Shown here piece after piece: positions 1 to 64,000 of a stretch of 64,000 nucleotides of DNA (positions within the stretch are counted from its first letter, which is position 1; each line of letters starts with the position of its first letter). The stretch spans positions 45,504 through 109,503 of the forward strand of contig CADCJX010000005.1 of assembly GCA_902801885.1 (NCBI GenBank), read 5' to 3'. The translations under genes were made by a program, and so were the position numbers. The notes under the pieces were generated by a model. The model was not told the origin of the DNA and did not search any database. It worked only from the letters and a program-made list of their open reading frames with translations. Origin of the DNA: an uncultured Bacteroidia bacterium. Lineage in GTDB: Bacteria > Bacteroidota > Bacteroidia > Bacteroidales > UBA932.

Positions 1-331
1 CTCCGGCAAGCTTGTCGAGGAAGCGGTCCACGGCGTCAACGTACACCAGGTTGGCTCCAAGCTCATCTCGGAACACCCGCACCACCTGCTCGGGCTCACC
101 TTTGCGGAGGAGTCCATGGTTGACATGGACAGAGACCAGTTGTTTACCCACAGCCTTGATCAGCAAGGCGGCAACCACTGATGAGTCTACACCGCCAGAC
201 AAAGCAAGGAGAACCTTCTTGTCGCCGATCTGGGCGCGCAGCTCCTTAATCTGTTCTTCAATGAATTTCTGCGCCAGTTCGGCAGTAGTGATCCGCTCCA
301 TGTCAGCGGGACGAACGTTGCTTGTTGTCAT
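1..331 (-). CDS. guaA: GMP synthase, ATP-pyrophosphatase-only type (partial, runs off window)
   Basis: The reading frame opens at ATG 329-331 on the minus strand and runs off the left edge, so about 110 N-terminal residues are visible. It carries the PP-loop SGGVDS of ATP pyrophosphatases in the context [17 protein letters not shown], followed by [10 protein letters not shown], which matches the GuaA synthetase domain. GuaA uses ATP and ammonia to convert XMP to GMP. There is no glutamine amidotransferase domain in front of the PP-loop: the protein starts about 50 residues before it. It lies 19 bases downstream of the full-length guaA and was probably co-transcribed with it. From memory, the N-terminus ([13 protein letters not shown]) resembles the stand-alone GuaA proteins of Clostridia more than the neighbouring copy; this is an inference. 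The C-terminal dimerisation domain is outside the window. Confidence 0.85.
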
Positions 332-350
332 CTTGATTATGTGTTAAGAA

Positions 351-1934
351 TTATTCCCATTCTATGGTTGCCGGTGGTTTGGACGAGATGTCGTAAACTA
401 CCCTGTTGACCCCCTTGACCTTGTTGATAATGTCATTGCTGACCTGGGCAAGGAAATCATAGGGGAAGTGGAACCAGTCTGCCGTCATGGCGTCGGTCGA
501 GACGACTGCCCTGAGTGCTACTGGATTCTCGTAAGTGCGTTCATCTCCCATGACTCCGACGCTCCTTACCGGGAGCAGGATCACTCCGGCCTGCCAGATC
601 GCATCATAGAGGTTTTGTGCCTCGACTCTAGGATCGGAAGCAGAAGGGAGGTGGAGGGAAGTGCAGTCGTAGTTCCGCAGCCCTTTTATGAATATGTCAT
701 CGGCTTCCCTGAGTACGTCCAGCTTTTCCTTCGTGATGTCGCCTATGACCCTGACAGCGAGGGAAGGTCCCGGGAAGGGATGCCTTCCGACAAGTTCTTC
801 CTTGATTCCGAGGGCCCTGCCGACGCGACGGACCTCGTCCTTGAAAAGCATCCTGAGGGGCTCCACTATTCCCATGTTCATCCTTTCTGGCAGTCCACCC
901 ACGTTGTGGTGGGATTTGATCTTTGAGGCTATTCCCTCGATGCCAGCGGATTCTATGACATCCGGGTAGATGGTTCCCTGGGCTAGCCAGCGGGCTCCCT
1001 CGATCCGGCGGGCATATTTTTCAAATGTCTCTATGAAAAGCCTGCCGATGATCTTTCTCTTGGCCTCCGGCTCGGTGACTCCGGCAAGTTCGCGCAGGAA
1101 GTCCTCCGAGGCGTCCGCTCCGATCACGTTGAGGTTCATGTCCCTGTAGGAAGCGAGGACGTCTTCATATTCATTCTTCCTCAGGAGACCGTTGTTTACG
1201 AATATGCAGGTGAGGTTGTGGCCGATTGCCTTGTTGAGAAGGACTCCTGCCACGGTGGAGTCGACACCTCCGCTGAGACCTAGGATCACCTTGTCGTCTC
1301 CGATCTGCTTTTTCAGAGCCGTCACCGTCGTCTCTATGAAGGAATCAGGAGTCCAGTCACCCTTGCAGCCGCAGATTTCGAATGCAAAATTGCCAAGGAT
1401 CTTGGAGCCTTCAGTTGTGTGGAAGACCTCCGGATGGAACTGTACTGCATAGGTGGGCTCTCCTTCGAATGAATATGCTGCATTCGCTACATTTTCCGTA
1501 GATGCTATGACTCTGGCTTCTTTCGGCAGGGAGGAGATTGTGTCACCATGCGACATCCAGACCTGAGTGCGTGTTGAGAGGCCCTTCAGAAGGGGAGATG
1601 TGGCATCCTTGACTTCCAGCATCGCCCTCCCGTATTCCCTGGCAAGGGAACCTTCAACCTTGCCTCCGAACTTATTGGCAAGATACTGGGCTCCGTAGCA
1701 TATTCCGAGCAGGGGAAAATGACCTTTTATGCCTTCGAGATTGATCTGGGGAGCGTTGGCATCGCGTACCGAGCACGGACTGCCGGAAAGGATGACCCCC
1801 TTCACGCTTACATCGAGCGTCGGGACCTTGTTGAAAGGGTAGATTTCACAATAGACATTCAGCTCCCGGAGTCGTCTGCCGATGAGTTGGGTGACCTGGG
1901 AACCGAAATCAAGGATGATGATTTTTTCGGTCAT
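351..1934 (-). CDS. guaA: GMP synthase (glutamine-hydrolysing), full length
   Basis: This is a 527-residue protein catalysing XMP + ATP + glutamine to GMP. The N-terminal class I amidotransferase domain shows the nucleophile Cys79 in LLGICYGAQ and the His/Glu pair at 167/169 (FHPEV). The ATP-pyrophosphatase PP-loop SGGVDS is at 221-226, and the C-terminus ends in the family signature [10 protein letters not shown] chose ATG 1934 because an upstream in-frame TTG at 1961 falls inside the -7 promoter box (1959-1966). Residues about 423-441, between GLRNY and LYDAIWQAG, look like an extra segment of some 18 residues compared with the Bacteroides and E. coli proteins as I remember them (see findings). 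It is divergent from argR. Confidence 0.96.
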
Positions 1935-1958
1935 TTTGCTCTTGATGTTTCCAAATAA

Positions 1959-1966
1959 CAAATTTA
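1959..1966 (-). promoter_or_regulatory. Predicted -7 box of guaA
   Basis: On the minus strand this reads TAAATTTG, a perfect match to the Bacteroidota -7 consensus TAnnTTTG. It sits 24 bases before the chosen guaA ATG, which supports that start and rules out the TTG at 1961. Confidence 0.6.
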
Positions 1967-2027
1967 CGATAAAATCATAAGACTGAAAAATATTATGAAA
2001 TGTGAATATTTTTTGAAAAAATATCCG

Positions 2028-2035
2028 TATATTTG
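2028..2035 (+). promoter_or_regulatory. Predicted -7 box of the arg operon
   Basis: TATATTTG matches TAnnTTTG. It is 28 bases before the argR ATG, so transcription should start at about 2041, just before the ARG-box-like palindrome. Confidence 0.6.
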
Positions 2036-2045
2036 CGAGAGTGAA

Positions 2046-2059
2046 TGAATAAAAATTCT
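2046..2059 (+). promoter_or_regulatory. ARG-box-like operator
   Basis: TGAATAAAAATTCT fits the E. coli ARG box core TGAATwwwwATTCA with one mismatch. It lies between the predicted transcription start and the argR start codon, a good place for ArgR to repress its own operon. This is inferred from the motif and its position; I saw no second box in tandem. Confidence 0.5.
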
Positions 2060-2063
2060 TGAA

Positions 2064-2543
2064 ATGGCCAAAGAAAAGCTTGACAGACAGCGAATTATCA
2101 GAGATCTAATACGGAATGGCAGGATCGCCAATCAGGAAGAACTCTCTTCTAAACTTCAGGAATTGGGGTTGATTGTCGCCCAGGCTACGCTTTCCCGCGA
2201 CATCAAAGAGATGCAGATTTCGAAACTTCATGACGATGAAGGCTATTACTACAGCCTTGCCCGTCCTGCTTTCGTCCGCAAGGGAGGATCTCTGGCCATG
2301 GATTCTTCAGACAGCATCCTGAGCATCGAGTTCTCAGGTGTCATGGCAGTCATCAAGACAAGACCAGGCTATGCCAACATGGTGGCTGCAATCATCGATT
2401 CCAGGGAGATTGAAGAAATAGCAGGGACCATTGCCGGAGACGACACGATACTCATCGTAATCAGGGAAGGCAGCACGAAGGAGGACTTGCTCAAGTCGCT
2501 CGGAAAGCTATTCCACCAGATAGGTAAGAAAAGACTGAATTAG
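2064..2543 (+). CDS. argR: Arginine repressor ArgR
   Basis: The 159-residue length is typical of ArgR (about 150-160). The N-terminal winged helix-turn-helix carries the DNA-recognition stretch [11 protein letters not shown] at residues 40-50. The C-terminal hexamerisation and arginine-binding domain shows GTIAGDDT at 121-128, where the Asp pair contacts L-arginine in characterised ArgR proteins. It is the first gene of the arginine operon and sits behind an ARG-box-like palindrome, so autoregulation with arginine as co-repressor is likely. The GNAT gene follows after 22 bases. Confidence 0.95.
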
Positions 2544-2565
2544 TATATAATAACGGACTGAACAA

Positions 2566-3174
2566 ATGAAATTGGATGACATCACTGTTGAGGTGGCTTC
2601 AGAGGAGCATCTCTTCTACGTCGATCAGATTTTGGAGACTATCGAGAATGCAGCAAAGGTAAGGGGGACGGGAATAGCCCGGCGCAAACCCGAATACCTT
2701 GCCCAGAAGATAAAGGAAGCTAAGGCGGTAATAGCCTTGTGTGATGGACGCTTTGCGGGTTTCAGCTACATCGAGACCTGGGAGCACAAGCGCTACGTCA
2801 CCACTTCGGGACTTATCGTCCATCCTGATTTCAGGGGACTGGGCGTGTCCAAGAAGATCAAGGACCTTACCTTCTCGCTGGCCCGTACGCGCTGGCCCAA
2901 TGCCAAGATATTCAGCCTCACGAGCGGAGCTGCTGTGATGGTCATGAACACACAGCTGGGCTACAAACCGGTCACCTTTGCCGAGCTCACGACGGATGAT
3001 GCTTTCTGGAAGGGATGCGAGGGCTGCGTCAATGTAGATGTCCTCAAGAGGACCGACAGGCATTTCTGCATCTGCACCGCCATGCTCTTCGATCCCGAGG
3101 AGCACTTGCCGGCCAAGATTCCGCAGGAGGTCCTGGACAGGATAGCTCTCCTCGAATCGCAATCAAAGGAATAA
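2566..3174 (+). CDS. GNAT acyltransferase, candidate first enzyme of arginine synthesis
   Basis: This 202-residue protein has a GNAT fold. The acyl-CoA pyrophosphate-binding region is visible as SGLIVHPDFRGLGVSKKI at residues 81-98. It occupies the slot between argR and argG, and no argA or argJ gene is present in the operon. It is therefore the best candidate for making N-acyl-L-glutamate from glutamate. Because the downstream ArgF' belongs to the succinylornithine type, the acyl donor may be succinyl-CoA rather than acetyl-CoA. That assignment is inference: the GNAT fold is clear but the substrate is not readable from the sequence. A C-terminal cysteine/histidine cluster (GCEGCVNVDV, RHFCICTAM) could bind a metal or be structural. 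Confidence 0.75.
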   Translation: MKLDDITVEVASEEHLFYVDQILETIENAAKVRGTGIARRKPEYLAQKIKEAKAVIALCDGRFAGFSYIETWEHKRYVTTSGLIVHPDFRGLGVSKKIKDLTFSLARTRWPNAKIFSLTSGAAVMVMNTQLGYKPVTFAELTTDDAFWKGCEGCVNVDVLKRTDRHFCICTAMLFDPEEHLPAKIPQEVLDRIALLESQSKE

Positions 3175-3192
3175 TGAAAACGATCTGACGAT

Positions 3193-4416
3193 ATGGACAA
3201 GAAGAAAAAAGTTGTAGTCGCATTCAGCGGCGGTCTGGACACATCATTCACAGTGATGTACCTGGCCAAGGAAAAGGGTTATGAAGTCTATGCTGCATGC
3301 GCGGACACGGGCGGATTCAGCGAGCAGCAGCTAAAGGACAATGAAAAACATGCCTATGAACTTGGTGCCAAGGGATATGTGACTCTTGACGTGACCAAGG
3401 AATATTACGACAAGAGCCTCAAGTACATGATTTTCGGCAATGTCCTGAGGAACGGCACCTATCCGGTGTCCGTCTCTTCTGAGCGTATTTTCCAGGCCAT
3501 GGCCATCGCCCGCTACGCCAAGGAGATCGGGGCCGATGCGATAGCTCACGGTTCCACCGGGGCCGGTAACGACCAGGTCCGTTTCGACATGACTTTCCTG
3601 GTGATGGCCCCCGGCATTGAGATCATTACTCTCACCCGCGACATGGCCCTTACACGCCAGTTCGAGGTAGACTATCTCAACGAGCATGGTTTCAAGGCCG
3701 ATTTCAAGAAGCTGAAATATTCCTACAACGTTGGTCTCTGGGGGACTTCCATTTGTGGAGGTGAGATCCTTGATTCCAAGCAGGGTCTTCCGGAGAGCGC
3801 TTATCTGAAGCAGGTTACCAAGGAAGGTTCCGAGATCATCGAACTCGAATTCGACAAGGGAGAGATCTGCGGAGTCAACGGAGAGAAGTTCTCTGACAAG
3901 GTGGCGGCTATCCAGAAAGTGGAGTCCATTGCGGCCCCTTACGGAATTGGACGTGACATGCATGTGGGTGACACGATCATCGGCATAAAGGGTCGTGTCG
4001 GCTTTGAGGCGGCAGCTCCGATGCTGATCATGGCGGCTCACAAGTTCCTCGAGAAGTTTACTCTCAGCAAGTGGCAGCAGTACTGGAAGGACCAGGTCGC
4101 CAACTGGTACGGGATGTTCCTGCATGAGAGCCAGTACCTTGAGCCGGTGATGAGGGACATCGAGGCAATGCTGACCGAGAGCCAGAGGAACGTGACCGGA
4201 AAGGTTACGATGGAACTCCGTCCGTGGTCGTTCTCGACAGTCGGAGTTGACTCTCCGTGCGACCTTGTCAAGACCAAGTTCGGTGAATATGGCGAAATGC
4301 AGAAAGGCTGGACCAGCGAGGATGCCAAGGGCTTCATCAAGGTCAGTTCAACTCCGCTGAGGGTTTACTACACGGCCCACAAGGATGAGGGGGAGAAACT
4401 GGAAAAAGAACTCTAA
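3193..4416 (+). CDS. argG: Argininosuccinate synthase
   Basis: This enzyme joins citrulline and aspartate with ATP to give argininosuccinate, the penultimate step to arginine. The ATP-binding loop AFSGGLDTS is at residues 9-17, and the conserved HGSTGAGNDQVRF is near residue 120. The 407-residue length is normal for the family. It begins 18 bases after the GNAT gene, and its TAA is directly followed by the argC ATG, so translation of the two is likely coupled. Confidence 0.96.
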   Translation: MDKKKKVVVAFSGGLDTSFTVMYLAKEKGYEVYAACADTGGFSEQQLKDNEKHAYELGAKGYVTLDVTKEYYDKSLKYMIFGNVLRNGTYPVSVSSERIFQAMAIARYAKEIGADAIAHGSTGAGNDQVRFDMTFLVMAPGIEIITLTRDMALTRQFEVDYLNEHGFKADFKKLKYSYNVGLWGTSICGGEILDSKQGLPESAYLKQVTKEGSEIIELEFDKGEICGVNGEKFSDKVAAIQKVESIAAPYGIGRDMHVGDTIIGIKGRVGFEAAAPMLIMAAHKFLEKFTLSKWQQYWKDQVANWYGMFLHESQYLEPVMRDIEAMLTESQRNVTGKVTMELRPWSFSTVGVDSPCDLVKTKFGEYGEMQKGWTSEDAKGFIKVSSTPLRVYYTAHKDEGEKLEKEL

Positions 4417-5529
4417 ATGACAGCGGACGGTAAAATAAAGGTTGGGATCGTCGGAGCTGCCGGCTACACTGCCGGGGAGCTACTGAGGATCCTCGTGAAC
4501 CACCCTTGCGTGGAGATCCTCTTCGCGCAGAGCGGCAGCCATGCCGGCGAACCTGTCTGGTCAGCCCACGCCGACCTCCTCGGTGAAACGGATTTACGGT
4601 TTATTCCTTCGGTTCTTCCTGGTGAGGGCAAATCGGCCAATGAGGACAATGCCACCCTCGGCACTAGAGGGGGGACCGGAGCGGAACTTAGTGGAGCGAG
4701 CGGTGGGGCCTCGCGGAGCGAGGCGTCCGAATGGCCGATATTGCCCTCACTGGATGAAATAGACGTGTTATTTCTTTGCTCAGGTCATGGAAAGGCGAAG
4801 CCGTTCGTGGCGTCGCTGCCGGAAAGCTACAAGGGCGCAATCATCGACCTGGGCAACGACTACCGTCTTGCAGCCGATGCCGAAGACTTCGTCTACGGCC
4901 TTCCCGAGGCCTTCCGTGACAAGATCAAAGGCGCCCGGCATATTGCCAACCCAGGCTGCTTTGCCACTTCGATCCAGCTGGCCCTCCTGCCGATGGCTAA
5001 GGCGGACCTCCTCCCCGAAATCCACGTTACAGGCATCACCGGATCGACCGGGGCCGGCCAGGCTCCTTCCGAGACAACACATTTCAGTTGGAGGACCGAC
5101 AACCTGTCAGTCTACAAGGCATTCACCCACCAGCATCTGGGCGAAATCAACGAGACTCTCCACGCCCTGGCTCCAAACTATGCCGGGCAGATGAATTTCG
5201 TCCCGGTCCGGGGCGACTTCGCCAGGGGAATCCTTGCCTCGGTGTACTTCGACTGCGACCTTGGCGAAGAGGAGGCGGTGGCTCTTTACAAGGACTACTA
5301 CAAGGACGAGCCGTTCGTACACGTGATCGACTCCAATCCTGACGTCAAGATGGTCGTCAACACCAACAAATGCGTGTTGAACGTCCGTAAACATGGCGGG
5401 AAACTCCACGTTATCAGCGTGATAGACAATCTGGTAAAGGGGGCTTCCGGCCAGGCTGTCCAGAACATGAACCTTATTTTCGGCCTGCCTGAAGACGCTG
5501 GCCTGCACCTGAAAGCAACAAGATTCTGA
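4417..5529 (+). CDS. argC: N-acyl-gamma-glutamyl-phosphate reductase with an in-frame repeat insertion
   Basis: ArgC reduces N-acylglutamyl phosphate to the semialdehyde using NADPH. The nucleotide-binding motif GIVGAAGYTAGELL opens the protein and the catalytic cysteine is Cys181 in NPGCFAT. At 370 residues it is longer than the usual 320-345. The excess is a low-complexity segment at residues 69-111 containing EDNATLGTRGGTGAE and RSEASE, placed just before EIDVLFLCSGHG. This segment is encoded by a repeat element that recurs in argD (see the repeat feature). The fold on both sides of it is intact, so the enzyme is probably active. The stop overlaps the argD start by one base. Whether the substrate is acetylated or succinylated follows from the pathway, not from this gene. 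Confidence 0.94.
   Translation: MTADGKIKVGIVGAAGYTAGELLRILVNHPCVEILFAQSGSHAGEPVWSAHADLLGETDLRFIPSVLPGEGKSANEDNATLGTRGGTGAELSGASGGASRSEASEWPILPSLDEIDVLFLCSGHGKAKPFVASLPESYKGAIIDLGNDYRLAADAEDFVYGLPEAFRDKIKGARHIANPGCFATSIQLALLPMAKADLLPEIHVTGITGSTGAGQAPSETTHFSWRTDNLSVYKAFTHQHLGEINETLHALAPNYAGQMNFVPVRGDFARGILASVYFDCDLGEEEAVALYKDYYKDEPFVHVIDSNPDVKMVVNTNKCVLNVRKHGGKLHVISVIDNLVKGASGQAVQNMNLIFGLPEDAGLHLKATRF
4622..4750 (+). repeat. In-frame foldback repeat element, argC copy
   Basis: The 91-nt core at 4641-4731 (TGAGGACAATG ... GCGTCCGAA) matches the core in argD at 85 of 91 positions, with the first 48 bases identical. It is bracketed by inverted arms at 4622-4639 (GTGAGGGCAAATCGGCCA) and 4732-4750, which pair over 18 of 19 positions. 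The arms differ completely from those in argD. Inside the core, GCCTCGC-GGA-GCGAGGC forms a perfect hairpin and CCCTC/GAGGG a second one. The whole unit is a long branched foldback that is read through without a stop. Confidence 0.85.
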
Positions 5530-6788
5530 TGAAACTTTTCGACGTATACAACCTGTTTGACGTGACCCCGGTGAAGGGTCTCGGCACCCGTGTCTGGGAC
5601 GACAAGGGCACTGAATATCTCGACCTCTATGGTGGCCACGCCGTAATCTCCGTCGGCCATTGCCATCCGAAGTACGTATCGGCCGTAACCGACCAGCTTG
5701 GCAAACTGGTATTCTATTCCAACAGCGTCCGCAACCCACTCCAAGAGGAACTTGCGGAGAAAATAGGGGAACTGTCCGGCTACCAGGACTATTCCATCTT
5801 CCTATGCAATTCCGGGGCTGAGGCCAATGAGAATGCCTTGAAGCTGGCTTCTTTCCACACCGGGGAGAGACGTGTGCTTGCTTTCAAGGGTGCTTTCCAT
5901 GGCCGTACATCAGGGGCTGTCGCCGTCACCGACAATCCCAGGATCAGGGCTCCGTTCAACAGCTGGCATGAGGTTACCTTCGTTGGGATGAACGACATCG
6001 AGTCCGTAAGGGATGAACTTTCCAAAGGGGACATCGCTGCCGTGATCATCGAGGGTATCCAGGGTGTCGGGGGAATAATCATCCCTGATGACAACTTCAT
6101 GCGTGAGCTCAGGGTGGCCACCGAAGACGCAGGAGTCCCGCTGATCCTTGACGAAGTCCAGAGCGGATATGGCCGTACGGGCAAGTTCTTCGCCCATCAG
6201 TGGGCCGGGATCAAACCGGACCTCATCACGATGGCGAAGGGCATGGCCGGAGGATTCCCGATCGGTGGTGTACTGATTTCGCCAGAGTTCGAACCTGTCA
6301 AAGGCATGCTGGGCACGACTTTCGGCGGCAACCATCTCGCAATGGCCGCTGCAATAGCCGTTGCCGACATCATCAAGGACGAAGACCTCGTCTCCAACGC
6401 CCTCACTGTCGGTACTTACCTCAAGACCCGCCTCCAGGCATTGTCAGATGGCGCCCCGGCAAGTGAGGACAATGCCACCCTCGGCACTAGAGGGGGGACC
6501 GGAGCGGAACGAAGTGAAGCGAGCGGTGGGGCCGAGCGCAGCGAGGCGTCCGAACTGCCGGGGGCACCATCTGACCATCAACCGATGATCAAGGAGGTCC
6601 GGGGAAGGGGACTGATGACAGGAGTGGAGTTCGACGGGCCGGTGGCGGAGATAAGGAAAAAGCTCCTGTTCGACAAGCATATATTCACAGGTGTATCAGG
6701 CAAGAACATGATCCGCCTTCTCGCCCCTCTCGTTCTCACCAAGGACGACGTCGACATATTCATTAAAGCATTGGAGGAAGTGTTATGA
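5529..6788 (+). CDS. argD: N-acylornithine aminotransferase with an in-frame repeat insertion
   Basis: This PLP-dependent class III aminotransferase makes N-acylornithine from the semialdehyde and glutamate. The PLP lysine is Lys237 in TMAKGMAGGFP, and the cofactor Asp lies in ILDEVQSGYGRTG at 207-219. At 419 residues it exceeds the usual 375-400. The extra segment at residues about 307-349, between RLQAL and IKEVRGRGLM, contains the same EDNATLGTRGGTGAE and RSEASE strings as argC. It overlaps argC by one base and argF' by four bases, so it lies within a translationally coupled chain. Confidence 0.94.
   Translation: MKLFDVYNLFDVTPVKGLGTRVWDDKGTEYLDLYGGHAVISVGHCHPKYVSAVTDQLGKLVFYSNSVRNPLQEELAEKIGELSGYQDYSIFLCNSGAEANENALKLASFHTGERRVLAFKGAFHGRTSGAVAVTDNPRIRAPFNSWHEVTFVGMNDIESVRDELSKGDIAAVIIEGIQGVGGIIIPDDNFMRELRVATEDAGVPLILDEVQSGYGRTGKFFAHQWAGIKPDLITMAKGMAGGFPIGGVLISPEFEPVKGMLGTTFGGNHLAMAAAIAVADIIKDEDLVSNALTVGTYLKTRLQALSDGAPASEDNATLGTRGGTGAERSEASGGAERSEASELPGAPSDHQPMIKEVRGRGLMTGVEFDGPVAEIRKKLLFDKHIFTGVSGKNMIRLLAPLVLTKDDVDIFIKALEEVL
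6441..6577 (+). repeat. In-frame foldback repeat element, argD copy
   Basis: The 91-nt core at 6464-6554 has exactly the same length and reading frame as the argC copy and differs at only six positions. Its inverted arms, 6441-6463 and 6555-6577, share GTCAGATGG.GCCCC.GGCA in opposite orientation with few mismatches. These arms do not resemble the argC arms, so the stem is specific to each locus while the core is shared. Confidence 0.85.
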
Positions 6789-7750
6789 AATCATTCCTGC
6801 ACGTAGGTGACATAGGCGACCTCGGAAAGGCGCTCGAAGAAGCACGCAAGGTGAAGGAAAACCCTTTCGCATGGAAAGACCTCGGAAGGAACAAGACCAT
6901 CATCCTGATCTTCTTCAACAACAGCCTCCGTACCAGGCTGAGCAGCCAGAAAGCTGCACTCAACCTGGGCATGGACCCGATAGTCCTGAATGTAAACGGT
7001 GACAGCTGGAAGCTGGAGACCAGTATGGGAGTGGTCATGGATGGCGACAAGAGCGAGCATCTCAGGGAGGCTATCCCGGTGATAGGGAGCTACTGCGACA
7101 TGATCGGAGTGCGCTCCTTCGCAGGATTGCAGGACAGGGAGTTCGATTATGCCGAATCCATCCTTAACCAGTTCATCGAATATTCCGGCAAGCCCGTGAT
7201 CAGTCTCGAATCGGCTACGGTCCATCCATGCCAGGCGTTCGCCGACCTTATTACCATAGAGGAATATAAGACGAAGGCCCGCCCTAAAGTCGTCATGACC
7301 TGGGCCCCTCATCCACGAGCCCTGCCGCAGGCCGTCCCGAATTCCTTTGCCGAGTGGATGAATGCCGCGGATGTGGATTTCGTGATCACCCACCCCGAGG
7401 GCTATGAACTTGATCCAAAATTCGTAGGGAATGCAAAGGTGGAATACGACCAGATGAAAGCCCTGGAAGGAGCAGACTTCGTCTATGCCAAGAACTGGAG
7501 CTGTCCAGGAACCGTCAACCATGCTGATTACGGCAAGATTCTCAGCAAGGACATGGACTGGATCGTGGATTCCAGGCACATGGCCGTGACGGATAATGCT
7601 TATTTCATGCACTGCCTGCCAGTGCGGAGGAACATGATTGTCTCGGACGAGGTGATCGACTCGCCCCGCAGCATAGTGATCCCCGAGGCGGCGAACCGTG
7701 TCGTTTCCGCCCAAGTCGTAATGAAGAGGATGTTGGAGGACATGCAATGA
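6785..7750 (+). CDS. argF': N-succinylornithine transcarbamylase-type enzyme (ArgF')
   Basis: This 321-residue protein matches the Bacteroides fragilis N-succinyl-L-ornithine transcarbamylase along its whole length as I recall that sequence. Shared motifs are FFNNSLRTRLS (carbamoyl phosphate binding, residues 43-53), KVVMTWAPHPR, NSFAEWMNA, HPEGYELDPKFVGNA and HCLPVRRNMIV. It transfers the carbamoyl group to N-acylornithine, so this pathway keeps the acyl group on until after citrulline formation. The residue that sets acyl specificity (Pro90 in B. fragilis SOTCase, Glu92 in acetylornithine transcarbamylases) is Ser90 here, encoded at 7052-7054. Ser lacks the Glu that marks acetyl specificity, so succinylornithine is the likelier substrate. 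The ATGA overlap with argB indicates coupled translation. Confidence 0.92.
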   Translation: MKSFLHVGDIGDLGKALEEARKVKENPFAWKDLGRNKTIILIFFNNSLRTRLSSQKAALNLGMDPIVLNVNGDSWKLETSMGVVMDGDKSEHLREAIPVIGSYCDMIGVRSFAGLQDREFDYAESILNQFIEYSGKPVISLESATVHPCQAFADLITIEEYKTKARPKVVMTWAPHPRALPQAVPNSFAEWMNAADVDFVITHPEGYELDPKFVGNAKVEYDQMKALEGADFVYAKNWSCPGTVNHADYGKILSKDMDWIVDSRHMAVTDNAYFMHCLPVRRNMIVSDEVIDSPRSIVIPEAANRVVSAQVVMKRMLEDMQ

Positions 7751-8535
7751 TCAAGGAGGAACTGAATATAATCAAGGTTGGAGGAGCCATAGTCGAGGAC
7801 GAGGATTCCTTGAAGGGGCTTCTGATGTCTTTCTCAGGGCTTCATGGGAAGAAGATCCTTGTTCATGGGGGAGGAAAGATCGCTACTGAAGTCGCATCGA
7901 AACTCGGGATCGAAACCCAGATGATCGATGGCCGCAGGATCACCAGTGCCGAGATGCTCAAGGTCGTGACAATGGTCTACGGCGGCCTCGTCAATAAAGA
8001 CATAGTGGCAAGGCTCCAGGCTCTCGGTGAAAATGCGATCGGCCTTACCGGGGCTGACATGAACCTCATAATGAGCGTGAAAAGGCCGGTAGAACTTATA
8101 AACTTCGGCTTTGTCGGGGATGTGAAATATGTGAATACCAGATCGTTGAAGTCATTGCTCGAGGTGGGCGCCGTGCCGGTGCTCGCCCCTCTTACCCATG
8201 ACAAGGAAGGTACGATGCTGAACACAAATGCCGACACCATTGCCTCCTCGGTGGCCAGGGCCCTTTCGGAAGAGTACTCGGTCACCCTGACCTTCTGCTC
8301 CTCGATTCCGGGAGTCCTACGTGATTTGAAGGATCCGTCTAGCGTGATCAGAACGATTTCCAAGGCTGATTTTGCTCCTATGGTCGCAGATGGAACCATT
8401 TCGGAAGGAATGATCCCGAAACTCCAGAACGCATTCGATGCAATCAACGACGGAGTCGCAAAGGTGGTAATCACTTCTCCATCGGACCTCTCCGGCGGAA
8501 CTACTATCCTTGCTGACCCTGAAACCGACGATTAG
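7747..8535 (+). CDS. argB: N-acylglutamate kinase
   Basis: This amino-acid kinase family protein (262 residues) phosphorylates N-acylglutamate, the second step of the pathway. The signatures IIKVGGAIV near the start, ILVHGGGK around residues 38-45 and MLNTNADTIAS are those of ArgB. It starts within the argF' stop (ATGA) and is followed directly by the next gene (TAG then ATG). The acyl group is probably succinyl or acetyl, as for the rest of the operon. Confidence 0.93.
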   Translation: MIKEELNIIKVGGAIVEDEDSLKGLLMSFSGLHGKKILVHGGGKIATEVASKLGIETQMIDGRRITSAEMLKVVTMVYGGLVNKDIVARLQALGENAIGLTGADMNLIMSVKRPVELINFGFVGDVKYVNTRSLKSLLEVGAVPVLAPLTHDKEGTMLNTNADTIASSVARALSEEYSVTLTFCSSIPGVLRDLKDPSSVIRTISKADFAPMVADGTISEGMIPKLQNAFDAINDGVAKVVITSPSDLSGGTTILADPETDD

Positions 8536-9588
8536 ATGTCATTCATGGACACCATAACGCTTTTGGAGGATCTTATCCGCATCCCTTCCTTCAGCAGGGA
8601 GGAGGGTGCCGCATGCGATCTCCTGGAGGCCTGGCTGGAGGCCCACGGCTTTGAGGGTGTGCACAGGGTCGGCAATAATCTTTGGATGGAGTCCGAGTCG
8701 CCCTCCGGAAAGCCTACGATCCTTCTCAACGCCCACATCGACACAGTGAGGCCAGCAAGCGGTTATACCCGTGATCCGTTCGCTCCTTCGGTTGAGGATG
8801 GCAGGCTGTATGGCCTTGGGAGCAATGATGACGGAGGTTCGCTCGCCGCCCTTCTGGAGGCATATTCAAAACTGATTTCTGCCCCTCAACCCTACCGGCT
8901 GGTGTTTTCTGCTACCGCAGAGGAAGAAGTCTGCGGGAAGGGCGGTTTCGACCTTCTCCTTCCTGAGATAGGGAAGGTTGATTTCGGAGTGATAGGGGAG
9001 CCGACTGGAATGAATATGGCCGTGGCTGAGAAGGGCCTTATGGTCCTGGACTGCATGGCTCATGGAAAGAGCGGACACGCGGCGAGGAACGAAGGCGTAA
9101 ACGCCATCTATGAGGCCCTGAAAGACATCGAGTGGTTCAGGACATACCGTTTCCCGAGAGTCTCCGACTTCCTTGGGCCTGTGAAGATGAGCGTGACAAT
9201 GATTTCCTCCGGAACACAGCACAATGTGGTCCCGGACTCCTGCAGTTTCGTCGTGGATGTTCGTTCCAACGGACTTTACACCAATCCGGAATTACTGGAA
9301 CTTATTAAAGAGGCCGTCAGATGCGATGTCAAGGAACGTTCGACCAGGATCGGAAGTTCCCATCTACCGATGGAACATCCGGTCGTTAAACGCGGCCTGT
9401 CCCTGGAACTTGAGCCCTTCGGTTCACCGACGACCAGCAACCAGGCCCTCTGCACGTTCCCTACTCTCAAGATCGGGCCAGGAGATTCCGCCCGTTCCCA
9501 TGGTCCGGACGAGTTCATAGGCCTTGACGAGATCGCTTCTGGCGTTGATATTTATGTCAAACTTCTTGATGGATTGATAATTGAATAG
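8536..9588 (+). CDS. argE: M20 family deacylase, probable N-acylcitrulline/ornithine deacylase
   Basis: This 350-residue M20 metallopeptidase-family protein has the expected zinc ligands: His67 and Asp69 in LLNAHIDTVRP, Asp98 in LGSNDDGG, the EEE motif in SATAEEEV, a GEPT motif, and a C-terminal His in RSHGPDEF. In an operon with ArgF' the natural substrate is N-acylcitrulline, which it would hydrolyse to citrulline for ArgG. That order of steps is inferred from the family and context. The start follows the argB stop with no gap. Confidence 0.88.
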   Translation: MSFMDTITLLEDLIRIPSFSREEGAACDLLEAWLEAHGFEGVHRVGNNLWMESESPSGKPTILLNAHIDTVRPASGYTRDPFAPSVEDGRLYGLGSNDDGGSLAALLEAYSKLISAPQPYRLVFSATAEEEVCGKGGFDLLLPEIGKVDFGVIGEPTGMNMAVAEKGLMVLDCMAHGKSGHAARNEGVNAIYEALKDIEWFRTYRFPRVSDFLGPVKMSVTMISSGTQHNVVPDSCSFVVDVRSNGLYTNPELLELIKEAVRCDVKERSTRIGSSHLPMEHPVVKRGLSLELEPFGSPTTSNQALCTFPTLKIGPGDSARSHGPDEFIGLDEIASGVDIYVKLLDGLIIE

Positions 9589-9590
9589 CT

Positions 9591-10928
9591 ATGGCAAATA
9601 AACTTTGGGACAAGGGATACGACGAGGACGCCAGGATTGACGCCTTCACCGTCGGCCATGACCGTGAGCTGGACCTGGAACTGGCACCTTATGATATCTT
9701 GGGCACCATGGCCCACATTACCATGCTCGAGACCGTAGGGCTCCTCTCCAAGGAAGACTTGGAAGCGCTGCTCCCGGAACTCAAGGGATTGTATTCATTG
9801 GCGGAGGAAGGAAAGTTCACCATAGAGGACGACGTCGAGGATGTCCATTCCCAGGTGGAACTTATGCTGACCCGCAAGCTCGGCGACATAGGCAAGAAAG
9901 TGCACACAGGGCGTTCCCGAAACGACCAGGTACTTGTAGACCTGAAGCTCTATGCCAGGGCGCGGATCGAAAAGACGGTCCGTAAGGTGGAGAGCCTGTT
10001 CAGGACCCTCCAGGACGCGAGTGAAAAGTACAAGGATGTCCTGATCCCCGGGTACACCCATCTCCAGGTGGCAATGCCCTCGTCCTTCGGACTCTGGTTC
10101 GGAGCCTATGCTGAAAGCTTGACAGGGGACATGACCATGCTGAAGGCAGCCTGGGATGTAGTGAACCGCAACCCTCTTGGTTCAGCCGCTGGCTATGGAT
10201 CGTCAGCGCCGCTGGACCGCACCCTCACCACGAAACTTCTGGGTTTCGATGACCTGGATTACAATTCCGTCTATGCGCAGATGACCCGTGGGAAGATGGA
10301 AAGGGCTGTGGCGTTTGCATATTCATCGGTCGCAGAGACCGTAGGCCGTCTCGCATATGACGGCTGCCTCTATTCAAGCCAGAATTTCGGTTTCCTGAAA
10401 CTGCCCGATGCCCTGACTACCGGTTCCAGCATCATGCCGCACAAGAAGAACCCGGATGTGTTCGAACTTGTACGCGCCCGTTGCAATAAGATCCAGGGAG
10501 TCCAGAACACTGTCCGTCTGATTACCGGCAACCTGCCTTCGGGCTATTTCCGGGACATGCAGGTACTGAAGGAAGTCTTCTTCCCCCTGTTCGATGAAAT
10601 GGATTCCTGCCTGGATATCGTCGAATATGCCGTCAAGGGCATGGAGGTGCGCACGGATGCGATGGACGATCCGAAATACAAGCTAGCCTTCAGTGTGGAG
10701 AAGGTGAATGACCTTGTCAGTGAAGGAGTCCCTTTCAGGGATGCCTACCGTCAGGTCGCAGCCTCCATATCAGGTGGTACCTTCGACTACCAAGGGACCT
10801 TGAACCATACCCATGAGGGTTCTATCGGCAACCTTTGCAATGACCGTATAGCCGCAAGGATGGATATCCTGGTTGATAGCTTCGATTTCGGGAAAGTCGC
10901 CGCAGCGATCTCAGAACTGCTCGCCTGA
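9591..10928 (+). CDS. argH: Argininosuccinate lyase
   Basis: This is the last enzyme of arginine synthesis, splitting argininosuccinate into arginine and fumarate. It has 445 residues with the fumarase/aspartase superfamily signature GSSIMPHKKNPD and the early motif VHTGRSRNDQV. It starts two bases after the deacylase gene and ends the operon. Confidence 0.96.
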   Translation: MANKLWDKGYDEDARIDAFTVGHDRELDLELAPYDILGTMAHITMLETVGLLSKEDLEALLPELKGLYSLAEEGKFTIEDDVEDVHSQVELMLTRKLGDIGKKVHTGRSRNDQVLVDLKLYARARIEKTVRKVESLFRTLQDASEKYKDVLIPGYTHLQVAMPSSFGLWFGAYAESLTGDMTMLKAAWDVVNRNPLGSAAGYGSSAPLDRTLTTKLLGFDDLDYNSVYAQMTRGKMERAVAFAYSSVAETVGRLAYDGCLYSSQNFGFLKLPDALTTGSSIMPHKKNPDVFELVRARCNKIQGVQNTVRLITGNLPSGYFRDMQVLKEVFFPLFDEMDSCLDIVEYAVKGMEVRTDAMDDPKYKLAFSVEKVNDLVSEGVPFRDAYRQVAASISGGTFDYQGTLNHTHEGSIGNLCNDRIAARMDILVDSFDFGKVAAAISELLA

Positions 10929-10945
10929 TAGTTTATCCTTTCCAT

Positions 10946-10970
10946 GTCATTCTGAACGAAGTGAAGAATC
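10946..10970 (+). repeat. Intergenic Bacteroidota-type short repeat followed by a T run
   Basis: This 25-nt repeat begins GTCATTCTGAACGAAG and ends GTGAAGAATC, a short intergenic repeat I know as common in Bacteroidota genomes. It is followed by seven T residues. Its ends (ATTCT/AGAAT) can pair weakly, so it may also act as the arg operon terminator. A diverged relative lies in frame at 43010-43035. Confidence 0.6.
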
Positions 10971-10997
10971 TTTTTTTCAGTTTCCTTCGAAAATCTG

Positions 10998-11005
10998 TAA
11001 ATTTG
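10998..11005 (+). promoter_or_regulatory. Predicted -7 box of typA
   Basis: TAAATTTG matches TAnnTTTG and lies 22 bases before the typA ATG. Confidence 0.5.
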
Positions 11006-11027
11006 TAAGATTTTTCCAAAAAAGAAT

Positions 11028-12839
11028 ATGCAGGAAATTAGAAATATAGCGCTTATCGCGCATGTCGACCACGGCAAGACCACCCTCGTGGACAGGATGA
11101 TCTACCAGGCTAACCTGGTCCGTCAGCCTGAGAACCTGGGCCAGTTGATTCTCGACAACAATGACATTGAGAGGGAAAGAGGCATCACCATCCTCGCAAA
11201 GAACGTATCCGTGACCTATAAGGGTGTGAAGATCAATATTATCGACACTCCTGGCCATAGCGACTTCGGTGGAGAGGTGGAAAGGGTATTGAATATGGCT
11301 GACGGCGTTCTGCTTCTCGTAGATGCATTCGAAGGCTGCATGCCGCAGACCCGTTTCGTCTTGCACAAAGCCCTTCAGCTCGGGAAGAAACCCATCGTAG
11401 TAGTCAATAAGGTGGACAAGCCCAACTGCCGTCCTGACGAGGTCCAGGAAGAGGTGTTCGACCTCATGTGCGCCCTGGATGCCAACGACGAGCAGTTGGA
11501 TTTCAAGACTATCTTCGGAAGTGCCAAGCAGGGCTGGATGTCGGAGGACTGGAAGAATCCGACTTCTGACATTACTCCCTTGCTCGATGCCATACTTGAA
11601 GTCATTCCGGCACCTAAGGTGGTGGAAGGTACCGTGCAGATGCAGGTTACTTCTTTGGAATATTCCCCCTATGTCGGACGTATCGCGGTGGGGAAGGTCA
11701 CCCGCGGCAGCCTGCACACCGGCAGCCAGGTGAGCCTCTGCAAGAGGTATGACCAGATCGAGAAACACAAGGTCAAGCAGCTGATGGTGTTCGACGGCCT
11801 TGGCAAGACAAATGTCGACGAGGTGCTGTGCGGGGACATCTGTGCCGTAGTGGGAATAGACGGCTTCGAGATCGGTGACACCATTGCCGATTTCGAGAAT
11901 CCGGAGGCCCTTCCTCCTATCTCGATTGACGAGCCTACGATGAGCATGCTCTTCACCATCAACAATTCCCCTTTCTTCGGGAAGGATGGCAAGTACGTGA
12001 CTTCCAGGCATATCAAGGATCGTCTTGACAAGGAACTGGAGAAGAACCTTGCACTCAAGGTAAAGCCTGGTCTCAATGCTGATTCTTTCATCGTCTATGG
12101 ACGAGGAGTCCTTCACCTCTCGGTCCTTATCGAGGAGATGCGCCGGGAAGGTTTCGAACTCCAGGTCGGTCAGCCCAAGGTTCTGGACAAGACCATCAAC
12201 GGGCAGAGATGCGAGCCTATCGAGGACCTGTCCATCGAGGTCCCTGAGAATTTCGTGGGTACGGCAATCGAACTTGCCACACGTCGCAAAGGTGCCCTTA
12301 TCCACATGGAACCCAGGGGAGACAGGACCCTGCTCCAGTTCGACATACCCACCAGGGGACTTATGGGACTTAGGAGCAACCTCCTCACTGCTACTCAGGG
12401 TGAGGCTATCATGGCCCACCGCTACAAGGAGTACCAGCCGTTCAAGGGCGAGATCGACAACCGTACAAATGGATCGTTGGTTTCACTGGAGACAGGAGAC
12501 GCTATCGCATATTCAATGAACAAGCTCCTGGACAGGGGCAAGTTCTTTGTCGAGCCCGGCGAAGAAATCTATTGCGGCCAGGTTGTCGGAGAGCACACTC
12601 GCGAGAGGGATCTCAACATCAACATCTGCAAGACAAAGAAGCTTACCAACGTTCGTGCAGCCGGTTCCGATGAAAAGATCATCCTGCCTCCTGCAATAAA
12701 AATGTCCCTTGAGGAGATGCTCGAGTACATCCGTGAGGATGAACTTGTCGAGGTCACGCCTCATCACATGAGGATCCGCAAGATCCTTCTGGATCCCATG
12801 GACAGGAAGCGTTCCGGAGGCAGTGCGGACGAAGAATAA
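11028..12839 (+). CDS. typA: Translational GTPase TypA/BipA
   Basis: This is a 603-residue ribosome-associated GTPase of the elongation factor G superfamily, involved in 50S assembly and stress adaptation. The GTP-binding motifs are [10 protein letters not shown] (residues 11-20), the switch region [15 protein letters not shown] and NKVD. The family's C-terminal region is complete, ending with [11 protein letters not shown]. It is monocistronic: it has its own predicted promoter, and a separate promoter precedes yceD. Confidence 0.96.
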
Positions 12840-12882
12840 TCGAAACTATTCGAAAAAGATTTTTATTAAGGATTTTTTTTTA

Positions 12883-12890
12883 TACCTTTG
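12883..12890 (+). promoter_or_regulatory. Predicted -7 box of the yceD-rpmF-tRNA unit
   Basis: TACCTTTG matches TAnnTTTG, follows a T-rich stretch and lies 26 bases before the yceD ATG. Confidence 0.55.
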
Positions 12891-12916
12891 CAACCCTTAA
12901 TCTGTTTGGCGAAGCG

Positions 12917-13447
12917 ATGAACGACGTTTTTATAGTTCCTCTGAACGGGTTGGCGCAAGGTCGGACACAGTTCCGAAGGCGCATAGGGAAAGAGTTCTTT
13001 GAACATTTTGAGAATTCAGAGATTCTGGACGCAGGTCTGGATGTCGACGTGGAAGTGGAAAAGTCAGGCCGATTCATCGGCGTCGACTGCTACATCTCCG
13101 GAGATGTCACAGTGACATGCGACAGATGCCTCGAAGACTTGAAGATCCCGGTGAAGACGGATTTCAAGCAAAGCGTGAAATTCGGCTCCGGTGATCCTTC
13201 TTCCAGTGAGGTCGAAGGCGACAGGGAAATAGTCTGGCTTCCGATGACGGATGCAGACCTTGACCTGAGCCAGGCAGTATATGATTACATCTGCCTTTCG
13301 CTGCCTGTACAAAGGGTTCACGAAGAAGGGGAGTGTGATCCAAAGGCTCTTGAGTATCTGACTTCTGAAAGTGGTGAAGAGCGTTTGCAGAAGGATTCTG
13401 CGACCCCTTTTGCGGGCCTACAGGACCTTCTTGGAAAGATAGAATAA
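12917..13447 (+). CDS. DUF177/YceD family protein
   Basis: This is a 176-residue member of the YceD family, which is almost always encoded next to rpmF and has been linked to 23S rRNA processing. The family's CDRCL motif is at residues about 74-78 (VTVTCDRCLEDL), and the acidic C-terminal half with DLSQAVYDYICLSLP is also typical. rpmF begins 18 bases downstream. The name rests on this motif plus the rpmF linkage; a detailed function cannot be read here. Confidence 0.9.
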   Translation: MNDVFIVPLNGLAQGRTQFRRRIGKEFFEHFENSEILDAGLDVDVEVEKSGRFIGVDCYISGDVTVTCDRCLEDLKIPVKTDFKQSVKFGSGDPSSSEVEGDREIVWLPMTDADLDLSQAVYDYICLSLPVQRVHEEGECDPKALEYLTSESGEERLQKDSATPFAGLQDLLGKIE

Positions 13448-13465
13448 AATTAAAAGATATTTGAT

Positions 13466-13648
13466 ATGGCACATCCGAAACACAAAGTCTCCAAGCAGAG
13501 AAGAGACAAGAGAAGGACTCACGACTTCGCTCCTGTACCGACTCTGGCCACTTGCCCTAACTGCGGTGCGACTGTGATGTATCATCACGTTTGCCCTGAG
13601 TGCGGCTACTACAGAGGTCGTCAGATCATCGAGAAGAGCGCTGAATAA
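13466..13648 (+). CDS. rpmF: 50S ribosomal protein L32
   Basis: This 60-residue bL32 starts MAHPKHKVSKQRRDKRRTH and has a four-cysteine zinc-ribbon (CPNC ... CPEC). It is co-transcribed with yceD and with the tRNA-Arg gene that follows after 20 bases. Confidence 0.97.
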   Translation: MAHPKHKVSKQRRDKRRTHDFAPVPTLATCPNCGATVMYHHVCPECGYYRGRQIIEKSAE

Positions 13649-13668
13649 GCTATCTCTTCCTTAATTAT

Positions 13669-13740
13669 GGCCTCATAGTTCAACGGATAGAACGGAAGTT
13701 TCCTAAACTTTAAATCGAGGTTCGATTCCTCGTGGGGCTA
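13669..13740 (+). tRNA. tRNA-Arg (anticodon CCU)
   Basis: The 72-nt cloverleaf folds completely. The acceptor is GGCCTCA/TGGGGCT with two G-U pairs, the D-arm GTTC/GAAC, the anticodon arm GAAGT-TTCCTAA-ACTTT with anticodon CCT, the T-arm CGAGG-TTCGATT-CCTCG, and the discriminator base is A. The CCA end is not encoded. It reads AGG codons, which look frequent in the genes around it. Confidence 0.92.
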
Positions 13741-13742
13741 CG

Positions 13743-13771
13743 AAAGAGCATCGCGGAAGCGGTGCTCTTTT
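13743..13771 (+). terminator. Rho-independent terminator after tRNA-Arg
   Basis: A perfect 12-bp stem (AAAGAGCATCGC with GCGGTGCTCTTT, one G-U pair) closes a GGAA tetraloop and ends in a T run. It begins two bases after the tRNA. Confidence 0.85.
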
Positions 13772-13981
13772 CGTGTTTGGTGCCCTTATTAAAAAATATT
13801 AGTTTTAGCTAGTGGTTATTAAAATATTTTAGAGTTAAAAACGCAATTGCGACGGCTTGCAGAAGTCTTTTGTAGAATTGTGATATTATTTGGATAATTA
13901 TAGAAAATATCGTAATTTAGCATGGATTTACCAATTTTGGGGTGAAATCAATATACTTGTAAAACCACATTAGAGTATAAC

Positions 13982-15121
13982 ATGGACAGAAGACAATTCC
14001 TATCTCTTTCAGCTACCGGCGCCTTAGGTCTCAGCCTTGGGGCAGGGTTCGTTTCATGCAGTCAGGATGGAAAACCGGGCAACGGGAAAATGCGTGATAA
14101 ATACTCCGTCATCATTCTTGGAGACACTCATTTCGACACCGAGCCGGCTGACGTCTATCACTCGAATTACAATGAGCCCGTAGAGTGGTTGAACAGGGTC
14201 CAGAGGGCTGAGTTTGCCCGTAACGGAGAAATGTGGCGTGAGCGTTGCCCACGTCTTGTGAAGAGGGCTGCACAGTTGGTTGACAAGAACACCAGGATGG
14301 TTTTCCAGATGGGTGACCTTATCCAGGGAGACTGTGGAAAGGGTGAAGTCCATCAGAAGATGCTGACCGATGTCATGGATAATTTCAAGGGCCAGTTCGG
14401 AGGTCTTCCCTTCGTGACAGTCGTCGGCAACCATGACATCCGTGGCGTTGATGCGAAGGAGACCTATCACAGGTTCATGCCCCAGCGCATGAGCCAGGAA
14501 ATCGGCAAGCAGGTCTCAAAGACCACCTTTGACTTCTTCATCGGCCCTGACGCCTACATTTTCATCGACTTCAACGATCCGGATGATGCGGAAGTCGAAA
14601 AATTGCTAAAGGAGACGGAAGGAGCCCGCTATACCTTCATTGTCACTCATGGCCCTGTCTTCCCTGCCGACAGCGGCAACTGCCGTTGGTTCTATCACGG
14701 ATCGGAGAAGGACACCGAACAGCGCAGGCATTTCCGCAGGCTTTTTGCCGAGCGTGATGCCATCTGCCTCTGCGGTCACATCCACACCACAGAGTTCTAC
14801 GACTGGTACGGAGACGGTGGTAGGATCACCCAGATGACCATGAACAGTGTGTGGTCCAGGGAAGAACTCGGCAAGTACGAAGTGGTTTCCGAGGGTGCTG
14901 CTGACTATGGTGAGCTTCGCAAGAAAGTCACAGCTCTCGACAACGGTTCTGCTCCCAAGGACGAGCAGGCACTCTTCGATGAGTACCGTCCCGGCCTCAA
15001 GCAGTACAGCCGTTCATCTGCAGCCGGATCTTATAAGATGAATGTTTCCAAGTCCGGCGTCTCCATCGATTTCTATGCCGGAGATTCACAGGAGGTAAGT
15101 AAGCAGTTTATCCTAAGGTAG
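13982..15121 (+). CDS. Secreted calcineurin-like metallophosphoesterase
   Basis: This 379-residue protein has a twin-arginine-like start (MDRRQFLSLS) and a cysteine that could be a lipobox (GAGFVSC, Cys26), so it is probably exported and perhaps lipid-anchored. The metallophosphoesterase motifs appear in order: GDTHFD, MGDLIQGD, VVGNHDI, THGP and CGHIH. They supply ligands for a two-metal centre that hydrolyses phosphomonoesters or diesters. It is followed after 8 bases by a GH43 gene and then SusC/SusD, so it belongs to a glycan-use locus, where a phosphatase could remove phosphate decorations. The substrate is not readable. About 210 AT-rich bases with no evident gene precede it. Confidence 0.85.
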   Translation: MDRRQFLSLSATGALGLSLGAGFVSCSQDGKPGNGKMRDKYSVIILGDTHFDTEPADVYHSNYNEPVEWLNRVQRAEFARNGEMWRERCPRLVKRAAQLVDKNTRMVFQMGDLIQGDCGKGEVHQKMLTDVMDNFKGQFGGLPFVTVVGNHDIRGVDAKETYHRFMPQRMSQEIGKQVSKTTFDFFIGPDAYIFIDFNDPDDAEVEKLLKETEGARYTFIVTHGPVFPADSGNCRWFYHGSEKDTEQRRHFRRLFAERDAICLCGHIHTTEFYDWYGDGGRITQMTMNSVWSREELGKYEVVSEGAADYGELRKKVTALDNGSAPKDEQALFDEYRPGLKQYSRSSAAGSYKMNVSKSGVSIDFYAGDSQEVSKQFILR

Positions 15122-15129
15122 TTTCATCG

Positions 15130-16218
15130 ATGCGGACTTACTGCCATTTCCCCGATATTGCATGGCGCCTCCCTTTGGTCGCCATGCTTGTCGTGTGTTT
15201 CATGGCAGTCTCGTCTTGCAATGGCAATAAGACCGTAGAGCCCGAAGTCGTTGAGGAAGAAGGGCCGTTCTACACCAATCCAGTAATTCCGAATAACTGC
15301 GCTGACCCGAGCATCATTGACAATCGTGCCAGGGACGGCTATTTTTACGCCTATTCAACAAGGAATGGTACCAACGGCACTCCGACCGTAGTTTATCTCC
15401 CAGTATATCGTTCTAAGGACATGATACACTGGGAGCCTTTGGGTAATGCCTTCGGAGGTCTCAACCGTCCTGAATGGGTGAGTGAGAGCAGCCTCTGGGC
15501 CCCGGACATTAATTATATCAATGGCAAATACGTCCTGTACTATGCCCTTGGGTGTTGGGATGAGTCAGACCGGTCGGCCAGCGGTGTGGCCTGGTCAGAC
15601 CGTCCGGAAGGACCCTTTACGGATGTAGGAATGCTTGTCGACATTGAGACGCAGGGCGTCGGTAATTCAATTGACCCGAATTTCTTCGATGACGGCGATC
15701 ACAAGTACCTCTTCTGGGGAAGTTTCGGTGCGAAGTCAGGAATATTTGCCATCGAATTGTCTGCCGACGGCCTTTCCATCAAGGAAGGTGCACAGAAGGT
15801 GAAGATCGGGACCAGCATGGAAGGTACCTATGTCTATAAGCGTGGTGACTGGTACTATGTCTTTGGATCCAAGGGGAGTTGCTGCAGCGGAGCCGCAAGT
15901 ACATATCATATAATCGTGGCACGTTCCAAGAATGTCCTCGGACCCTATGTCGGTCCTGACGGGAAGCAACTTACCGATGCAAGTTTCGACTACACCATCC
16001 TGTCAGGGACGGAAGCTTTCAGGGGACCCGGCCATAACGGTGAAATCATTACGGATGACAACGGACAGGACTGGATGATCTATCATGCCTTCTGCAAGAG
16101 CAACAACTACAACGGACGTTGTCTTGTACTGGACAAGATTTTCTGGACGAAAGACGGTTGGCCTTATTTCAACCTTGCAACTCCGACACCTTCAGGACAT
16201 GGTCCGATACTAAAATGA
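15130..16218 (+). CDS. Glycoside hydrolase family 43 lipoprotein
   Basis: This 362-residue protein is a five-bladed beta-propeller GH43. The catalytic base region reads NNCADPSIID, a second Asp lies in NSIDPNFFDD, the acid lies in MEGTYVYKRG, and the family motif RGPGHNG occurs near residue 298. The N-terminus has a hydrophobic stretch ending in AVSSC, a lipoprotein signal. GH43 enzymes release arabinose or xylose from arabinan, arabinoxylan and related glycans; which one cannot be decided here. It sits between the phosphoesterase and the SusC gene, and is probably in the same operon. Confidence 0.88.
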   Translation: MRTYCHFPDIAWRLPLVAMLVVCFMAVSSCNGNKTVEPEVVEEEGPFYTNPVIPNNCADPSIIDNRARDGYFYAYSTRNGTNGTPTVVYLPVYRSKDMIHWEPLGNAFGGLNRPEWVSESSLWAPDINYINGKYVLYYALGCWDESDRSASGVAWSDRPEGPFTDVGMLVDIETQGVGNSIDPNFFDDGDHKYLFWGSFGAKSGIFAIELSADGLSIKEGAQKVKIGTSMEGTYVYKRGDWYYVFGSKGSCCSGAASTYHIIVARSKNVLGPYVGPDGKQLTDASFDYTILSGTEAFRGPGHNGEIITDDNGQDWMIYHAFCKSNNYNGRCLVLDKIFWTKDGWPYFNLATPTPSGHGPILK

Positions 16219-16283
16219 TTTATCAAAACTATACTACACCATATTTTATTAAACAAACCATTTAACAAAAAAACTTTATCGTA

Positions 16284-19200
16284 ATGAGTAAAGCATTAAG
16301 ATTCTTCGCGATTCTTTCGCTGCTTCTCCCGCTCGGTCTCCGCTCGTTCGAGGCCAGCGCCCAGCAGTCGAACAGGATCACGGTGACCACTGTTGTCAAA
16401 GACAACGTGGGTGCTCTCCCCGGAGTCGGAGTCGTGGTCAAGGGAACGACCAACGGCACCATGACCGACGAGAACGGATCGGCAACGCTGAACAATGTGC
16501 CCGCCAATGGGACAATCGTAGTCTCCTATCTTGGTTACACTACGGTTGAAGTTCCGGTCAACGGCCGCGCACAGATTGCAGTGACCATGGAAGAGGACGC
16601 CCTCGCCCTTGAGGAAACGGTTGTCGTCGGATACGGCGTACAGAAGAAGGTCAACCTGACCGGTTCTGTCTCCGCTGTCGATTTCGACAAGGTAGCGACC
16701 AAGTCACGTCCTATCGTCAACGCCTCCCAGGCTCTCACCGATGCATCCCCTGGTCTGCAGGTCATGCAGAGCCGCGGTATGCCTGGTGACGAAGGTATTT
16801 CCATGAATGTACGTGGTATCGGTACCCTCAACTCTTCCGGTCCCCTCGTGCTCGTGGACGGTATTGAGCAGGGTATTAACAGTGTCAACCCTGCCGATAT
16901 TGCCAACGTTTCCATCCTTAAGGATGCTGCCTCCTGCGCCATCTACGGTAACAGGGGTGCTAACGGTGTTATCCTCGTGACCACCAAGAATGGAAGCAAG
17001 GACGGAAAGGTCTCTGTTACCTATGACGGCAACTTTGCTTATAGCGAACCCTTCAAGGTAATCCACACCATCAGCAGCTACGTGGACTACATGAACCTTT
17101 TCAATGAGGCACGTGAGAACGTCGGTGGAAGCCATATCTACTCCGATTCCAATATCGAGAAGTGGACCGCCGCTTCCAAGGATCCTAACGGAAAACTATC
17201 TTCCGATCAGGCCTATCCCAACTACGTCGCCTATCCTAACATCGATTGGTGGGATTACATTTATCTGAATAAGTGGCAGCAGACTCACACCGTATCCATC
17301 AGCGGAAAGGAAAAGAGGAGCGGCTACACCATGAGTTTCGGTTATGTTGACAACCCTGGAATCGTCAGAAATGCTGGTTTCAAGCGCTTCAACGGCCGTG
17401 TCAACCTCTACAGCGATGTGACCGACTGGCTGCGCGTCGGTGCCAGAATCAGTGGCAACCGCACCAACCACGACGTCAGTTCCATGAGCTCCGGCTTCTT
17501 CGGATCCCTCTCCACCCAGAAGATGGTTCCTGCCACCTACCCGATTTACGACGGCAAGTACGGTGCTCCTGAGTGCGACCAGGAAGACCCTCAGTCCCAC
17601 AACCCTCTTTGGGATGCCGACGGCAACGTGGGTCATGACTACAGGACAAACCTTGTCACCGACTGGTATGCCCAGGTCAAGTTCCTGAAGCACTTCACTT
17701 ACAACTTCGACTACTACTACACTGACAACCGCCGCGAGAAGAAGACCGCTCCGAAGCCCCTCGGTAAGTATTCCTTCCAGAAGGACACCTACACTACCGG
17801 TGCCGATGATCCGGCCACCCTGTACACCTACATGTACTACACCCGCAGCAACCAGTACAAGATGGTCAACACCCTGAACTACAACCAGACCTTCGGCAGC
17901 CACGATGTCGCTGCCATGCTCGGTTACGAGGAGCAGGAATATGACTATAGGGTCACTGATGTCAGCAAGCTCGGCCTTACCGACGCTGCCGTCAACGACC
18001 TTAACAATGCTGCCAACCCTTACAGCACATCTGGTTATGGAAACGGTTATACTGCCCGTTCCTGGTTCGGCCGTGTCAATTACTCCTTCAAGAACCGTTA
18101 CCTCTTCGAGGCTAACTTCCGTTATGACGGTTCTTCACGCTTCGCTCCGGATTATCGTTGGGGTTTCTTCCCTTCATTCTCTGCAGGTTGGAAGATCAGC
18201 GACGAACCTTGGTTCAATGTCAACAATATCAACAACCTGAAGCTCAGGGCATCATGGGGTAAGCTCGGCAACAACTCCGTCGGTTACTATGCATGGCAGA
18301 GTGTTTACAACGGAGCCAACTATGCAGCCGGATCCGCTTCAGCCAACGGTATCGCCATTACTTCCCTTGCCAATGACAAGATCCAGTGGGAGGAGACCGC
18401 AGTCACCAACCTCGGTCTTGACTTCGGCTTCTTCAACGGACGTCTCTCCGGTAGCATTGACGCTTACAACAAGCTCACTACAGGTATCCTTTATGCCCCT
18501 GACATCTCCTATATCTATGGTTTCATGTCGGCTCCTACCATGAACCTCGCAGAGGTTACCAACCGTGGTATCGAGTTTGAACTCGAGTGGAAGAACTCCA
18601 TCGGCAAGGACTTCAGTTACTCTGTCAAGGGTAATGTTGCTTACAACAAGAACTGGGTCTCCAAGTACAAGGGCAAACTTGAGGAAGACAAGTCAAACCT
18701 CGGACTTGTTTCAACCGGTGGCAGCAACCGTATCCTTGAGGATCACATGATCAACGAGTGGTACCTCCCCGATGTTTACAAGGGAACTGGTACCTACTTC
18801 AACGGTGGCGCCGTCGATCCCAACGGTGGTCCCAAGGACGGTATGATCCGTACCGAGCAGGATCTCCAGTGGGTCCAGGCCATGCAGGCTGCAGGTTACA
18901 GCTTCCAGCCCCAGAACAATGTTCGCAAGAACGGTCTCTGGTATGGTGAGTACATCTATGCCGATGCCAATGGTGACGGTGTCTACGGTAACGCCAATGA
19001 CGCTGAGTTCCAGGGTGTTTCAACAACACCGAAGTGGAACTTCGGCCTGAGTGCAAGCGCAAACTGGAAGGGCATTGACTTCTCTATGTTATGGGGCGGA
19101 TCCGCAGGCTTCAAGGTGTATTACCTGGCCACCTGCCAGAACTCCAGTTCACTCGTGAGCGGTTATGCTATTCCTGACAGAGTTGCCTATGATCACTATT

Positions 19201-19529
19201 TCTTCAATCCAGACAACCCCAGCGATCCGCGTACTAACTTGACTTCGAAGAACCCTCGTCTCATGGAGAACAACTCCCAGAGTACCAAGGCTTCTACCAG
19301 GTGGCTCTTCGACGACAGCTTCTTCAAGCTCCGTAACGTGACCCTCGGTTACACACTGCCTCAGAACCTGACCCGCAAGTTCTTCGTTGAGAGACTCAGG
19401 CTGTATGCTTCTGGAGAAAACCTTTGGGCTCTTACCAGTTTCCCTGGACAGGATCCTGAAATGCGTGCCGGAAATGCCGCCTACTCGACCCTGCGTCAGT
19501 ACTCATTCGGTGTCAATATAACTTTCTAA
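16284..19529 (+). CDS. SusC-type TonB-dependent outer-membrane transporter (pair 1)
   Basis: This 1081-residue SusC-family protein has a signal peptide (ending near EASAQQ), a carboxypeptidase-regulatory-like beta-sandwich at about 32-115, then the SusC plug signature EETVVVGYGVQKKVNLTGSV, and a long beta-barrel ending in the aromatic FGVNITF. With the SusD downstream it forms a lidded outer-membrane importer of oligosaccharides. The 5' 600 bases plus the leader are repeated in inverted orientation at 21732-22345 (see pseudogene). Linkage to GH43 suggests a pentose-containing glycan. Confidence 0.95.
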   Translation: MSKALRFFAILSLLLPLGLRSFEASAQQSNRITVTTVVKDNVGALPGVGVVVKGTTNGTMTDENGSATLNNVPANGTIVVSYLGYTTVEVPVNGRAQIAVTMEEDALALEETVVVGYGVQKKVNLTGSVSAVDFDKVATKSRPIVNASQALTDASPGLQVMQSRGMPGDEGISMNVRGIGTLNSSGPLVLVDGIEQGINSVNPADIANVSILKDAASCAIYGNRGANGVILVTTKNGSKDGKVSVTYDGNFAYSEPFKVIHTISSYVDYMNLFNEARENVGGSHIYSDSNIEKWTAASKDPNGKLSSDQAYPNYVAYPNIDWWDYIYLNKWQQTHTVSISGKEKRSGYTMSFGYVDNPGIVRNAGFKRFNGRVNLYSDVTDWLRVGARISGNRTNHDVSSMSSGFFGSLSTQKMVPATYPIYDGKYGAPECDQEDPQSHNPLWDADGNVGHDYRTNLVTDWYAQVKFLKHFTYNFDYYYTDNRREKKTAPKPLGKYSFQKDTYTTGADDPATLYTYMYYTRSNQYKMVNTLNYNQTFGSHDVAAMLGYEEQEYDYRVTDVSKLGLTDAAVNDLNNAANPYSTSGYGNGYTARSWFGRVNYSFKNRYLFEANFRYDGSSRFAPDYRWGFFPSFSAGWKISDEPWFNVNNINNLKLRASWGKLGNNSVGYYAWQSVYNGANYAAGSASANGIAITSLANDKIQWEETAVTNLGLDFGFFNGRLSGSIDAYNKLTTGILYAPDISYIYGFMSAPTMNLAEVTNRGIEFELEWKNSIGKDFSYSVKGNVAYNKNWVSKYKGKLEEDKSNLGLVSTGGSNRILEDHMINEWYLPDVYKGTGTYFNGGAVDPNGGPKDGMIRTEQDLQWVQAMQAAGYSFQPQNNVRKNGLWYGEYIYADANGDGVYGNANDAEFQGVSTTPKWNFGLSASANWKGIDFSMLWGGSAGFKVYYLATCQNSSSLVSGYAIPDRVAYDHYFFNPDNPSDPRTNLTSKNPRLMENNSQSTKASTRWLFDDSFFKLRNVTLGYTLPQNLTRKFFVERLRLYASGENLWALTSFPGQDPEMRAGNAAYSTLRQYSFGVNITF

Positions 19530-19541
19530 AATTGACTGATC

Positions 19542-21428
19542 ATGAAAAATATATTTAAGTATATCGCTATCGCATTATCAGCATCCGCACTGTTTGCGTC
19601 ATGTGTCAGCCTTGACACGGTTCCTTCGAACCAGTTCGCTAGCTCGAATGTGTGGAAGAGCCCTATCCTGGCTCGTGCTGCAGTGAACGGTGTGTATAAT
19701 GATCTTTACCGTGGATTCTATGATTCCGGAAACGACAACCGTGCAACGCCGCTCGACACTTATGCTTCTGTCATGGACATTGACAAGAACTGGCGTTCTT
19801 CCTGCGTCGTTACCCAGGGATCCATGACACCTTCCCATGGTACTGTTAACGACAGGTACAGGATGTACTATGAGATTGTCTACCGTGCCAACGACGTCAT
19901 CAACAACATTGACAGCGTTGAGGAGATGGATGCAAAGGAAAGGGCAAAGCTTAAAGCAGAAGCCATCTTCCTTCGCGCCTATGCCTATTACAATCTGAAC
20001 ATGTTTTTCCGCGGCGTTCCGATCTACACCGAGAATGTAGCTTCGGACGAAGCTACCAAACCTCGCAACACAGAAGCTGAGGTTTGGAATCAGATCATCA
20101 CAGACCTGACAGCCTGTATCAATGAACCCAACCTGCCCAACAAGACTACTGATGGAAAGGTTAGCAAGGGTGCAGCTTATGCCTACAGGGGAATAGTCTA
20201 CCAGAACTTGGGCGACTGGTCCAAGGCTCTTGCTGATTTCGAGGCTATCGAGAAGCTTGGTTACAAGCTTTACAGCCCGTCCAATGGTGCACCAGGCAAC
20301 GACGACTTCTTCAAGATGCTTCGTCCTGAGCAGGAAGGTTGCGATGAGCACATCTTCAAGGTGAACTGTATTACCCAGAGTGGACAGGGTAATCCCCGTT
20401 CCATCCACTATGGAAACCGTGTAACCGGTGGATCTGCTTGGAATAACTTCCTCCCGAATCCCGGTCATGTAGAGCGTTTCGAGAATGCAGATGGTTCCCA
20501 GTTTGACTGGGAGGAATACTGCCCGGGCTATAAGGACCTCACTACTGAGCAGAGGATCGTATTCTTCCTCCGCGATGGTCTTGTGGACGGTGCCAACGGC
20601 CACTATGGAGCAGGTGCAAATGCTTTCAATGAGGATCGTTACAAGAACATGGTCGCTTATTGCAACGATGGTGGTACAGCTATGCAGAACTACTATCTTG
20701 ACAAAGGCAACGAAGCTCGTATCCGCAGGGCTTACGAGAACCGTGACCCTCGTCTCGAGATGTCAATCATCACTCCTTATGCCGTTTATTACGGAAATGC
20801 CGCTGGTGTAGGTAACCATGATTGGGTCCTTCGCTGGCCTTACATCCTCGACACTGGCGAGCCTTATGATATTCGTACTGACTGCCCTTGGGCTTTCTAC
20901 TATCTCTGGAGAAAGTATGTTACTGAGGGTGACGAGTGCACCACTCGTTGGGTCTATGACCAGGATATCATTCTTATCCGTTACGCTGAGATCCTCCTCC
21001 GCAGGGCTGAGTGCCTCAACGAGCTCGGCCGTACCAGTGAAGCTGTCCAGTATGTCGACATGGTCCGTTCACGTGCCGGTCACATCAAGCTCAGTGATCC
21101 TGGCTACAAGGGAACTGATGTTTCCACTCAGGCAGGAATGCGTGAGAAAATCCGCAACGAGTTCTACGTAGAGCTTGGTGGCGAGGATTCCATGTACTTC
21201 AATGAGCTGCGTTGGGGAACCTGGTACGACCTTAAGTTCAAGAATTACACCCAGTATGCTCACGACACCAGTGTAGGCTCCAACGGTTTGATGGAGATCT
21301 GGGGCAAGATCTACTACAGCAACACTCCTGTTTCAGCTCTCGCCGGGAACAAGGGCGCATGGCCTATCCCTCAGAAGGAGCGTGAGATGAATCCTAATCT
21401 TACCCAAAATCCCGGATGGACCGACTAA
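19542..21428 (+). CDS. SusD-type glycan-binding lipoprotein (pair 1)
   Basis: This 628-residue RagB/SusD protein has a lipobox at SALFASC and the family's helical (TPR-like) N-terminal region with KAEAIFLRAYAYYNLNMFF. The C-terminus ends in IPQKEREMNPNLTQNPGW, the usual SusD terminus. It forms the surface lid on the SusC barrel encoded 12 bases upstream. Its last 45 codons are echoed in the inverted remnant at 21578-21721. Confidence 0.95.
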   Translation: MKNIFKYIAIALSASALFASCVSLDTVPSNQFASSNVWKSPILARAAVNGVYNDLYRGFYDSGNDNRATPLDTYASVMDIDKNWRSSCVVTQGSMTPSHGTVNDRYRMYYEIVYRANDVINNIDSVEEMDAKERAKLKAEAIFLRAYAYYNLNMFFRGVPIYTENVASDEATKPRNTEAEVWNQIITDLTACINEPNLPNKTTDGKVSKGAAYAYRGIVYQNLGDWSKALADFEAIEKLGYKLYSPSNGAPGNDDFFKMLRPEQEGCDEHIFKVNCITQSGQGNPRSIHYGNRVTGGSAWNNFLPNPGHVERFENADGSQFDWEEYCPGYKDLTTEQRIVFFLRDGLVDGANGHYGAGANAFNEDRYKNMVAYCNDGGTAMQNYYLDKGNEARIRRAYENRDPRLEMSIITPYAVYYGNAAGVGNHDWVLRWPYILDTGEPYDIRTDCPWAFYYLWRKYVTEGDECTTRWVYDQDIILIRYAEILLRRAECLNELGRTSEAVQYVDMVRSRAGHIKLSDPGYKGTDVSTQAGMREKIRNEFYVELGGEDSMYFNELRWGTWYDLKFKNYTQYAHDTSVGSNGLMEIWGKIYYSNTPVSALAGNKGAWPIPQKEREMNPNLTQNPGWTD

Positions 21429-21473
21429 TCCAACTATAACTACAACAATGGCCCACTTGGGCCAAGAACACCG

Positions 21474-21507
21474 AAGTAGGCTGGCCGTGAGGTCAGCCTA
21501 CTTTATA
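21474..21507 (+). terminator. Terminator after SusD 1
   Basis: A perfect 13-bp stem (AAGTAGGCTGGCC with GGTCAGCCTACTT) closes a GTGA tetraloop, followed by TTATAAT. It ends the plus-strand SusC/SusD operon. Confidence 0.8.
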
Positions 21508-21523
21508 ATATTCATAACAATGG

Positions 21524-21552
21524 AAAAAGGGTGACCGCGGAGGCCACCCTTT
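21524..21552 (-). terminator. Terminator of the minus-strand SusC/D remnant
   Basis: The stem AAAGGGTGACC/GGCCACCCTTT has one mismatch; on the minus strand it ends in a run of T. Its layout resembles the neighbouring 21474-21507 hairpin. Confidence 0.65.
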
Positions 21553-21577
21553 ATCATATTCATTATGCCGCGAGGGT

Positions 21578-22322
21578 TTAATCAACCCAACCGGGATTCT
21601 GAGTGAGTGAAGGATTCATCTCACGTTCCTTCTGAGGGATGGGCCAGACTGCGCTGTGGGTACCCATGGAGAGGTTGGAGTAGTAGATCTGTCCCCAGAT
21701 CTCCATCAGACCGTTGGAGCCGATCTGGTTGGCCCTGCTCGATACCGTCCACGAGCACGAGGGGACCGGAGGAGTTGAGGGTTCCGATACCACGGATGTT
21801 CATGGAGATAGCCTCGTCACCAGGCATACCGCGTCCCTGCATGACCTGCAGGCCAGGGGATGCATCGGTGAGGGCCTGGGAAGCGTTGACGATAGGACGG
21901 GACTTGGTTGCTACCTTGTCGAAATCGACTGCGGAGACAGAACCGGTCAGGTTGACCTTCTTCTGCACGTCGTAACCGACGACGACCGTCTCCTCAAGGG
22001 CGAGGGCGTCCTCTTCCATGGTCACAGCGATCTGGCTGCGGCCGTTGACCGGAACCTCAACCGTAGTGTAACCAAGATAGGAAAAGACGAGAGTCGCATT
22101 CCTCGGCACGTTGTTCAGCGTAGCCGATCCGTTCTCGTCGGTCATGGTGCCGTTGGTCGTTCCCTTGACCACGACTCCAACTCCTGGGAGTGCACCCACG
22201 TTGTCTTTGACAACAGTGGTCACCGTGATCCTGTCGCCTTGCTGCGCAGATGCTGTTGTCGCAAAAAATGCGAAAGGCAGTATTAACGACAGAATCGCAA
22301 AGAATCTCAATGCTTTACTCAT
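21578..22322 (-). pseudogene. Collapsed SusC-SusD fusion remnant
   Basis: On the minus strand this starts with a SusC N-terminus (signal peptide, regulatory domain and plug up to VDGIEQG, about 195 residues), nearly identical to SusC pair 1. Near 21722-21731 it jumps to the last 45 codons of SusD, ending IPQKEREMNPSLTQNPGW-VD. The SusC frame is not the SusD frame, so translation from the SusC start runs out at 21621 with nonsense residues. About 2.7 kb of SusC and 1.7 kb of SusD are missing compared with the intact pair. The signal peptide differs from that of pair 1 while the mature part is very similar. This looks like a second SusC/SusD pair that collapsed by an internal deletion. The leader upstream of 22322 is also similar to that of pair 1. 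Confidence 0.88.
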
Positions 22323-22431
22323 TACAAATGCGTTTTGTTAAATGGTTTGTTGTTTAATCAAATGTGCTTCCGGAGCCTTGTTTAATCAAAAAAATATGGC
22401 TATATTGTCATGGGAATATTGCTTTTTAAAC

Positions 22432-23043
22432 ATGAAAAGGAGAATTTTAAATAAGCTTGGAGACATCTCCAAGATTCATCATCGTGCGGCTTTTGCTGAC
22501 GTTCAGCAACATATAAACAAACATCAAGGATCCAACGCCTTTTTGGAACTGGCAAAGAAGCGCTATTCATGCAGGGAGTTCAACCATCATCCCGTGGCAG
22601 CCATAAAAGTCAAGAAGATCCTCGAAGCTGCCCGTCTGGCACCTACCGCTTGCAACAAGCAGCCGATCCATGTCTGGGCTATTACTAGTGAAGAAGCCTT
22701 GCAACGTATCCGTCCTGTCCACACACTCTTCGGAGCTCCTTTGGCCTTTATCGTGGGCTGTAAGAGTGATGAAGCCTGGGTACGTGGTTTTGACGGAAAG
22801 AATGGGGCAGAGACTGATGCTGCAATCGTAGGTACCCACATCCTGCTGGCTGCAGCTGATTTGGATCTGGGATGTACCTGGATAGGCGGATTCGATCCTA
22901 AGAAGCTTGCCGATGCTTTCCCGGAGACTGCAGGTTATGAGATCACGGCTGTTTTTGCCGTAGGACATCCTGCGGCAGGTGCTGTGCCTTCAGAAAGGCA
23001 TTCCATCCGTAAGAGTATGGATGAGTTCGTGACCGAGCTTTAA
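22432..23043 (+). CDS. Nitroreductase family protein
   Basis: This FMN-dependent nitroreductase-family oxidoreductase carries the FMN-binding start LAKKRYSCREF, the motif ARLAPTACNKQP, and a typical C-terminus (GHPAAGAVPSERHSIRKS). I chose ATG 22432 (MKRRILN); the frame is open from ATG 22342, but residues before 22432 look like non-coding leader. Even so, about 40 residues precede the FMN domain, more than in most relatives. The substrate is unknown: the family includes nitro-, quinone- and flavin-reductases. It is divergent from the SusC remnant and convergent with the histidine kinase, overlapping it by four bases at the 3' end. Confidence 0.82.
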   Translation: MKRRILNKLGDISKIHHRAAFADVQQHINKHQGSNAFLELAKKRYSCREFNHHPVAAIKVKKILEAARLAPTACNKQPIHVWAITSEEALQRIRPVHTLFGAPLAFIVGCKSDEAWVRGFDGKNGAETDAAIVGTHILLAAADLDLGCTWIGGFDPKKLADAFPETAGYEITAVFAVGHPAAGAVPSERHSIRKSMDEFVTEL

Positions 23044-26000
23044 GATTTACTGCCTCTGGGGAATCTCACTGTGAAGCAGGCTCCCTTCAGGGAGAAAGAC
23101 TTGGAGTAGAGAATCTCTCCGTTGCACTTTTCGACTATGTTACGGCATATGGACAGACCAAGTCCTGTGCCGTTGCTTTTTGTCGTGAAGTTCGGAGTGA
23201 AAAGCTTTGAACGGTTCTCGTCGCTGACTCCGGGACCGTTGTCTTCGAAGACAATATCATAGAAGCCTTCCTTGTTGGATAGCCTCAAAGAGACCAGGAT
23301 CTGCCCCATGAAGGGTTCTTCTCCCTTCTCACGGACTTCATTCTGGGCATTCTCTATAGCTTGGACGGAATTGCCTATCAGGTTGACGAATACACGGGTG
23401 AGTTGTGGTTTGGGACCTATGACCTTAGCCCCATCAAGGCCCATGTAGGAGAAGGTTATGTTGTCCCGGCTGTCAAAGAGGTCTATTTCTTCTTTAAGCA
23501 ACTTGTCGAGATCGATCTCCACCGGTTCCTCGGTGTAGAGTTTCGCGAAAGTCGAGAACTCATTGGCGGTGTCGGCAAGCAGGTCTATCTGCTTGAGTAC
23601 TTCTTCTGACACCTCATCGAATCTCTCCGCCCATGCAGGATTGCCGTTGCTCTTCATCCTTATGAGCCTCTGGATCTGCAGCTTGATAGGAGTGAGAGGA
23701 TTCTTGATCTCATGGGCGACCTGGCGCGCCATGGTGGCCCAGGCCTTGTCTCTTTCAGCCTGGGTCAGCTGCTTGGTGGAGTTGTAGAGGTCGTGGACCA
23801 TCAGGTTGTATGCCCGTACCAGGGTAGACACCTCGTCGTCCCGCTCGTAGACAATATATTCAAGGTTATTGATGTCCACTTCGTTCATCTTCTTTCCGAT
23901 CTCGGTGATGGGCTTGAACATCTTGTCGACTGCGCGTTCCATGAGGAAGCGGGCGAGCAGGAGCAGGATGATGAACATCGTGATGATGGTGATCGAATGG
24001 GAGACCGCCTCCGACTTGAAGTCGAAGCTCTCGTCGGTGTACGGAGATCCCATGATGGCTATCATCTTGCCCTGGGCGTTGAATATCGGGGCGTAGAGGA
24101 AGTAGGTCTGTGTCGATCCGATCTTTTCCTTGCCGATGTAGTAACGCCTGTTCCGGTAGATAATGTTCTCGAAAGCTTCCTGGTTCATTCTGGTTCCGAG
24201 GAGCATCCTGTCGAACACTTCAGGAGTCGTGGACCGGAATTCCTTGCCTCCGGTAGTGTACAGAGTGATGTCCTGTTTTGTGGTGTTGCTGATGTCTTCG
24301 AGCACGCCAAGGGCTTCCTGGGTGTTGAAGGCAGTGTAGTCTTGTGCAAAACGGCATCTTGCCTCGAGGAGCGTCTGGAGGGAATTGATCTTGTCAGCCA
24401 TTGAGGACCGGAGATTGGCATTGTTCCTCCTGTAGACGAACAGGACGCTGATCGTGGCCAGGGTAATGAGGGTCATGACCAGGGCCAGCATCATCGCAGC
24501 ATTGATCCTGGACTTGTAGTAGTTCTTCTCGGTCTCGACAGGACGGTTCCTCCTCAGGAGGGCGAGGAGCGAAAGGCAGGTGAAGAAGAACAGGGCCAGG
24601 AACAGGAAGGAGACAAAATAGAGGAAAGCCTCGGTTGTCTGCCTCGAAATCAGGATCATGTCTTCATCTGAGACGCTGTTGATGAAGTGAGTGTAGCCGC
24701 CGAGCCGAAGGACCCCGGACGGGGCGTCCAGGAGTTCATCCTTCACCCCGGTGTGTAGTACAGTTGGATAGGCATAGCTCCCTTTGTAGGAGACCAGGTT
24801 GTCGAGGGAGTACTTGGCGTAGGAATACTGTGCCGGCATCAGAACATCTCCGGGAGCGGAGAAACCGAGCAGACGGGCATAGCCCCTGTCTTCCTTGTTG
24901 GATTTGGGAGAGACGGTGAGCAGCATCATCGTGACTCCGTAACCCTGGTTGTAATAAGCGAAACTGCCTGTGTAGAAGCTGTTGCCTCCGGCATCCCTGC
25001 GGTAGCGGAAGCGGGACTCATCAGCAATCGGAGTCCCTCCCGAAACCATTGCCGTAAAGTAAGCTATTGCATCCTTGTCCTTCTCATTCTCTGGGAAGAG
25101 CTCGACCATGATGTCGTTGTCCTGTGACAGGTTGTACATGTAGGTCTCGACAATCCTTCCCAGGATGATGCTGTTGCTGTTGTCGAGGGCAGCTAGCGAA
25201 CCGATCAGCTGGTCGGATGCAATCTTGTCCTCCATCAGCCTGAGTTCCAGCTCAAGGCTGATATTCCTTTCCATTGCCAGGCGGTTTGCGAGGACATTTA
25301 CCCTGTCCTGCTCCTTCTTGAAGCCCAAGGTGCCGGTTGTCAGCACCAGGTAGGCAGCGAAAGCAGTGGCCGTCAGCACCCTGGCCATGGGAGAGAACAT
25401 GTCAAGTTTCAATCCGAAGAGCCTCTTCATCGCTGGCATGAGGATCTGGACGAGCAGCGGAATGGTCATCAGCAGGAAGGTGACCATCATGTAGACGACC
25501 AGGCTGAAGAGATTCAGGTCGTTGAGTTTGTGAAGCTCTAGGGATATGCTCGAGTTGAAGATTATGCTCCTGAACAGGTAGTTGATGAAGACTACGACCA
25601 GCCCCAGCACGAGCAGGGAGAAGAACGCTACGGCGGCGAAACCGCTCATCGGACTCTTGGACCGTAGGATATTCCTGTAAATCTTCCTTCTGAAAAAGAA
25701 TATGGTTCCGATCGACAAGACGATGAGGAGGGAAACTATGAGGGCGGAACCGAGGGAGTTGAACAGTTTTCCGTCAGCATAGACAGTGGGGGAGAACAGC
25801 TTGGAGCGGAGAGCCGACTCGAAGGCGAATCCCTGTCCGGTCAGTGACTCTGCCACGATCTTGAAGACAGGCTTCCCGTCCAGGTTGACCACGCTTCCTC
25901 CGTTTTCGGACAGAGGGACTACCGAATAGTCCCTGCCCAGGTGGAGTTTCGGATTGATTCCCCCGGGGTTGTCATCATCCATGGAGTCGAGGATCTCCAG

Positions 26001-26468
26001 GCCGGCGATCACCTTCCTGGGGCCGAGGATGGCGGCTTTGACAAGGTACCACTTGGGACCGTAGTTGACGAACATTGGATCTTCCCCGACTTCTGCAAGA
26101 GGAGAAGAGATGCTCTCCCTGGGCCTTGAAAGTCTCTGGAAGACTATCCTGTTGCTTATGTCATCGTTCCTGACGGGGAACTGGTTGGTCCAAGACTGAA
26201 GGGTGTCGTCGATGTAGCGGTAGATGACCATGTCACCGGGAAGATCATAACTGCCGACCCAGTTTTCACGGTTTGCGGTGAGGGTGTTCGAGATGTAGGA
26301 GTCGAGGATGTGCATCCTCCTTGCGAGGGACTTCTCAGTGGATGAGGCGGCTTTCTCAGTGTTGGTAGGGACGCTGTACACGGATGCGATTACGGCGATG
26401 AGGACGATGGCGGCGGCCGCCAGTCCCCAGATCCGATAATTCCTTATGCCACGTCTTTTCCTGTTCAT
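23040..26468 (-). CDS. Large NtrY-like membrane sensor histidine kinase
   Basis: This is a 1142-residue protein if started at ATG 26468 (MNRKRRG), which overlaps the rlmH stop as ATGA. It has about nine membrane segments: one near residues 12-30, a group around 250-400 and two more near 630 and 680-700. They separate large periplasmic regions, and a further segment precedes the HAMP domain (KPITEIGKKMNEVD). The dimerisation/phosphoacceptor helix has His919 in RQVAHEIKNPLTPIK. The ATPase domain shows DNGPGV and SNGTGLGLSICRN. No response regulator is encoded nearby, so its partner is elsewhere. The order of domains fits the NtrY group, but the double sensor region is larger than usual; the signal is unknown. 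Confidence 0.88.
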   Translation of the reverse strand: MNRKRRGIRNYRIWGLAAAAIVLIAVIASVYSVPTNTEKAASSTEKSLARRMHILDSYISNTLTANRENWVGSYDLPGDMVIYRYIDDTLQSWTNQFPVRNDDISNRIVFQRLSRPRESISSPLAEVGEDPMFVNYGPKWYLVKAAILGPRKVIAGLEILDSMDDDNPGGINPKLHLGRDYSVVPLSENGGSVVNLDGKPVFKIVAESLTGQGFAFESALRSKLFSPTVYADGKLFNSLGSALIVSLLIVLSIGTIFFFRRKIYRNILRSKSPMSGFAAVAFFSLLVLGLVVVFINYLFRSIIFNSSISLELHKLNDLNLFSLVVYMMVTFLLMTIPLLVQILMPAMKRLFGLKLDMFSPMARVLTATAFAAYLVLTTGTLGFKKEQDRVNVLANRLAMERNISLELELRLMEDKIASDQLIGSLAALDNSNSIILGRIVETYMYNLSQDNDIMVELFPENEKDKDAIAYFTAMVSGGTPIADESRFRYRRDAGGNSFYTGSFAYYNQGYGVTMMLLTVSPKSNKEDRGYARLLGFSAPGDVLMPAQYSYAKYSLDNLVSYKGSYAYPTVLHTGVKDELLDAPSGVLRLGGYTHFINSVSDEDMILISRQTTEAFLYFVSFLFLALFFFTCLSLLALLRRNRPVETEKNYYKSRINAAMMLALVMTLITLATISVLFVYRRNNANLRSSMADKINSLQTLLEARCRFAQDYTAFNTQEALGVLEDISNTTKQDITLYTTGGKEFRSTTPEVFDRMLLGTRMNQEAFENIIYRNRRYYIGKEKIGSTQTYFLYAPIFNAQGKMIAIMGSPYTDESFDFKSEAVSHSITIITMFIILLLLARFLMERAVDKMFKPITEIGKKMNEVDINNLEYIVYERDDEVSTLVRAYNLMVHDLYNSTKQLTQAERDKAWATMARQVAHEIKNPLTPIKLQIQRLIRMKSNGNPAWAERFDEVSEEVLKQIDLLADTANEFSTFAKLYTEEPVEIDLDKLLKEEIDLFDSRDNITFSYMGLDGAKVIGPKPQLTRVFVNLIGNSVQAIENAQNEVREKGEEPFMGQILVSLRLSNKEGFYDIVFEDNGPGVSDENRSKLFTPNFTTKSNGTGLGLSICRNIVEKCNGEILYSKSFSLKGACFTVRFPRGSKS

Positions 26469-26938
26469 TCGTGATGGTAGGGCTGCCCTTTTATGATGGT
26501 GAAGGCGCGGTAAAGCTGCTCGGCAAAGATGGCCCGCACCATCTGGTGGGAGAAAGTCATCCTTGAAAGAGACAGTTTGCCGTTGCTCCTTGAATAGACC
26601 GCATCGGAAAAACCGTAGGCCCCTCCAATGACGAATACAATATTTTTGCCACTGCCTGCAGTCCAAGACTCGATCTGCCTGGCAAACTCGACGGATGAAT
26701 ATTCCTTTCCGTGTTCGTCAAGGAGGATGACCATGTCCGAAGGGACAAGGTTGCCTAGAATCAACTCTCCTTCCTTGTCTTTTATCTGCTGGCGTGACAG
26801 GGAGGAGACGTTTTTCAACTCCGGAATCTCTTTGACGGAAAATGGGACATAATGAGACAGCCTGGAGACATAGGTTTCCAAGCCCTCACGGACCCATCCG
26901 ATGTCGGTTTTCCCGACGGTCAGCAAACAAAGTTTCAT
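26465..26938 (-). CDS. rlmH: 23S rRNA pseudouridine-1915 N3-methyltransferase
   Basis: This 157-residue SPOUT methyltransferase modifies the pseudouridine at 1915 of 23S rRNA using SAM. The family signatures are FVIGGAYGFSD, LSLSRMTFSHQMVR and the C-terminal EQLYRAFTIIKGQPYHHE. The start MKLCLLTVGKT is at ATG 26938. A -7 box ends six bases before it, so the mRNA may be leaderless. The histidine kinase gene overlaps its stop. Confidence 0.95.
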   Translation of the reverse strand: MKLCLLTVGKTDIGWVREGLETYVSRLSHYVPFSVKEIPELKNVSSLSRQQIKDKEGELILGNLVPSDMVILLDEHGKEYSSVEFARQIESWTAGSGKNIVFVIGGAYGFSDAVYSRSNGKLSLSRMTFSHQMVRAIFAEQLYRAFTIIKGQPYHHE

Positions 26939-26944
26939 CAGTTG

Positions 26945-26952
26945 CAAAAATA
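26945..26952 (-). promoter_or_regulatory. Predicted -7 box of rlmH, very close to ATG
   Basis: On the minus strand TATTTTTG matches TAnnTTTG and ends six bases before the rlmH ATG. Confidence 0.45.
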
Positions 26953-26989
26953 AGAAAGTGGCTCGGTATTTGCAACAAATCAACATGCC

Positions 26990-27394
26990 ATGAGGACTTT
27001 GGTTAGACTTTTCCTGGCGTCTGCCGTGCTGTGCCTGTGCATCACCGCCCATGCGGCTGGTGATGGCTATGACGTGTTCGTGCCTATCTCAAAGTACCTG
27101 GCCAAAGGGGATGCGGAAAGTCTTTCCGCATGGTTCGCCGACAACCTGGAGATCACGATCATGTCGAACACTACGGATTCCAGCAAGAACCAGGCGAAGC
27201 AGATCTTGAAGTCTTTCTTCGGGACCCACACTCCACGTTCCTTCGAAATCAATCACACTGCTTCAAGATCCAACTCCAAGTACGCCCTTGGCTATCTCAA
27301 TGCCGGGGGAGAACTTTTCGAGGTCACGATCTTCGTCAGCAAATGCAAGGACAGTTACAGGATCCAGCAACTGAAGATCGACAGGATCCGATGA
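26990..27394 (+). CDS. DUF4783 family exported protein
   Basis: This 134-residue protein has a signal peptide (cleavage near AHAAGD) and an NTF2-like alpha/beta fold typical of DUF4783. The family is restricted to Bacteroidota, and I recall it next to rlmH and nad or envelope genes. Function is unknown. It is followed after 10 bases by the DUF5686 gene, so the two are probably co-expressed. Confidence 0.8.
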   Translation: MRTLVRLFLASAVLCLCITAHAAGDGYDVFVPISKYLAKGDAESLSAWFADNLEITIMSNTTDSSKNQAKQILKSFFGTHTPRSFEINHTASRSNSKYALGYLNAGGELFEVTIFVSKCKDSYRIQQLKIDRIR

Positions 27395-27404
27395 GTGACC
27401 TTTC

Positions 27405-29711
27405 ATGAGAGAATCCAAGCAAATAATCCTGGCCCTCCTGCTTCTGACCTGCCTGACCGTCATGGACGCCTTTGCCCAGTCCAATGTGGTCAGGGATAGC
27501 CTTAATGTACTGAATCCAGCCATGGTAAGCGCTGACAGCCGTTTCATCAAGCAGATCATCTCAAGGACACTGGAAGCAAAGAGCAGGAACAATCCGGAAT
27601 TCCGCCCGCATTATGACTGCGAGATTTACAGCAGGAATGAATTCGATCTAGTCAACCCGCATAACCCGCTGATTTCCAAATTCCTTCCCAAGGGTTTCCA
27701 CTTCGTCTATGATTATGTCGAAACGTCTCCTGTCTCAGGCCTGCCCTATCTTCCGGTCATGCTGGCAGAGTCGAAATCGCATTATTTCCATTCGCGCAGT
27801 CCCGAGCTCAAGAAAGAGGTCATCGAATCCAGCCGTATCTCAGGAATAAACGAGGAGAAGACAGTCGCCCAGTTCACGGGAGGCTTGTACATCAAGGCCA
27901 ATTTCTATGAGAATTACCTGAATATATTCCAGGTTGAAATCCCTTCCCCCCTGGCCGACAACGGTTCGATGTTCTATAACTACTATCTTGTAGACAGCCT
28001 GGCCGTTGACGGGAGGAACACCTACAGGGTGATGTTCTTTCCTAACAAGTGGGTGTCTTCTCCAACATTCGAGGGCCTGATGTCGATCGACGCCGAGGAT
28101 TATGCCCTCAGGTCAATACATGTCAGGCTGAGCCCAGGTGCTGGCATCAACTGGGTCAACGACCTGGCAATAGATGTCGAAAACCAGCGTCTGCCTGATG
28201 CTACCTGGTTCTACAAGCAGGACAAGATCTACATAGACCTGAGCGTCGCCCTCCTAGGTCCCTCTACCATGTTGTCATTCCTGGCGCGGAGACAGATAGA
28301 CTATTCCGATCCATCATTCTCCGAGAACCAGCTGCTTGGCCTGCTGGATCCCAAGGCTCCAGTCCTGATGCACAATGATGTTCTCAAGAACGAGGAGGAT
28401 TACTGGGCCTCTGTCAGACCGTACCCCTTGACCAAACAGGAGAGGGGAATCTACGAGATGGTGGATTCGGTTAAGCATGTCCCTCTCTACAGGGGAGCCG
28501 AGAAGATAGGCAATATGTTTGCGACCGGATTCCTTGATTTGAAGCATGTGGGATTCGGACCCTATTCGTCGGTGTACAGTTTCAACGACATGGAGGGTAG
28601 CAGGGTCCAGATGGGTTTCAGGACGACCAAGGATCTCAGCCGCAAGTTCAGGCTTATGGGTTATGCTGCCTATGGGTTCAAGGATGAAGCTTGGAAGGGC
28701 GGCGTGTCTACGGAGTTCATGTTCAAAAACATGCCTCAGCGCAAGTTGAGCCTTTCCTATAAGCACGATCTCCTCCCTCTTGGGGCAGGACCCTTCGGAT
28801 TCGGTAACGGAGATGTGGTGACCTCGATCCTGACCAAGAAGGGTGGGCGGAAGATGAGCATGATCGATGACATATCGCTGACTTACCAGCACGAATGGTC
28901 TCAGGGTTTCAACATGACCATGGGGCTCCAGAGCCGGACGATCTTTCCGAGCGTGCACGTCCCGATGGTAAGCCCTGAAGGGATATCGTTTGACTCGGTA
29001 GGGTATGACCAGGCCTTGCTTCAGCTCCGTTTCTCGAAGGACGAGATAGTCACAAGGGGAGTCTTCGACAAGCATTACGTGTTTTCCGACTATCCGGTCG
29101 TGACGGTGAACATGGCTGCAGCCATGAAGGGTATCGGACGGAACGAGTACACCTTCTTCCGTCCCGAAGTCACGATGAAATACACCTTGCTGACTCCTCC
29201 AGTGGGTTCGTCAAGCATAGTCCTGAATGCCGGTACGATTGTGGGAAGCGTGCCTTATCCCATGCTCAAGATATTCGAAGGAAATGAGACTTACAGGCTC
29301 AGGAGCAAGTCCTTTGCCTGCATGGACTATTATGAGTTCGCTGCCGACACGTGGACGACCCTTTTCTGGGAACATGACTTCAAGGGCTTCTTCCTGGGCA
29401 AGATCCCCCTGATCAAGAGGCTCAATCTAAGGGAGGTGGCGATAGTCCGTGCTGCCTACGGCACGATCAGGGACGAGAACAATGGCATTCCTGGGGACCC
29501 TGGATCCGGGGCCTGGATGGTATTCCCTGAAGGCATGAATAATCTTGCAACACCCTATGTTGAGGCCGGTGTAGGATTGTCCAATATATTCAAAGTGATA
29601 AGGGTTGATGCCATCTGGAGGTTGACGCACCGTTTCGACAAGGTGGAAGGAGCCCTGGTTCCTCATACCAATCGTTTCGTCATCAATGTAGGCTTTGAAT
29701 TCAATCTCTGA
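27405..29711 (+). CDS. DUF5686 family outer-membrane protein
   Basis: This 768-residue protein has a signal peptide (AFAQS). Its N-terminal third matches the DUF5686 family, including FHFVYDYVETSP, YYLVDSLAVDGRNTYRVMFFPN and FEGLMSIDAEDYALR. The C-terminal part is rich in alternating beta-strands and ends in VINVGFEFNL, like an outer-membrane barrel. Many relatives carry a carboxypeptidase-regulatory domain in front; it is absent here. The role is unknown, but location in the outer membrane is likely. Confidence 0.8.
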   Translation: MRESKQIILALLLLTCLTVMDAFAQSNVVRDSLNVLNPAMVSADSRFIKQIISRTLEAKSRNNPEFRPHYDCEIYSRNEFDLVNPHNPLISKFLPKGFHFVYDYVETSPVSGLPYLPVMLAESKSHYFHSRSPELKKEVIESSRISGINEEKTVAQFTGGLYIKANFYENYLNIFQVEIPSPLADNGSMFYNYYLVDSLAVDGRNTYRVMFFPNKWVSSPTFEGLMSIDAEDYALRSIHVRLSPGAGINWVNDLAIDVENQRLPDATWFYKQDKIYIDLSVALLGPSTMLSFLARRQIDYSDPSFSENQLLGLLDPKAPVLMHNDVLKNEEDYWASVRPYPLTKQERGIYEMVDSVKHVPLYRGAEKIGNMFATGFLDLKHVGFGPYSSVYSFNDMEGSRVQMGFRTTKDLSRKFRLMGYAAYGFKDEAWKGGVSTEFMFKNMPQRKLSLSYKHDLLPLGAGPFGFGNGDVVTSILTKKGGRKMSMIDDISLTYQHEWSQGFNMTMGLQSRTIFPSVHVPMVSPEGISFDSVGYDQALLQLRFSKDEIVTRGVFDKHYVFSDYPVVTVNMAAAMKGIGRNEYTFFRPEVTMKYTLLTPPVGSSSIVLNAGTIVGSVPYPMLKIFEGNETYRLRSKSFACMDYYEFAADTWTTLFWEHDFKGFFLGKIPLIKRLNLREVAIVRAAYGTIRDENNGIPGDPGSGAWMVFPEGMNNLATPYVEAGVGLSNIFKVIRVDAIWRLTHRFDKVEGALVPHTNRFVINVGFEFNL

Positions 29712-29716
29712 TGCAC

Positions 29717-29724
29717 TATCTTTG
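29717..29724 (+). promoter_or_regulatory. Predicted -7 box of lnt, very close to ATG
   Basis: TATCTTTG matches TAnnTTTG and ends six bases before the lnt ATG at 29731. Confidence 0.5.
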
Positions 29725-29730
29725 CGTCGT

Positions 29731-31338
29731 ATGTCAAAGAAGGTCTACATATTCCTGCTGGTATTCCTCTCGTCCATATTGCTGAGCCTGCCGTTCCTTG
29801 TCCCAGGAACTGGGTTCCTCTCGCTTGTGGCCTTCATACCCCTTCTGTTCGCCGAACAAGTAGCAACCGAATCGGGAATGAAGAGGTTTTGCTGGTGGCA
29901 TTATCTCTGCTTCCTGCTTTGGAATGCTGCCACTACCTTCTGGGTTTGCAATGCCACTGTCGGTGGAGGAATCTTCGCCTGTGTGGCGAACGCTTTCCAG
30001 ATGTCACTGGTTTTCGGGTTCTTCCGTTGGAGCAGGAAATGGCTTAAAGGAGCCTTGCCCTACCTGTCCCTGGCTTTCGCCTGGATCGCGTGGGAAAGGT
30101 GGTACCTGACGAGCGCGCAGATAAGTTGGCCGTGGTTGGTACTCGGCAATTCGTTTGCCCGGACAACCTCATGGATCCAATGGTACGAGTTCACGGGCAC
30201 TCTCGGAGGCTCGCTTTGGATCTGGGCGGCCAATCTGGCGGTTTTCGGAATATTGATGGCTTTCAGGAGCGGAAAGTGGAAGGCTTTCAACGGCAAGGCC
30301 CGCTTAGCCGCCGTTTCAGGCTCTCTCCTGCTTTTCCTGGCCCCTCCTGCAGTCTCGCTGTTCCTTAAACCTGAACCACCAAAAGAGGAAATCGAAGTCT
30401 TCATCGCCCAGCCGAACATCGATGTCTACGGGAAGCATGGAGGCCAGACCCAGGAAGAGCAGAATTCCACACTTTTGGGATTGCTTGAGGGAGCTCCCAA
30501 GGACCGTCCGATGCTGCTGATAGCCCCGGAGACCTTCACCAGCGATGTCATAATGAATGACATCTCCATGAGCCCTACCGTTGAAAGATTCACCCGCTTC
30601 CTTCAGGACAGGCCTATGTCGGACCTGCTTTTCGGAGCTTCGACCTGGGAATATCTTCCCGGAAAGGCGAGACCGACTCAGACTGCCCGCCAGCTCAATA
30701 ACGGATCCTGGGTGGAATCCCACAACACCGCCTTGATGCTGGAGCCCTCCGGAGAAGCAGGGACCTATCACAAGAACAAACTTGTGGTGGGAGTTGAGAT
30801 GACGCCTTATCCTGCTTTCTTCCGTCCGATAGACGATAAACTCGGCGGGGTCATGGGCCGTTGTGTCGGTGACGGCAAGGCTGCAAACCTCATCTATCAT
30901 CTCCGCGACACTACGGGGAAAGTCACCGGAACAGTTCCCATCGGATGTGCTATCTGTTATGAGTCGGTCTACGGGGAATTCTGTACCGATTATGTCAAGG
31001 CCGGGGCAAAGCTTCTGACCGTGATTACCAACGATGCCTGGTGGGGGGACACTCCCGGTTACCGCCAGCACCTTTCCTATGCTTCCCTGAGGGCTATCGA
31101 GACGAGACGCTGGATTGCCCGTTGCGGAAACACGGGCATTTCCGCCATCATCGATCCTTCGGGCAGGGTAGTGAGCCAGTCTTCTTGGTGGGAGCCAGAG
31201 ACACTTTCGGGGAAGGTAGGTCTTTCGGAGCGCCAGACATTTTTCGTCAGCCACGGCGATTTCGTCGGGAGGATCTGCACCCTCATGTTCCTACTTATCC
31301 TTCTCGGGACCATCGTCCGACGCTTCACCGGACGTTAA
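29731..31338 (+). CDS. lnt: Apolipoprotein N-acyltransferase
   Basis: This inner-membrane enzyme adds the third acyl chain to lipoproteins. It has about 535 residues with six or so N-terminal membrane segments and a nitrilase-like periplasmic domain. The catalytic Glu is in IAPETFTSD, the Lys in HKNKLVVGVEMTPY and the Cys in GCAICYESVYGEF. I chose ATG 29731 (MSKKVYIF); an upstream in-frame ATG at 29695 lies inside the DUF5686 gene and before the promoter box. Confidence 0.93.
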   Translation: MSKKVYIFLLVFLSSILLSLPFLVPGTGFLSLVAFIPLLFAEQVATESGMKRFCWWHYLCFLLWNAATTFWVCNATVGGGIFACVANAFQMSLVFGFFRWSRKWLKGALPYLSLAFAWIAWERWYLTSAQISWPWLVLGNSFARTTSWIQWYEFTGTLGGSLWIWAANLAVFGILMAFRSGKWKAFNGKARLAAVSGSLLLFLAPPAVSLFLKPEPPKEEIEVFIAQPNIDVYGKHGGQTQEEQNSTLLGLLEGAPKDRPMLLIAPETFTSDVIMNDISMSPTVERFTRFLQDRPMSDLLFGASTWEYLPGKARPTQTARQLNNGSWVESHNTALMLEPSGEAGTYHKNKLVVGVEMTPYPAFFRPIDDKLGGVMGRCVGDGKAANLIYHLRDTTGKVTGTVPIGCAICYESVYGEFCTDYVKAGAKLLTVITNDAWWGDTPGYRQHLSYASLRAIETRRWIARCGNTGISAIIDPSGRVVSQSSWWEPETLSGKVGLSERQTFFVSHGDFVGRICTLMFLLILLGTIVRRFTGR

Positions 31339-31345
31339 ACAAAAA

Positions 31346-31375
31346 AAGAGAGAGGTTAAAGCCTCTCTCCTTTTT
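31346..31375. terminator. Bidirectional terminator between lnt and rng
   Basis: GAGAGAGG-TTAAAG-CCTCTCTC is flanked by A runs on the left and T runs on the right. It serves both convergent genes and overlaps the last codons of rng. Confidence 0.8.
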
Positions 31376-32927
31376 CATCAAACAATTCATTCTGCAGGAC
31401 GCTGAAGTCAGTGACTTCTTCAATGTTGATCCGGCATTTGTACTTTTTCTTCCATTTCCCAAGGAAGGACTTGTCGGAAAGCATTGCCTGTCCGCGCTTC
31501 AGGTAGGCTCCCAATATGGGACTGACCTTGAGGGTGAGGACATTTTTCCCGTGTTCCACCTGGTAGGCGATATTGCGCTCGATCTGCTCGTCGATTACGA
31601 CGCTGGATGAGATCTTGCCTGTGCCATGGCAGACGGGACAGACTTCGGCCGTGTTGATTTCCGTCACCGGACGTATCCTCTGGCGGGTTATCTGCATGAG
31701 ACCGAACTTTGTGAGCGGTAGGACATTGTGCTTTGCACGGTCCGATTCCATCAGGGTCTGCATGTATCTGTGCAGCTCGTTCCTGTGCTCACCGGACTCC
31801 ATGTCGATGAAGTCCACGATCACGATTCCTCCCATATCCCTGAGGCGAAGCTGGCGTGCAATCTCTTCCGCTGCGATCTTGTTGACCTCGAAAGTGTTCT
31901 CCTCCTGGTCGGAGGTCTTTGCACGGATGCCGCTGTTGACGTCGATAACGTTCAGGGCTTCAGTCGTCTCGATCACAAGATATGCACCCTGTTTCATCGG
32001 CACCACCTTGCCGAATGAACTTTTGATCTGCCTGGTGACCTCGAAATGGTCGAAGATCTTGTCTTTACCGTCGTACAGCTTCACGATCTTTTCCTGATCC
32101 GGAGAGATCAAGGAAATATACTTCTTAGTCTCCTCGTAGACGTTCTCGTCATTGACGTAGATGTTTGAGAACGAGTCATTCAGGAGATCCCTGAGGATTG
32201 TGGTGGTCTTGCTGTACTCGGTGAAAAGCAGCTGGATGCCTTTGGACTTGGCCACTTTCTGCCAGGAAGACTCCCATTTCTGGATCAGGGACTTCAGTTC
32301 CGCAACCAGGACGGCGGCGTTCTTGCCTTCCGCGGCTGTACGGATGATTGCCCCGTAGTTCTTGGGGAGAATGCTCCGGACAAGTGTCTCAAGTCTCCTT
32401 TTCTCCTCTTTCGAGGAGATCTTCTGGGAGATGCTCACCTTCTCTGCGAAGGGGATCAGTACAATGTTTCGTCCTGCCAATGAAATTTCCGCAGTCAGTC
32501 TTGAACCCTTGGTCGAGATCGGTTCCTTGACGATCTGCACCATCAGCATCTGGCCTGGTTTGAGCACGTTCTCGATCCTCCCTTCCTTCTCGAGGATGGG
32601 ACCGATCTTGATCTTCGAGTAAAGCTGCCCGAGATCAGTGTTGGGGTTGCTCTTCCTGACGAATTCGTCAAAAGAGGTAAAGTAGAGCCCCAGGTCCAGA
32701 TAGTGGATGAATGCTTCCTTCTTGTCTCCGATGTCGACAAAGGCAGCATTGAGCGCAGGAAGAATCTTCTTCACTTTCCCGAGATAGACATCTCCGACGG
32801 AAAAGCTGTGCCCCTTGCTGGACTCCTTGTTCAGTTCAATCAGCCGATGGTTCTCCATCAGCGCGATGTGAACTTCAGTCGATGTGACATCGACAATCAA
32901 ATCTTTCTCAGATTTTTCAGACTCCAT
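31356..32927 (-). CDS. rng: Ribonuclease E/G family protein
   Basis: This 523-residue endoribonuclease acts in rRNA processing and mRNA turnover. The N-terminal S1-like region is visible as GDVYLGKVKKILPALNAAFVDIG, the catalytic-domain Asp motif lies in VIDVNSGIRAKTSDQEENTF and IVIVDFIDM, and the Zn-link cysteines are in EVCPVCHGTG. There is no long C-terminal scaffold, so it is RNase G-like in size. Confidence 0.93.
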   Translation of the reverse strand: MESEKSEKDLIVDVTSTEVHIALMENHRLIELNKESSKGHSFSVGDVYLGKVKKILPALNAAFVDIGDKKEAFIHYLDLGLYFTSFDEFVRKSNPNTDLGQLYSKIKIGPILEKEGRIENVLKPGQMLMVQIVKEPISTKGSRLTAEISLAGRNIVLIPFAEKVSISQKISSKEEKRRLETLVRSILPKNYGAIIRTAAEGKNAAVLVAELKSLIQKWESSWQKVAKSKGIQLLFTEYSKTTTILRDLLNDSFSNIYVNDENVYEETKKYISLISPDQEKIVKLYDGKDKIFDHFEVTRQIKSSFGKVVPMKQGAYLVIETTEALNVIDVNSGIRAKTSDQEENTFEVNKIAAEEIARQLRLRDMGGIVIVDFIDMESGEHRNELHRYMQTLMESDRAKHNVLPLTKFGLMQITRQRIRPVTEINTAEVCPVCHGTGKISSSVVIDEQIERNIAYQVEHGKNVLTLKVSPILGAYLKRGQAMLSDKSFLGKWKKKYKCRINIEEVTDFSVLQNELFDEKGERL

Positions 32928-32956
32928 AAGGAAATTACAATGGTAGCATATTCATG

Positions 32957-32992
32957 AAAAAAGGCTGTCCGGATCTGCCGGCCAGCCTCTTT
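32957..32992 (-). terminator. Terminator of the HU/COX24-like operon
   Basis: AGGCTGTCCGG/CCGGCCAGCCT pair with a single mismatch around a 5-nt loop; on the minus strand the hairpin ends in a T run. It separates the upstream minus-strand genes from rng. Confidence 0.75.
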
Positions 32993-33029
32993 CTTTTAGC
33001 AGACTGCTAAAATGGCAGACACAGAGGAC

Positions 33030-33119
33030 TTACTTCTTCTTGTGCCTGTTCTTGCGCAAGCGCTTTTTACGCTTGTGCGTAGACATCTTATGTCTCTTTC
33101 TCTTTTTTCCGCTGGGCAT
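33030..33119 (-). CDS. AURKAIP1/COX24-domain small basic protein (29 residues)
   Basis: ATG 33117-33119 opens a 29-residue frame, MPSGKKRKRHKMSTHKRKKR followed by LRKNRHKKK. It is almost entirely Lys, Arg and His. This matches the small AURKAIP1/COX24 (mS38-like) domain proteins that Bacteroidota encode as conserved 25-35-residue genes, thought to bind the ribosome. It lies 20 bases downstream of the HU gene and shares its promoter and terminator. Confidence 0.8.
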   Translation of the reverse strand: MPSGKKRKRHKMSTHKRKKRLRKNRHKKK

Positions 33120-33139
33120 AATCAAGATGATATTAGAAA

Positions 33140-33421
33140 TTATTTCTCTTCCTTGACTGCATTGACGAATACCTTAGCCGGCTTGAAAGCGGGAATATCG
33201 TGTGCAGGGATAGTCATAGTGGTCTTCTTGGTGATGTTGCGGGCGGCCTTCTTAGCCCTGTGCTTTACGATGAAGCTGCCAAATCCACGGAGATAGACAG
33301 GTTCTTTCCTGATGACGGAACCCTTGACGGTTTCCATGAAAGCCTCAATAACGGACTGAACTGCGATCTTTTCGATTCCGGTTGACTTCGCAACCTCGTT
33401 GACGATTTCTGCTTTTGTCAT
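33140..33421 (-). CDS. hup: HU family DNA-binding protein
   Basis: This 93-residue histone-like protein bends and compacts DNA as a dimer. It has the HU start MTKAEIVNEVAKSTG, the beta-arm sequence YLRGFGSFIVKHRAKKAARN and the proline tip region IPAHDIPAFKPAKVF. The gene is preceded by a -7 box five bases before its ATG. Confidence 0.94.
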   Translation of the reverse strand: MTKAEIVNEVAKSTGIEKIAVQSVIEAFMETVKGSVIRKEPVYLRGFGSFIVKHRAKKAARNITKKTTMTIPAHDIPAFKPAKVFVNAVKEEK

Positions 33422-33426
33422 AATAT

Positions 33427-33434
33427 CAAAGTTA
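33427..33434 (-). promoter_or_regulatory. Predicted -7 box of hup, very close to ATG
   Basis: TAACTTTG on the minus strand matches TAnnTTTG and ends five bases before the start codon. Confidence 0.45.
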
Positions 33435-33470
33435 TATAATAAAGATTAAGATATCATATATCCTAAAGCT

Positions 33471-33488
33471 CCCCGAAGTGCTTCGGGG
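33471..33488. repeat. Perfect short palindrome between hup and lon
   Basis: CCCCGAAGTGCTTCGGGG is self-complementary over 8 bp on each side. It lies in the 242-base divergent spacer. No T run follows on either strand, so its role (operator, hairpin or repeat) is unclear. The rest of the spacer holds the hup promoter and a second small inverted repeat, CTGCCAAATTGGCAG, at 33617-33631. Confidence 0.5.
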
Positions 33489-33663
33489 ATGCAAAAATAG
33501 GCTTATTTTTTTAATAATCAAAATCATGTAGTTAATTTGTTGAAGATTTTTCAAGCTCTATTTTCTGGCACGGAGATTGACCATAACCACATCTGCAAAT
33601 AACTCCGGGAGCCTTCTGCCAAATTGGCAGTGAAGGGACTCGGGTTGATAACTTCAGGACATT

Positions 33664-36072
33664 ATGAACATTAGCGACAATAATAAAGAATTCCTCTTCC
33701 CGGCCGGAGCGGAAGTCAACATCATTCCTGTCATGCAAGGGGAGGACCAGATCAAGGTGGATCCATCCGAACTGCCCGAGACTCTTCCGATTCTCGCACT
33801 CAGGAATGCCGTGCTGTTCCCCAACATGGTCTATCCCGTCACCATCGGCAGGGAGAAGTCAATAGCCCTTATCAGGAATGCTGAGAGGACCAATTCCTTC
33901 ATAGGTGCCGTTCCCCAGAACGACGTCTCGGTCGAAGAACCTCTCGACAAGGACCTTTACGACTATGGAACCGCGGCGAAGATCATGAAGGTTCTCGAGA
34001 TGCCTGACGGTACCATCACGGCCATCCTTCACGCATTCAAGAGGATACGTCTCGGACACGTCATTTCGTACGACCCCTGGATCACGGCCGAAGTCAGCTA
34101 TGTCGATGACATCGTGCCTGAGAACGACAACAACACCAAGATGATCGCCGAGTCCCTCAAGGAGAAGGCTTCCTCGATCATCAAGTCATCTTCATTCGCT
34201 CCAAGGGAGGCTGTCGGAGCCCTCAAGTCGATAGACAACTTCCATTTCCTCGTGAACTTCATTGCTACGACCGTTGAGGTTGAGAACTATTCCGAGAAGG
34301 TGGAACTCCTTTCCTATGACGATGTCAAGGCCAGGGCAATGAAACTCCTTGCCACCCTCGACACCCAGATCCAGCTCCTCAAGATCAAGCAGGAGATCAA
34401 CCAGAAGGTTAAGAGCGACATAGACCAGCAGCAGAGGGAGTATTACCTGAACAACCAGCTCCGCACTATCCAGGAAGAACTTGGAATGGACGAAGAGGAG
34501 GAATTCGAGAAGTTCCGTGCCAGGGCCAAGGACAAGAAATGGCCTGATGCAGTTGCAAAACAGTTCGAGAAGGAACTTGCTAAGCTGGAGAAGTACAACC
34601 CCTCCTCACCTGACTACAGCATACAGTACAATTACATCGAGTTCATGCTGGACCTTCCCTGGGGCGAGATGTCAAAGGACAACCTTGACCTCACGCATGC
34701 CCAGAAGGTCCTGGATAATGACCACTACGGCCTTGAAACAGTGAAGGACAGGATCATTGAATACCTTGCCGTCCTCAAGTTGAAGGGTAACATGAAATCC
34801 CCGATCCTCTGTCTCTACGGCCCTCCCGGAGTTGGAAAGACCAGTCTCGGAAAGTCCGTGGCGAAGGCCCTGGGCAGGAAATATGTCAGGATAGCCTTGG
34901 GCGGAATGCATGACGAAGCCGAACTCCGCGGTCATAGGAAGACCTATGTGGGAGCTCTCCCCGGAAGGATCCTGAACGGGATCATGAAGGCCGGTACTTC
35001 CAATCCGGTGATAGTCCTGGACGAGATCGACAAGGTCGGGGCCGACTATAAGGGGGATCCTTCGTCCGCCCTTCTGGAAGTCCTTGACCCAGAGCAGAAT
35101 GTTGCCTTCCATGACAACTATCTTGACATAGACTACGATCTCTCCAACGTACTGTTCATCACGACAGCCAACACAATCTCCACCATCCAGTCGGCCCTGC
35201 TTGACAGGATGGAGCTGATCAACGTGACCGGCTACCTTGCTGAGGAAAAGATGGAGATCGCCAAGCGCTACCTCGTTCCCAAACAGCTTGAAGAGCATGG
35301 AATAGGGAAGAAGGAACTCAGGATTGACAAATCCGCCCTGGCCGCGATAATAGACCAGTACACCCACGAATCCGGCGTCCGCGGCCTGGAGAAGCAGATC
35401 GCCAAGATCTCACGTGTCACAGCCAAGAAGATAGCCCTCGGACAGGACTATCCCACCGTGATCAAGAAGAACCATCTAAAGGAATATCTCGGGCTGCCTA
35501 CAAACATCCACGACCTGCAGAAGGGCAATGAGGCTCCGGGAGTCGTTACCGGTCTTGCCTGGACCCAGATGGGTGGTGAGATTCTCTTCGTCGAGAGTTC
35601 CGTCAGCGGAGGCAAGGGAGTGATGACCATGACCGGGAACCTTGGAGATGTTATGAAGGAAAGTGCCACGATAGCCTACCAGTACATCAAGGCGCACCCG
35701 GAGCTGACAGGGATGACATCCGAACAATTCTCTGCCAAGGACATCCATGTGCATGTGCCGGAGGGAGCCGTGCCGAAGGACGGGCCTTCAGCAGGAATCA
35801 CGATGGTGAGTTCCATGGTCTCCGCTTTCAGGGGGCAGAAAGTCAAGTCCGGAATCGCGATGACCGGTGAGATGACGCTCCGTGGCAGGGTGCTCCCCGT
35901 GGGAGGCATCAAGGAGAAGATACTGGCCGCCAAGAGGGCAGGGGTCAAGGAGATAATAATCTCTGAAGACAACCGCAAGGACATAGAGGACATCAAGCCC
36001 GTCTACATCGAAGGACTGTCGTTCCATTATGTCAAGACCATAGACGACGTTATCACTGAAATATTCGATTAA
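33664..36072 (+). CDS. lon: ATP-dependent protease Lon
   Basis: This 802-residue protein degrades damaged and regulatory proteins. The N-terminal substrate-binding domain begins at about residue 40 ([16 protein letters not shown]), the Walker A motif GPPGVGKT is at 386-393, and the AAA module is complete. The C-terminal serine/lysine dyad is present as [11 protein letters not shown] and [14 protein letters not shown]. Length and order are normal. Confidence 0.96.
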
Positions 36073-36085
36073 TTTCGTAACTTGC

Positions 36086-36122
36086 AATCCGGTCCCTGAG
36101 TTTGTCGAAGGGCCGGATTTTT
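36086..36122 (+). terminator. Terminator of lon built around an intergenic repeat
   Basis: The outer stem AATCCGG/CCGGATT encloses an inner CCCT/AGGG stem. The loop part CCCTGAGTTTGTCGAAGGG is a common Bacteroidota intergenic repeat. T residues follow. The repeat seems to have been co-opted as terminator. Confidence 0.7.
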
Positions 36123-36129
36123 CATAATC

Positions 36130-36798
36130 ATGGACGTCAAGATAGAACAGAGCTGGAAGGAAGCCCTCCAGGATGAATTCGAAAAGCCGTATTTCGCAGC
36201 CCTTGCAAGGCAGCTCCACCGCGAGAAAGCGGAAGGAAGAGTGATCTTCCCTCCGGGACCGGAGATATTCAAGGCCTTCGAACTCACCCCGGTCGACCAG
36301 GTCAAGGCAGTCATCCTGGGTCAGGACCCTTACCATGGTTACGGACAGGCTATGGGCCTGTGCTTCTCGGTGCCCGACAACATGCCGGCTCCTCCATCGC
36401 TCAAGAACATATTCAAGGAAATTGAAGACGACCTGGGCATCAGGATGAGCGGCAGCCCCAACCTGGAACCTTGGGCCCGTCAGGGCGTACTCCTTCTCAA
36501 CGCCATCCTTACAGTCCGCTCCGGTGAGGCTGCCTCCCACAGCGGGATCGGATGGCAGCAGTTCACTGACGCAGTGATCCGCTACTTATCAACCAATCGC
36601 AGCGGACTTGTCTTTCTCCTATGGGGCAATTTCGCCAGGACCAAGAAGGAGCTGATCGACACTTCCAGGCATTATGTCCTCGAAGCTGCACATCCTTCTC
36701 CCCTGGCCCGCGGTGCCTTCTTCGGCTGCAAGCATTTCTCGAGGACCAACGAGATCCTCATCAACGAACATAAAACTCCTATCAACTGGCAACTTTGA
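36130..36798 (+). CDS. ung: Uracil-DNA glycosylase
   Basis: This 222-residue family 1 UDG removes uracil from DNA. The water-activating Asp66 is in GQDPYHG (64-70) and the uracil-clamping HPSPL motif is near residue 190. coaD follows after four bases. Confidence 0.95.
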   Translation: MDVKIEQSWKEALQDEFEKPYFAALARQLHREKAEGRVIFPPGPEIFKAFELTPVDQVKAVILGQDPYHGYGQAMGLCFSVPDNMPAPPSLKNIFKEIEDDLGIRMSGSPNLEPWARQGVLLLNAILTVRSGEAASHSGIGWQQFTDAVIRYLSTNRSGLVFLLWGNFARTKKELIDTSRHYVLEAAHPSPLARGAFFGCKHFSRTNEILINEHKTPINWQL

Positions 36799-36802
36799 CA
36801 TC

Positions 36803-37273
36803 ATGGGCAGCATAGCATTATTCCCGGGATCTTTCGATCCCTTCACTTCAGGCCATCTGAACATCCTTTCCAGGGCACTAACGATCTTTGACGAGGTAAT
36901 CGTGGCCGTTGGAGTCAACCAGGCTAAAAAAGGCTTTTTCACCATGGAGCAGCGCCAAGACATCATAGCCCAAGCCACTAAGAACCTGAAGGGGGTCCGG
37001 ATCATCAGTTACGACTGCCTAACCGTGGACATCTGCCGTCAGCTTGGCGTAAAGCACATCGTCAGGGGAGTACGCAACATGACGGACTTCGACAATGAGC
37101 AGGCGGTTGCAGATGCAAACCGGCATCTCGCACCCGAGATAGACACTATCATCATCCCTACAGCCCAGGAATATTCCCACATCTCTTCTTCCGCCGTGCG
37201 CGATGTGGTCAGCCACAGGGGAGACCTTTCTCAGTTCATTCCGGAATGGGTCAAACTTCCCGAGGTCAAATGA
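36803..37273 (+). CDS. coaD: Phosphopantetheine adenylyltransferase
   Basis: This 156-residue nucleotidyltransferase makes dephospho-CoA. It starts MGSIALFPGSFDPFTSGH with the nucleotidyltransferase TxGH motif, followed by RGVRNMTDFDNE and YSHISSSAVRDV. The start at 36803 gives the normal length. Its TGA overlaps the next ATG. Confidence 0.93.
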   Translation: MGSIALFPGSFDPFTSGHLNILSRALTIFDEVIVAVGVNQAKKGFFTMEQRQDIIAQATKNLKGVRIISYDCLTVDICRQLGVKHIVRGVRNMTDFDNEQAVADANRHLAPEIDTIIIPTAQEYSHISSSAVRDVVSHRGDLSQFIPEWVKLPEVK

Positions 37274-38757
37274 AAAGGCTGGCGGCTTCATTCCTGATCT
37301 TTCTCCTCTGCATCCTTGATGCGGTGGCGCAGATTGATTCCGTGAAACTTGCCCAACTGGATGCAAGACTGGGACAGTATTTCTCCCTTCTTGAGCAGGA
37401 GCCTGCCTCGGTGAAGAACGAGGAATGCGACGCCTTGATAAGCGCAGCAGGGGATTCCTCCCTGCGCCAGACCATTGCCCTGAAGATCTACGACCATTAC
37501 CGGAACTCCAAGTTGATGGGTGATGAAGCAGTGGCTGTCCATCTGACTGACACATGGTTCGCTCCCGGCAAGGTGGAAATGAGGAGCGACAGTGAACTCT
37601 TCGAGGCAAAGATGTTCGCCGAGTTCAACAGACGGTCCCTCATCGGCTGCGAGGCACCGGTAGTGATGCTTTCCACACAGTACGGGGAGGCCATCCCGGT
37701 CCCAGTGGTTCGGCAAGATCAGAAAGAGGATTCTGAGCCCGTCGAAGGGAAAGGCTATTCGGTGCTATACTTTTACGACACAGACTGCGCCAAATGCAAG
37801 CTTGAAACCCCAGTCCTTTGCAGCCTGCTGGAGGACAAGGAGTATCCGCTTACTTTCTATGCCATCTATGTAGGCACCAATGAAGAACGTTGGAAGCAAT
37901 GGAGGGACTCGGATTTCAAGATAGAAACGGAAGAGACAGAGATCATCCACCTTTGGGATCCCGACAACTCGGCAGATCTACAGTTCGCCTACGGAGTGGT
38001 CCAGACCCCGAAAATGTTCGTGGTCGATCCTGAAGGAATAATAGTGGGCAGGGAGCTGGACACGGACTCGCTCGAACAACTCCTGGACGTCCTTTTAGAT
38101 GACGGGGAATATGACTACGGCTCCGAAGCCTCCCGGGCCCTGTTCGAAAAGATATTCGCAACTTACGAGGGGAGAGTCGCTTCTTCCGATGTGTCTGAAG
38201 TGGCCGGCATGCTCAAGTCCAGGACCCTGGACATGGGAGATACCCTGGCCTTCAAGCAACTGGAGGGCGATCTCCTGTATTTCCTTGCTACGAAGAGGGA
38301 AGAAGGTTATCGTGAAGGAACGGCTGATTTCATCCACGAATACGTACTGGACAGCCCTGATATCTGGAACACCGAAAATGACTCTCTGATGGTTGTCGGA
38401 ATGGCAGAGATGCTTGACGGCCTGCTTTCCAAGACGCCAGTCGGGTCGACCATCCCCAAGATGCGCATCAAGGGATGGAACCGGTTCCGGAAAGAGGGTG
38501 GCTATCTTTTCTTCCATGCCGAAGGCTGTCCAATCTGTGAGGAGGAAATGAAGATCGCTGATTCACTGGGTGTTAAGTACTTCTCTGTCAACATGGATTC
38601 CCTGGAGAGAAAATCCATGCGCAAGACTCAGAAGCTTCTGGACACCTTCGACTTATCCGCCCTTCCACTTGTCCTGGAGATAGATAAAGGCGGCATCGTG
38701 AAGCGGCGCTACACAAGCCTTGTAGACCGTCTTTTATTTTTGGATGAAAAAGAGTAA
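37270..38757 (+). CDS. Secreted thioredoxin-like protein with two Cys-X-X-Cys sites and an in-frame repeat
   Basis: This protein has about 495 residues, a signal peptide ending AVAQ, and an N-terminal helical region. A thioredoxin-like domain then shows YFYDTDCAKCKLE (Cys173, Cys176) and the cis-Pro region VVQTPKMFVVD. A second thioredoxin-like fold near the C-terminus has HAEGCPICEEE and ALPLVLEI. It probably acts in periplasmic thiol chemistry; the exact role is unknown. Residues 143-161 (PVPVVRQDQKEDSEPVEG) are encoded by a palindromic repeat shared with the TonB receptor at 42931. ATG 37270 overlaps the coaD stop. Confidence 0.75.
   Translation: MKRLAASFLIFLLCILDAVAQIDSVKLAQLDARLGQYFSLLEQEPASVKNEECDALISAAGDSSLRQTIALKIYDHYRNSKLMGDEAVAVHLTDTWFAPGKVEMRSDSELFEAKMFAEFNRRSLIGCEAPVVMLSTQYGEAIPVPVVRQDQKEDSEPVEGKGYSVLYFYDTDCAKCKLETPVLCSLLEDKEYPLTFYAIYVGTNEERWKQWRDSDFKIETEETEIIHLWDPDNSADLQFAYGVVQTPKMFVVDPEGIIVGRELDTDSLEQLLDVLLDDGEYDYGSEASRALFEKIFATYEGRVASSDVSEVAGMLKSRTLDMGDTLAFKQLEGDLLYFLATKREEGYREGTADFIHEYVLDSPDIWNTENDSLMVVGMAEMLDGLLSKTPVGSTIPKMRIKGWNRFRKEGGYLFFHAEGCPICEEEMKIADSLGVKYFSVNMDSLERKSMRKTQKLLDTFDLSALPLVLEIDKGGIVKRRYTSLVDRLLFLDEKE
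37695..37750 (+). repeat. In-frame palindromic repeat, thioredoxin-like gene copy
   Basis: The left part (37695-37722, CCCGGTCCCAGTGGTTCGGC...) matches 42969-42996 at 25 of 28 positions, and both encode PVPVVRQDQ in the same frame. The right part, TCTGAGCCCGTCGAAGGG, resembles the CCTGAG...GTCGAAGGG intergenic repeat seen in the lon terminator. The TTCGGC...GTCGAA halves are imperfectly inverted. Confidence 0.7.
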
Positions 38758-38762
38758 TTTTG
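38755..38762 (+). promoter_or_regulatory. Predicted -7 box of fba
   Basis: TAATTTTG matches TAnnTTTG and overlaps the stop codon of the upstream gene; it leaves a leader of about 60 bases. Confidence 0.5.
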
Positions 38763-38824
38763 CACGGCTTTTGAAGCAATAGCCGACGTATTTGACAAAC
38801 AATTTTTTATTTAACAATAGTTTT

Positions 38825-39826
38825 ATGGTTTCTTACAAAGATCTTGGCCTTGTGAACACCAGAGAGATGTTCGCTAAGGCTGTTGCAGGCGGATATGCGA
38901 TTCCCGCATTCAATTTCAACAACATGGAGCAGCTCCAGGCTATCATTCAGGCTGCTGCTGAGACCAAGTCACCGGTCATCCTCCAGGTTTCCAGCGGAGC
39001 TCGCAAGTATGCCAACCAGACCCTTCTCCGCTACATGGCTGAAGGTGCTGTCGAGTACGCAAAGGAACTCGGTTGGGAGCATCCCCAGATCTGCCTCCAT
39101 CTTGACCATGGCAATTCCTTCGAGCTCTGCAAGAGCTGCGTGGACATGGGCTTCTCTTCCGTCATGATCGACGCTTCTTCCCTCCCTTACGAGGAGAACA
39201 TCGCCCTCACCAAGCAGGTTGTAGACTATGCTCATCAGTTCGACGTGACAGTTGAGGCTGAGCTGGGTGTCCTCGCCGGTGTTGAGGATGAGGTTTCCGC
39301 AGAGGAATCCCACTACACCCGTCCTGAGGAGGTCATCGACTTCGCTACCCGCAGCGGTTGCGATTCCCTGGCTATCTCCATCGGAACTTCCCATGGCGCT
39401 TACAAGTTCAAGCCCGAGCAGTGCAAGAGGGATCCCGAGACCGGCCGTCTCGTACCTCCGCCGCTTGCTTTCGACGTCCTCCACGAGATTGAGAAGAAGC
39501 TCCCCGGCTTCCCGATCGTTCTCCACGGCTCTTCTTCTGTGCCCCAGGAATATGTCGACATCATCAATGCCCACGGTGGCAAGCTGCCTGACGCTGTCGG
39601 TATCCCCGAGGAGCAGCTCCGCGAGGCCTCCAAGAGCGCTGTCTGCAAGATCAACATCGACTCCGACAGCCGTCTTGCAATGACCGCCGCCATCCGCAAG
39701 GTCTTCGACGAGAAGCCCGGTGAGTTCGACCCCAGGAAGTACCTCGGACCTGCCCGCGACGAGATGAAGAAGCTCTATATGCATAAGATTATCAACGTCC
39801 TCGGTTCCGACGGAAAAGCTGAATAA
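38825..39826 (+). CDS. fba: Class II fructose-bisphosphate aldolase
   Basis: This 333-residue zinc-dependent aldolase of glycolysis and gluconeogenesis starts at ATG 38825 (MVSYKDLGLVNTREMF). The zinc-binding HLDHG motif and the loop EAELGVLAGVEDEV are present, as is VLHGSSSVPQE near the phosphate site. It is followed after only two bases by a secreted GH2, an unusual pairing. Confidence 0.93.
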   Translation: MVSYKDLGLVNTREMFAKAVAGGYAIPAFNFNNMEQLQAIIQAAAETKSPVILQVSSGARKYANQTLLRYMAEGAVEYAKELGWEHPQICLHLDHGNSFELCKSCVDMGFSSVMIDASSLPYEENIALTKQVVDYAHQFDVTVEAELGVLAGVEDEVSAEESHYTRPEEVIDFATRSGCDSLAISIGTSHGAYKFKPEQCKRDPETGRLVPPPLAFDVLHEIEKKLPGFPIVLHGSSSVPQEYVDIINAHGGKLPDAVGIPEEQLREASKSAVCKINIDSDSRLAMTAAIRKVFDEKPGEFDPRKYLGPARDEMKKLYMHKIINVLGSDGKAE

Positions 39827-39828
39827 TT

Positions 39829-41691
39829 ATGCGTAATTCTATATTGGCGGCTTTTGCCGCCTTTTTCGTTTGTATAGGGGCCTATGCTGTCCCGCGTCCG
39901 GAGTATCCCCGTCCCCAGTTCGAGCGCAAGGCTTGGGTCAACCTCAATGGCGAATGGACATATTCATTCGACTTCGGCAACTCAGGCATAGAGCGTGGAT
40001 TCCAGAAATCCGCTGGTTTTGACGGAAAGATCATCGTCCCCTTCGCTCCCGAGAGCAAGCTTTCAGGTGTCGAGTACAAGGATTTCATCAACCACATCTG
40101 GTACCAGAGGAACATCTCGGTTCCTGCCGGATGGGAAGGCAAGAGGATAATGCTCAATTTCGGAGCTGTCTACTTCAACTCCGAGGTCTATGTCGACGGC
40201 AGCCTGGTTGGACGCCATTTCGGTGGCAGTTCATCCTTCTCCATGGACATCACACCTTTCGTGAAGGCCGGAAGCACCCATTCACTCGTCGTTAAGGCAT
40301 CCAGCGATGTCCGTGGCGGAATGCAGAGTGCCGGAAAGCAGTCCCTCCAGTTCGCATCCCATGACTGCGACTACACCCGTACCACCGGAATCTGGCAGAC
40401 CGTCTGGATGGAAGCTGTCGACATGCAGGGTCTCAGCAGGGTCCATGTCATCACCGACATCGACCAGAGCATGATCATCGTCCATCCTGAATTCTTTGCT
40501 GACAACGCGGCCAACACCCTTAAGGTCATCGTGAAGGATGGTGCCAAGGTGGTCTCCGAGAAGTCTGTCAAGGGCGCCAGCGCCAACACCGCAGTCTTCC
40601 TCCCCATAAAGAAGGCCCGCCTGTGGTCTCCTGAGGATCCCTTCCTCTACGACGTTACCTATCAGGTTATTGCCGCTGATGGTTCTGTCATAGACGAGGT
40701 AAGTTCCTACGTGGGAATGCGCAAGGTCCACGTCGAAGGCAACAAGGTCTTCCTGAACAACGTTCCATATTACCAGAGACTCGTCCTCGACCAGGGTTTC
40801 TATCCCGACGGCATCTGGACAGCCCCCTCTGATGAAGCCTTGAAGCATGACATCGAGCTCTCGATGGCTGCCGGCTTCAACGGAGCCAGGCTCCACCAGA
40901 AGGTATTCGAGGAGAGGTTCCACTACTGGGCCGACCGCCTCGGCTACCTGACATGGGCAGAGGCTCCGAGCTGGGGAATGGATGCCAACGACATCGAAGT
41001 TGCCCGCAACTTCCTCATGGAGTGGAGCGAATGCGTGGTCCGCGACCGCAACCACCCCTGCATCGTCACCTGGACTCCGATGAATGAGGAGTTCTGGCCT
41101 GACGGTCTGCAGTATGCCCGTTTCAATGCCGACCTCTACGATGTCACCAAGCGTCTCGATCCCACCCGCCCTGTCAATACCGTCAGCGGTGGAGTACACT
41201 ACAAGACCGATCTCTGGACTGTCCATCATTACGAGCAGAATCCCGAGAAACTTGGCAACATCCTTTACGATGGCCAGAACTTCTTCACCCACAAGTCTTC
41301 AACTTACAAGGGCTACACCCGTAACCAGGGTTACAACGTGGATGTCAAGCCAGTGATGGAATATCCTGTCTATGCCGGTGACATGCCTTACATCGTGGAT
41401 GAATTCGGCGGTATCAAATGGGTCAAGGGTCAGGATGCCAAGACCAAGAACTCCAAGACGGAATCCTGGGGCTACGGCCAGGCGCCTGCTTCCATGGAAG
41501 AATTCTATACCCGCCTCGAAGGCATGGTGGACGCCCTTCTTGACCGTTCGGACGTGATCTGGGGCTATTGCTACACCCAGCTCACCGACGTGGAGATCGA
41601 GCAGAACGGAATATATTTCTACGACAGGTCTTCCAAGTTCGACATGGACAGGATCCATGCCATCTTCAGCAAGACCCCTGCGGCGAAATAG
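39829..41691 (+). CDS. Secreted glycoside hydrolase family 2 protein
   Basis: This 620-residue protein has a signal peptide (ending IGAYA). The N-terminal jelly-roll sugar-binding domain (WVNLNGEWTYSFD) is followed by an immunoglobulin-like domain and a TIM barrel. The acid/base is Glu420 in TWTPMNEEFW and the nucleophile Glu525 in YIVDEFGG, as in GH2. Family members are beta-galactosidases, glucuronidases or mannosidases; which one is not decidable. The start is two bases after fba. Confidence 0.87.
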   Translation: MRNSILAAFAAFFVCIGAYAVPRPEYPRPQFERKAWVNLNGEWTYSFDFGNSGIERGFQKSAGFDGKIIVPFAPESKLSGVEYKDFINHIWYQRNISVPAGWEGKRIMLNFGAVYFNSEVYVDGSLVGRHFGGSSSFSMDITPFVKAGSTHSLVVKASSDVRGGMQSAGKQSLQFASHDCDYTRTTGIWQTVWMEAVDMQGLSRVHVITDIDQSMIIVHPEFFADNAANTLKVIVKDGAKVVSEKSVKGASANTAVFLPIKKARLWSPEDPFLYDVTYQVIAADGSVIDEVSSYVGMRKVHVEGNKVFLNNVPYYQRLVLDQGFYPDGIWTAPSDEALKHDIELSMAAGFNGARLHQKVFEERFHYWADRLGYLTWAEAPSWGMDANDIEVARNFLMEWSECVVRDRNHPCIVTWTPMNEEFWPDGLQYARFNADLYDVTKRLDPTRPVNTVSGGVHYKTDLWTVHHYEQNPEKLGNILYDGQNFFTHKSSTYKGYTRNQGYNVDVKPVMEYPVYAGDMPYIVDEFGGIKWVKGQDAKTKNSKTESWGYGQAPASMEEFYTRLEGMVDALLDRSDVIWGYCYTQLTDVEIEQNGIYFYDRSSKFDMDRIHAIFSKTPAAK

Positions 41692-41707
41692 TCCTGCTGT
41701 TTACTTT

Positions 41708-41747
41708 GAAAATGTCCGGTAAAGCAGTAACTTTACCGGACATTTTC
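41708..41747. terminator. Strong hairpin terminator after GH2
   Basis: A perfect 17-bp stem (GAAAATGTCCGGTAAAG with its complement) closes a CAGTAA loop; A and T runs at the ends make it look bidirectional. Confidence 0.75.
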
Positions 41748-41760
41748 AGTTCTTTCAAAT

Positions 41761-42927
41761 ATGAATAAGTGTGCACTGCTGGTTTTCAGCATGGCAGTCC
41801 TCGCGATAGCGGCGGGCTGCTCCAAAGATGAAACCACCTCCAGGGATGCAGACCTTGCGGGTGTCAATGTTGCAGTAGGTGAAAAAAACGGGCCGTTCGG
41901 GAAGCTTTTCGTTCTCAATGAGGGCAGTTTCCAGAAGAATAATTCGACCCTGGATTTCCTCAGGTTCTCTGACGGAAATTACGTATCCGATGCTTTCGGA
42001 TCCATGAATCCTGCTGTAGTCCAAGGACTTGGGGATACGGGTAATGACCTGTGTCTCTTTGCCGGCCGTCTGTGGGCCGCGATGAACGGCTCGGGGGTTG
42101 TCCAAGTGATGGATCCCAACGATGAGACCCTTCTCGCTTCCGTCCAGGTCCCCGATCCGCGTTTCATGGCATACTCCGGCCTCAATGTCTTCGTGAGTTC
42201 CTACGCCGGAGCCGTCTACGGTGGTGAAGAGACCAAAGGCAAGGTTTACAGGATATCCCTGGATACTTTCAAGACTGACGGCGAGGTGGAAGTCGGCTGC
42301 CAGCCTGAAGGCCTGGCCATTTCAGGCGATAATCTCTTCGTCGCCAACAGCGGAGGTTACAATTATGTACATGAAAATACTGTGATCGTCGTAGACCTCA
42401 AGACTTTCAAGGTCACGCGTACCGTTCCCGTAGCCTCCAACCTCCGTCTCATGGCCACTGACGACAACGGTGGCGTGTGGGTTTCCAGCTATGGAGAAAG
42501 CACCTGGACTCAGGATGCAGGCGGAAACTGGATACAGAGCATGTCCGAGCCGATGGGACTGTACCATGTCACTTCTTCCTTTACGGTGCAGCAGGCCAAG
42601 GATGTCCATGTCAGTTGCATGACCAAATGTGACGACGGTTACATCTACACCATAGGCAACGCAGCCGAACTTACCGGAGGCTTTGACAATACCCTTTACA
42701 AGGTCTCCGTCAAGGACGGATCCGTCGTTTCCAAGTCACTCTCCGGCACCGACGCTTCTGCTGTCGGCAATCCCTACGGCATCTGCGTCAATCCAAGGAA
42801 CGGAGACATCTACATCGCTGATGCTGACTACACCGGCCCCGGCAAGGTTTGGTGCTTCACCAAGGATCTTCAGAAGAAGTGGGTTGCGACCGCGGGGATG
42901 CTTCCGGCCCACATGGTTCTCTTCTAG
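41761..42927 (+). CDS. DUF5074-like beta-propeller lipoprotein
   Basis: This 388-residue lipoprotein (lipobox IAAGC near residue 20) has repeated beta-propeller blades resembling YncE/DUF5074, such as GKLFVLNEGSFQ, DDTFK-type strands and NPYGICVNPRNGDIYIADA. Such proteins often accompany TonB receptors for vitamins or cofactors in Bacteroidota and act as surface binding components. The TonB receptor gene follows after three bases. Confidence 0.78.
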   Translation: MNKCALLVFSMAVLAIAAGCSKDETTSRDADLAGVNVAVGEKNGPFGKLFVLNEGSFQKNNSTLDFLRFSDGNYVSDAFGSMNPAVVQGLGDTGNDLCLFAGRLWAAMNGSGVVQVMDPNDETLLASVQVPDPRFMAYSGLNVFVSSYAGAVYGGEETKGKVYRISLDTFKTDGEVEVGCQPEGLAISGDNLFVANSGGYNYVHENTVIVVDLKTFKVTRTVPVASNLRLMATDDNGGVWVSSYGESTWTQDAGGNWIQSMSEPMGLYHVTSSFTVQQAKDVHVSCMTKCDDGYIYTIGNAAELTGGFDNTLYKVSVKDGSVVSKSLSGTDASAVGNPYGICVNPRNGDIYIADADYTGPGKVWCFTKDLQKKWVATAGMLPAHMVLF

Positions 42928-42930
42928 CAG

Positions 42931-44976
42931 ATGCTCCTTTCCGCCCTACTCAGCCTCCTGCTGCTCTCCCCGGTCCCTGTGGTTCGGCAGGACCAGCCTG
43001 CCCCAGAGTGTCATCCTGAGCGAAGCGAAGGATCTGACACCCTGAAAGCCTCCCGCGTAAGCTCCACCGCCGGCTGCCTGATCGTCCCCCAGCGGATCGA
43101 ATCCCATGAGCTGCAGACGGTTTCGGGAATCTCCGAGGCCGTCAGGCGCTTTGCCGGGGTCCAACTCAGGGACTACGGTGGAATCGGAGGCCTGAAGACT
43201 GTCAATGTCAGGAGCCTTGGCAGCGAACACACAGGAGTGTTCATAGACGGCATCCAGGTAGACAACGCCCAGAACATGCAAGTGGACCTCGGCAGATTCG
43301 GTCTGGAAGATATCCGGAGCGTCAGCCTTTTTTCCGGCCAGAAAGTGTCTCCGCTCCAGAGCGCCAAGGAATATTCGTCAGCAAGCGCCCTCTACCTTGA
43401 GAGTGCAGAGCCGGTTTTCAAGGATGGATCAAGGAACAACAGTACCGTCAGCCTTGGAGCAGGATCCTTCGGAACCTGGAGTCCAAGGCTTTCATGGGAA
43501 CATCTTTTCAAGGATGGAGTGTCGTTCAGGATCGGTGGTGAGGCTGTGGCAACCGACGGGAAGTACAGGTTCCATGTGAGCGACTACCGGCTCTATCCGG
43601 ACGGGACCGTCGCCGGCTACGACACCACCATGACCAGAAGGAACGGCGACCTGCGCAGTGCAAGGCTTGACGCCCGGCTCTATTCATCACCCGATACCAG
43701 ATCCTCCTGGAATATACATGCCCATATGTATGATTCCGAGAGAGGCCTTCCAGGCCCCGTTTACAAGAAGGAGGGTGGCTATCCTCTCAGCGAAGACCGT
43801 CAGTCCGACCTGGATGCCTTCCTGCAAGGACGCTACAGCCTTCCCATCAGCAAGGTCTGGTCAATAGCCGCCAGGGCGAAGTTGGCTTTCAGCCATCTTG
43901 AATATGTTGACGTCCCGGAGTTCCGTCCGGACCTCTCCGCAGCCCATTTCAACTACCGGAACCATTCCGCCTATGTTTCGGCGGCCGCCATGGCAAGGCT
44001 GGGCAGCCATTTCAGGCTCAACCTTGCGCAGGACCTGCAGTACGACTATCTTGATGCGGATCTGATGGATTTCTCTTATCCGGGACGCCTGTCCTCGTGG
44101 AGCAGCGCTTCCGCATCGTACGGAGCAGGGACGTTTGAGGTCTCGGCCACGATGCTTTTCCTGGATGTGCATGACACCTTCCTTTCCGGCGGAGAAAGAA
44201 GCTCTGCAAGAAGGAATGTCCTAATGCCTTCCCTTGTGGCGCGGTGGAAGCCTTCAGGGAGGTTTTCCCTGGACGGTTTTGTCAAGAGGTCTTACAGGAT
44301 GCCTACCTTCAACGATCTTTACTACACCACGGTCGGCAGCAAGACCCTGGATCCCGAGGATGCTTTCCAGTCCGACTTGGGCGCCCGCTGGACAGTCCTT
44401 GCCGGTTCTGGACACTCCCTTCAGGTCAATGCGGATGTCTATAGGAATATCTTGAAAAACAAGATAATAGCTGTACCTACATCCAACCAGTTCCGTTGGT
44501 CGATGTACAACATCGGGAAAGTCGCCGTCCTAGGAGCTGACCTTGTTGCTGACTATTCATTCAGGACAGGAAAGCTTTTGATGGGAGGAACTGCCAGGTA
44601 CACTTACCAAAGTGCCAGGGATCAATCCGTTCCGACCCCTCCGGCAAACTCAGGATCAGTGGATAAGGGACAGATCCCGTACATTCCGCTGCACAGCGGA
44701 TCGGCCAACCTTTTCGGGGAAGCCGATGGCTGGCGGATGGACGTAACCCTATTCATGACAGGGGAAAGATTCACTACTTCAGCCAACCTTCCAGCCTACA
44801 GGATCGCTCCATGGCAAACCCTTGATGCAACAATCTCCAAGTCGCTTTCCATCGGCGGTCGCGACCTTTCTTTCAAGCTTAGTTTGCGCAACCTCCTTGA
44901 CGAACAGTACGAGATCGTCGATAATTATCCCATGCCTGGTTTCAACTTCCTTCTGAAAGTCGAAGCTACTTTGTAG
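42931..44976 (+). CDS. TonB-dependent receptor, vitamin/cofactor type, with in-frame repeat
   Basis: This 681-residue receptor shows a plug domain with RRFAGVQLRDYGGIGGLKTVNVRSLGSEHTGVFIDGIQVDN and a barrel ending FNFLLKVEATL. It is BtuB/OMR-like in size and lacks the SusC regulatory domain. The N-terminus is a signal peptide followed by PVPVVRQDQPAPECHPERSEG at residues 15-35, encoded by a repeat element that sits right at the expected cleavage site. Together with PnuC downstream and the propeller lipoprotein upstream it forms a likely uptake system for a B-vitamin or nucleoside; no riboswitch is visible. Confidence 0.85.
   Translation: MLLSALLSLLLLSPVPVVRQDQPAPECHPERSEGSDTLKASRVSSTAGCLIVPQRIESHELQTVSGISEAVRRFAGVQLRDYGGIGGLKTVNVRSLGSEHTGVFIDGIQVDNAQNMQVDLGRFGLEDIRSVSLFSGQKVSPLQSAKEYSSASALYLESAEPVFKDGSRNNSTVSLGAGSFGTWSPRLSWEHLFKDGVSFRIGGEAVATDGKYRFHVSDYRLYPDGTVAGYDTTMTRRNGDLRSARLDARLYSSPDTRSSWNIHAHMYDSERGLPGPVYKKEGGYPLSEDRQSDLDAFLQGRYSLPISKVWSIAARAKLAFSHLEYVDVPEFRPDLSAAHFNYRNHSAYVSAAAMARLGSHFRLNLAQDLQYDYLDADLMDFSYPGRLSSWSSASASYGAGTFEVSATMLFLDVHDTFLSGGERSSARRNVLMPSLVARWKPSGRFSLDGFVKRSYRMPTFNDLYYTTVGSKTLDPEDAFQSDLGARWTVLAGSGHSLQVNADVYRNILKNKIIAVPTSNQFRWSMYNIGKVAVLGADLVADYSFRTGKLLMGGTARYTYQSARDQSVPTPPANSGSVDKGQIPYIPLHSGSANLFGEADGWRMDVTLFMTGERFTTSANLPAYRIAPWQTLDATISKSLSIGGRDLSFKLSLRNLLDEQYEIVDNYPMPGFNFLLKVEATL
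42969..43035 (+). repeat. In-frame palindromic repeat, TonB receptor copy
   Basis: The left end at 42969-42996 is nearly identical to 37695-37722. The right end, 43010-43035 (GTCATCCTGAGCGAAGC...), is a diverged form of the intergenic repeat at 10946-10970. It adds about 20 residues to the N-terminus of the receptor. Confidence 0.7.
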
Positions 44977-44985
44977 CTTTTTTAT

Positions 44986-44993
44986 TAAATTTG
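44986..44993 (+). promoter_or_regulatory. Predicted -7 box of pnuC
   Basis: TAAATTTG matches TAnnTTTG and leaves an 18-base leader before ATG 45012. An in-frame TTG at 44991 is inside this box and is not used as start. Confidence 0.5.
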
Positions 44994-45011
44994 TATGAAC
45001 TGACTAGAAGG

Positions 45012-45584
45012 ATGGATATTGTACAGATTATAGAGATCGTGGCCCTTGTCATGGGGATCCCTTACATGATCTTCGAGGTACTCCAGAAGAACACCATGTG
45101 GTACTTCGGTTTTTTCACCAGTACCGCCTGCGCCATACAGTTTTTCCTTGAGAGCAACTGGGCCAACATGGGCTTGAACATCTACTATGTAGGGATGGCT
45201 TTCTGGGGCCTTTACAAATGGAAAAAGGACAGCCAGGCCGTTGAGGCGGATGTCCATCTGAACCGTCTGTCCCCAAAGATGGCCATCATAAGCGCAAGCC
45301 TGTTCATTGTAGGGACCGGACTTCTTGTCTGGCTGCTTACTGTCCTGAATGACAGCAATCCTTGGCTGGATGCCATTTCGACCATCCTATGCGTTATCGG
45401 CATGCTCTGGCTTGCCGATTCGATCCCTTACCATTGGATCCTTTGGATTATCGGTGACACGATCCTTGTCGTGATGTGCTTCCTTGCAGGGAAGTATTGG
45501 ATGACAGCCCTCTATGTGGCCTATGTCATTGCATCTTGCTACGGTTTCTTCCATTGGCGCAAAAGGGGAGAATATGTGTCTTGA
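45012..45584 (+). CDS. pnuC: PnuC-family vitamin transporter
   Basis: This protein of about 190 residues has seven or so membrane segments. It resembles the PnuC family, which moves nicotinamide riboside or, in related PnuT proteins, thiamine by facilitated diffusion followed by metabolic trapping. The aromatic-rich motifs LESNWANMGLNIYYVGMAFWGLYKW and the end SCYGFFHWRKRG are typical. The TonB receptor upstream could deliver the same substrate across the outer membrane. No trapping kinase gene lies next to it. Confidence 0.82.
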   Translation: MDIVQIIEIVALVMGIPYMIFEVLQKNTMWYFGFFTSTACAIQFFLESNWANMGLNIYYVGMAFWGLYKWKKDSQAVEADVHLNRLSPKMAIISASLFIVGTGLLVWLLTVLNDSNPWLDAISTILCVIGMLWLADSIPYHWILWIIGDTILVVMCFLAGKYWMTALYVAYVIASCYGFFHWRKRGEYVS

Positions 45585-45613
45585 GTTTGGAATTAATTAA
45601 ATATTAAGGCATT

Positions 45614-47773
45614 ATGAGAGTCGGTCTAAACGTTTTCATTTCTACCCTGGCACTGTTTTTCGCCTTTTCCGCGGTTGCCCAGGACGCCCCTTATCTCAAC
45701 AAAAACCTTAGTCCAGAGCAAAGGGCGGAGGACCTTGTCAGCAGGCTGACCCTGACGGAGAAGGCTTCCTTGATGGACTATAATTCCGCCGCGATTCCAC
45801 GTCTCGGAATCCCCGCCTACAACTGGTGGAACGAGGCGCTCCATGGAGTGGCCCGCAACGGCTACGCCACCATGTACCCTATGCCCATAGGAATGGCTTC
45901 CTCTTTCGATCCTCAGCTCATAGAAGAGGTGTTCACCTCCGTAAGTGATGAGGCCAGGGTCAAGTACCGGCTCGCCCGTACTATCGAGACCCGCGATAAC
46001 ATGCAGTACGCAGGCCTGACTTTCTGGACCCCTAACATCAACATATTCAGGGATCCTCGTTGGGGAAGGGGAATGGAGACCTATGGTGAGGACCCGTACC
46101 TTACCGGCGTACTCGGATCAGCCGTCGTCAGGGGACTTCAGGGTGATTTCTCGGACGGCCATCTCAAGGCTCAGGCATGCGCAAAGCATTTCGCCGTACA
46201 TTCAGGGCCCGAATCCTTGAGGCACACCTTTGACGCCAATGTCTCAGAGAGGGATCTTTGGGAGACATATCTCGCTGCTTTCAAGGACCTTGTCACCAAG
46301 GCCCAGGTACAGGAAGTCATGTTCGCCTACAACCGTTTCGAGGGTTATCCTTGCGGTGCCTCAAAGAGGCTCCTTCAAGACATCCTGAGAGACGAATGGG
46401 GTTATAAAGGCTTGATAGTAAGCGATTGCTGGGCAGTCTCGGATTTCGTTGGCGAGAAGTACCACAATTGGGCTAAGACCCGTGAGGAGGCTATCGCCGC
46501 AGCTGTTTTGGCAGGTATGGACGTAGAGTGCGGCAACATGACTAAACTGCTTCCCGCAGCTGTCTCTCAGGGTTATCTTACAGAAGCGGACATCGACTCA
46601 CATGTGAAGAGACTCCTGGCCATCCGTTTCGCCCTTGGCGAGATGGACTTCGACTCTCCTTGGGACAATATTCCTGAATCAGTACTTTGCTCCGAAGAGC
46701 ACAGGCTTCAGTCGCTGGACATAGCCCGCAAGAGCCTTGTCTTGCTGAAGAATGACGGTATCCTACCTCTCGCAAAAGACGCCAGGATAGCCCTTGTCGG
46801 TCCCAATGCCGCCGACTCAGTAATGATGTGGGGCAATTACGAGGGAGTCCCCAAGCGTACCGTGACCCTTTACGATGCTCTTAAAGCCAGGATCCCTGAC
46901 TTGAAATATGTCAAAGGCTGCCCTCATGCCGCAGAGCTGGAGAAGGAACCTACTGATATAAATGCAGTAGTCGCAGCCCTTGACGGCTACGAGACTGTCA
47001 TATTCGCAGGCGGCATCACACCTCGTCTCGAGGGAGAACAGATGGATGATGTCGACATTCCTGGCTTCTTCGGAGGCGACCGTACATCAATCGAACTTCC
47101 GGCCGTCCAGAAGAAGCTTGTCGCTGCACTCGTGGAAGCTGGCAAGAAAGTGATATTCGTGAACTTCTCAGGAAGCGCCATCGCCCTTAAGGACGAGGAC
47201 AGGATCTGTTCCGCAATTGTCCAGGCCTGGTATCCCGGCCAGGAAGGCGGAACCGCCGTGGCTGATCTGCTTTATGGTGAGTTCAATCCTTCCGGCAAGC
47301 TTCCATTGACTTTCTACGCGGATGATTCCCAGCTCAAGGATTTCAAGGATTATGACATGGAAGGCAGGACTTACCGCTATTTCAGGGGCAAGCCTCAGTA
47401 CGCTTTCGGACATGGTCTCAGTTACACGACTTTCAAGTACCGCAGGCCGAAAGTCAGGACTCTTGAGGATGGCTCAAAGGCTGTTGTTGTCAAAGTCAAG
47501 AACAAGGGCAAGAGAGACGGAGATGAAATCGTACAGCTCTACATCAGCAAGCCTGACGACGCCGAAGGTCCAGTCAGGGTCCTGAGAGGGATGCAGAGGG
47601 TTTCTATCAAGGCTCGCCAGACCGTTACCGTCACCATCCCCCTGGATGAGGAGACCTTCAACTGGTGGAATCCTGAGACGGGAAGGATGCAACCCTGTCC
47701 GGGCAATTATGTGCTGGCAGTGGGACGTTCCTCCGTCGACAAAGATTTGAGAAAGATAAAGTATACTTATTAA
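45614..47773 (+). CDS. Glycoside hydrolase family 3 protein
   Basis: This 719-residue secreted protein (signal ends SAVAQ) has a GH3 TIM barrel, an alpha/beta domain and a C-terminal fibronectin-like domain. The nucleophile is Asp271 in GLIVSDCWAV, and the motifs RDPRWGRGMETYGEDP and KHFAVHSGPE are those of beta-glucosidase/xylosidase GH3s. The NagZ-specific KH(F/I)PGHG motif is absent, so it is not a typical N-acetylglucosaminidase despite lying upstream of a MurNAc locus. The linkage to SusC/SusD suggests it acts on the same glycan. Confidence 0.9.
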   Translation: MRVGLNVFISTLALFFAFSAVAQDAPYLNKNLSPEQRAEDLVSRLTLTEKASLMDYNSAAIPRLGIPAYNWWNEALHGVARNGYATMYPMPIGMASSFDPQLIEEVFTSVSDEARVKYRLARTIETRDNMQYAGLTFWTPNINIFRDPRWGRGMETYGEDPYLTGVLGSAVVRGLQGDFSDGHLKAQACAKHFAVHSGPESLRHTFDANVSERDLWETYLAAFKDLVTKAQVQEVMFAYNRFEGYPCGASKRLLQDILRDEWGYKGLIVSDCWAVSDFVGEKYHNWAKTREEAIAAAVLAGMDVECGNMTKLLPAAVSQGYLTEADIDSHVKRLLAIRFALGEMDFDSPWDNIPESVLCSEEHRLQSLDIARKSLVLLKNDGILPLAKDARIALVGPNAADSVMMWGNYEGVPKRTVTLYDALKARIPDLKYVKGCPHAAELEKEPTDINAVVAALDGYETVIFAGGITPRLEGEQMDDVDIPGFFGGDRTSIELPAVQKKLVAALVEAGKKVIFVNFSGSAIALKDEDRICSAIVQAWYPGQEGGTAVADLLYGEFNPSGKLPLTFYADDSQLKDFKDYDMEGRTYRYFRGKPQYAFGHGLSYTTFKYRRPKVRTLEDGSKAVVVKVKNKGKRDGDEIVQLYISKPDDAEGPVRVLRGMQRVSIKARQTVTVTIPLDEETFNWWNPETGRMQPCPGNYVLAVGRSSVDKDLRKIKYTY

Positions 47774-47791
47774 CTATCACATATAACAAAA

Positions 47792-47829
47792 TTGCCCCTT
47801 GCTATATGGTGAGTATTGTTTTGGGGCAA
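47792..47829 (+). other. Long-loop hairpin in the leader of SusC pair 2
   Basis: TTGCCCC at 47792-47798 pairs with GGGGCAA at 47823-47829 around a 24-base loop, just 21 bases before the SusC start. It could be a leader structure controlling the SusCD operon, or a weak terminator of the GH3 gene. Confidence 0.35.
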
Positions 47830-47850
47830 CCAACTAAAAACAAATTAATT

Positions 47851-50800
47851 ATGATTAAAACCTTGAGTAGAGGCAGGCATTTCAGCTTGTTATCCAGGCT
47901 TTTGGCTGTCTGTCTTATGGTTCTGATCGTATCGCCGTCGATGTTTGCACAGAACAAGGTGCAAGTGTCAGGAACCGTTACGGACGCCAATAACAATCCC
48001 TTGATTGGAATAGGTGTCCAGGAACAGGGCACCACCAACGGTACGATCACTGATGATGCCGGAAAGTATTCGCTTACCGTAAACCAGGGAGCGACCCTTG
48101 TTTTCTCGAGCATCGGCTTCACGACCCAGACTGTTCCCGTGGGGAACCGTGGCATCGTCAATGTCTCTATGGCAGAGGATGTGGAGATGCTTGAAGGTAC
48201 CGTCGTCGTTGGTTACGGTACCCAGAAGAAGGTCAACCTGACCGGTGCTGTAGAGCAGGTTGGAGAAGAGGTTTTTGAGAACCGTTCAGTATCGAACCTT
48301 GCCCAGGCCCTCGAAGGCGCGGTCCCCAACCTCAACATCACACTTTCCGATGGTAAGCCCAACCGTTCGGCCAGTTTCAATGTCCGTGGTACTACCTCGA
48401 TCGGACAGGGCGGTAGCGCTCTGGTCCTGATCGACGGTGTCGAGGGTGACCCTTCATTGTTGAACCCTAATGACATCGAGTCCGTTTCAGTCCTTAAGGA
48501 CGCCGCTTCAGCTTCCATCTACGGAGCCCGCGGTACCTTCGGTGTGGTGCTCATCACAACCAAGGCGGCCGAGAAAGGGCGGACCCGTGTCAACTACACC
48601 ACCAACCTATCTCTCCGTGCTCCGACAGTCACTCCTGACAACGTCACCGACGGTGTCACCTGGGCTGAAATGTTCCGCGAAGTCTACTACAACCGCCTGT
48701 TCACCCTTCCTGCAAAAATCAATGCTCAGCAGGCTTATTCTGATGCATGGCTTGATGAATTCCGCGCACGCAAGGCTGCCGGTAACACCCAGAACTATGA
48801 AGTCGTCGACGGCCGCTATGTCTACTACGGCAACGAAGACTACTATGATCTCCTCTACAAGGACCAGAGTTTTGCCCAGGACCATAACGTAACTATCCAG
48901 GGAGGTACTGACAAGGCTGATTTCTATCTCTCGGGACGTTACTACAAGTTCGACGGTCTGTACAATTACAACCCGGACACCTATAAGTCCTACAACATCC
49001 GCGCAAAGGGCTCCCTGCAGGCTACCAAGTGGTTGAAGGTCAGCAATAACTTCGAGTACAACCAGGCCTTCTACCATCAGCCCTACGTGAACTCCGGTTC
49101 CATCATGATCAACCGTTACATCGAGGTTTGCGGCTGGCCGACCATGCCTGCTTTCAACCCTGACGGAACCTCTACCTACTGCGCTGCTTACGACGTGGGT
49201 GCTTTCGAGCAGGGCCTGAATTACAAGGACAACAACGACCGTCTGCTCAAGAACACCGTTGCGGCCCGTGCCTCATTCTTTGGCGACAAACTTCACATCA
49301 ATGCTGACTACACTTTCCGCTACGGAGATGACAGTTACCTGATGAAGAGGATGCCTATCGTCTACTATCTCGGACCTGATGTTCAGGCAGCCTTGGGAGC
49401 TACCACCAATTCCCTTACCAACTGGCATTCCACTAGGCTTTACACCGCCACCAACATCTACGCCGACTACACGCATTCATTCGCCAATGCCCATAACATC
49501 AAGTTGATGGCTGGTTACAACTACGAGACCCAGAGCTATGATGCCCTGAATGTTTCCCGTAACGGTACCATCATCCCTTCGGCTGAGAACATCAACCTTT
49601 CCCTTGGTGAAGACATCACCACCAGCGGCTCCGCCAACAGGTGGAGGATCGCCGGTCTGTTCTACAGGGTCAACTATGACTTCAAGAACCGCTATCTCCT
49701 CGAACTTGACGGCCGCTATGACGGATCTTCCAAGTTTCCGGACAATCAGCAGTGGGCATTCTTCCCTTCAGTCTCCGCCGGTTGGAGAATCTCTGAAGAG
49801 CCTTTCTGGAACATTGATCCCAAGTACGTCAGCAACGTCAAGGTCCGTGCTTCCTACGGATCCCTGGGTAATGGTAATGTCAGCCCTTACAGCTACCTCG
49901 AGCTGCTCTCCCCGAGCACTTCCAGCAAGGTGCTGAACGGCATACAGAACAAGTACGTCAGCAATCCGGCCGTCAAGCCTGAAGGTTTGACATGGGAAAC
50001 CGCTACCACAGTGGACGGAGGTCTGGACTTCCAGCTCCTGAACGGAAGGTTCAACTTCAGCGGCGACTACTATGTCCGCAAGACCACTGACATGTACACC
50101 GTGGGTATGACCCTCCCTGAAGTCTTCGGTGCTACTTCCCCGAAGGGTAACTATGCCGACATGACCACCCGCGGTTGGGAAATCTCCGTGGAATGGAAGG
50201 ACCAGTTCGAACTCGGTGGAAGTCCTTTCCGTTATGGAATCAAGGCTTCGATGCATGACTATACTTCCGTAATCGACAAGTACAACAACCAGACAGGCCT
50301 TCTTTCCGACTACTACGCCGGAATGACCATAGGTGAACTCTGGGGCTTCAAGTCTGATGGACTCTTCCAGAGCGAAGCTGAGCTGGAAGGCTATGTCAAC
50401 ACCCTTGTTACCGCATCAGCAGACGGTAAGTGGAGGGTCGGTGATGTCCGTTATGTGGATCTCAACGGAAACGGAAGGATTGACTACGGAAAGAACACCG
50501 TCGATGACCATGGTGACAAGATCATCATCGGTAACACCGCTCCTCACTACCAGTACAGTTTCACCCTCAGCGGTGACTGGAGAGGTATCTTCGTGAACGC
50601 CTTCTTCCAGGGCGTCGGCAAGCAGGATTGGTATCCTGGCCAGGAGGCCGTGTTCTGGGGCCAGTACAACAGGCCTTACAACAACATCCCCAAGTGGCAT
50701 CTCGGTAACTACTGGACTCCTGACAATCCGGATGCTTATCTGCCTCGCTACTGTACCTACAACGGAACAGTCGGCCGCAGCAACTATCCTAACAGCCGCT

Positions 50801-51081
50801 ATGTCCAGAACATTGCTTACATCCGTCTGAAGAGCATGCAGGTAGGTTACAACCTTCCCAGCAGGATCGTTTCCAAGATGGGTCTGAGCGACCTCAAACT
50901 CTACCTCTCCGGTGAGAATCTCTGGAGCTGGTCTCCTCTGTACAGGATCACCAAGAGGCACCAGGATGTCTACACCGCCAGCCGCGGTACTGACGCCGAC
51001 TTGAGTTCCAGCAACTATGGCGACGGTAACTCCTATCCGCTCCTGCGTACTGTTACCTTCGGAGTATCCCTTACTTTCTAA
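47851..51081 (+). CDS. SusC-type TonB-dependent transporter (pair 2)
   Basis: This 1076-residue protein (start ATG 47851, MIKTLSRGRHF) has a signal ending SMFAQ, the regulatory-like domain (VSGTVTDANNNPLIGIGV), the plug signature GTVVVGYGTQKKVNLTGAV, and a barrel ending in FGVSLTF. It pairs with the SusD three bases downstream. Its neighbours (NamZ, symporter, kinase, MurQ) point to muropeptide- or MurNAc-containing substrates, which would be an unusual cargo for this family; that is inference. Confidence 0.93.
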   Translation: MIKTLSRGRHFSLLSRLLAVCLMVLIVSPSMFAQNKVQVSGTVTDANNNPLIGIGVQEQGTTNGTITDDAGKYSLTVNQGATLVFSSIGFTTQTVPVGNRGIVNVSMAEDVEMLEGTVVVGYGTQKKVNLTGAVEQVGEEVFENRSVSNLAQALEGAVPNLNITLSDGKPNRSASFNVRGTTSIGQGGSALVLIDGVEGDPSLLNPNDIESVSVLKDAASASIYGARGTFGVVLITTKAAEKGRTRVNYTTNLSLRAPTVTPDNVTDGVTWAEMFREVYYNRLFTLPAKINAQQAYSDAWLDEFRARKAAGNTQNYEVVDGRYVYYGNEDYYDLLYKDQSFAQDHNVTIQGGTDKADFYLSGRYYKFDGLYNYNPDTYKSYNIRAKGSLQATKWLKVSNNFEYNQAFYHQPYVNSGSIMINRYIEVCGWPTMPAFNPDGTSTYCAAYDVGAFEQGLNYKDNNDRLLKNTVAARASFFGDKLHINADYTFRYGDDSYLMKRMPIVYYLGPDVQAALGATTNSLTNWHSTRLYTATNIYADYTHSFANAHNIKLMAGYNYETQSYDALNVSRNGTIIPSAENINLSLGEDITTSGSANRWRIAGLFYRVNYDFKNRYLLELDGRYDGSSKFPDNQQWAFFPSVSAGWRISEEPFWNIDPKYVSNVKVRASYGSLGNGNVSPYSYLELLSPSTSSKVLNGIQNKYVSNPAVKPEGLTWETATTVDGGLDFQLLNGRFNFSGDYYVRKTTDMYTVGMTLPEVFGATSPKGNYADMTTRGWEISVEWKDQFELGGSPFRYGIKASMHDYTSVIDKYNNQTGLLSDYYAGMTIGELWGFKSDGLFQSEAELEGYVNTLVTASADGKWRVGDVRYVDLNGNGRIDYGKNTVDDHGDKIIIGNTAPHYQYSFTLSGDWRGIFVNAFFQGVGKQDWYPGQEAVFWGQYNRPYNNIPKWHLGNYWTPDNPDAYLPRYCTYNGTVGRSNYPNSRYVQNIAYIRLKSMQVGYNLPSRIVSKMGLSDLKLYLSGENLWSWSPLYRITKRHQDVYTASRGTDADLSSSNYGDGNSYPLLRTVTFGVSLTF

Positions 51082-51084
51082 ATT

Positions 51085-52908
51085 ATGACGAACATGAAAA
51101 AGATAATATTCCTTCTAATCGGTGCCGGCCTGATGTTTACGGCCTGCAACTTGTCGGAAGAACCCATAGCCCAGCTTGGCAAGGAAGCGATCTTCAGTTC
51201 GGAATCCGGACTTGCGACTTATTCATGGTCATTCTACAATGCCATTCCGTCGGGAAGTGACCAGCACGCCATCGAGCAGACTCTGGTCGATTACCTGGGT
51301 GGAACCAGCATAAACGCCTTCCTCCGCAAGGGCGCCTACAATTCCGAGAACAGCAGTGGCTGGTCATGGACTACGTTGCGTAACGTGAACTGGTTCATCC
51401 AGAACTGCGAGAACGCGACAGTCGACCAGGCGGTCAAGAACAATTATCTCGGACTTGCCCGTTTCTTCCGTGCTTACTTCTATTATGGAATGGTCCGCAG
51501 GTTTGGTGACGTTCCGTGGATCGACCATGCACTCGATGTCGATGAGACTGAGGCCCTCATGGCCCCCAGGGATTCCAGGGAAGTCGTGATGGAGAATGTG
51601 TGGAAGGACCTGGAGTTCGCAGAGCAGAACATAACCCGCACCAAGGACAACACTTGCTCACTCGTGACCAAGTGGGTTGCCTATGCGTTTGCATCGCGTG
51701 TCGCTCTCTTCGAGGGAACTTACCGCAAGTACCACAACCTCAATCTCACCACTTCAGCCCAGACATGGTTGGAGAGGTCTGCGACGGCTGCTAAGTACGT
51801 GATGGACAATTCCGGTTACAAGCTTCACACAGGCAATGCCAAGACAGCTTATCGTGACCTGTTTGTCAACACTGAACCCAAGACTGATGAAATCATGATG
51901 GCAATCATAAGCAGCAACGAGCTTTCAGTCCTGCACAATGCCAACTGGATCTGGACCTCGGCTACCTATGGTACCGCGGCCAACTTCATCCGTCCGTTCA
52001 TCTGCACCTTCCTTCAGGCTGACGGAACTCCCTACACCGACCGTGATGGATGGGAGACCGAAACTTTCTTCGAGGAATGCCAGAACAGGGATGCCCGTCT
52101 CGCCCAGATCATCCGTACCCCTGGTTACACACGTGAAGGCAAGAAGGCCCTTCCTGAGTACAAGGCTTATGCCCGTCTTGGCTATCAGCCGATCAAGCTT
52201 TGTGTCGACGAGACCTATGGCGACGAGAAATCATTGAATACCAATGCTCTCTCTCTCTTCCGCTATGGCGAGATCCTGCTTAACTACGCAGAAGCCAAGG
52301 CTGAACTGGGTACCCTCAGCGATGCCGACTGGGCTGCCACTATCGGCGCACTTCGTGCCCGTGCCGGCATCACAGGTGGTCTTACCGCTAAGCCTACAAA
52401 GGTTGACCAGTGGTTCCAATCTACCTATTATCCTGGCGTAACCGATCCTTCCATCCTGGAGGTCCGCCGCGAGAGGGCGATCGAGCTCTGCCTCGAGGGT
52501 TTCCGCTTCGATGACCTGCGCCGTTGGAATGCCGGTAACCTCCTGACCATGAGCTACACCGGTATCTATGTCCCTGTCATCGACGAACCTCTGGACATGG
52601 ACAACGATGGTGTGCCCGATGTAATCTTCTACACCAGTGATGAGAGCCGCAAGGCTGCCCAGGCCATGCCGGGCGGAAAGGATTGCCAGGTACGTCTGGT
52701 TTCAGCTGATCCGACTTCACCCAACGTCCAGATCCATCCTGCACCGGGAGGTGGTTACTACCTTGCATGGGACACCCAGGAGGACAACGTACGTGTCTTC
52801 GGCAACAAGCAGTACCTCTATCCGATTCCGGCTATCGTCATGGTCAAGAACCCCAACATCACCCAAAATCCAGGTTGGGAGAACAATGCCTCGAACGACG
52901 GCAATTAG
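51085..52908 (+). CDS. SusD-type lipoprotein (pair 2)
   Basis: This 607-residue RagB/SusD protein has the lipobox LMFTACN and the helical LARFFRAYFYYGMVRRFGDVPWI region. It ends in NPNITQNPGWENNASND, a typical SusD terminus. ATG 51085 and ATG 51094 (MKKIIFLL) are both possible starts; the second gives a more usual signal peptide. It would bind the glycan above the SusC barrel. Confidence 0.93.
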   Translation: MTNMKKIIFLLIGAGLMFTACNLSEEPIAQLGKEAIFSSESGLATYSWSFYNAIPSGSDQHAIEQTLVDYLGGTSINAFLRKGAYNSENSSGWSWTTLRNVNWFIQNCENATVDQAVKNNYLGLARFFRAYFYYGMVRRFGDVPWIDHALDVDETEALMAPRDSREVVMENVWKDLEFAEQNITRTKDNTCSLVTKWVAYAFASRVALFEGTYRKYHNLNLTTSAQTWLERSATAAKYVMDNSGYKLHTGNAKTAYRDLFVNTEPKTDEIMMAIISSNELSVLHNANWIWTSATYGTAANFIRPFICTFLQADGTPYTDRDGWETETFFEECQNRDARLAQIIRTPGYTREGKKALPEYKAYARLGYQPIKLCVDETYGDEKSLNTNALSLFRYGEILLNYAEAKAELGTLSDADWAATIGALRARAGITGGLTAKPTKVDQWFQSTYYPGVTDPSILEVRRERAIELCLEGFRFDDLRRWNAGNLLTMSYTGIYVPVIDEPLDMDNDGVPDVIFYTSDESRKAAQAMPGGKDCQVRLVSADPTSPNVQIHPAPGGGYYLAWDTQEDNVRVFGNKQYLYPIPAIVMVKNPNITQNPGWENNASNDGN

Positions 52909-52929
52909 TGTCCTGAACCTATAATTTCC

Positions 52930-52964
52930 AAGGCAGGAGCGACAACTCCGCTCCTGCCTTTTTT
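52930..52964 (+). terminator. Terminator after SusD pair 2
   Basis: A 12-bp stem (AAGGCAGGAGCG with CGCTCCTGCCTT) and six T residues separate SusCD from the enzyme genes that follow. Confidence 0.8.
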
Positions 52965-52968
52965 AATA

Positions 52969-53829
52969 ATGCGGAACATGAGAAAAACGCTCCTTTTGAT
53001 TTCCTCCCTGGTCTTGGTAATGACGGGATGCGCATCCCTCAGCGGGAGCAGGATCGAACCGGCGGAAAAGTCTGAAGAGACTGCAGCCGGAATTCCAGAT
53101 TATTCAAAAGCCAAGGGCTCGATCCGCCTGATGACTTACAATGTCGGTGTCTTCGGCAAATACATCGACAACAGCGTTCCCCTTGTCGCAGACCTGATCA
53201 AGGAGGCCAAACCGGACATAGTGGGACTCAATGAGCTCGACAGCTGCAATAGGAGACATTCAGCCTACCAGCTTGAAGAACTCAATTCATGTCTTGGGAA
53301 AGGATGGAACTTCGTTTTCCAATCCATGTTCCCCTATCAGGAAGGAGGCTATGGAATCGGTGTCGAGACCACACACAAGATTTTGAGTACCAAGAGCTAT
53401 GACATCCCTAAGACTCCCGGGGTCAAGCACATGGGACTACTGGCTGTCGAGACGAAGGACTTCGTCTTCATGTCCACCCATTTGAATGTGACCGGCTCCA
53501 TATCCCTCGAGCAGGCCAAACTTATCAATGAATATGTCAGGAAGGACTACTGGGGTAAAGGAAAGCCTGTATTCCTTGCTGGAGACATGAATTCCCGCCC
53601 TGGCAGTGCCACCATAGCCGAGCTTGAACGCTATTGGACCGTCATCAGCGCAAAGGAGCCCACCTTCCCTTCAACTGCGCCGGACAGGTGCATCGACTAT
53701 GTGCTCATACTTAACAATATTCCGAAATACACAGTCGTGAAGTCTTCCGCCTGCACCGGATTCAAGAGCGGTGACGTGAAAGTCGCTTCCGACCATATTC
53801 CAATCTTTGTCGATGTAATACTTCCATGA
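52969..53829 (+). CDS. Endonuclease/exonuclease/phosphatase (EEP) family lipoprotein
   Basis: This 286-residue protein has a lipobox (VMTGC) and the EEP-fold motifs LMTYNVG, LNELDSC, THLNVTG, GDMNSRPGS and SDHIPIF. EEP enzymes hydrolyse phosphodiester or phosphomonoester bonds in DNA, lipids or sugars; the substrate is not readable here. Two starts (52969, 52978) are possible. It overlaps NamZ by four bases, so it belongs to the MurNAc locus and may remove a phosphate-linked group from the glycan. Confidence 0.82.
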   Translation: MRNMRKTLLLISSLVLVMTGCASLSGSRIEPAEKSEETAAGIPDYSKAKGSIRLMTYNVGVFGKYIDNSVPLVADLIKEAKPDIVGLNELDSCNRRHSAYQLEELNSCLGKGWNFVFQSMFPYQEGGYGIGVETTHKILSTKSYDIPKTPGVKHMGLLAVETKDFVFMSTHLNVTGSISLEQAKLINEYVRKDYWGKGKPVFLAGDMNSRPGSATIAELERYWTVISAKEPTFPSTAPDRCIDYVLILNNIPKYTVVKSSACTGFKSGDVKVASDHIPIFVDVILP

Positions 53830-55130
53830 GAAGGATCCTTAATGCGATACTTGCCATCTCTGTATTCCTGATCGTGCTTCCGGGATGCGGCAGCACTGCC
53901 CATGAAGGTGTCGTGCTAGGCGATGAACGCCTGGAGTCGTATCTCCCTCGCCTCGAGGGGAAGCGTGTAGCCATCCTGAGCAACCAGAGCGGAATCGTCG
54001 GAGACGTGGTTGACGGGAAACCCTCCCGCAGGGAGGTTACAGCCGAAAGCATCGACGAACCCTTCCTCCCGTTCGGCAGCCTGTCATTGGGACCTCATAT
54101 CCTGGATGTGCTGCTGGAGAAAGGAGTGGATGTCAAGGCCGTTTTTTCTCCGGAGCATGGTTTCCGCGGACTTGCCGACCCTGGTGAACTTGTCGGGGAT
54201 GACCGTGATGCAAAGACCGGAGTCCCGGTGATCTCTCTTTACAAGGGTGGAACCATGTCCATTCCTGACGAAGTCCTGGATTCCTTCGACATACTGGTGG
54301 TGGACATTCAGGATGTCGGTCTTCGTTTCTACACCTATTACATTACCCTTCAGGATATTATGGCGATCTGTGCCGTTTCGGGCAAGGAGGTCCTGGTCCT
54401 TGACAGGCCGAACCCGAACGGTTTCCTTGTCGAGGGAGACATCTTGGAGGAACAGTACTATTCAAGCATCGGAAGTATCCCGGTTCCTACCCTCCACGGG
54501 ATGACTCTTGGAGAACTAGCCCTTATGATGAACGGCGAGGGTTGGCTCAAGGATGGACTCAAGTGCAAGCTCGAAGTCATTCCCTGTCTAGGCTACACTC
54601 ACAAGACTCTTTACAGCCTGATACTTCCTCCTTCTCCGAATCTCAAGACCATGCGGAGCATCTACCTCTACAGTACGACCTGCCTTTTTGCCGGTACGGT
54701 CGTTTCGGAGGGGAGAGGTACTGGATTTCCGTTTGAAGTTTACGGTCATCCGGACATGACCGGCCAACCATTTTCCTTTACCCCTGAGAGTATTCCAGGA
54801 GCGACCAAACCTCGTTTCATGGGACAGACCTGCCATGGCAGGGACCTCAGGGACATCCCATTGGACACTCTGCTCGCCCGTGGAATTGATTTCAGGTATG
54901 TAATCGACTCCTACCGCAACCTCGGTCTTGGAGACTCTTACTTCAGTTTCGATTCGCTTGGAGACCACTTCGAGTTGCTGACAGGCACCCGGAGGGTCCG
55001 CGAGGCAATTGAAAATGCGGATGAAGACGAGTCTCCAGAAGCCCTTTCAGCCAGGATCAAGGCTGGCTGGGCTGATGAAGTGGCTGCTTTCAAGGACTTG
55101 AGGCGTAAATACCTGCTTTACGAAGAATAA
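53826..55130 (+). CDS. namZ: NamZ-like exo-N-acetylmuramidase (DUF1343/YbbC) lipoprotein
   Basis: This 434-residue protein belongs to DUF1343 (YbbC/NamZ, GH171), whose characterised members release N-acetylmuramic acid from the non-reducing ends of peptidoglycan fragments. The motifs VAILSNQSGIV, VKAVFSPEHGFRG, VVDIQDVGLRFYTY and LDRPNPNG are those of the family. The lipobox is at VLPGC (Cys21). Released MurNAc could then enter by the symporter and be handled by MurK and MurQ encoded 2-6 kb downstream. Confidence 0.9.
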   Translation: MRRILNAILAISVFLIVLPGCGSTAHEGVVLGDERLESYLPRLEGKRVAILSNQSGIVGDVVDGKPSRREVTAESIDEPFLPFGSLSLGPHILDVLLEKGVDVKAVFSPEHGFRGLADPGELVGDDRDAKTGVPVISLYKGGTMSIPDEVLDSFDILVVDIQDVGLRFYTYYITLQDIMAICAVSGKEVLVLDRPNPNGFLVEGDILEEQYYSSIGSIPVPTLHGMTLGELALMMNGEGWLKDGLKCKLEVIPCLGYTHKTLYSLILPPSPNLKTMRSIYLYSTTCLFAGTVVSEGRGTGFPFEVYGHPDMTGQPFSFTPESIPGATKPRFMGQTCHGRDLRDIPLDTLLARGIDFRYVIDSYRNLGLGDSYFSFDSLGDHFELLTGTRRVREAIENADEDESPEALSARIKAGWADEVAAFKDLRRKYLLYEE

Positions 55131-55147
55131 AGATTAGTGACGAGTTT

Positions 55148-57382
55148 ATGAAAAAGACATTGCTATTCCTCTGTACGGCGCTTCTGATCGGATCATGGGG
55201 ATGCTCAAGATCCTCCATGGTCGAGATCGGCAACGAGTGTGCTTCCCTTGGATTCGACCGGCAGACCGGCAGACTGGTTTCTTTCGTGGAGAAGAGCCAT
55301 TCGCGCGAATTCATCGATCCTTCCTCCGTCACCAGCCTTCCCTGGCGGCTTGACCCTGCAGAACCAGGTAGTTTCAACCAGGATACCGGGTACAAGGTCA
55401 CTTTCAGGAAACACGGGAAGGACTGCCTCGATATTTTCTGGGAATATGGAGGTGAATCTCCGTTGGAGGTGAAAATGACCGTTTCCCTGGAGAAAGATCG
55501 GCCTCTCTCTCATTGGAGGGCTTCTTTCAAAGGATTGAAAGCAATCTGCAGCGACGGTGTGACCTATCCCGTAGTGTCCGGATTGAAGGAATATGCCAAT
55601 GCCGACCTCGTCCTTCCCACCTGGCTGGGTATCCTTACCCATGATCCTGCTGAAGGAGCATCAGCCGACAAGCCGGTAAGGTATTCCCGATCCTTCCCAG
55701 GCAGCTCCATGCAACTCATGGCTTTGTATGACAGGGAAAAGTTGATGAACGGACTTTACTTCTCCAGTCAGGACACGACATCGATGTCTAAGACTATGAC
55801 TGTGTCATTCGTCCCCGGTACGGTGGAATTCAGAGCCACCTGCCGAGTGCCCGACAAGACCGAGACAGATTCTTTCTCTCCAGGGTACGATGTCGTGGTA
55901 GGCTCATTCGACGGAGACTGGGTAGCTGCATCAGCTGTCTATAGATCCTGGGCAGTAGAACAGAACTTCTGCAGGGAGAGCCGTTTCCATAATGGTGATT
56001 GCCCATCATGGCTCCCTGAAACTGCTTTCTGGATCTGGAACCGCGGCCGTTCCGAAAATGTCCTCAAAGAAGCAGAAGACATCCAAGCCCGTCTCGGTCT
56101 TCCGGTCAATGTCTACTGGCATTGGTGGCATGGCTGTCCCTATGATGAGGGCTTTCCTGAATATGTTCCCCCGAAGGAAGGGCGGGAGTCTTTCATAAAG
56201 GCGGTTGACCATGCTCACAAACAGGGAATCCACAGCCTGGTGTACATGAATTCCTATCAATGGGGAGACTCGACCGAAAGTTGGAAAGAAGAGGGAGCTG
56301 AGGAATATGCTGCCAGGAAAGAGGATGGCAGCACCTACAGGCATGTCTATGAGATATTCTCAGGCAACGGACTCACACCGATGTGCATGGCCACCCAGTT
56401 CTGGAGGGACAAATATTCATCGCTGTGTGACACTGTAGTGAATCAATACCATGTGGACGGAGTTTACATGGACCAGGCCTGCAATAGCATGGCGTGCTAC
56501 GATCCTGATCATGGCCACACTCTTGGAGGTGGCAATTACTGGAGGGAGGGATTCGGAAAGCTTACCGACCAGATCAGGGGCACTTTCCCCGAAGGTTCTG
56601 ATGCGATCCTTGCCGGGGAAGGCTCTGCCGAGGACTGGCTCCCTATCCTGGATGATTTCCTGACCCTTCAACCTTCTCATGAACGCTATTCAGGAGTGGG
56701 CAAGAGCGAACCCGTCCCTCTGTTCCAGGCAGTCTATCATGATTATGCAATTACTTATGGTAGCTATTCCTCACTTGTCTATCCTCCTTATGACGAGTTA
56801 TGGCCGAAGGAATTCTATCCTGCCAATTCAGAGACGCTGCTGCCCGAGGAGTTCAACATGCAGTTCAGGATGGAACAGGCCAGATCCTTCACGTGGGGAA
56901 TGCAGCCCACCCTTGCAAATTACCATTCCTTCCTGTTCGAGAAGAGAAAAAGTGAGATGGAGTTCCTCCTGGATCTTATCAGGACCCGCTACAATTCCCT
57001 TGGCTATCTGCTTCATGGACGTTTTATGGGTATCCCAGGATTGGAATCAGAAGAGATCACCATCCCGATTTCCAAAGTCAGTATCTATGCCGGTAGGAAG
57101 GGAGACACCGTGACAAGGTATGAGAAAACAATCAAGACCCTTTTCTCCAGCGCCTGGCTCGATAAAGAGGGGAATCTGGGAGTCGCAGTATCCAATATCC
57201 TGGACTCACCGGCAGAGGTGGTCCTGAGGATAGATCCCAGGCAATATGGAATCCCTGCCTCAGGATCAATCAACATGATAACATCAGAGGGTAAGAAGCC
57301 ATTCGGCAGCTATTCAGAAGGAGGAGATTTCCGTTTCCAGCTTCCTGCCAGGAGCAACTGCGTGATAGAATTTACGAAATAA
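55148..57382 (+). CDS. Lipoprotein resembling DUF6259 glycosidase-like proteins
   Basis: This 744-residue protein has a lipobox (SWGC), an N-terminal beta-sandwich, and a central TIM-barrel-like region with LPVNVYWHWWHGCPYD, VDGVYMDQACNS and LAGEGSAEDWL, where Asp and Glu could be catalytic. A beta-domain follows. I recognise it only weakly, as DUF6259-type; no activity is known to me. It lies inside the NamZ-MurQ operon, so it may be a hydrolase for peptidoglycan fragments or their decorations. Confidence 0.6.
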   Translation: MKKTLLFLCTALLIGSWGCSRSSMVEIGNECASLGFDRQTGRLVSFVEKSHSREFIDPSSVTSLPWRLDPAEPGSFNQDTGYKVTFRKHGKDCLDIFWEYGGESPLEVKMTVSLEKDRPLSHWRASFKGLKAICSDGVTYPVVSGLKEYANADLVLPTWLGILTHDPAEGASADKPVRYSRSFPGSSMQLMALYDREKLMNGLYFSSQDTTSMSKTMTVSFVPGTVEFRATCRVPDKTETDSFSPGYDVVVGSFDGDWVAASAVYRSWAVEQNFCRESRFHNGDCPSWLPETAFWIWNRGRSENVLKEAEDIQARLGLPVNVYWHWWHGCPYDEGFPEYVPPKEGRESFIKAVDHAHKQGIHSLVYMNSYQWGDSTESWKEEGAEEYAARKEDGSTYRHVYEIFSGNGLTPMCMATQFWRDKYSSLCDTVVNQYHVDGVYMDQACNSMACYDPDHGHTLGGGNYWREGFGKLTDQIRGTFPEGSDAILAGEGSAEDWLPILDDFLTLQPSHERYSGVGKSEPVPLFQAVYHDYAITYGSYSSLVYPPYDELWPKEFYPANSETLLPEEFNMQFRMEQARSFTWGMQPTLANYHSFLFEKRKSEMEFLLDLIRTRYNSLGYLLHGRFMGIPGLESEEITIPISKVSIYAGRKGDTVTRYEKTIKTLFSSAWLDKEGNLGVAVSNILDSPAEVVLRIDPRQYGIPASGSINMITSEGKKPFGSYSEGGDFRFQLPARSNCVIEFTK

Positions 57383-57400
57383 TTACTATATTCATCCTAT

Positions 57401-58852
57401 ATGAGTACAACGGTCATAATCATCACTGTCTGTGCCTACCTGCTGTTCATGTTCGGAATAGCCTGGCTGGCAGGGTCAAAGAGCGACAATTCGGCTTTTT
57501 TCAGCGGTTCAAGGAAATCGAAGTGGTACATCGCCGCCCTGGCCATGATCGGGGCCCCGATGTCCGGAGTAACCTTCGTTTCCGTTCCCGGGATGGTCGC
57601 GGCCAGCAGTTTTTCCTATCTCCAGATGTGTGTGGGCTTCGTGGCTGGTTATCTGGTTATCTCCTTTGTCCTCATCCCACTTTTCTACAAGCTCAATGTA
57701 GTATCGATCTACCAGTACCTTGAGAACCGTTTCGGGGCTTCTTCCTACAAGACGGGAGCCTGGTTCTTCTTCATTTCCAAGATGCTGGGGGCCTCAGTAC
57801 GTTTCTTCCTTGTCTGCCTGGTCCTTCAGCTGCTCATCTTCGATCCGCTAGGACTGCCGTTCATCCTGAACGTGATCATCTCAGTGCTGATAGTCTTTGC
57901 CTACACATTCACAGGCGGAGTGAAGACGGTCATATGGACGGATTCTTTCAGGACCGTTTGCATGATCCTGGCTGTGGTCCTGGGAATAATCTTCATTTCC
58001 AGGGGAATGGGAATGGATTTCGGCGGCCTCGTCGCTTCGATAAAAGGAAGTGAGATGTCCCGGATCTTCTTCTTCGATGACGTGAAGGAGTCCATGTATT
58101 TCTGGAAACAGTTCCTGGGCGGATTGTTCACTGCCGTGGCCATGACAGGCCTCGACCAGGACATGATGCAGAGACCGCTGAGCTGCAAGGACCCTAGGGA
58201 CAGCCGGAAGAACATGATTACCAGCGGGATCATGCAAGTCTTCGTAGTGTTCCTCTTCCTCTGTCTTGGAGTTTTGCTCTATCAGTTTGCCGCTGCAAAC
58301 GGGATCAGCGAAACCGGTGACAAGATATTCGCTGCTGTCGCTACTTCAGGTCTTCTCCCAGGAATAGTGGGAGTCCTGTTCATCATCGGCCTGGTAGCCA
58401 GCGCCTACGGTGCCGGAGGATCTGCGCTCACTTCTCTTACGACCTCTTTCACGGTTGACATCCTTGGGGCGATGAAGCATGGGGAGACCCAGCTGACCAA
58501 AACCCGCAAGATAGTCCATGTAGGGATGGCGGTGCTCATGGCGATAGTGATCATCGTGTTCAACAAATTGTCTAATACAAGTGCGATCAACGCAGTCTAT
58601 ACTTTGGCCAGCTACACTTACGGTCCCATCCTTGGAATGTTCGCTTTCGGACTTGCATGCAAGAGGAAGGTAAAGGACAGATTCGTGCCTCTGGTGGCCA
58701 TCCTGGCCCCGGCACTCTGCCTTGTGCTTCAGCTCAATTCCGACAGATGGTTCGGCGGCTATAAGTTCAGCTATGAGATCCTGCTTATCAATGCAGTGTT
58801 CGTCATCCTGGGATTGTGTTGCCTGATCGAAAAAGAAAAGCAAGGAAAATGA
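57401..58852 (+). CDS. Sodium:solute symporter (SSS), MurT-like candidate
   Basis: This 483-residue protein has about 13 membrane segments and the SSS signature region FFSGSRKSKWYIAALAMIGAPMSG and GLVASAYGAGGSALTSLTTSF. In Tannerella forsythia an SSS transporter (MurT) precedes MurK and MurQ and imports MurNAc. The same order here suggests a role in MurNAc uptake; this is inference from synteny. Confidence 0.85.
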   Translation: MSTTVIIITVCAYLLFMFGIAWLAGSKSDNSAFFSGSRKSKWYIAALAMIGAPMSGVTFVSVPGMVAASSFSYLQMCVGFVAGYLVISFVLIPLFYKLNVVSIYQYLENRFGASSYKTGAWFFFISKMLGASVRFFLVCLVLQLLIFDPLGLPFILNVIISVLIVFAYTFTGGVKTVIWTDSFRTVCMILAVVLGIIFISRGMGMDFGGLVASIKGSEMSRIFFFDDVKESMYFWKQFLGGLFTAVAMTGLDQDMMQRPLSCKDPRDSRKNMITSGIMQVFVVFLFLCLGVLLYQFAAANGISETGDKIFAAVATSGLLPGIVGVLFIIGLVASAYGAGGSALTSLTTSFTVDILGAMKHGETQLTKTRKIVHVGMAVLMAIVIIVFNKLSNTSAINAVYTLASYTYGPILGMFAFGLACKRKVKDRFVPLVAILAPALCLVLQLNSDRWFGGYKFSYEILLINAVFVILGLCCLIEKEKQGK

Positions 58853-59724
58853 TACTTATAGTTGAGAGCGGGGCGACCAAGACCGACTGGCGGGTTGTTT
58901 CCCCTGACAAGGAACCTTTCATGATCAAGACGGCAGGGATGAACCTTGCTTCTGTGTCGAACGAAGCGGTCGAGGCTGCCGCCCGTGAGGCTGTTGATGC
59001 CTTTGCTTCCGCCGGGATTGCCGGGGAAGTCGATGAGATTCACTTCTATGCTGCAGGTCTGATCCCGACCGGTCGCGAGGAAGCAGTCCCGTCACAGGCT
59101 GCCGGGCTGGACGCTATCCTCCGCACAGTTTTCGCTCACTCGAGCATTGAATACACGTCAGACACGATGGCTGCTGCAAGGTCGGTCTGCGGCCATAAAC
59201 CCGGCATTGCTGCAATCCTTGGAACCGGTTCCAACAGTTGCCTTTTCAATGGTGAAAAGATAGTCAAGAACGTCCGTTCAGGCGGCTTCATCCTTGGCGA
59301 CGAGGGTGGGGCGACGAGACTCGGGAAACTGTTCATTTCCGATTTCATCAAAGGGCTGGTGCCTGAACCTGTGTCCGGCGAATTCGAGCGTGATTTCGAG
59401 GTGGATTACATGACCGTGGTCCAGAAGGTGTACAAGGGAGATGCTCCTTCAGGGTATCTCGGCTCTTTCGCTCCATGGATCCTGGAGAGGTATGACTCTT
59501 CTGAATATGTAAGGAAACTGGTTGATGGTAATTTCCGCGACTTCTGCGAGAGGGTGCTGCTCCAGTACGACGTTGCCGGGCACCCGGTCGGAATCGTAGG
59601 AGGTTTCGGCTATGCCTGCAAGGAGATCCTGAAATCCGTAGCTGAACCTTATGGGATCAGGTTCGGCAGCATAATACCCGCCCCGATGGAAGGGCTTGTA
59701 GATTATCATCTCAGGAGGATTTAG
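58849..59724 (+). CDS. BadF/BcrA-type sugar kinase, MurK-like
   Basis: This protein of about 291 residues starts at ATG 58849 (MILIVESGATKTDW), overlapping the symporter stop. The ATP-binding P1 motif ESGATKTDW and the phosphate-2 motif AILGTGSNSCLF match the N-acetylglucosamine/MurNAc kinase group. It would make MurNAc-6-phosphate for MurQ, whose gene begins one base after its stop. Confidence 0.85.
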   Translation: MILIVESGATKTDWRVVSPDKEPFMIKTAGMNLASVSNEAVEAAAREAVDAFASAGIAGEVDEIHFYAAGLIPTGREEAVPSQAAGLDAILRTVFAHSSIEYTSDTMAAARSVCGHKPGIAAILGTGSNSCLFNGEKIVKNVRSGGFILGDEGGATRLGKLFISDFIKGLVPEPVSGEFERDFEVDYMTVVQKVYKGDAPSGYLGSFAPWILERYDSSEYVRKLVDGNFRDFCERVLLQYDVAGHPVGIVGGFGYACKEILKSVAEPYGIRFGSIIPAPMEGLVDYHLRRI

Positions 59725-59725
59725 C

Positions 59726-60550
59726 ATGGAAAAGAGGACTACAGAGCAATCATCTCTATACGACCACCTCGACAGGATGTCGACGGGTGAGCTTCTGAGC
59801 GCCATCAACACCGAGGACCGTACGGTACCTGTTGCGGTTGCAGGAGCGATTCCACAGATCGAGAGACTGGTCGACGGGATCGTTGAAAGGGTCTCCCGTG
59901 GAGGAAGGGTATTCTATCTCGGAGCGGGGACCAGCGGCCGTCTAGGCGTGGTGGATGCTTCCGAGATCCCTCCTACTTATGGCGTCAGGGACGTGTTCAT
60001 CGGCCTGATGGCCGGCGGCGACAAGGCCATGCGGAATGCTGTCGAGGGAGCGGAGGATTCCTTGACCGGCGGTTGGGAGGATATGCTCCCGTTCAATCCC
60101 GGGCCAGATGACGTGCTGGTGGGAATAGCAGCATCCGGAACCACTCCTTATGTGATAGGAGCCTTGGATACGGCTCGCTCAAATGGCCTTCTGACCGGCT
60201 GCATTACTTGCAATGAAGGTTCTCCTGCAGCAGCTGCTGCGGAAATCCCCATAGTAGTCGTTGTGGGCCCTGAATTCGTGACCGGTAGTACAAGGATGAA
60301 GGCCGGGACAGCCCAAAAGCTGGTCCTGAACATGATCTCCACTGCTTCGATGATACGTCTCGGCCATGTCAAGGGAAGCAAGATGATAGACATGCAATTG
60401 ACCAACCACAAGCTGGTTGACCGTGGGACCCGTATGATAATGGAAGAGACGGGGATCGAAGATTATGACTATGCGAGGTCGCTTCTCCTGGGTCATGGCT
60501 CCGTACGAGAAGCGGTGATGTTCCATCAATCAAAGACTTCCAGGGTATGA
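59726..60550 (+). CDS. murQ: N-acetylmuramic acid 6-phosphate etherase
   Basis: This 274-residue SIS-domain lyase splits MurNAc-6-P into GlcNAc-6-P and lactate. The start of the family (LDRMSTGELLSAINTEDRTV), the SIS loop LGAGTSGRLGV and the catalytic Glu80 in DASEIPPTYG are clear, as is EFVTGSTRMKAGTAQKL. It ends the salvage operon and overlaps recR by four bases. Confidence 0.95.
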   Translation: MEKRTTEQSSLYDHLDRMSTGELLSAINTEDRTVPVAVAGAIPQIERLVDGIVERVSRGGRVFYLGAGTSGRLGVVDASEIPPTYGVRDVFIGLMAGGDKAMRNAVEGAEDSLTGGWEDMLPFNPGPDDVLVGIAASGTTPYVIGALDTARSNGLLTGCITCNEGSPAAAAAEIPIVVVVGPEFVTGSTRMKAGTAQKLVLNMISTASMIRLGHVKGSKMIDMQLTNHKLVDRGTRMIMEETGIEDYDYARSLLLGHGSVREAVMFHQSKTSRV

Positions 60551-61188
60551 TGATGCCTGAGAAATATCCCTCCAAACTTCTGGAGGAGGCCGTGCAGGCG
60601 ATTGGTTCCCTGCCTGGGGTGGGGAAGAGGAGCGCCCTGAGGCTTGCCCTGCACCTGCTGAGGCAGCCACAGGAGAATGTCCATCATTTCGCCGATTCCA
60701 TCGTGAAACTGCGTGACGAAGCCAGGTACTGCAAGGTCTGCAAGATGATCTCCGATGCGGAGACCTGTTCGATCTGCTCCGATCACAGTCGTGACCAGAA
60801 GACTATCTGCGTTGTAGAGAATGTCCGTGACGTGATGAGCATAGAGAACACCGGACAGTATCATGGAGTCTACCACGTCCTTGGGGGGATCATCTCTCCG
60901 ATTGCAGGAGTAGGCCCCTCGGACCTCACGATAACCGATCTTGTGGAAAGGGTGAGGTCGATGGTGGCTTCCCCCGCAGCGATTCCCTCAGAGGTTGAAG
61001 TGATCCTTGCCCTCAGCGGGGATGTGGAAGGGGAGACCACCTCATTCTACATCTACCGCCAGATCTCTGGGTTCGGGATCAAGGTTTCGTCACTTGCCCG
61101 CGGACTCGGTTTCGGAGATGATCTTGAATATGCTGACGAACTTACCCTCGGGCGGTCTATAACGGGGAGGCAACCGTTCAAACCATGA
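60547..61188 (+). CDS. recR: Recombination protein RecR
   Basis: This 213-residue protein acts with RecO/RecF in gap repair. It has the helix-hairpin-helix LPGVGKRSALRLA (22-34), four zinc-binding cysteines (62, 65, 74, 77) and a TOPRIM domain with ICVVENVRDV. Three consecutive ATG codons (60547, 60550, 60553) are possible starts. It overlaps murQ, so its expression may follow the MurNAc operon. Confidence 0.95.
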   Translation: MMMPEKYPSKLLEEAVQAIGSLPGVGKRSALRLALHLLRQPQENVHHFADSIVKLRDEARYCKVCKMISDAETCSICSDHSRDQKTICVVENVRDVMSIENTGQYHGVYHVLGGIISPIAGVGPSDLTITDLVERVRSMVASPAAIPSEVEVILALSGDVEGETTSFYIYRQISGFGIKVSSLARGLGFGDDLEYADELTLGRSITGRQPFKP

Positions 61189-61736
61189 TTATTCGTGCGA
61201 TAATATTGGCTCTGTCCCTCTGCGCGGACAGTTTTGCAGTCACCACATGTTCCAGCGTCACCTTGAAGTCGGTGACGTGGCGGAGGGTGTTGACGATTGC
61301 CTTGGTTTTCGCAATTATCCATACCTCATTCCTGCTTTTCGGTTGGCTGTTCGGCGACCTGTTCGTAGGTTATATCCAGAAGATCGCCGACTTGGTGGGT
61401 TCGCTTCTGCTGCTCTTTGTCGGTGGATCGATGATACTCGAGGCCATCCGGCACGACGATGAGGTCCGTGACCTGAACGGATTCCGGAATGTGGTGGTAA
61501 GTGCTGTCGCTACCAGCATCGATGCCATGGCCGTTGGGGTGAGCCTGTCCATGGGCCGGTTGGAAACCAGGGCCATGATCACCAACCTCGCCGCCCTGTT
61601 CATAGTGACCATGATTTCAGTCGTTGCCGGAATGTTCGGAGGCTACAGGGTGGGACGACGATTCGGGCAACCTACAGAAATCATTGGTGGAATTGTACTT
61701 ATAGCCATCGGCGCAGGGGTCTTATTTGGCCGTTAA
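61185..61736 (+). CDS. mntP: MntP-like manganese efflux pump
   Basis: This 183-residue membrane protein with six segments has the duplicated Asp-containing motifs LSLCADSFAV and VATSIDAMAVGVSL of the MntP family, which exports Mn2+. It overlaps recR by four bases. No manganese riboswitch precedes it, in contrast with some relatives. Confidence 0.85.
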   Translation: MIIRAIILALSLCADSFAVTTCSSVTLKSVTWRRVLTIALVFAIIHTSFLLFGWLFGDLFVGYIQKIADLVGSLLLLFVGGSMILEAIRHDDEVRDLNGFRNVVVSAVATSIDAMAVGVSLSMGRLETRAMITNLAALFIVTMISVVAGMFGGYRVGRRFGQPTEIIGGIVLIAIGAGVLFGR

Positions 61737-61748
61737 AAATAATATTCC

Positions 61749-61756
61749 TACTTTTG
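61749..61756 (+). promoter_or_regulatory. Predicted -7 box of corA, very close to ATG
   Basis: TACTTTTG matches TAnnTTTG and ends seven bases before ATG 61764. Confidence 0.5.
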
Positions 61757-61763
61757 CAAGTAT

Positions 61764-62711
61764 ATGATCGCGATCTTCTACAGACGGAATGGCAAACTGG
61801 TAGTGTCTCAGTCCGAGAAGGAACTTTCCAAGCTCAGCAGGGAAGATGTCCTTTGGATTGATCTCCTCTCCCCTTCAGGTGAGGAGAAACACAATGTTGA
61901 TGACTTCCTCGGAGAGGAGATACAGAGCCGCGCCCAGGCCGAGGAGATCGAAAGTTCGTCAAGATATTCAGAGACGGAGAACGCCATCTTCGCGAACACC
62001 AACTTCCTTATGCCGGGCCCGGAGGACTATACGATGGAGGCCGTATCCTTCACCTTCGTGGACGACTGCCTCACCACCCTGCGCGACGTGCCCATCCGTT
62101 CATTCACCGAACTCCAGAGGAGGATAGTAGCCAAACCCCAGATGTATCCCAGCGGCTACACCGTCTTTGTCAGCATCATGGACCAGCGAGTCGACCTTGA
62201 CGCCGACATGATTGAGCTGATGAGCAAGGAGATAGCCCAGTACAGCAAGAGGATCAACCAGCAGGAAGACATCAACGAGGATTTCCTTCTGGACATCAAC
62301 CAGCTCCAGGAGAACACCATGATAGTCAGGGAGAATATCATCGATAAGCAGAGGCTGGTCCAGAACATGATCAAGAGCGACAAGTATCCTCCCGAATTAC
62401 AGGCCCGTTTCGCCGTCATCCTCCAGGACATCACCTCCCTTATCAACCACGCCAATTTCAGTTTTGAAAGGCTGGAATACCTTCAGGAGACAGTCCTGGG
62501 CCTTATCAACCTGGACCAGAACAACATCATGAAGATATTCACCCTCGTGTCGGTGCTCCTCATGCCGCCGACGCTGGTGGCGAGCTTCTACGGCATGAAC
62601 GTGCCCCTGCCATTCATGGACAAGGGGTGGGCATGGCTGTCCCTGCTGCTCTTCATGGGGCTTCTCGTTGCCTTGGTTCTCTACATTTTCCGCAAGAAGA
62701 AAATGTTTTGA
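61764..62711 (+). CDS. corA: CorA-family magnesium/divalent cation transporter
   Basis: This 315-residue protein has a large cytoplasmic funnel domain rich in acidic helices and two C-terminal membrane segments with the selectivity motif YGMNVPLPF. The end is the basic FRKKKMF. CorA pentamers move Mg2+ (also Co2+ and Ni2+) into the cell. Confidence 0.92.
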   Translation: MIAIFYRRNGKLVVSQSEKELSKLSREDVLWIDLLSPSGEEKHNVDDFLGEEIQSRAQAEEIESSSRYSETENAIFANTNFLMPGPEDYTMEAVSFTFVDDCLTTLRDVPIRSFTELQRRIVAKPQMYPSGYTVFVSIMDQRVDLDADMIELMSKEIAQYSKRINQQEDINEDFLLDINQLQENTMIVRENIIDKQRLVQNMIKSDKYPPELQARFAVILQDITSLINHANFSFERLEYLQETVLGLINLDQNNIMKIFTLVSVLLMPPTLVASFYGMNVPLPFMDKGWAWLSLLLFMGLLVALVLYIFRKKKMF

Positions 62712-62750
62712 TTTTTCTTCCTGAACCCTTGTAAATCAGATATTTTTCTC

Positions 62751-62758
62751 TAATTTTG
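62751..62758 (+). promoter_or_regulatory. Predicted -7 box of rpsA
   Basis: TAATTTTG matches TAnnTTTG. It predicts a leader of about 80 bases before the rpsA ATG. Confidence 0.55.
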
Positions 62759-62769
62759 CAGGCCTTTTG

Positions 62770-62798
62770 ACAAGGTCGGCCTCCGTGTCGGGCCTTGT
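62770..62798 (+). other. Hairpin in the rpsA leader
   Basis: ACAAGGTC (62770-62777) pairs with GGCCTTGT (62791-62798) over 8 bp with one G-U pair. It starts a few bases after the predicted transcription start, and could be the site where S1 represses its own translation. An A-rich stretch follows. This is inference. Confidence 0.4.
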
Positions 62799-62846
62799 AG
62801 GGCAAAAAAATAATGTTAAACAACTAGCTATCTTTTAATTACAGTT

Positions 62847-64000
62847 ATGGCAGAAGAAATCAACAACACTGCTGCAGAGCAGGAAGTTAAGAAAGCATCT
62901 CTCAACGCTTCTGTAGCGCCCGAGGATTTCGATTGGGAAGCCTTCGAAGGCAACTCCGAGATCTACGGAAAGAACAACAGGCAGGAGATTGAGGCAGCTT
63001 ACGACCAGACCCTCTCCAAGATCGTCGAGAACGAGGTGGTCGAAGGCACAGTTACAGCTATCTCCAAGAGAGAGGTTATCGTCAACATAGGCTACAAGAG
63101 CGAGGGTGTAATCCAGGCTCCCGAGTTCCGCTACAATCCTGACCTCAAGGTCGGAGACAAGGTCGAGGTCTATGTGGAGTCCGCAGAGGACAGGAAGGGT
63201 CAGCTCATCCTTTCCCACAAGAAGGCCCGCGCCCTCAAGTCTTGGGATCGCGTCAATGAGGCTTTCAACAACGACGAGATCGTCAAGGGCTTCATCAAGA
63301 CCCGCACCAAGGGCGGCATGATCGTCGACGTGTTCGGAATCGAGGCCTTCCTCCCCGGCTCACAGATCGACATCAAGCCCATCCGTGACTACGACGCCTA
63401 CGTCAACCAGACCATGGACTTCAAGATCGTCAAGATCAACCAGGAGTTCCGCAACGTCGTCGTCTCCCACAAGGCTCTCCTCGAGGCTGAGCAGGAGGCC
63501 CGCAGGGCCGAGCTCATCAGCAAGCTCGAGAAGGGACAGATCCTTGAAGGAACTGTCAAGAACATCACCAACTACGGAGTCTTCGTCGACCTCGGTGGTG
63601 TTGACGGTCTCATCCACATCACTGACCTCAGCTGGGGCAGGATCGACAATCCTGAGGAGGTTGTCTCCCTCGACGAGAAGATCAAGGTCGTCGTCAAGGA
63701 GTTCGATCCCAGCCAGAAGAGGATCGCCCTCGGTTACAAGCAGCTTACTCCTCACCCGTGGGACAATCTCGATCAGAACATCAAGGTCGGAGACACTGTC
63801 AAGGGAAAGGTCGTCCTTATCGCCGACTACGGTGCATTCGTGGAGATCGAGCCCGGTGTCGAGGGTCTCATACATGTTTCCGAAATGTCCTGGTCTCCCA
63901 GGCTGCATAGCGCTCAGGAGTTCCTCAAGGTCGGAGACGAGGTCGAGGCTCAGGTCCTTTCCATCGATCGCGAGAACAGGAAGTTGTCTCTCGGTCTGAA
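62847..64000 (+). CDS. rpsA: 30S ribosomal protein S1 (partial, runs off window)
   Basis: The first 384 codons of S1 are present. After an acidic start (MAEEINNTAAEQEVKK), successive S1 RNA-binding domains are seen: VVEGTVTAISKREVIVNIGY, then GFIKTRTKGGMIVDVFGIEAFLPGSQID, ILEGTVKNITNYGVFVDLGG and VKGKVVLIADYGAFVEIE. S1 brings mRNA to the ribosome; in Bacteroidota, which rarely use Shine-Dalgarno pairing, it is expected to be important for initiation. Confidence 0.95.
   Translation, partial: MAEEINNTAAEQEVKKASLNASVAPEDFDWEAFEGNSEIYGKNNRQEIEAAYDQTLSKIVENEVVEGTVTAISKREVIVNIGYKSEGVIQAPEFRYNPDLKVGDKVEVYVESAEDRKGQLILSHKKARALKSWDRVNEAFNNDEIVKGFIKTRTKGGMIVDVFGIEAFLPGSQIDIKPIRDYDAYVNQTMDFKIVKINQEFRNVVVSHKALLEAEQEARRAELISKLEKGQILEGTVKNITNYGVFVDLGGVDGLIHITDLSWGRIDNPEEVVSLDEKIKVVVKEFDPSQKRIALGYKQLTPHPWDNLDQNIKVGDTVKGKVVLIADYGAFVEIEPGVEGLIHVSEMSWSPRLHSAQEFLKVGDEVEAQVLSIDRENRKLSLGL

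Follow-up and report, generated by a model that had tools for sequence, protein, structure and literature searches.

The window analysed here is a stretch of 64,000 nucleotides from the genome of an uncultured Bacteroidales bacterium (G000; other genomes are likewise numbered G, and loci L). It contains the neighbouring arginine genes argC and argD, each of which carries in frame a copy of a short palindromic element, made up of a conserved core between two arms, as follows.

4417–5529, forward strand: argC, host gene, 370 aa, with the element encoding residues about 66–114
4613–4639, forward strand: left arm of the argC copy, pairing with 4732–4758 (complementary at 24 of 27 positions)
4640–4731, forward strand: conserved core of the argC copy (inner ends and hairpins), used in the genome search, the core alignment and the 91-nt comparison
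4732–4758, forward strand: right arm of the argC copy, pairing with its left arm
5529–6788, forward strand: argD, host gene, 419 aa, with the element encoding residues about 305–350
6443–6461, forward strand: left arm of the argD copy, pairing with 6556–6575
6462–6555, forward strand: conserved core of the argD copy, covered by the genome search and with an orthologous copy in G033
6556–6575, forward strand: right arm of the argD copy, pairing with its left arm

A sequence-only reading of this DNA had described 4641–4731 in argC and 6464–6554 in argD as a single repeat of 91 nt; the equal length, the identity at 85 of 91 bases and the common codon phase all stand, while the identical prefix is 47 nt instead of the 48 claimed. 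This pairing is the top ungapped 91-nt match between the two genes (30 shuffles of argD reach at most 45/91), and the similarity runs past it, to 104 nt at 90%. The translations bear out that EDNATLGTRGGTGAE and RSEASE are encoded in both enzymes, and the ArgC segment would give tryptic peptides such as SANEDNATLGTR. The two genes were rightly called unrelated, as ArgC and ArgD belong to separate Pfam families. Each copy is flanked by inverted repeats of its own, and as single strands both fold far more stably than dinucleotide shuffles (z = −6.2 for argC and −4.7 for argD). In the orthologous G033 copy of the argD element, the pairing of the arms is retained through a double change from G-C to A-T. 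What the sequence-only reading overlooked is the site-specific palindromic arms, the antisense and intergenic copies, and the core structure conserved across the whole family.

Elsewhere in the window, 16284–22322 holds a susC-like gene (16284–19529), a susD-like gene (19542–21428) and then an inverted, truncated susC start (21621–22322), with a 515-nt inverted repeat at 90% identity. From its sequence this looks like an invertible nutrient-receptor cassette.

The sequence-only reading had attributed the similarity of argC and argD to an inserted element and proposed searching its core against the same genome and its relatives; this search reveals a dispersed family of about 23 loci in the own genome alone. 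With 4615–4757 of the window as query, 29 places were returned at E ≤ 10 and 26 were read with their flanks; 23 loci were judged to be real copies (L001–L022 and L024, with two at L005), and the remaining matches, short and chance-like, were discarded. Fifteen of the 23 lie within long open reading frames. The host genes, named by reading their sequences and with Pfam support for the first two, would encode ArgC, ArgD, RecQ, an RsmF-like methyltransferase, a B12-binding-like protein, IspH, MiaA, cardiolipin synthase, a GH3 glycosidase, FtsK, a MATE exporter, a lipoyl acyltransferase, DnaX, DsbD and ManA. The other eight were taken as intergenic, three of them (L013, L017, L024) having a short spanning frame that was judged spurious.

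Within the genus, 78 of 300 genomes, the own one among them, have a match to the core (E ≤ 1e-5), as do 33 of the 119 better assemblies. In an order-wide sample of 393 genomes from 206 genera it matched the own genome only, and at least two further genomes of the genus within that sample had no core. A pattern scan of a species-representative collection gave at least 113 stretches; the 80 titles among the matches listed all say Bacteroidales or Bacteroidia, and a number of them name ruminants. The strict pattern had no match in viral contigs, and text searches of titles, abstract openings and passages in the literature returned no description of the element. So far, this element family has been seen only in one genus of gut and rumen Bacteroidales.

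Alignment of ArgC and ArgD with their relatives, a further check that had been proposed, shows that most of the relatives compared are without the segments, which are thus insertions at tolerant loops. Across 27 genomes (27 of the 30 loci returned were used), ArgC carries the element in two (G000, G096) and ArgD carries a same-orientation copy in three (G000, G033, G017), while ArgD also has an antisense copy in G301 and, in G423 and G176, a copy of a second subfamily. At the insertion place a loop of 5–9 residues is found in more distant genomes; measured against the short loops of these distant relatives the insertion amounts to about 45 residues, rather than the 40 or so first suggested. 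The IspH gene has a sense copy in G000, an antisense copy in G017 and no element in four other genomes, and MiaA, GH3, MATE and ManA have relatives without the element at the corresponding place. The GH3 loop holds three different copies in three genomes, and judging by such alleles some loops are struck repeatedly by the element.

Several of these loci have features of their own. Other short repeats, mostly palindromic, lie in frame in the ArgC and ArgD loops of relatives, for example one that reads ELVEGP or LVEGP and one that reads LRSAQND (L311, L312 and L328 in argC; L310 and L321 in argD). At L326 (the argD of G073), L317 and L318 little is left beyond the right arm of a copy, in frame, and these are possible deletion scars. 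In the RsmF-like gene the element, together with more than 100 nt of adjoining extra sequence, runs in opposite directions in G000 and G033 (L003 and L109), by eye as if the segment had been inverted in place. At L229 (3898–5608), neighbouring pmbA- and tldD-like genes hold one copy each, in opposite orientation and with similar arms; a composite element was considered for this locus and rejected, since it consists of two copies in the two genes.

Within genes, the element is read preferentially in two frames. The 162 unique copies divide into 95 that lie clearly within genes, 35 ambiguous ones, 20 with no spanning frame of 350 nt and 12 too close to an end. The intragenic copies are read in frame +0 in 53 cases and in frame −2 in 29, with 13 in others; frame +0 gives a peptide of the ATLGTLRGGTGAERSEAS type and frame −2 one of the SLRSAPPLA...PPLNVPRVA type, both of which read as linkers that are small, polar or rich in proline. 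The same 95 copies frequently leave other frames open (−1 in 83, +2 in 64 and −0 in 50), of which −1 would yield peptides rich in arginine that also contain aromatic residues, cysteine and tryptophan. The residues C181 of ArgC and K237 of ArgD, which we take to be catalytic positions, are invariant in the alignments, so that the element-bearing ArgC and ArgD are probably active. The two best solved homologues of ArgD have one residue or none where ArgD has 306–350, and it is plausible that both insertions lie at surface loops; structure models built from two-sequence alignments were too poor for use (mean pLDDT 38 for ArgD and 37 for ArgC).

In most copies the core is about 60–95 nt long and consists of a hairpin with a conserved ACCCTC loop, a conserved GAGGGGGG stretch that may pair with this loop, a middle hairpin, which varies in length, and a 3′ GC hairpin. 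The first of these hairpins (P2), which reads NNTGCC-ACCCTC-GGCANN, was followed through the 90 of 137 distinct copies that were aligned, and both of its outer pairs vary in a compensatory manner: the first is A-U in 45, C-G in 25, G-C in 4 and U-A in 3, and the second is C-G in 53, A-U in 24, G-C in 6 and U-G in 3. From these 90 copies RNAalifold recovered a partial structure, the 3′ part being misaligned. The ACCCTC loop is complementary to a conserved GAGGG downstream, with which it could form a pseudoknot. The motif GCGAAGC, an unusually stable DNA mini-hairpin, is repeated in the middle and 3′ hairpins and as such would fit a single-stranded DNA intermediate. No long autonomous version was found among 183 five-prime anchors in the fetched loci.

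Nearly every copy is bordered by inverted repeats of about 20–30 nt that pair within the copy and differ between copies. Arm complementarity was scored in 69 copies, taken from the own genome and from relatives, with a median of 38; setting the left arms of other copies against the same right flank gives a median of 14 (99th percentile 23, maximum 42, n = 1380). The score lies above the control 99th percentile in 65 of the 69 copies, including 21 of 24 in the own genome; those that fail are L009, L019 and L020 (own genome) and L173. Watson–Crick pairs occupy 4192 of 4491 aligned arm positions over 162 copies, a descriptive figure, as the arms were chosen for complementarity. Self-complementarity inside a single arm is weak (p = 7e-5 against its own shuffles, p = 0.054 against the far flank).

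The arms belong to sites rather than to cores. In 145 non-orthologous pairs with cores at least 95% identical, a few of which are probably orthologous, the outer arm (20 nt) has a median identity of 0.60, against baselines of 0.50 for far flanks and 0.55 for less similar pairs; orthologous pairs with equally similar cores have an arm identity of 0.93 (n = 20). One arm of the MiaA copy was searched against the own genome with up to three mismatches, and was found solely as that copy's two arms. In 80 orthologous pairs, which reuse copies and are hence non-independent, mean identity is 79.4% for the flanks, 78.7% for the left arm, 91.8% for the core and 94.5% for the first 33 nt of the core (core and arm identities ignore gap columns); non-orthologous cores have a mean identity of 89.4%. 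The arm thus drifts about as the host does, and the core drifts less. Because the core outdoes host conservation in orthologous pairs, the idea that a conserved core alone marks a recent copy was rejected, and our argument rests on the comparison of orthologous with non-orthologous arms.

The two arms of a copy also change together. Of 709 paired positions in 38 orthologous copy pairs whose arms are clearly homologous, 43 have changed on both sides and 33 on one side only; independent change of the arms would give 5.0 doubles, and 34 of the 43 replace one Watson–Crick pair with another, transversions included. A count of double changes in 75 pairs was set aside, the arms of some of those pairs being doubtfully homologous. 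Such co-variation can be due to selection for the stem or to copying of arm from arm; the wobble counts are equivocal (G-T 90 versus A-C 55 over all copies; 6 versus 9 in homologous arms).

Complementary arms that are private to each site would rarely arise by chance, and they do not, or not for the most part, come along with the core; local templating of one arm is therefore their most likely origin. We infer as the most likely reading that this is a family of non-autonomous mobile elements whose stem is rebuilt from local DNA at each insertion, a proposal that we hold with nearly as much belief as doubt. The structured core would be the inherited part. On insertion, flanking DNA would be copied back as an inverted repeat, by fold-back synthesis or template switching at a replication fork and probably with the assistance of a trans-acting enzyme, which would give each new copy a stem of local DNA; afterwards, arm-to-arm templated correction or selection for pairing would maintain the complementarity of the arms. 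In genes, only frame-keeping insertions would survive, mostly in the two frames whose peptides make flexible, polar or proline-rich linkers, and the host would tolerate the resulting loop of about 40–50 residues. A stricter form, in which only the hairpin tip is inherited, the stem is newly made by inverted copying at every insertion, template switching keeps the arms alike and essential enzymes tolerate the product, we put forward tentatively.

Comparison with element-free alleles bears directly on local templating. At L044, set against its element-free relative L220, host sequence can be aligned to the right arm, and the left arm repeats that right arm in inverted form; L022 against L128 and L188 against L139 resemble this case. 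In an anchored arm-homology test of 34 copies, with one relative each, 9 reached p ≤ 0.05 (KS p = 0.005); grouped by orthology, the 34 copies fall into 25 sets, 8 of which contain the nine positives, one of these positives (L175) having been compared with a decayed copy and not with an empty site. This test supersedes an earlier swap test, in which 9 of 43 copies had an arm homologous to the empty allele where about 4 were expected by estimate. No arm continues host homology in L238 versus L286 (flank identity 86/91%), L030 versus L209 or L228 versus L188; L238 is orthologous to L225, a positive in the anchored test, and has closer flanks, yet shows no arm–host homology. The L012 copy appears host-derived by eye when compared with L118, and is unsupported by the swap test (rank 0.39). 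The filled and empty alleles compared are too distant for the junction to be placed, and hence for a target-site duplication to be recognized. As one-armed alleles may be deletion scars, for example in the ArgD of G073, they leave copying at insertion unproven.

The arms might instead be carried along by the element, as ordinary terminal inverted repeats are, and drift fast under selection for pairing, making the family RPE-like or MITE-like; we think this somewhat unlikely. In keeping with it, the inner 9–17 nt of the arm are conserved by subfamily and shared among copies, a weak purine/pyrimidine (R/Y) consensus is found farther out, at −10 to −25, whether the copies lie in sense, in antisense or in another context, distal arm words are common to copies in some other species (by eye), compensatory change is strong, and the arms of L238, L030 and L228 lack host homology. 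The R/Y consensus, together with the arms shared by the two copies at L229, suggests that the arm is partly carried or that target sites are chosen. Carried arms sit poorly, however, with orthologous arms that diverge about as the host flanks do, and with non-orthologous copies whose cores are near-identical and whose outer arms are unrelated.

It is also conceivable, though we judge it improbable, that the core enters the loop of pre-existing hairpins, for example intrinsic terminators or palindromic repeats that arrived before it, the stem being older than the core. The intergenic copies L015, L024 and L174 do lie within hairpins bordered by A- and T-runs, and from this sequence context may double as transcription terminators; in relatives, moreover, the ArgC and ArgD loops concerned hold other palindromes. 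Yet the core-free alleles at IspH, ArgD, GH3 and L238/L286 are short loops in which no hairpin is apparent by eye. Conservation of the core above the host flank in the 80 orthologous pairs, along with the covarying pairs of P2, could be expected of a cis-regulatory RNA that the host retains for its function, as opposed to a mobile element, but the structure is found in unrelated genes as well as between genes, and in either orientation, its presence varies among close relatives, and Rfam covariance models gave no match at E ≤ 1 in 14 loci, so that we consider this explanation very improbable. To an assembly artefact we give practically no credence: although the genomes among the matches listed are metagenome-assembled, orthologous copies with equal or co-varying arms recur across genomes of different projects.

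If the stem is indeed made anew at every site, as we favour, this would point to an insertion mechanism for which we find no match among known ones, and the family would provide natural replicates for how palindromes stay complementary. Filled, empty and scarred alleles exist across many related species, and the element illustrates one route by which enzymes acquire long loops.

The likeness in concept to the Rickettsia palindromic elements (RPEs), which had been pointed out from the sequence, is upheld by in-frame insertion, a conserved peptide and unrelated host genes. In the passages of a review that treat them (PMC10969869), RPEs are short palindromic repeats without a gene of their own, found in frame in unrelated genes and each with a conserved peptide, and Rickettsia is singled out for unusually frequent in-frame palindromic insertions. 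Here a gut Bacteroidales lineage, with many genomes from ruminants, has a Rickettsia-like habit in core enzymes, ArgC, ArgD, IspH, MiaA and RecQ among them, and with 95 of 162 copies intragenic and 82 of those 95 in two frames, the element by analogy works like RPEs, a likeness of behaviour and description that does not imply membership. It differs from RPEs in having a host outside the Rickettsiales and a stem peculiar to each site; the RPEs are also said, in part of another account (PMC6649704), to lose repeat identity over time, whereas the stem here remains paired.

As a small, dispersed, hairpin-forming repeat without a gene of its own, the element also resembles REP/RAYT repeats and MITEs, although, unlike a MITE, it has no terminal inverted repeat common to all copies beyond the inner arm. 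Genes for Y1 transposases are present in 13 of 15 genomes searched. Of the 40 Y1 places, 20 were examined with 1.5 kb flanks and 19 had no core beside the Y1 gene; at L290 a copy of the element lies about 1 kb from one. On this count the Y1 transposase gained no support as mobilizer, and the Y1 loci examined tie no mobilizing enzyme to the element. One Y1 transposase gene of the own genome (L295) is flanked by hairpin repeats of its own, unrelated to the element.

Closer in their stems are the palindromes of nematomorph mitochondria, for which the relevant passages of PMC6649704 describe site-specific inverted repeats in coding sequence and discuss template switching as a possible cause; those belong to an organelle genome, and a shared mobile core does not figure in that part of their description. 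Mitochondrial GC clusters and double-hairpin elements, in the portion of PMC2800124 that concerns them, are dispersed hairpins in and between genes, as the present element is, and are reported to be left in fungal transcripts. In the double-hairpin elements of sponges, according to the same portion, the stems are conserved and the loops differ slightly, whereas in the element described here it is the stem that varies and the tip that is conserved.
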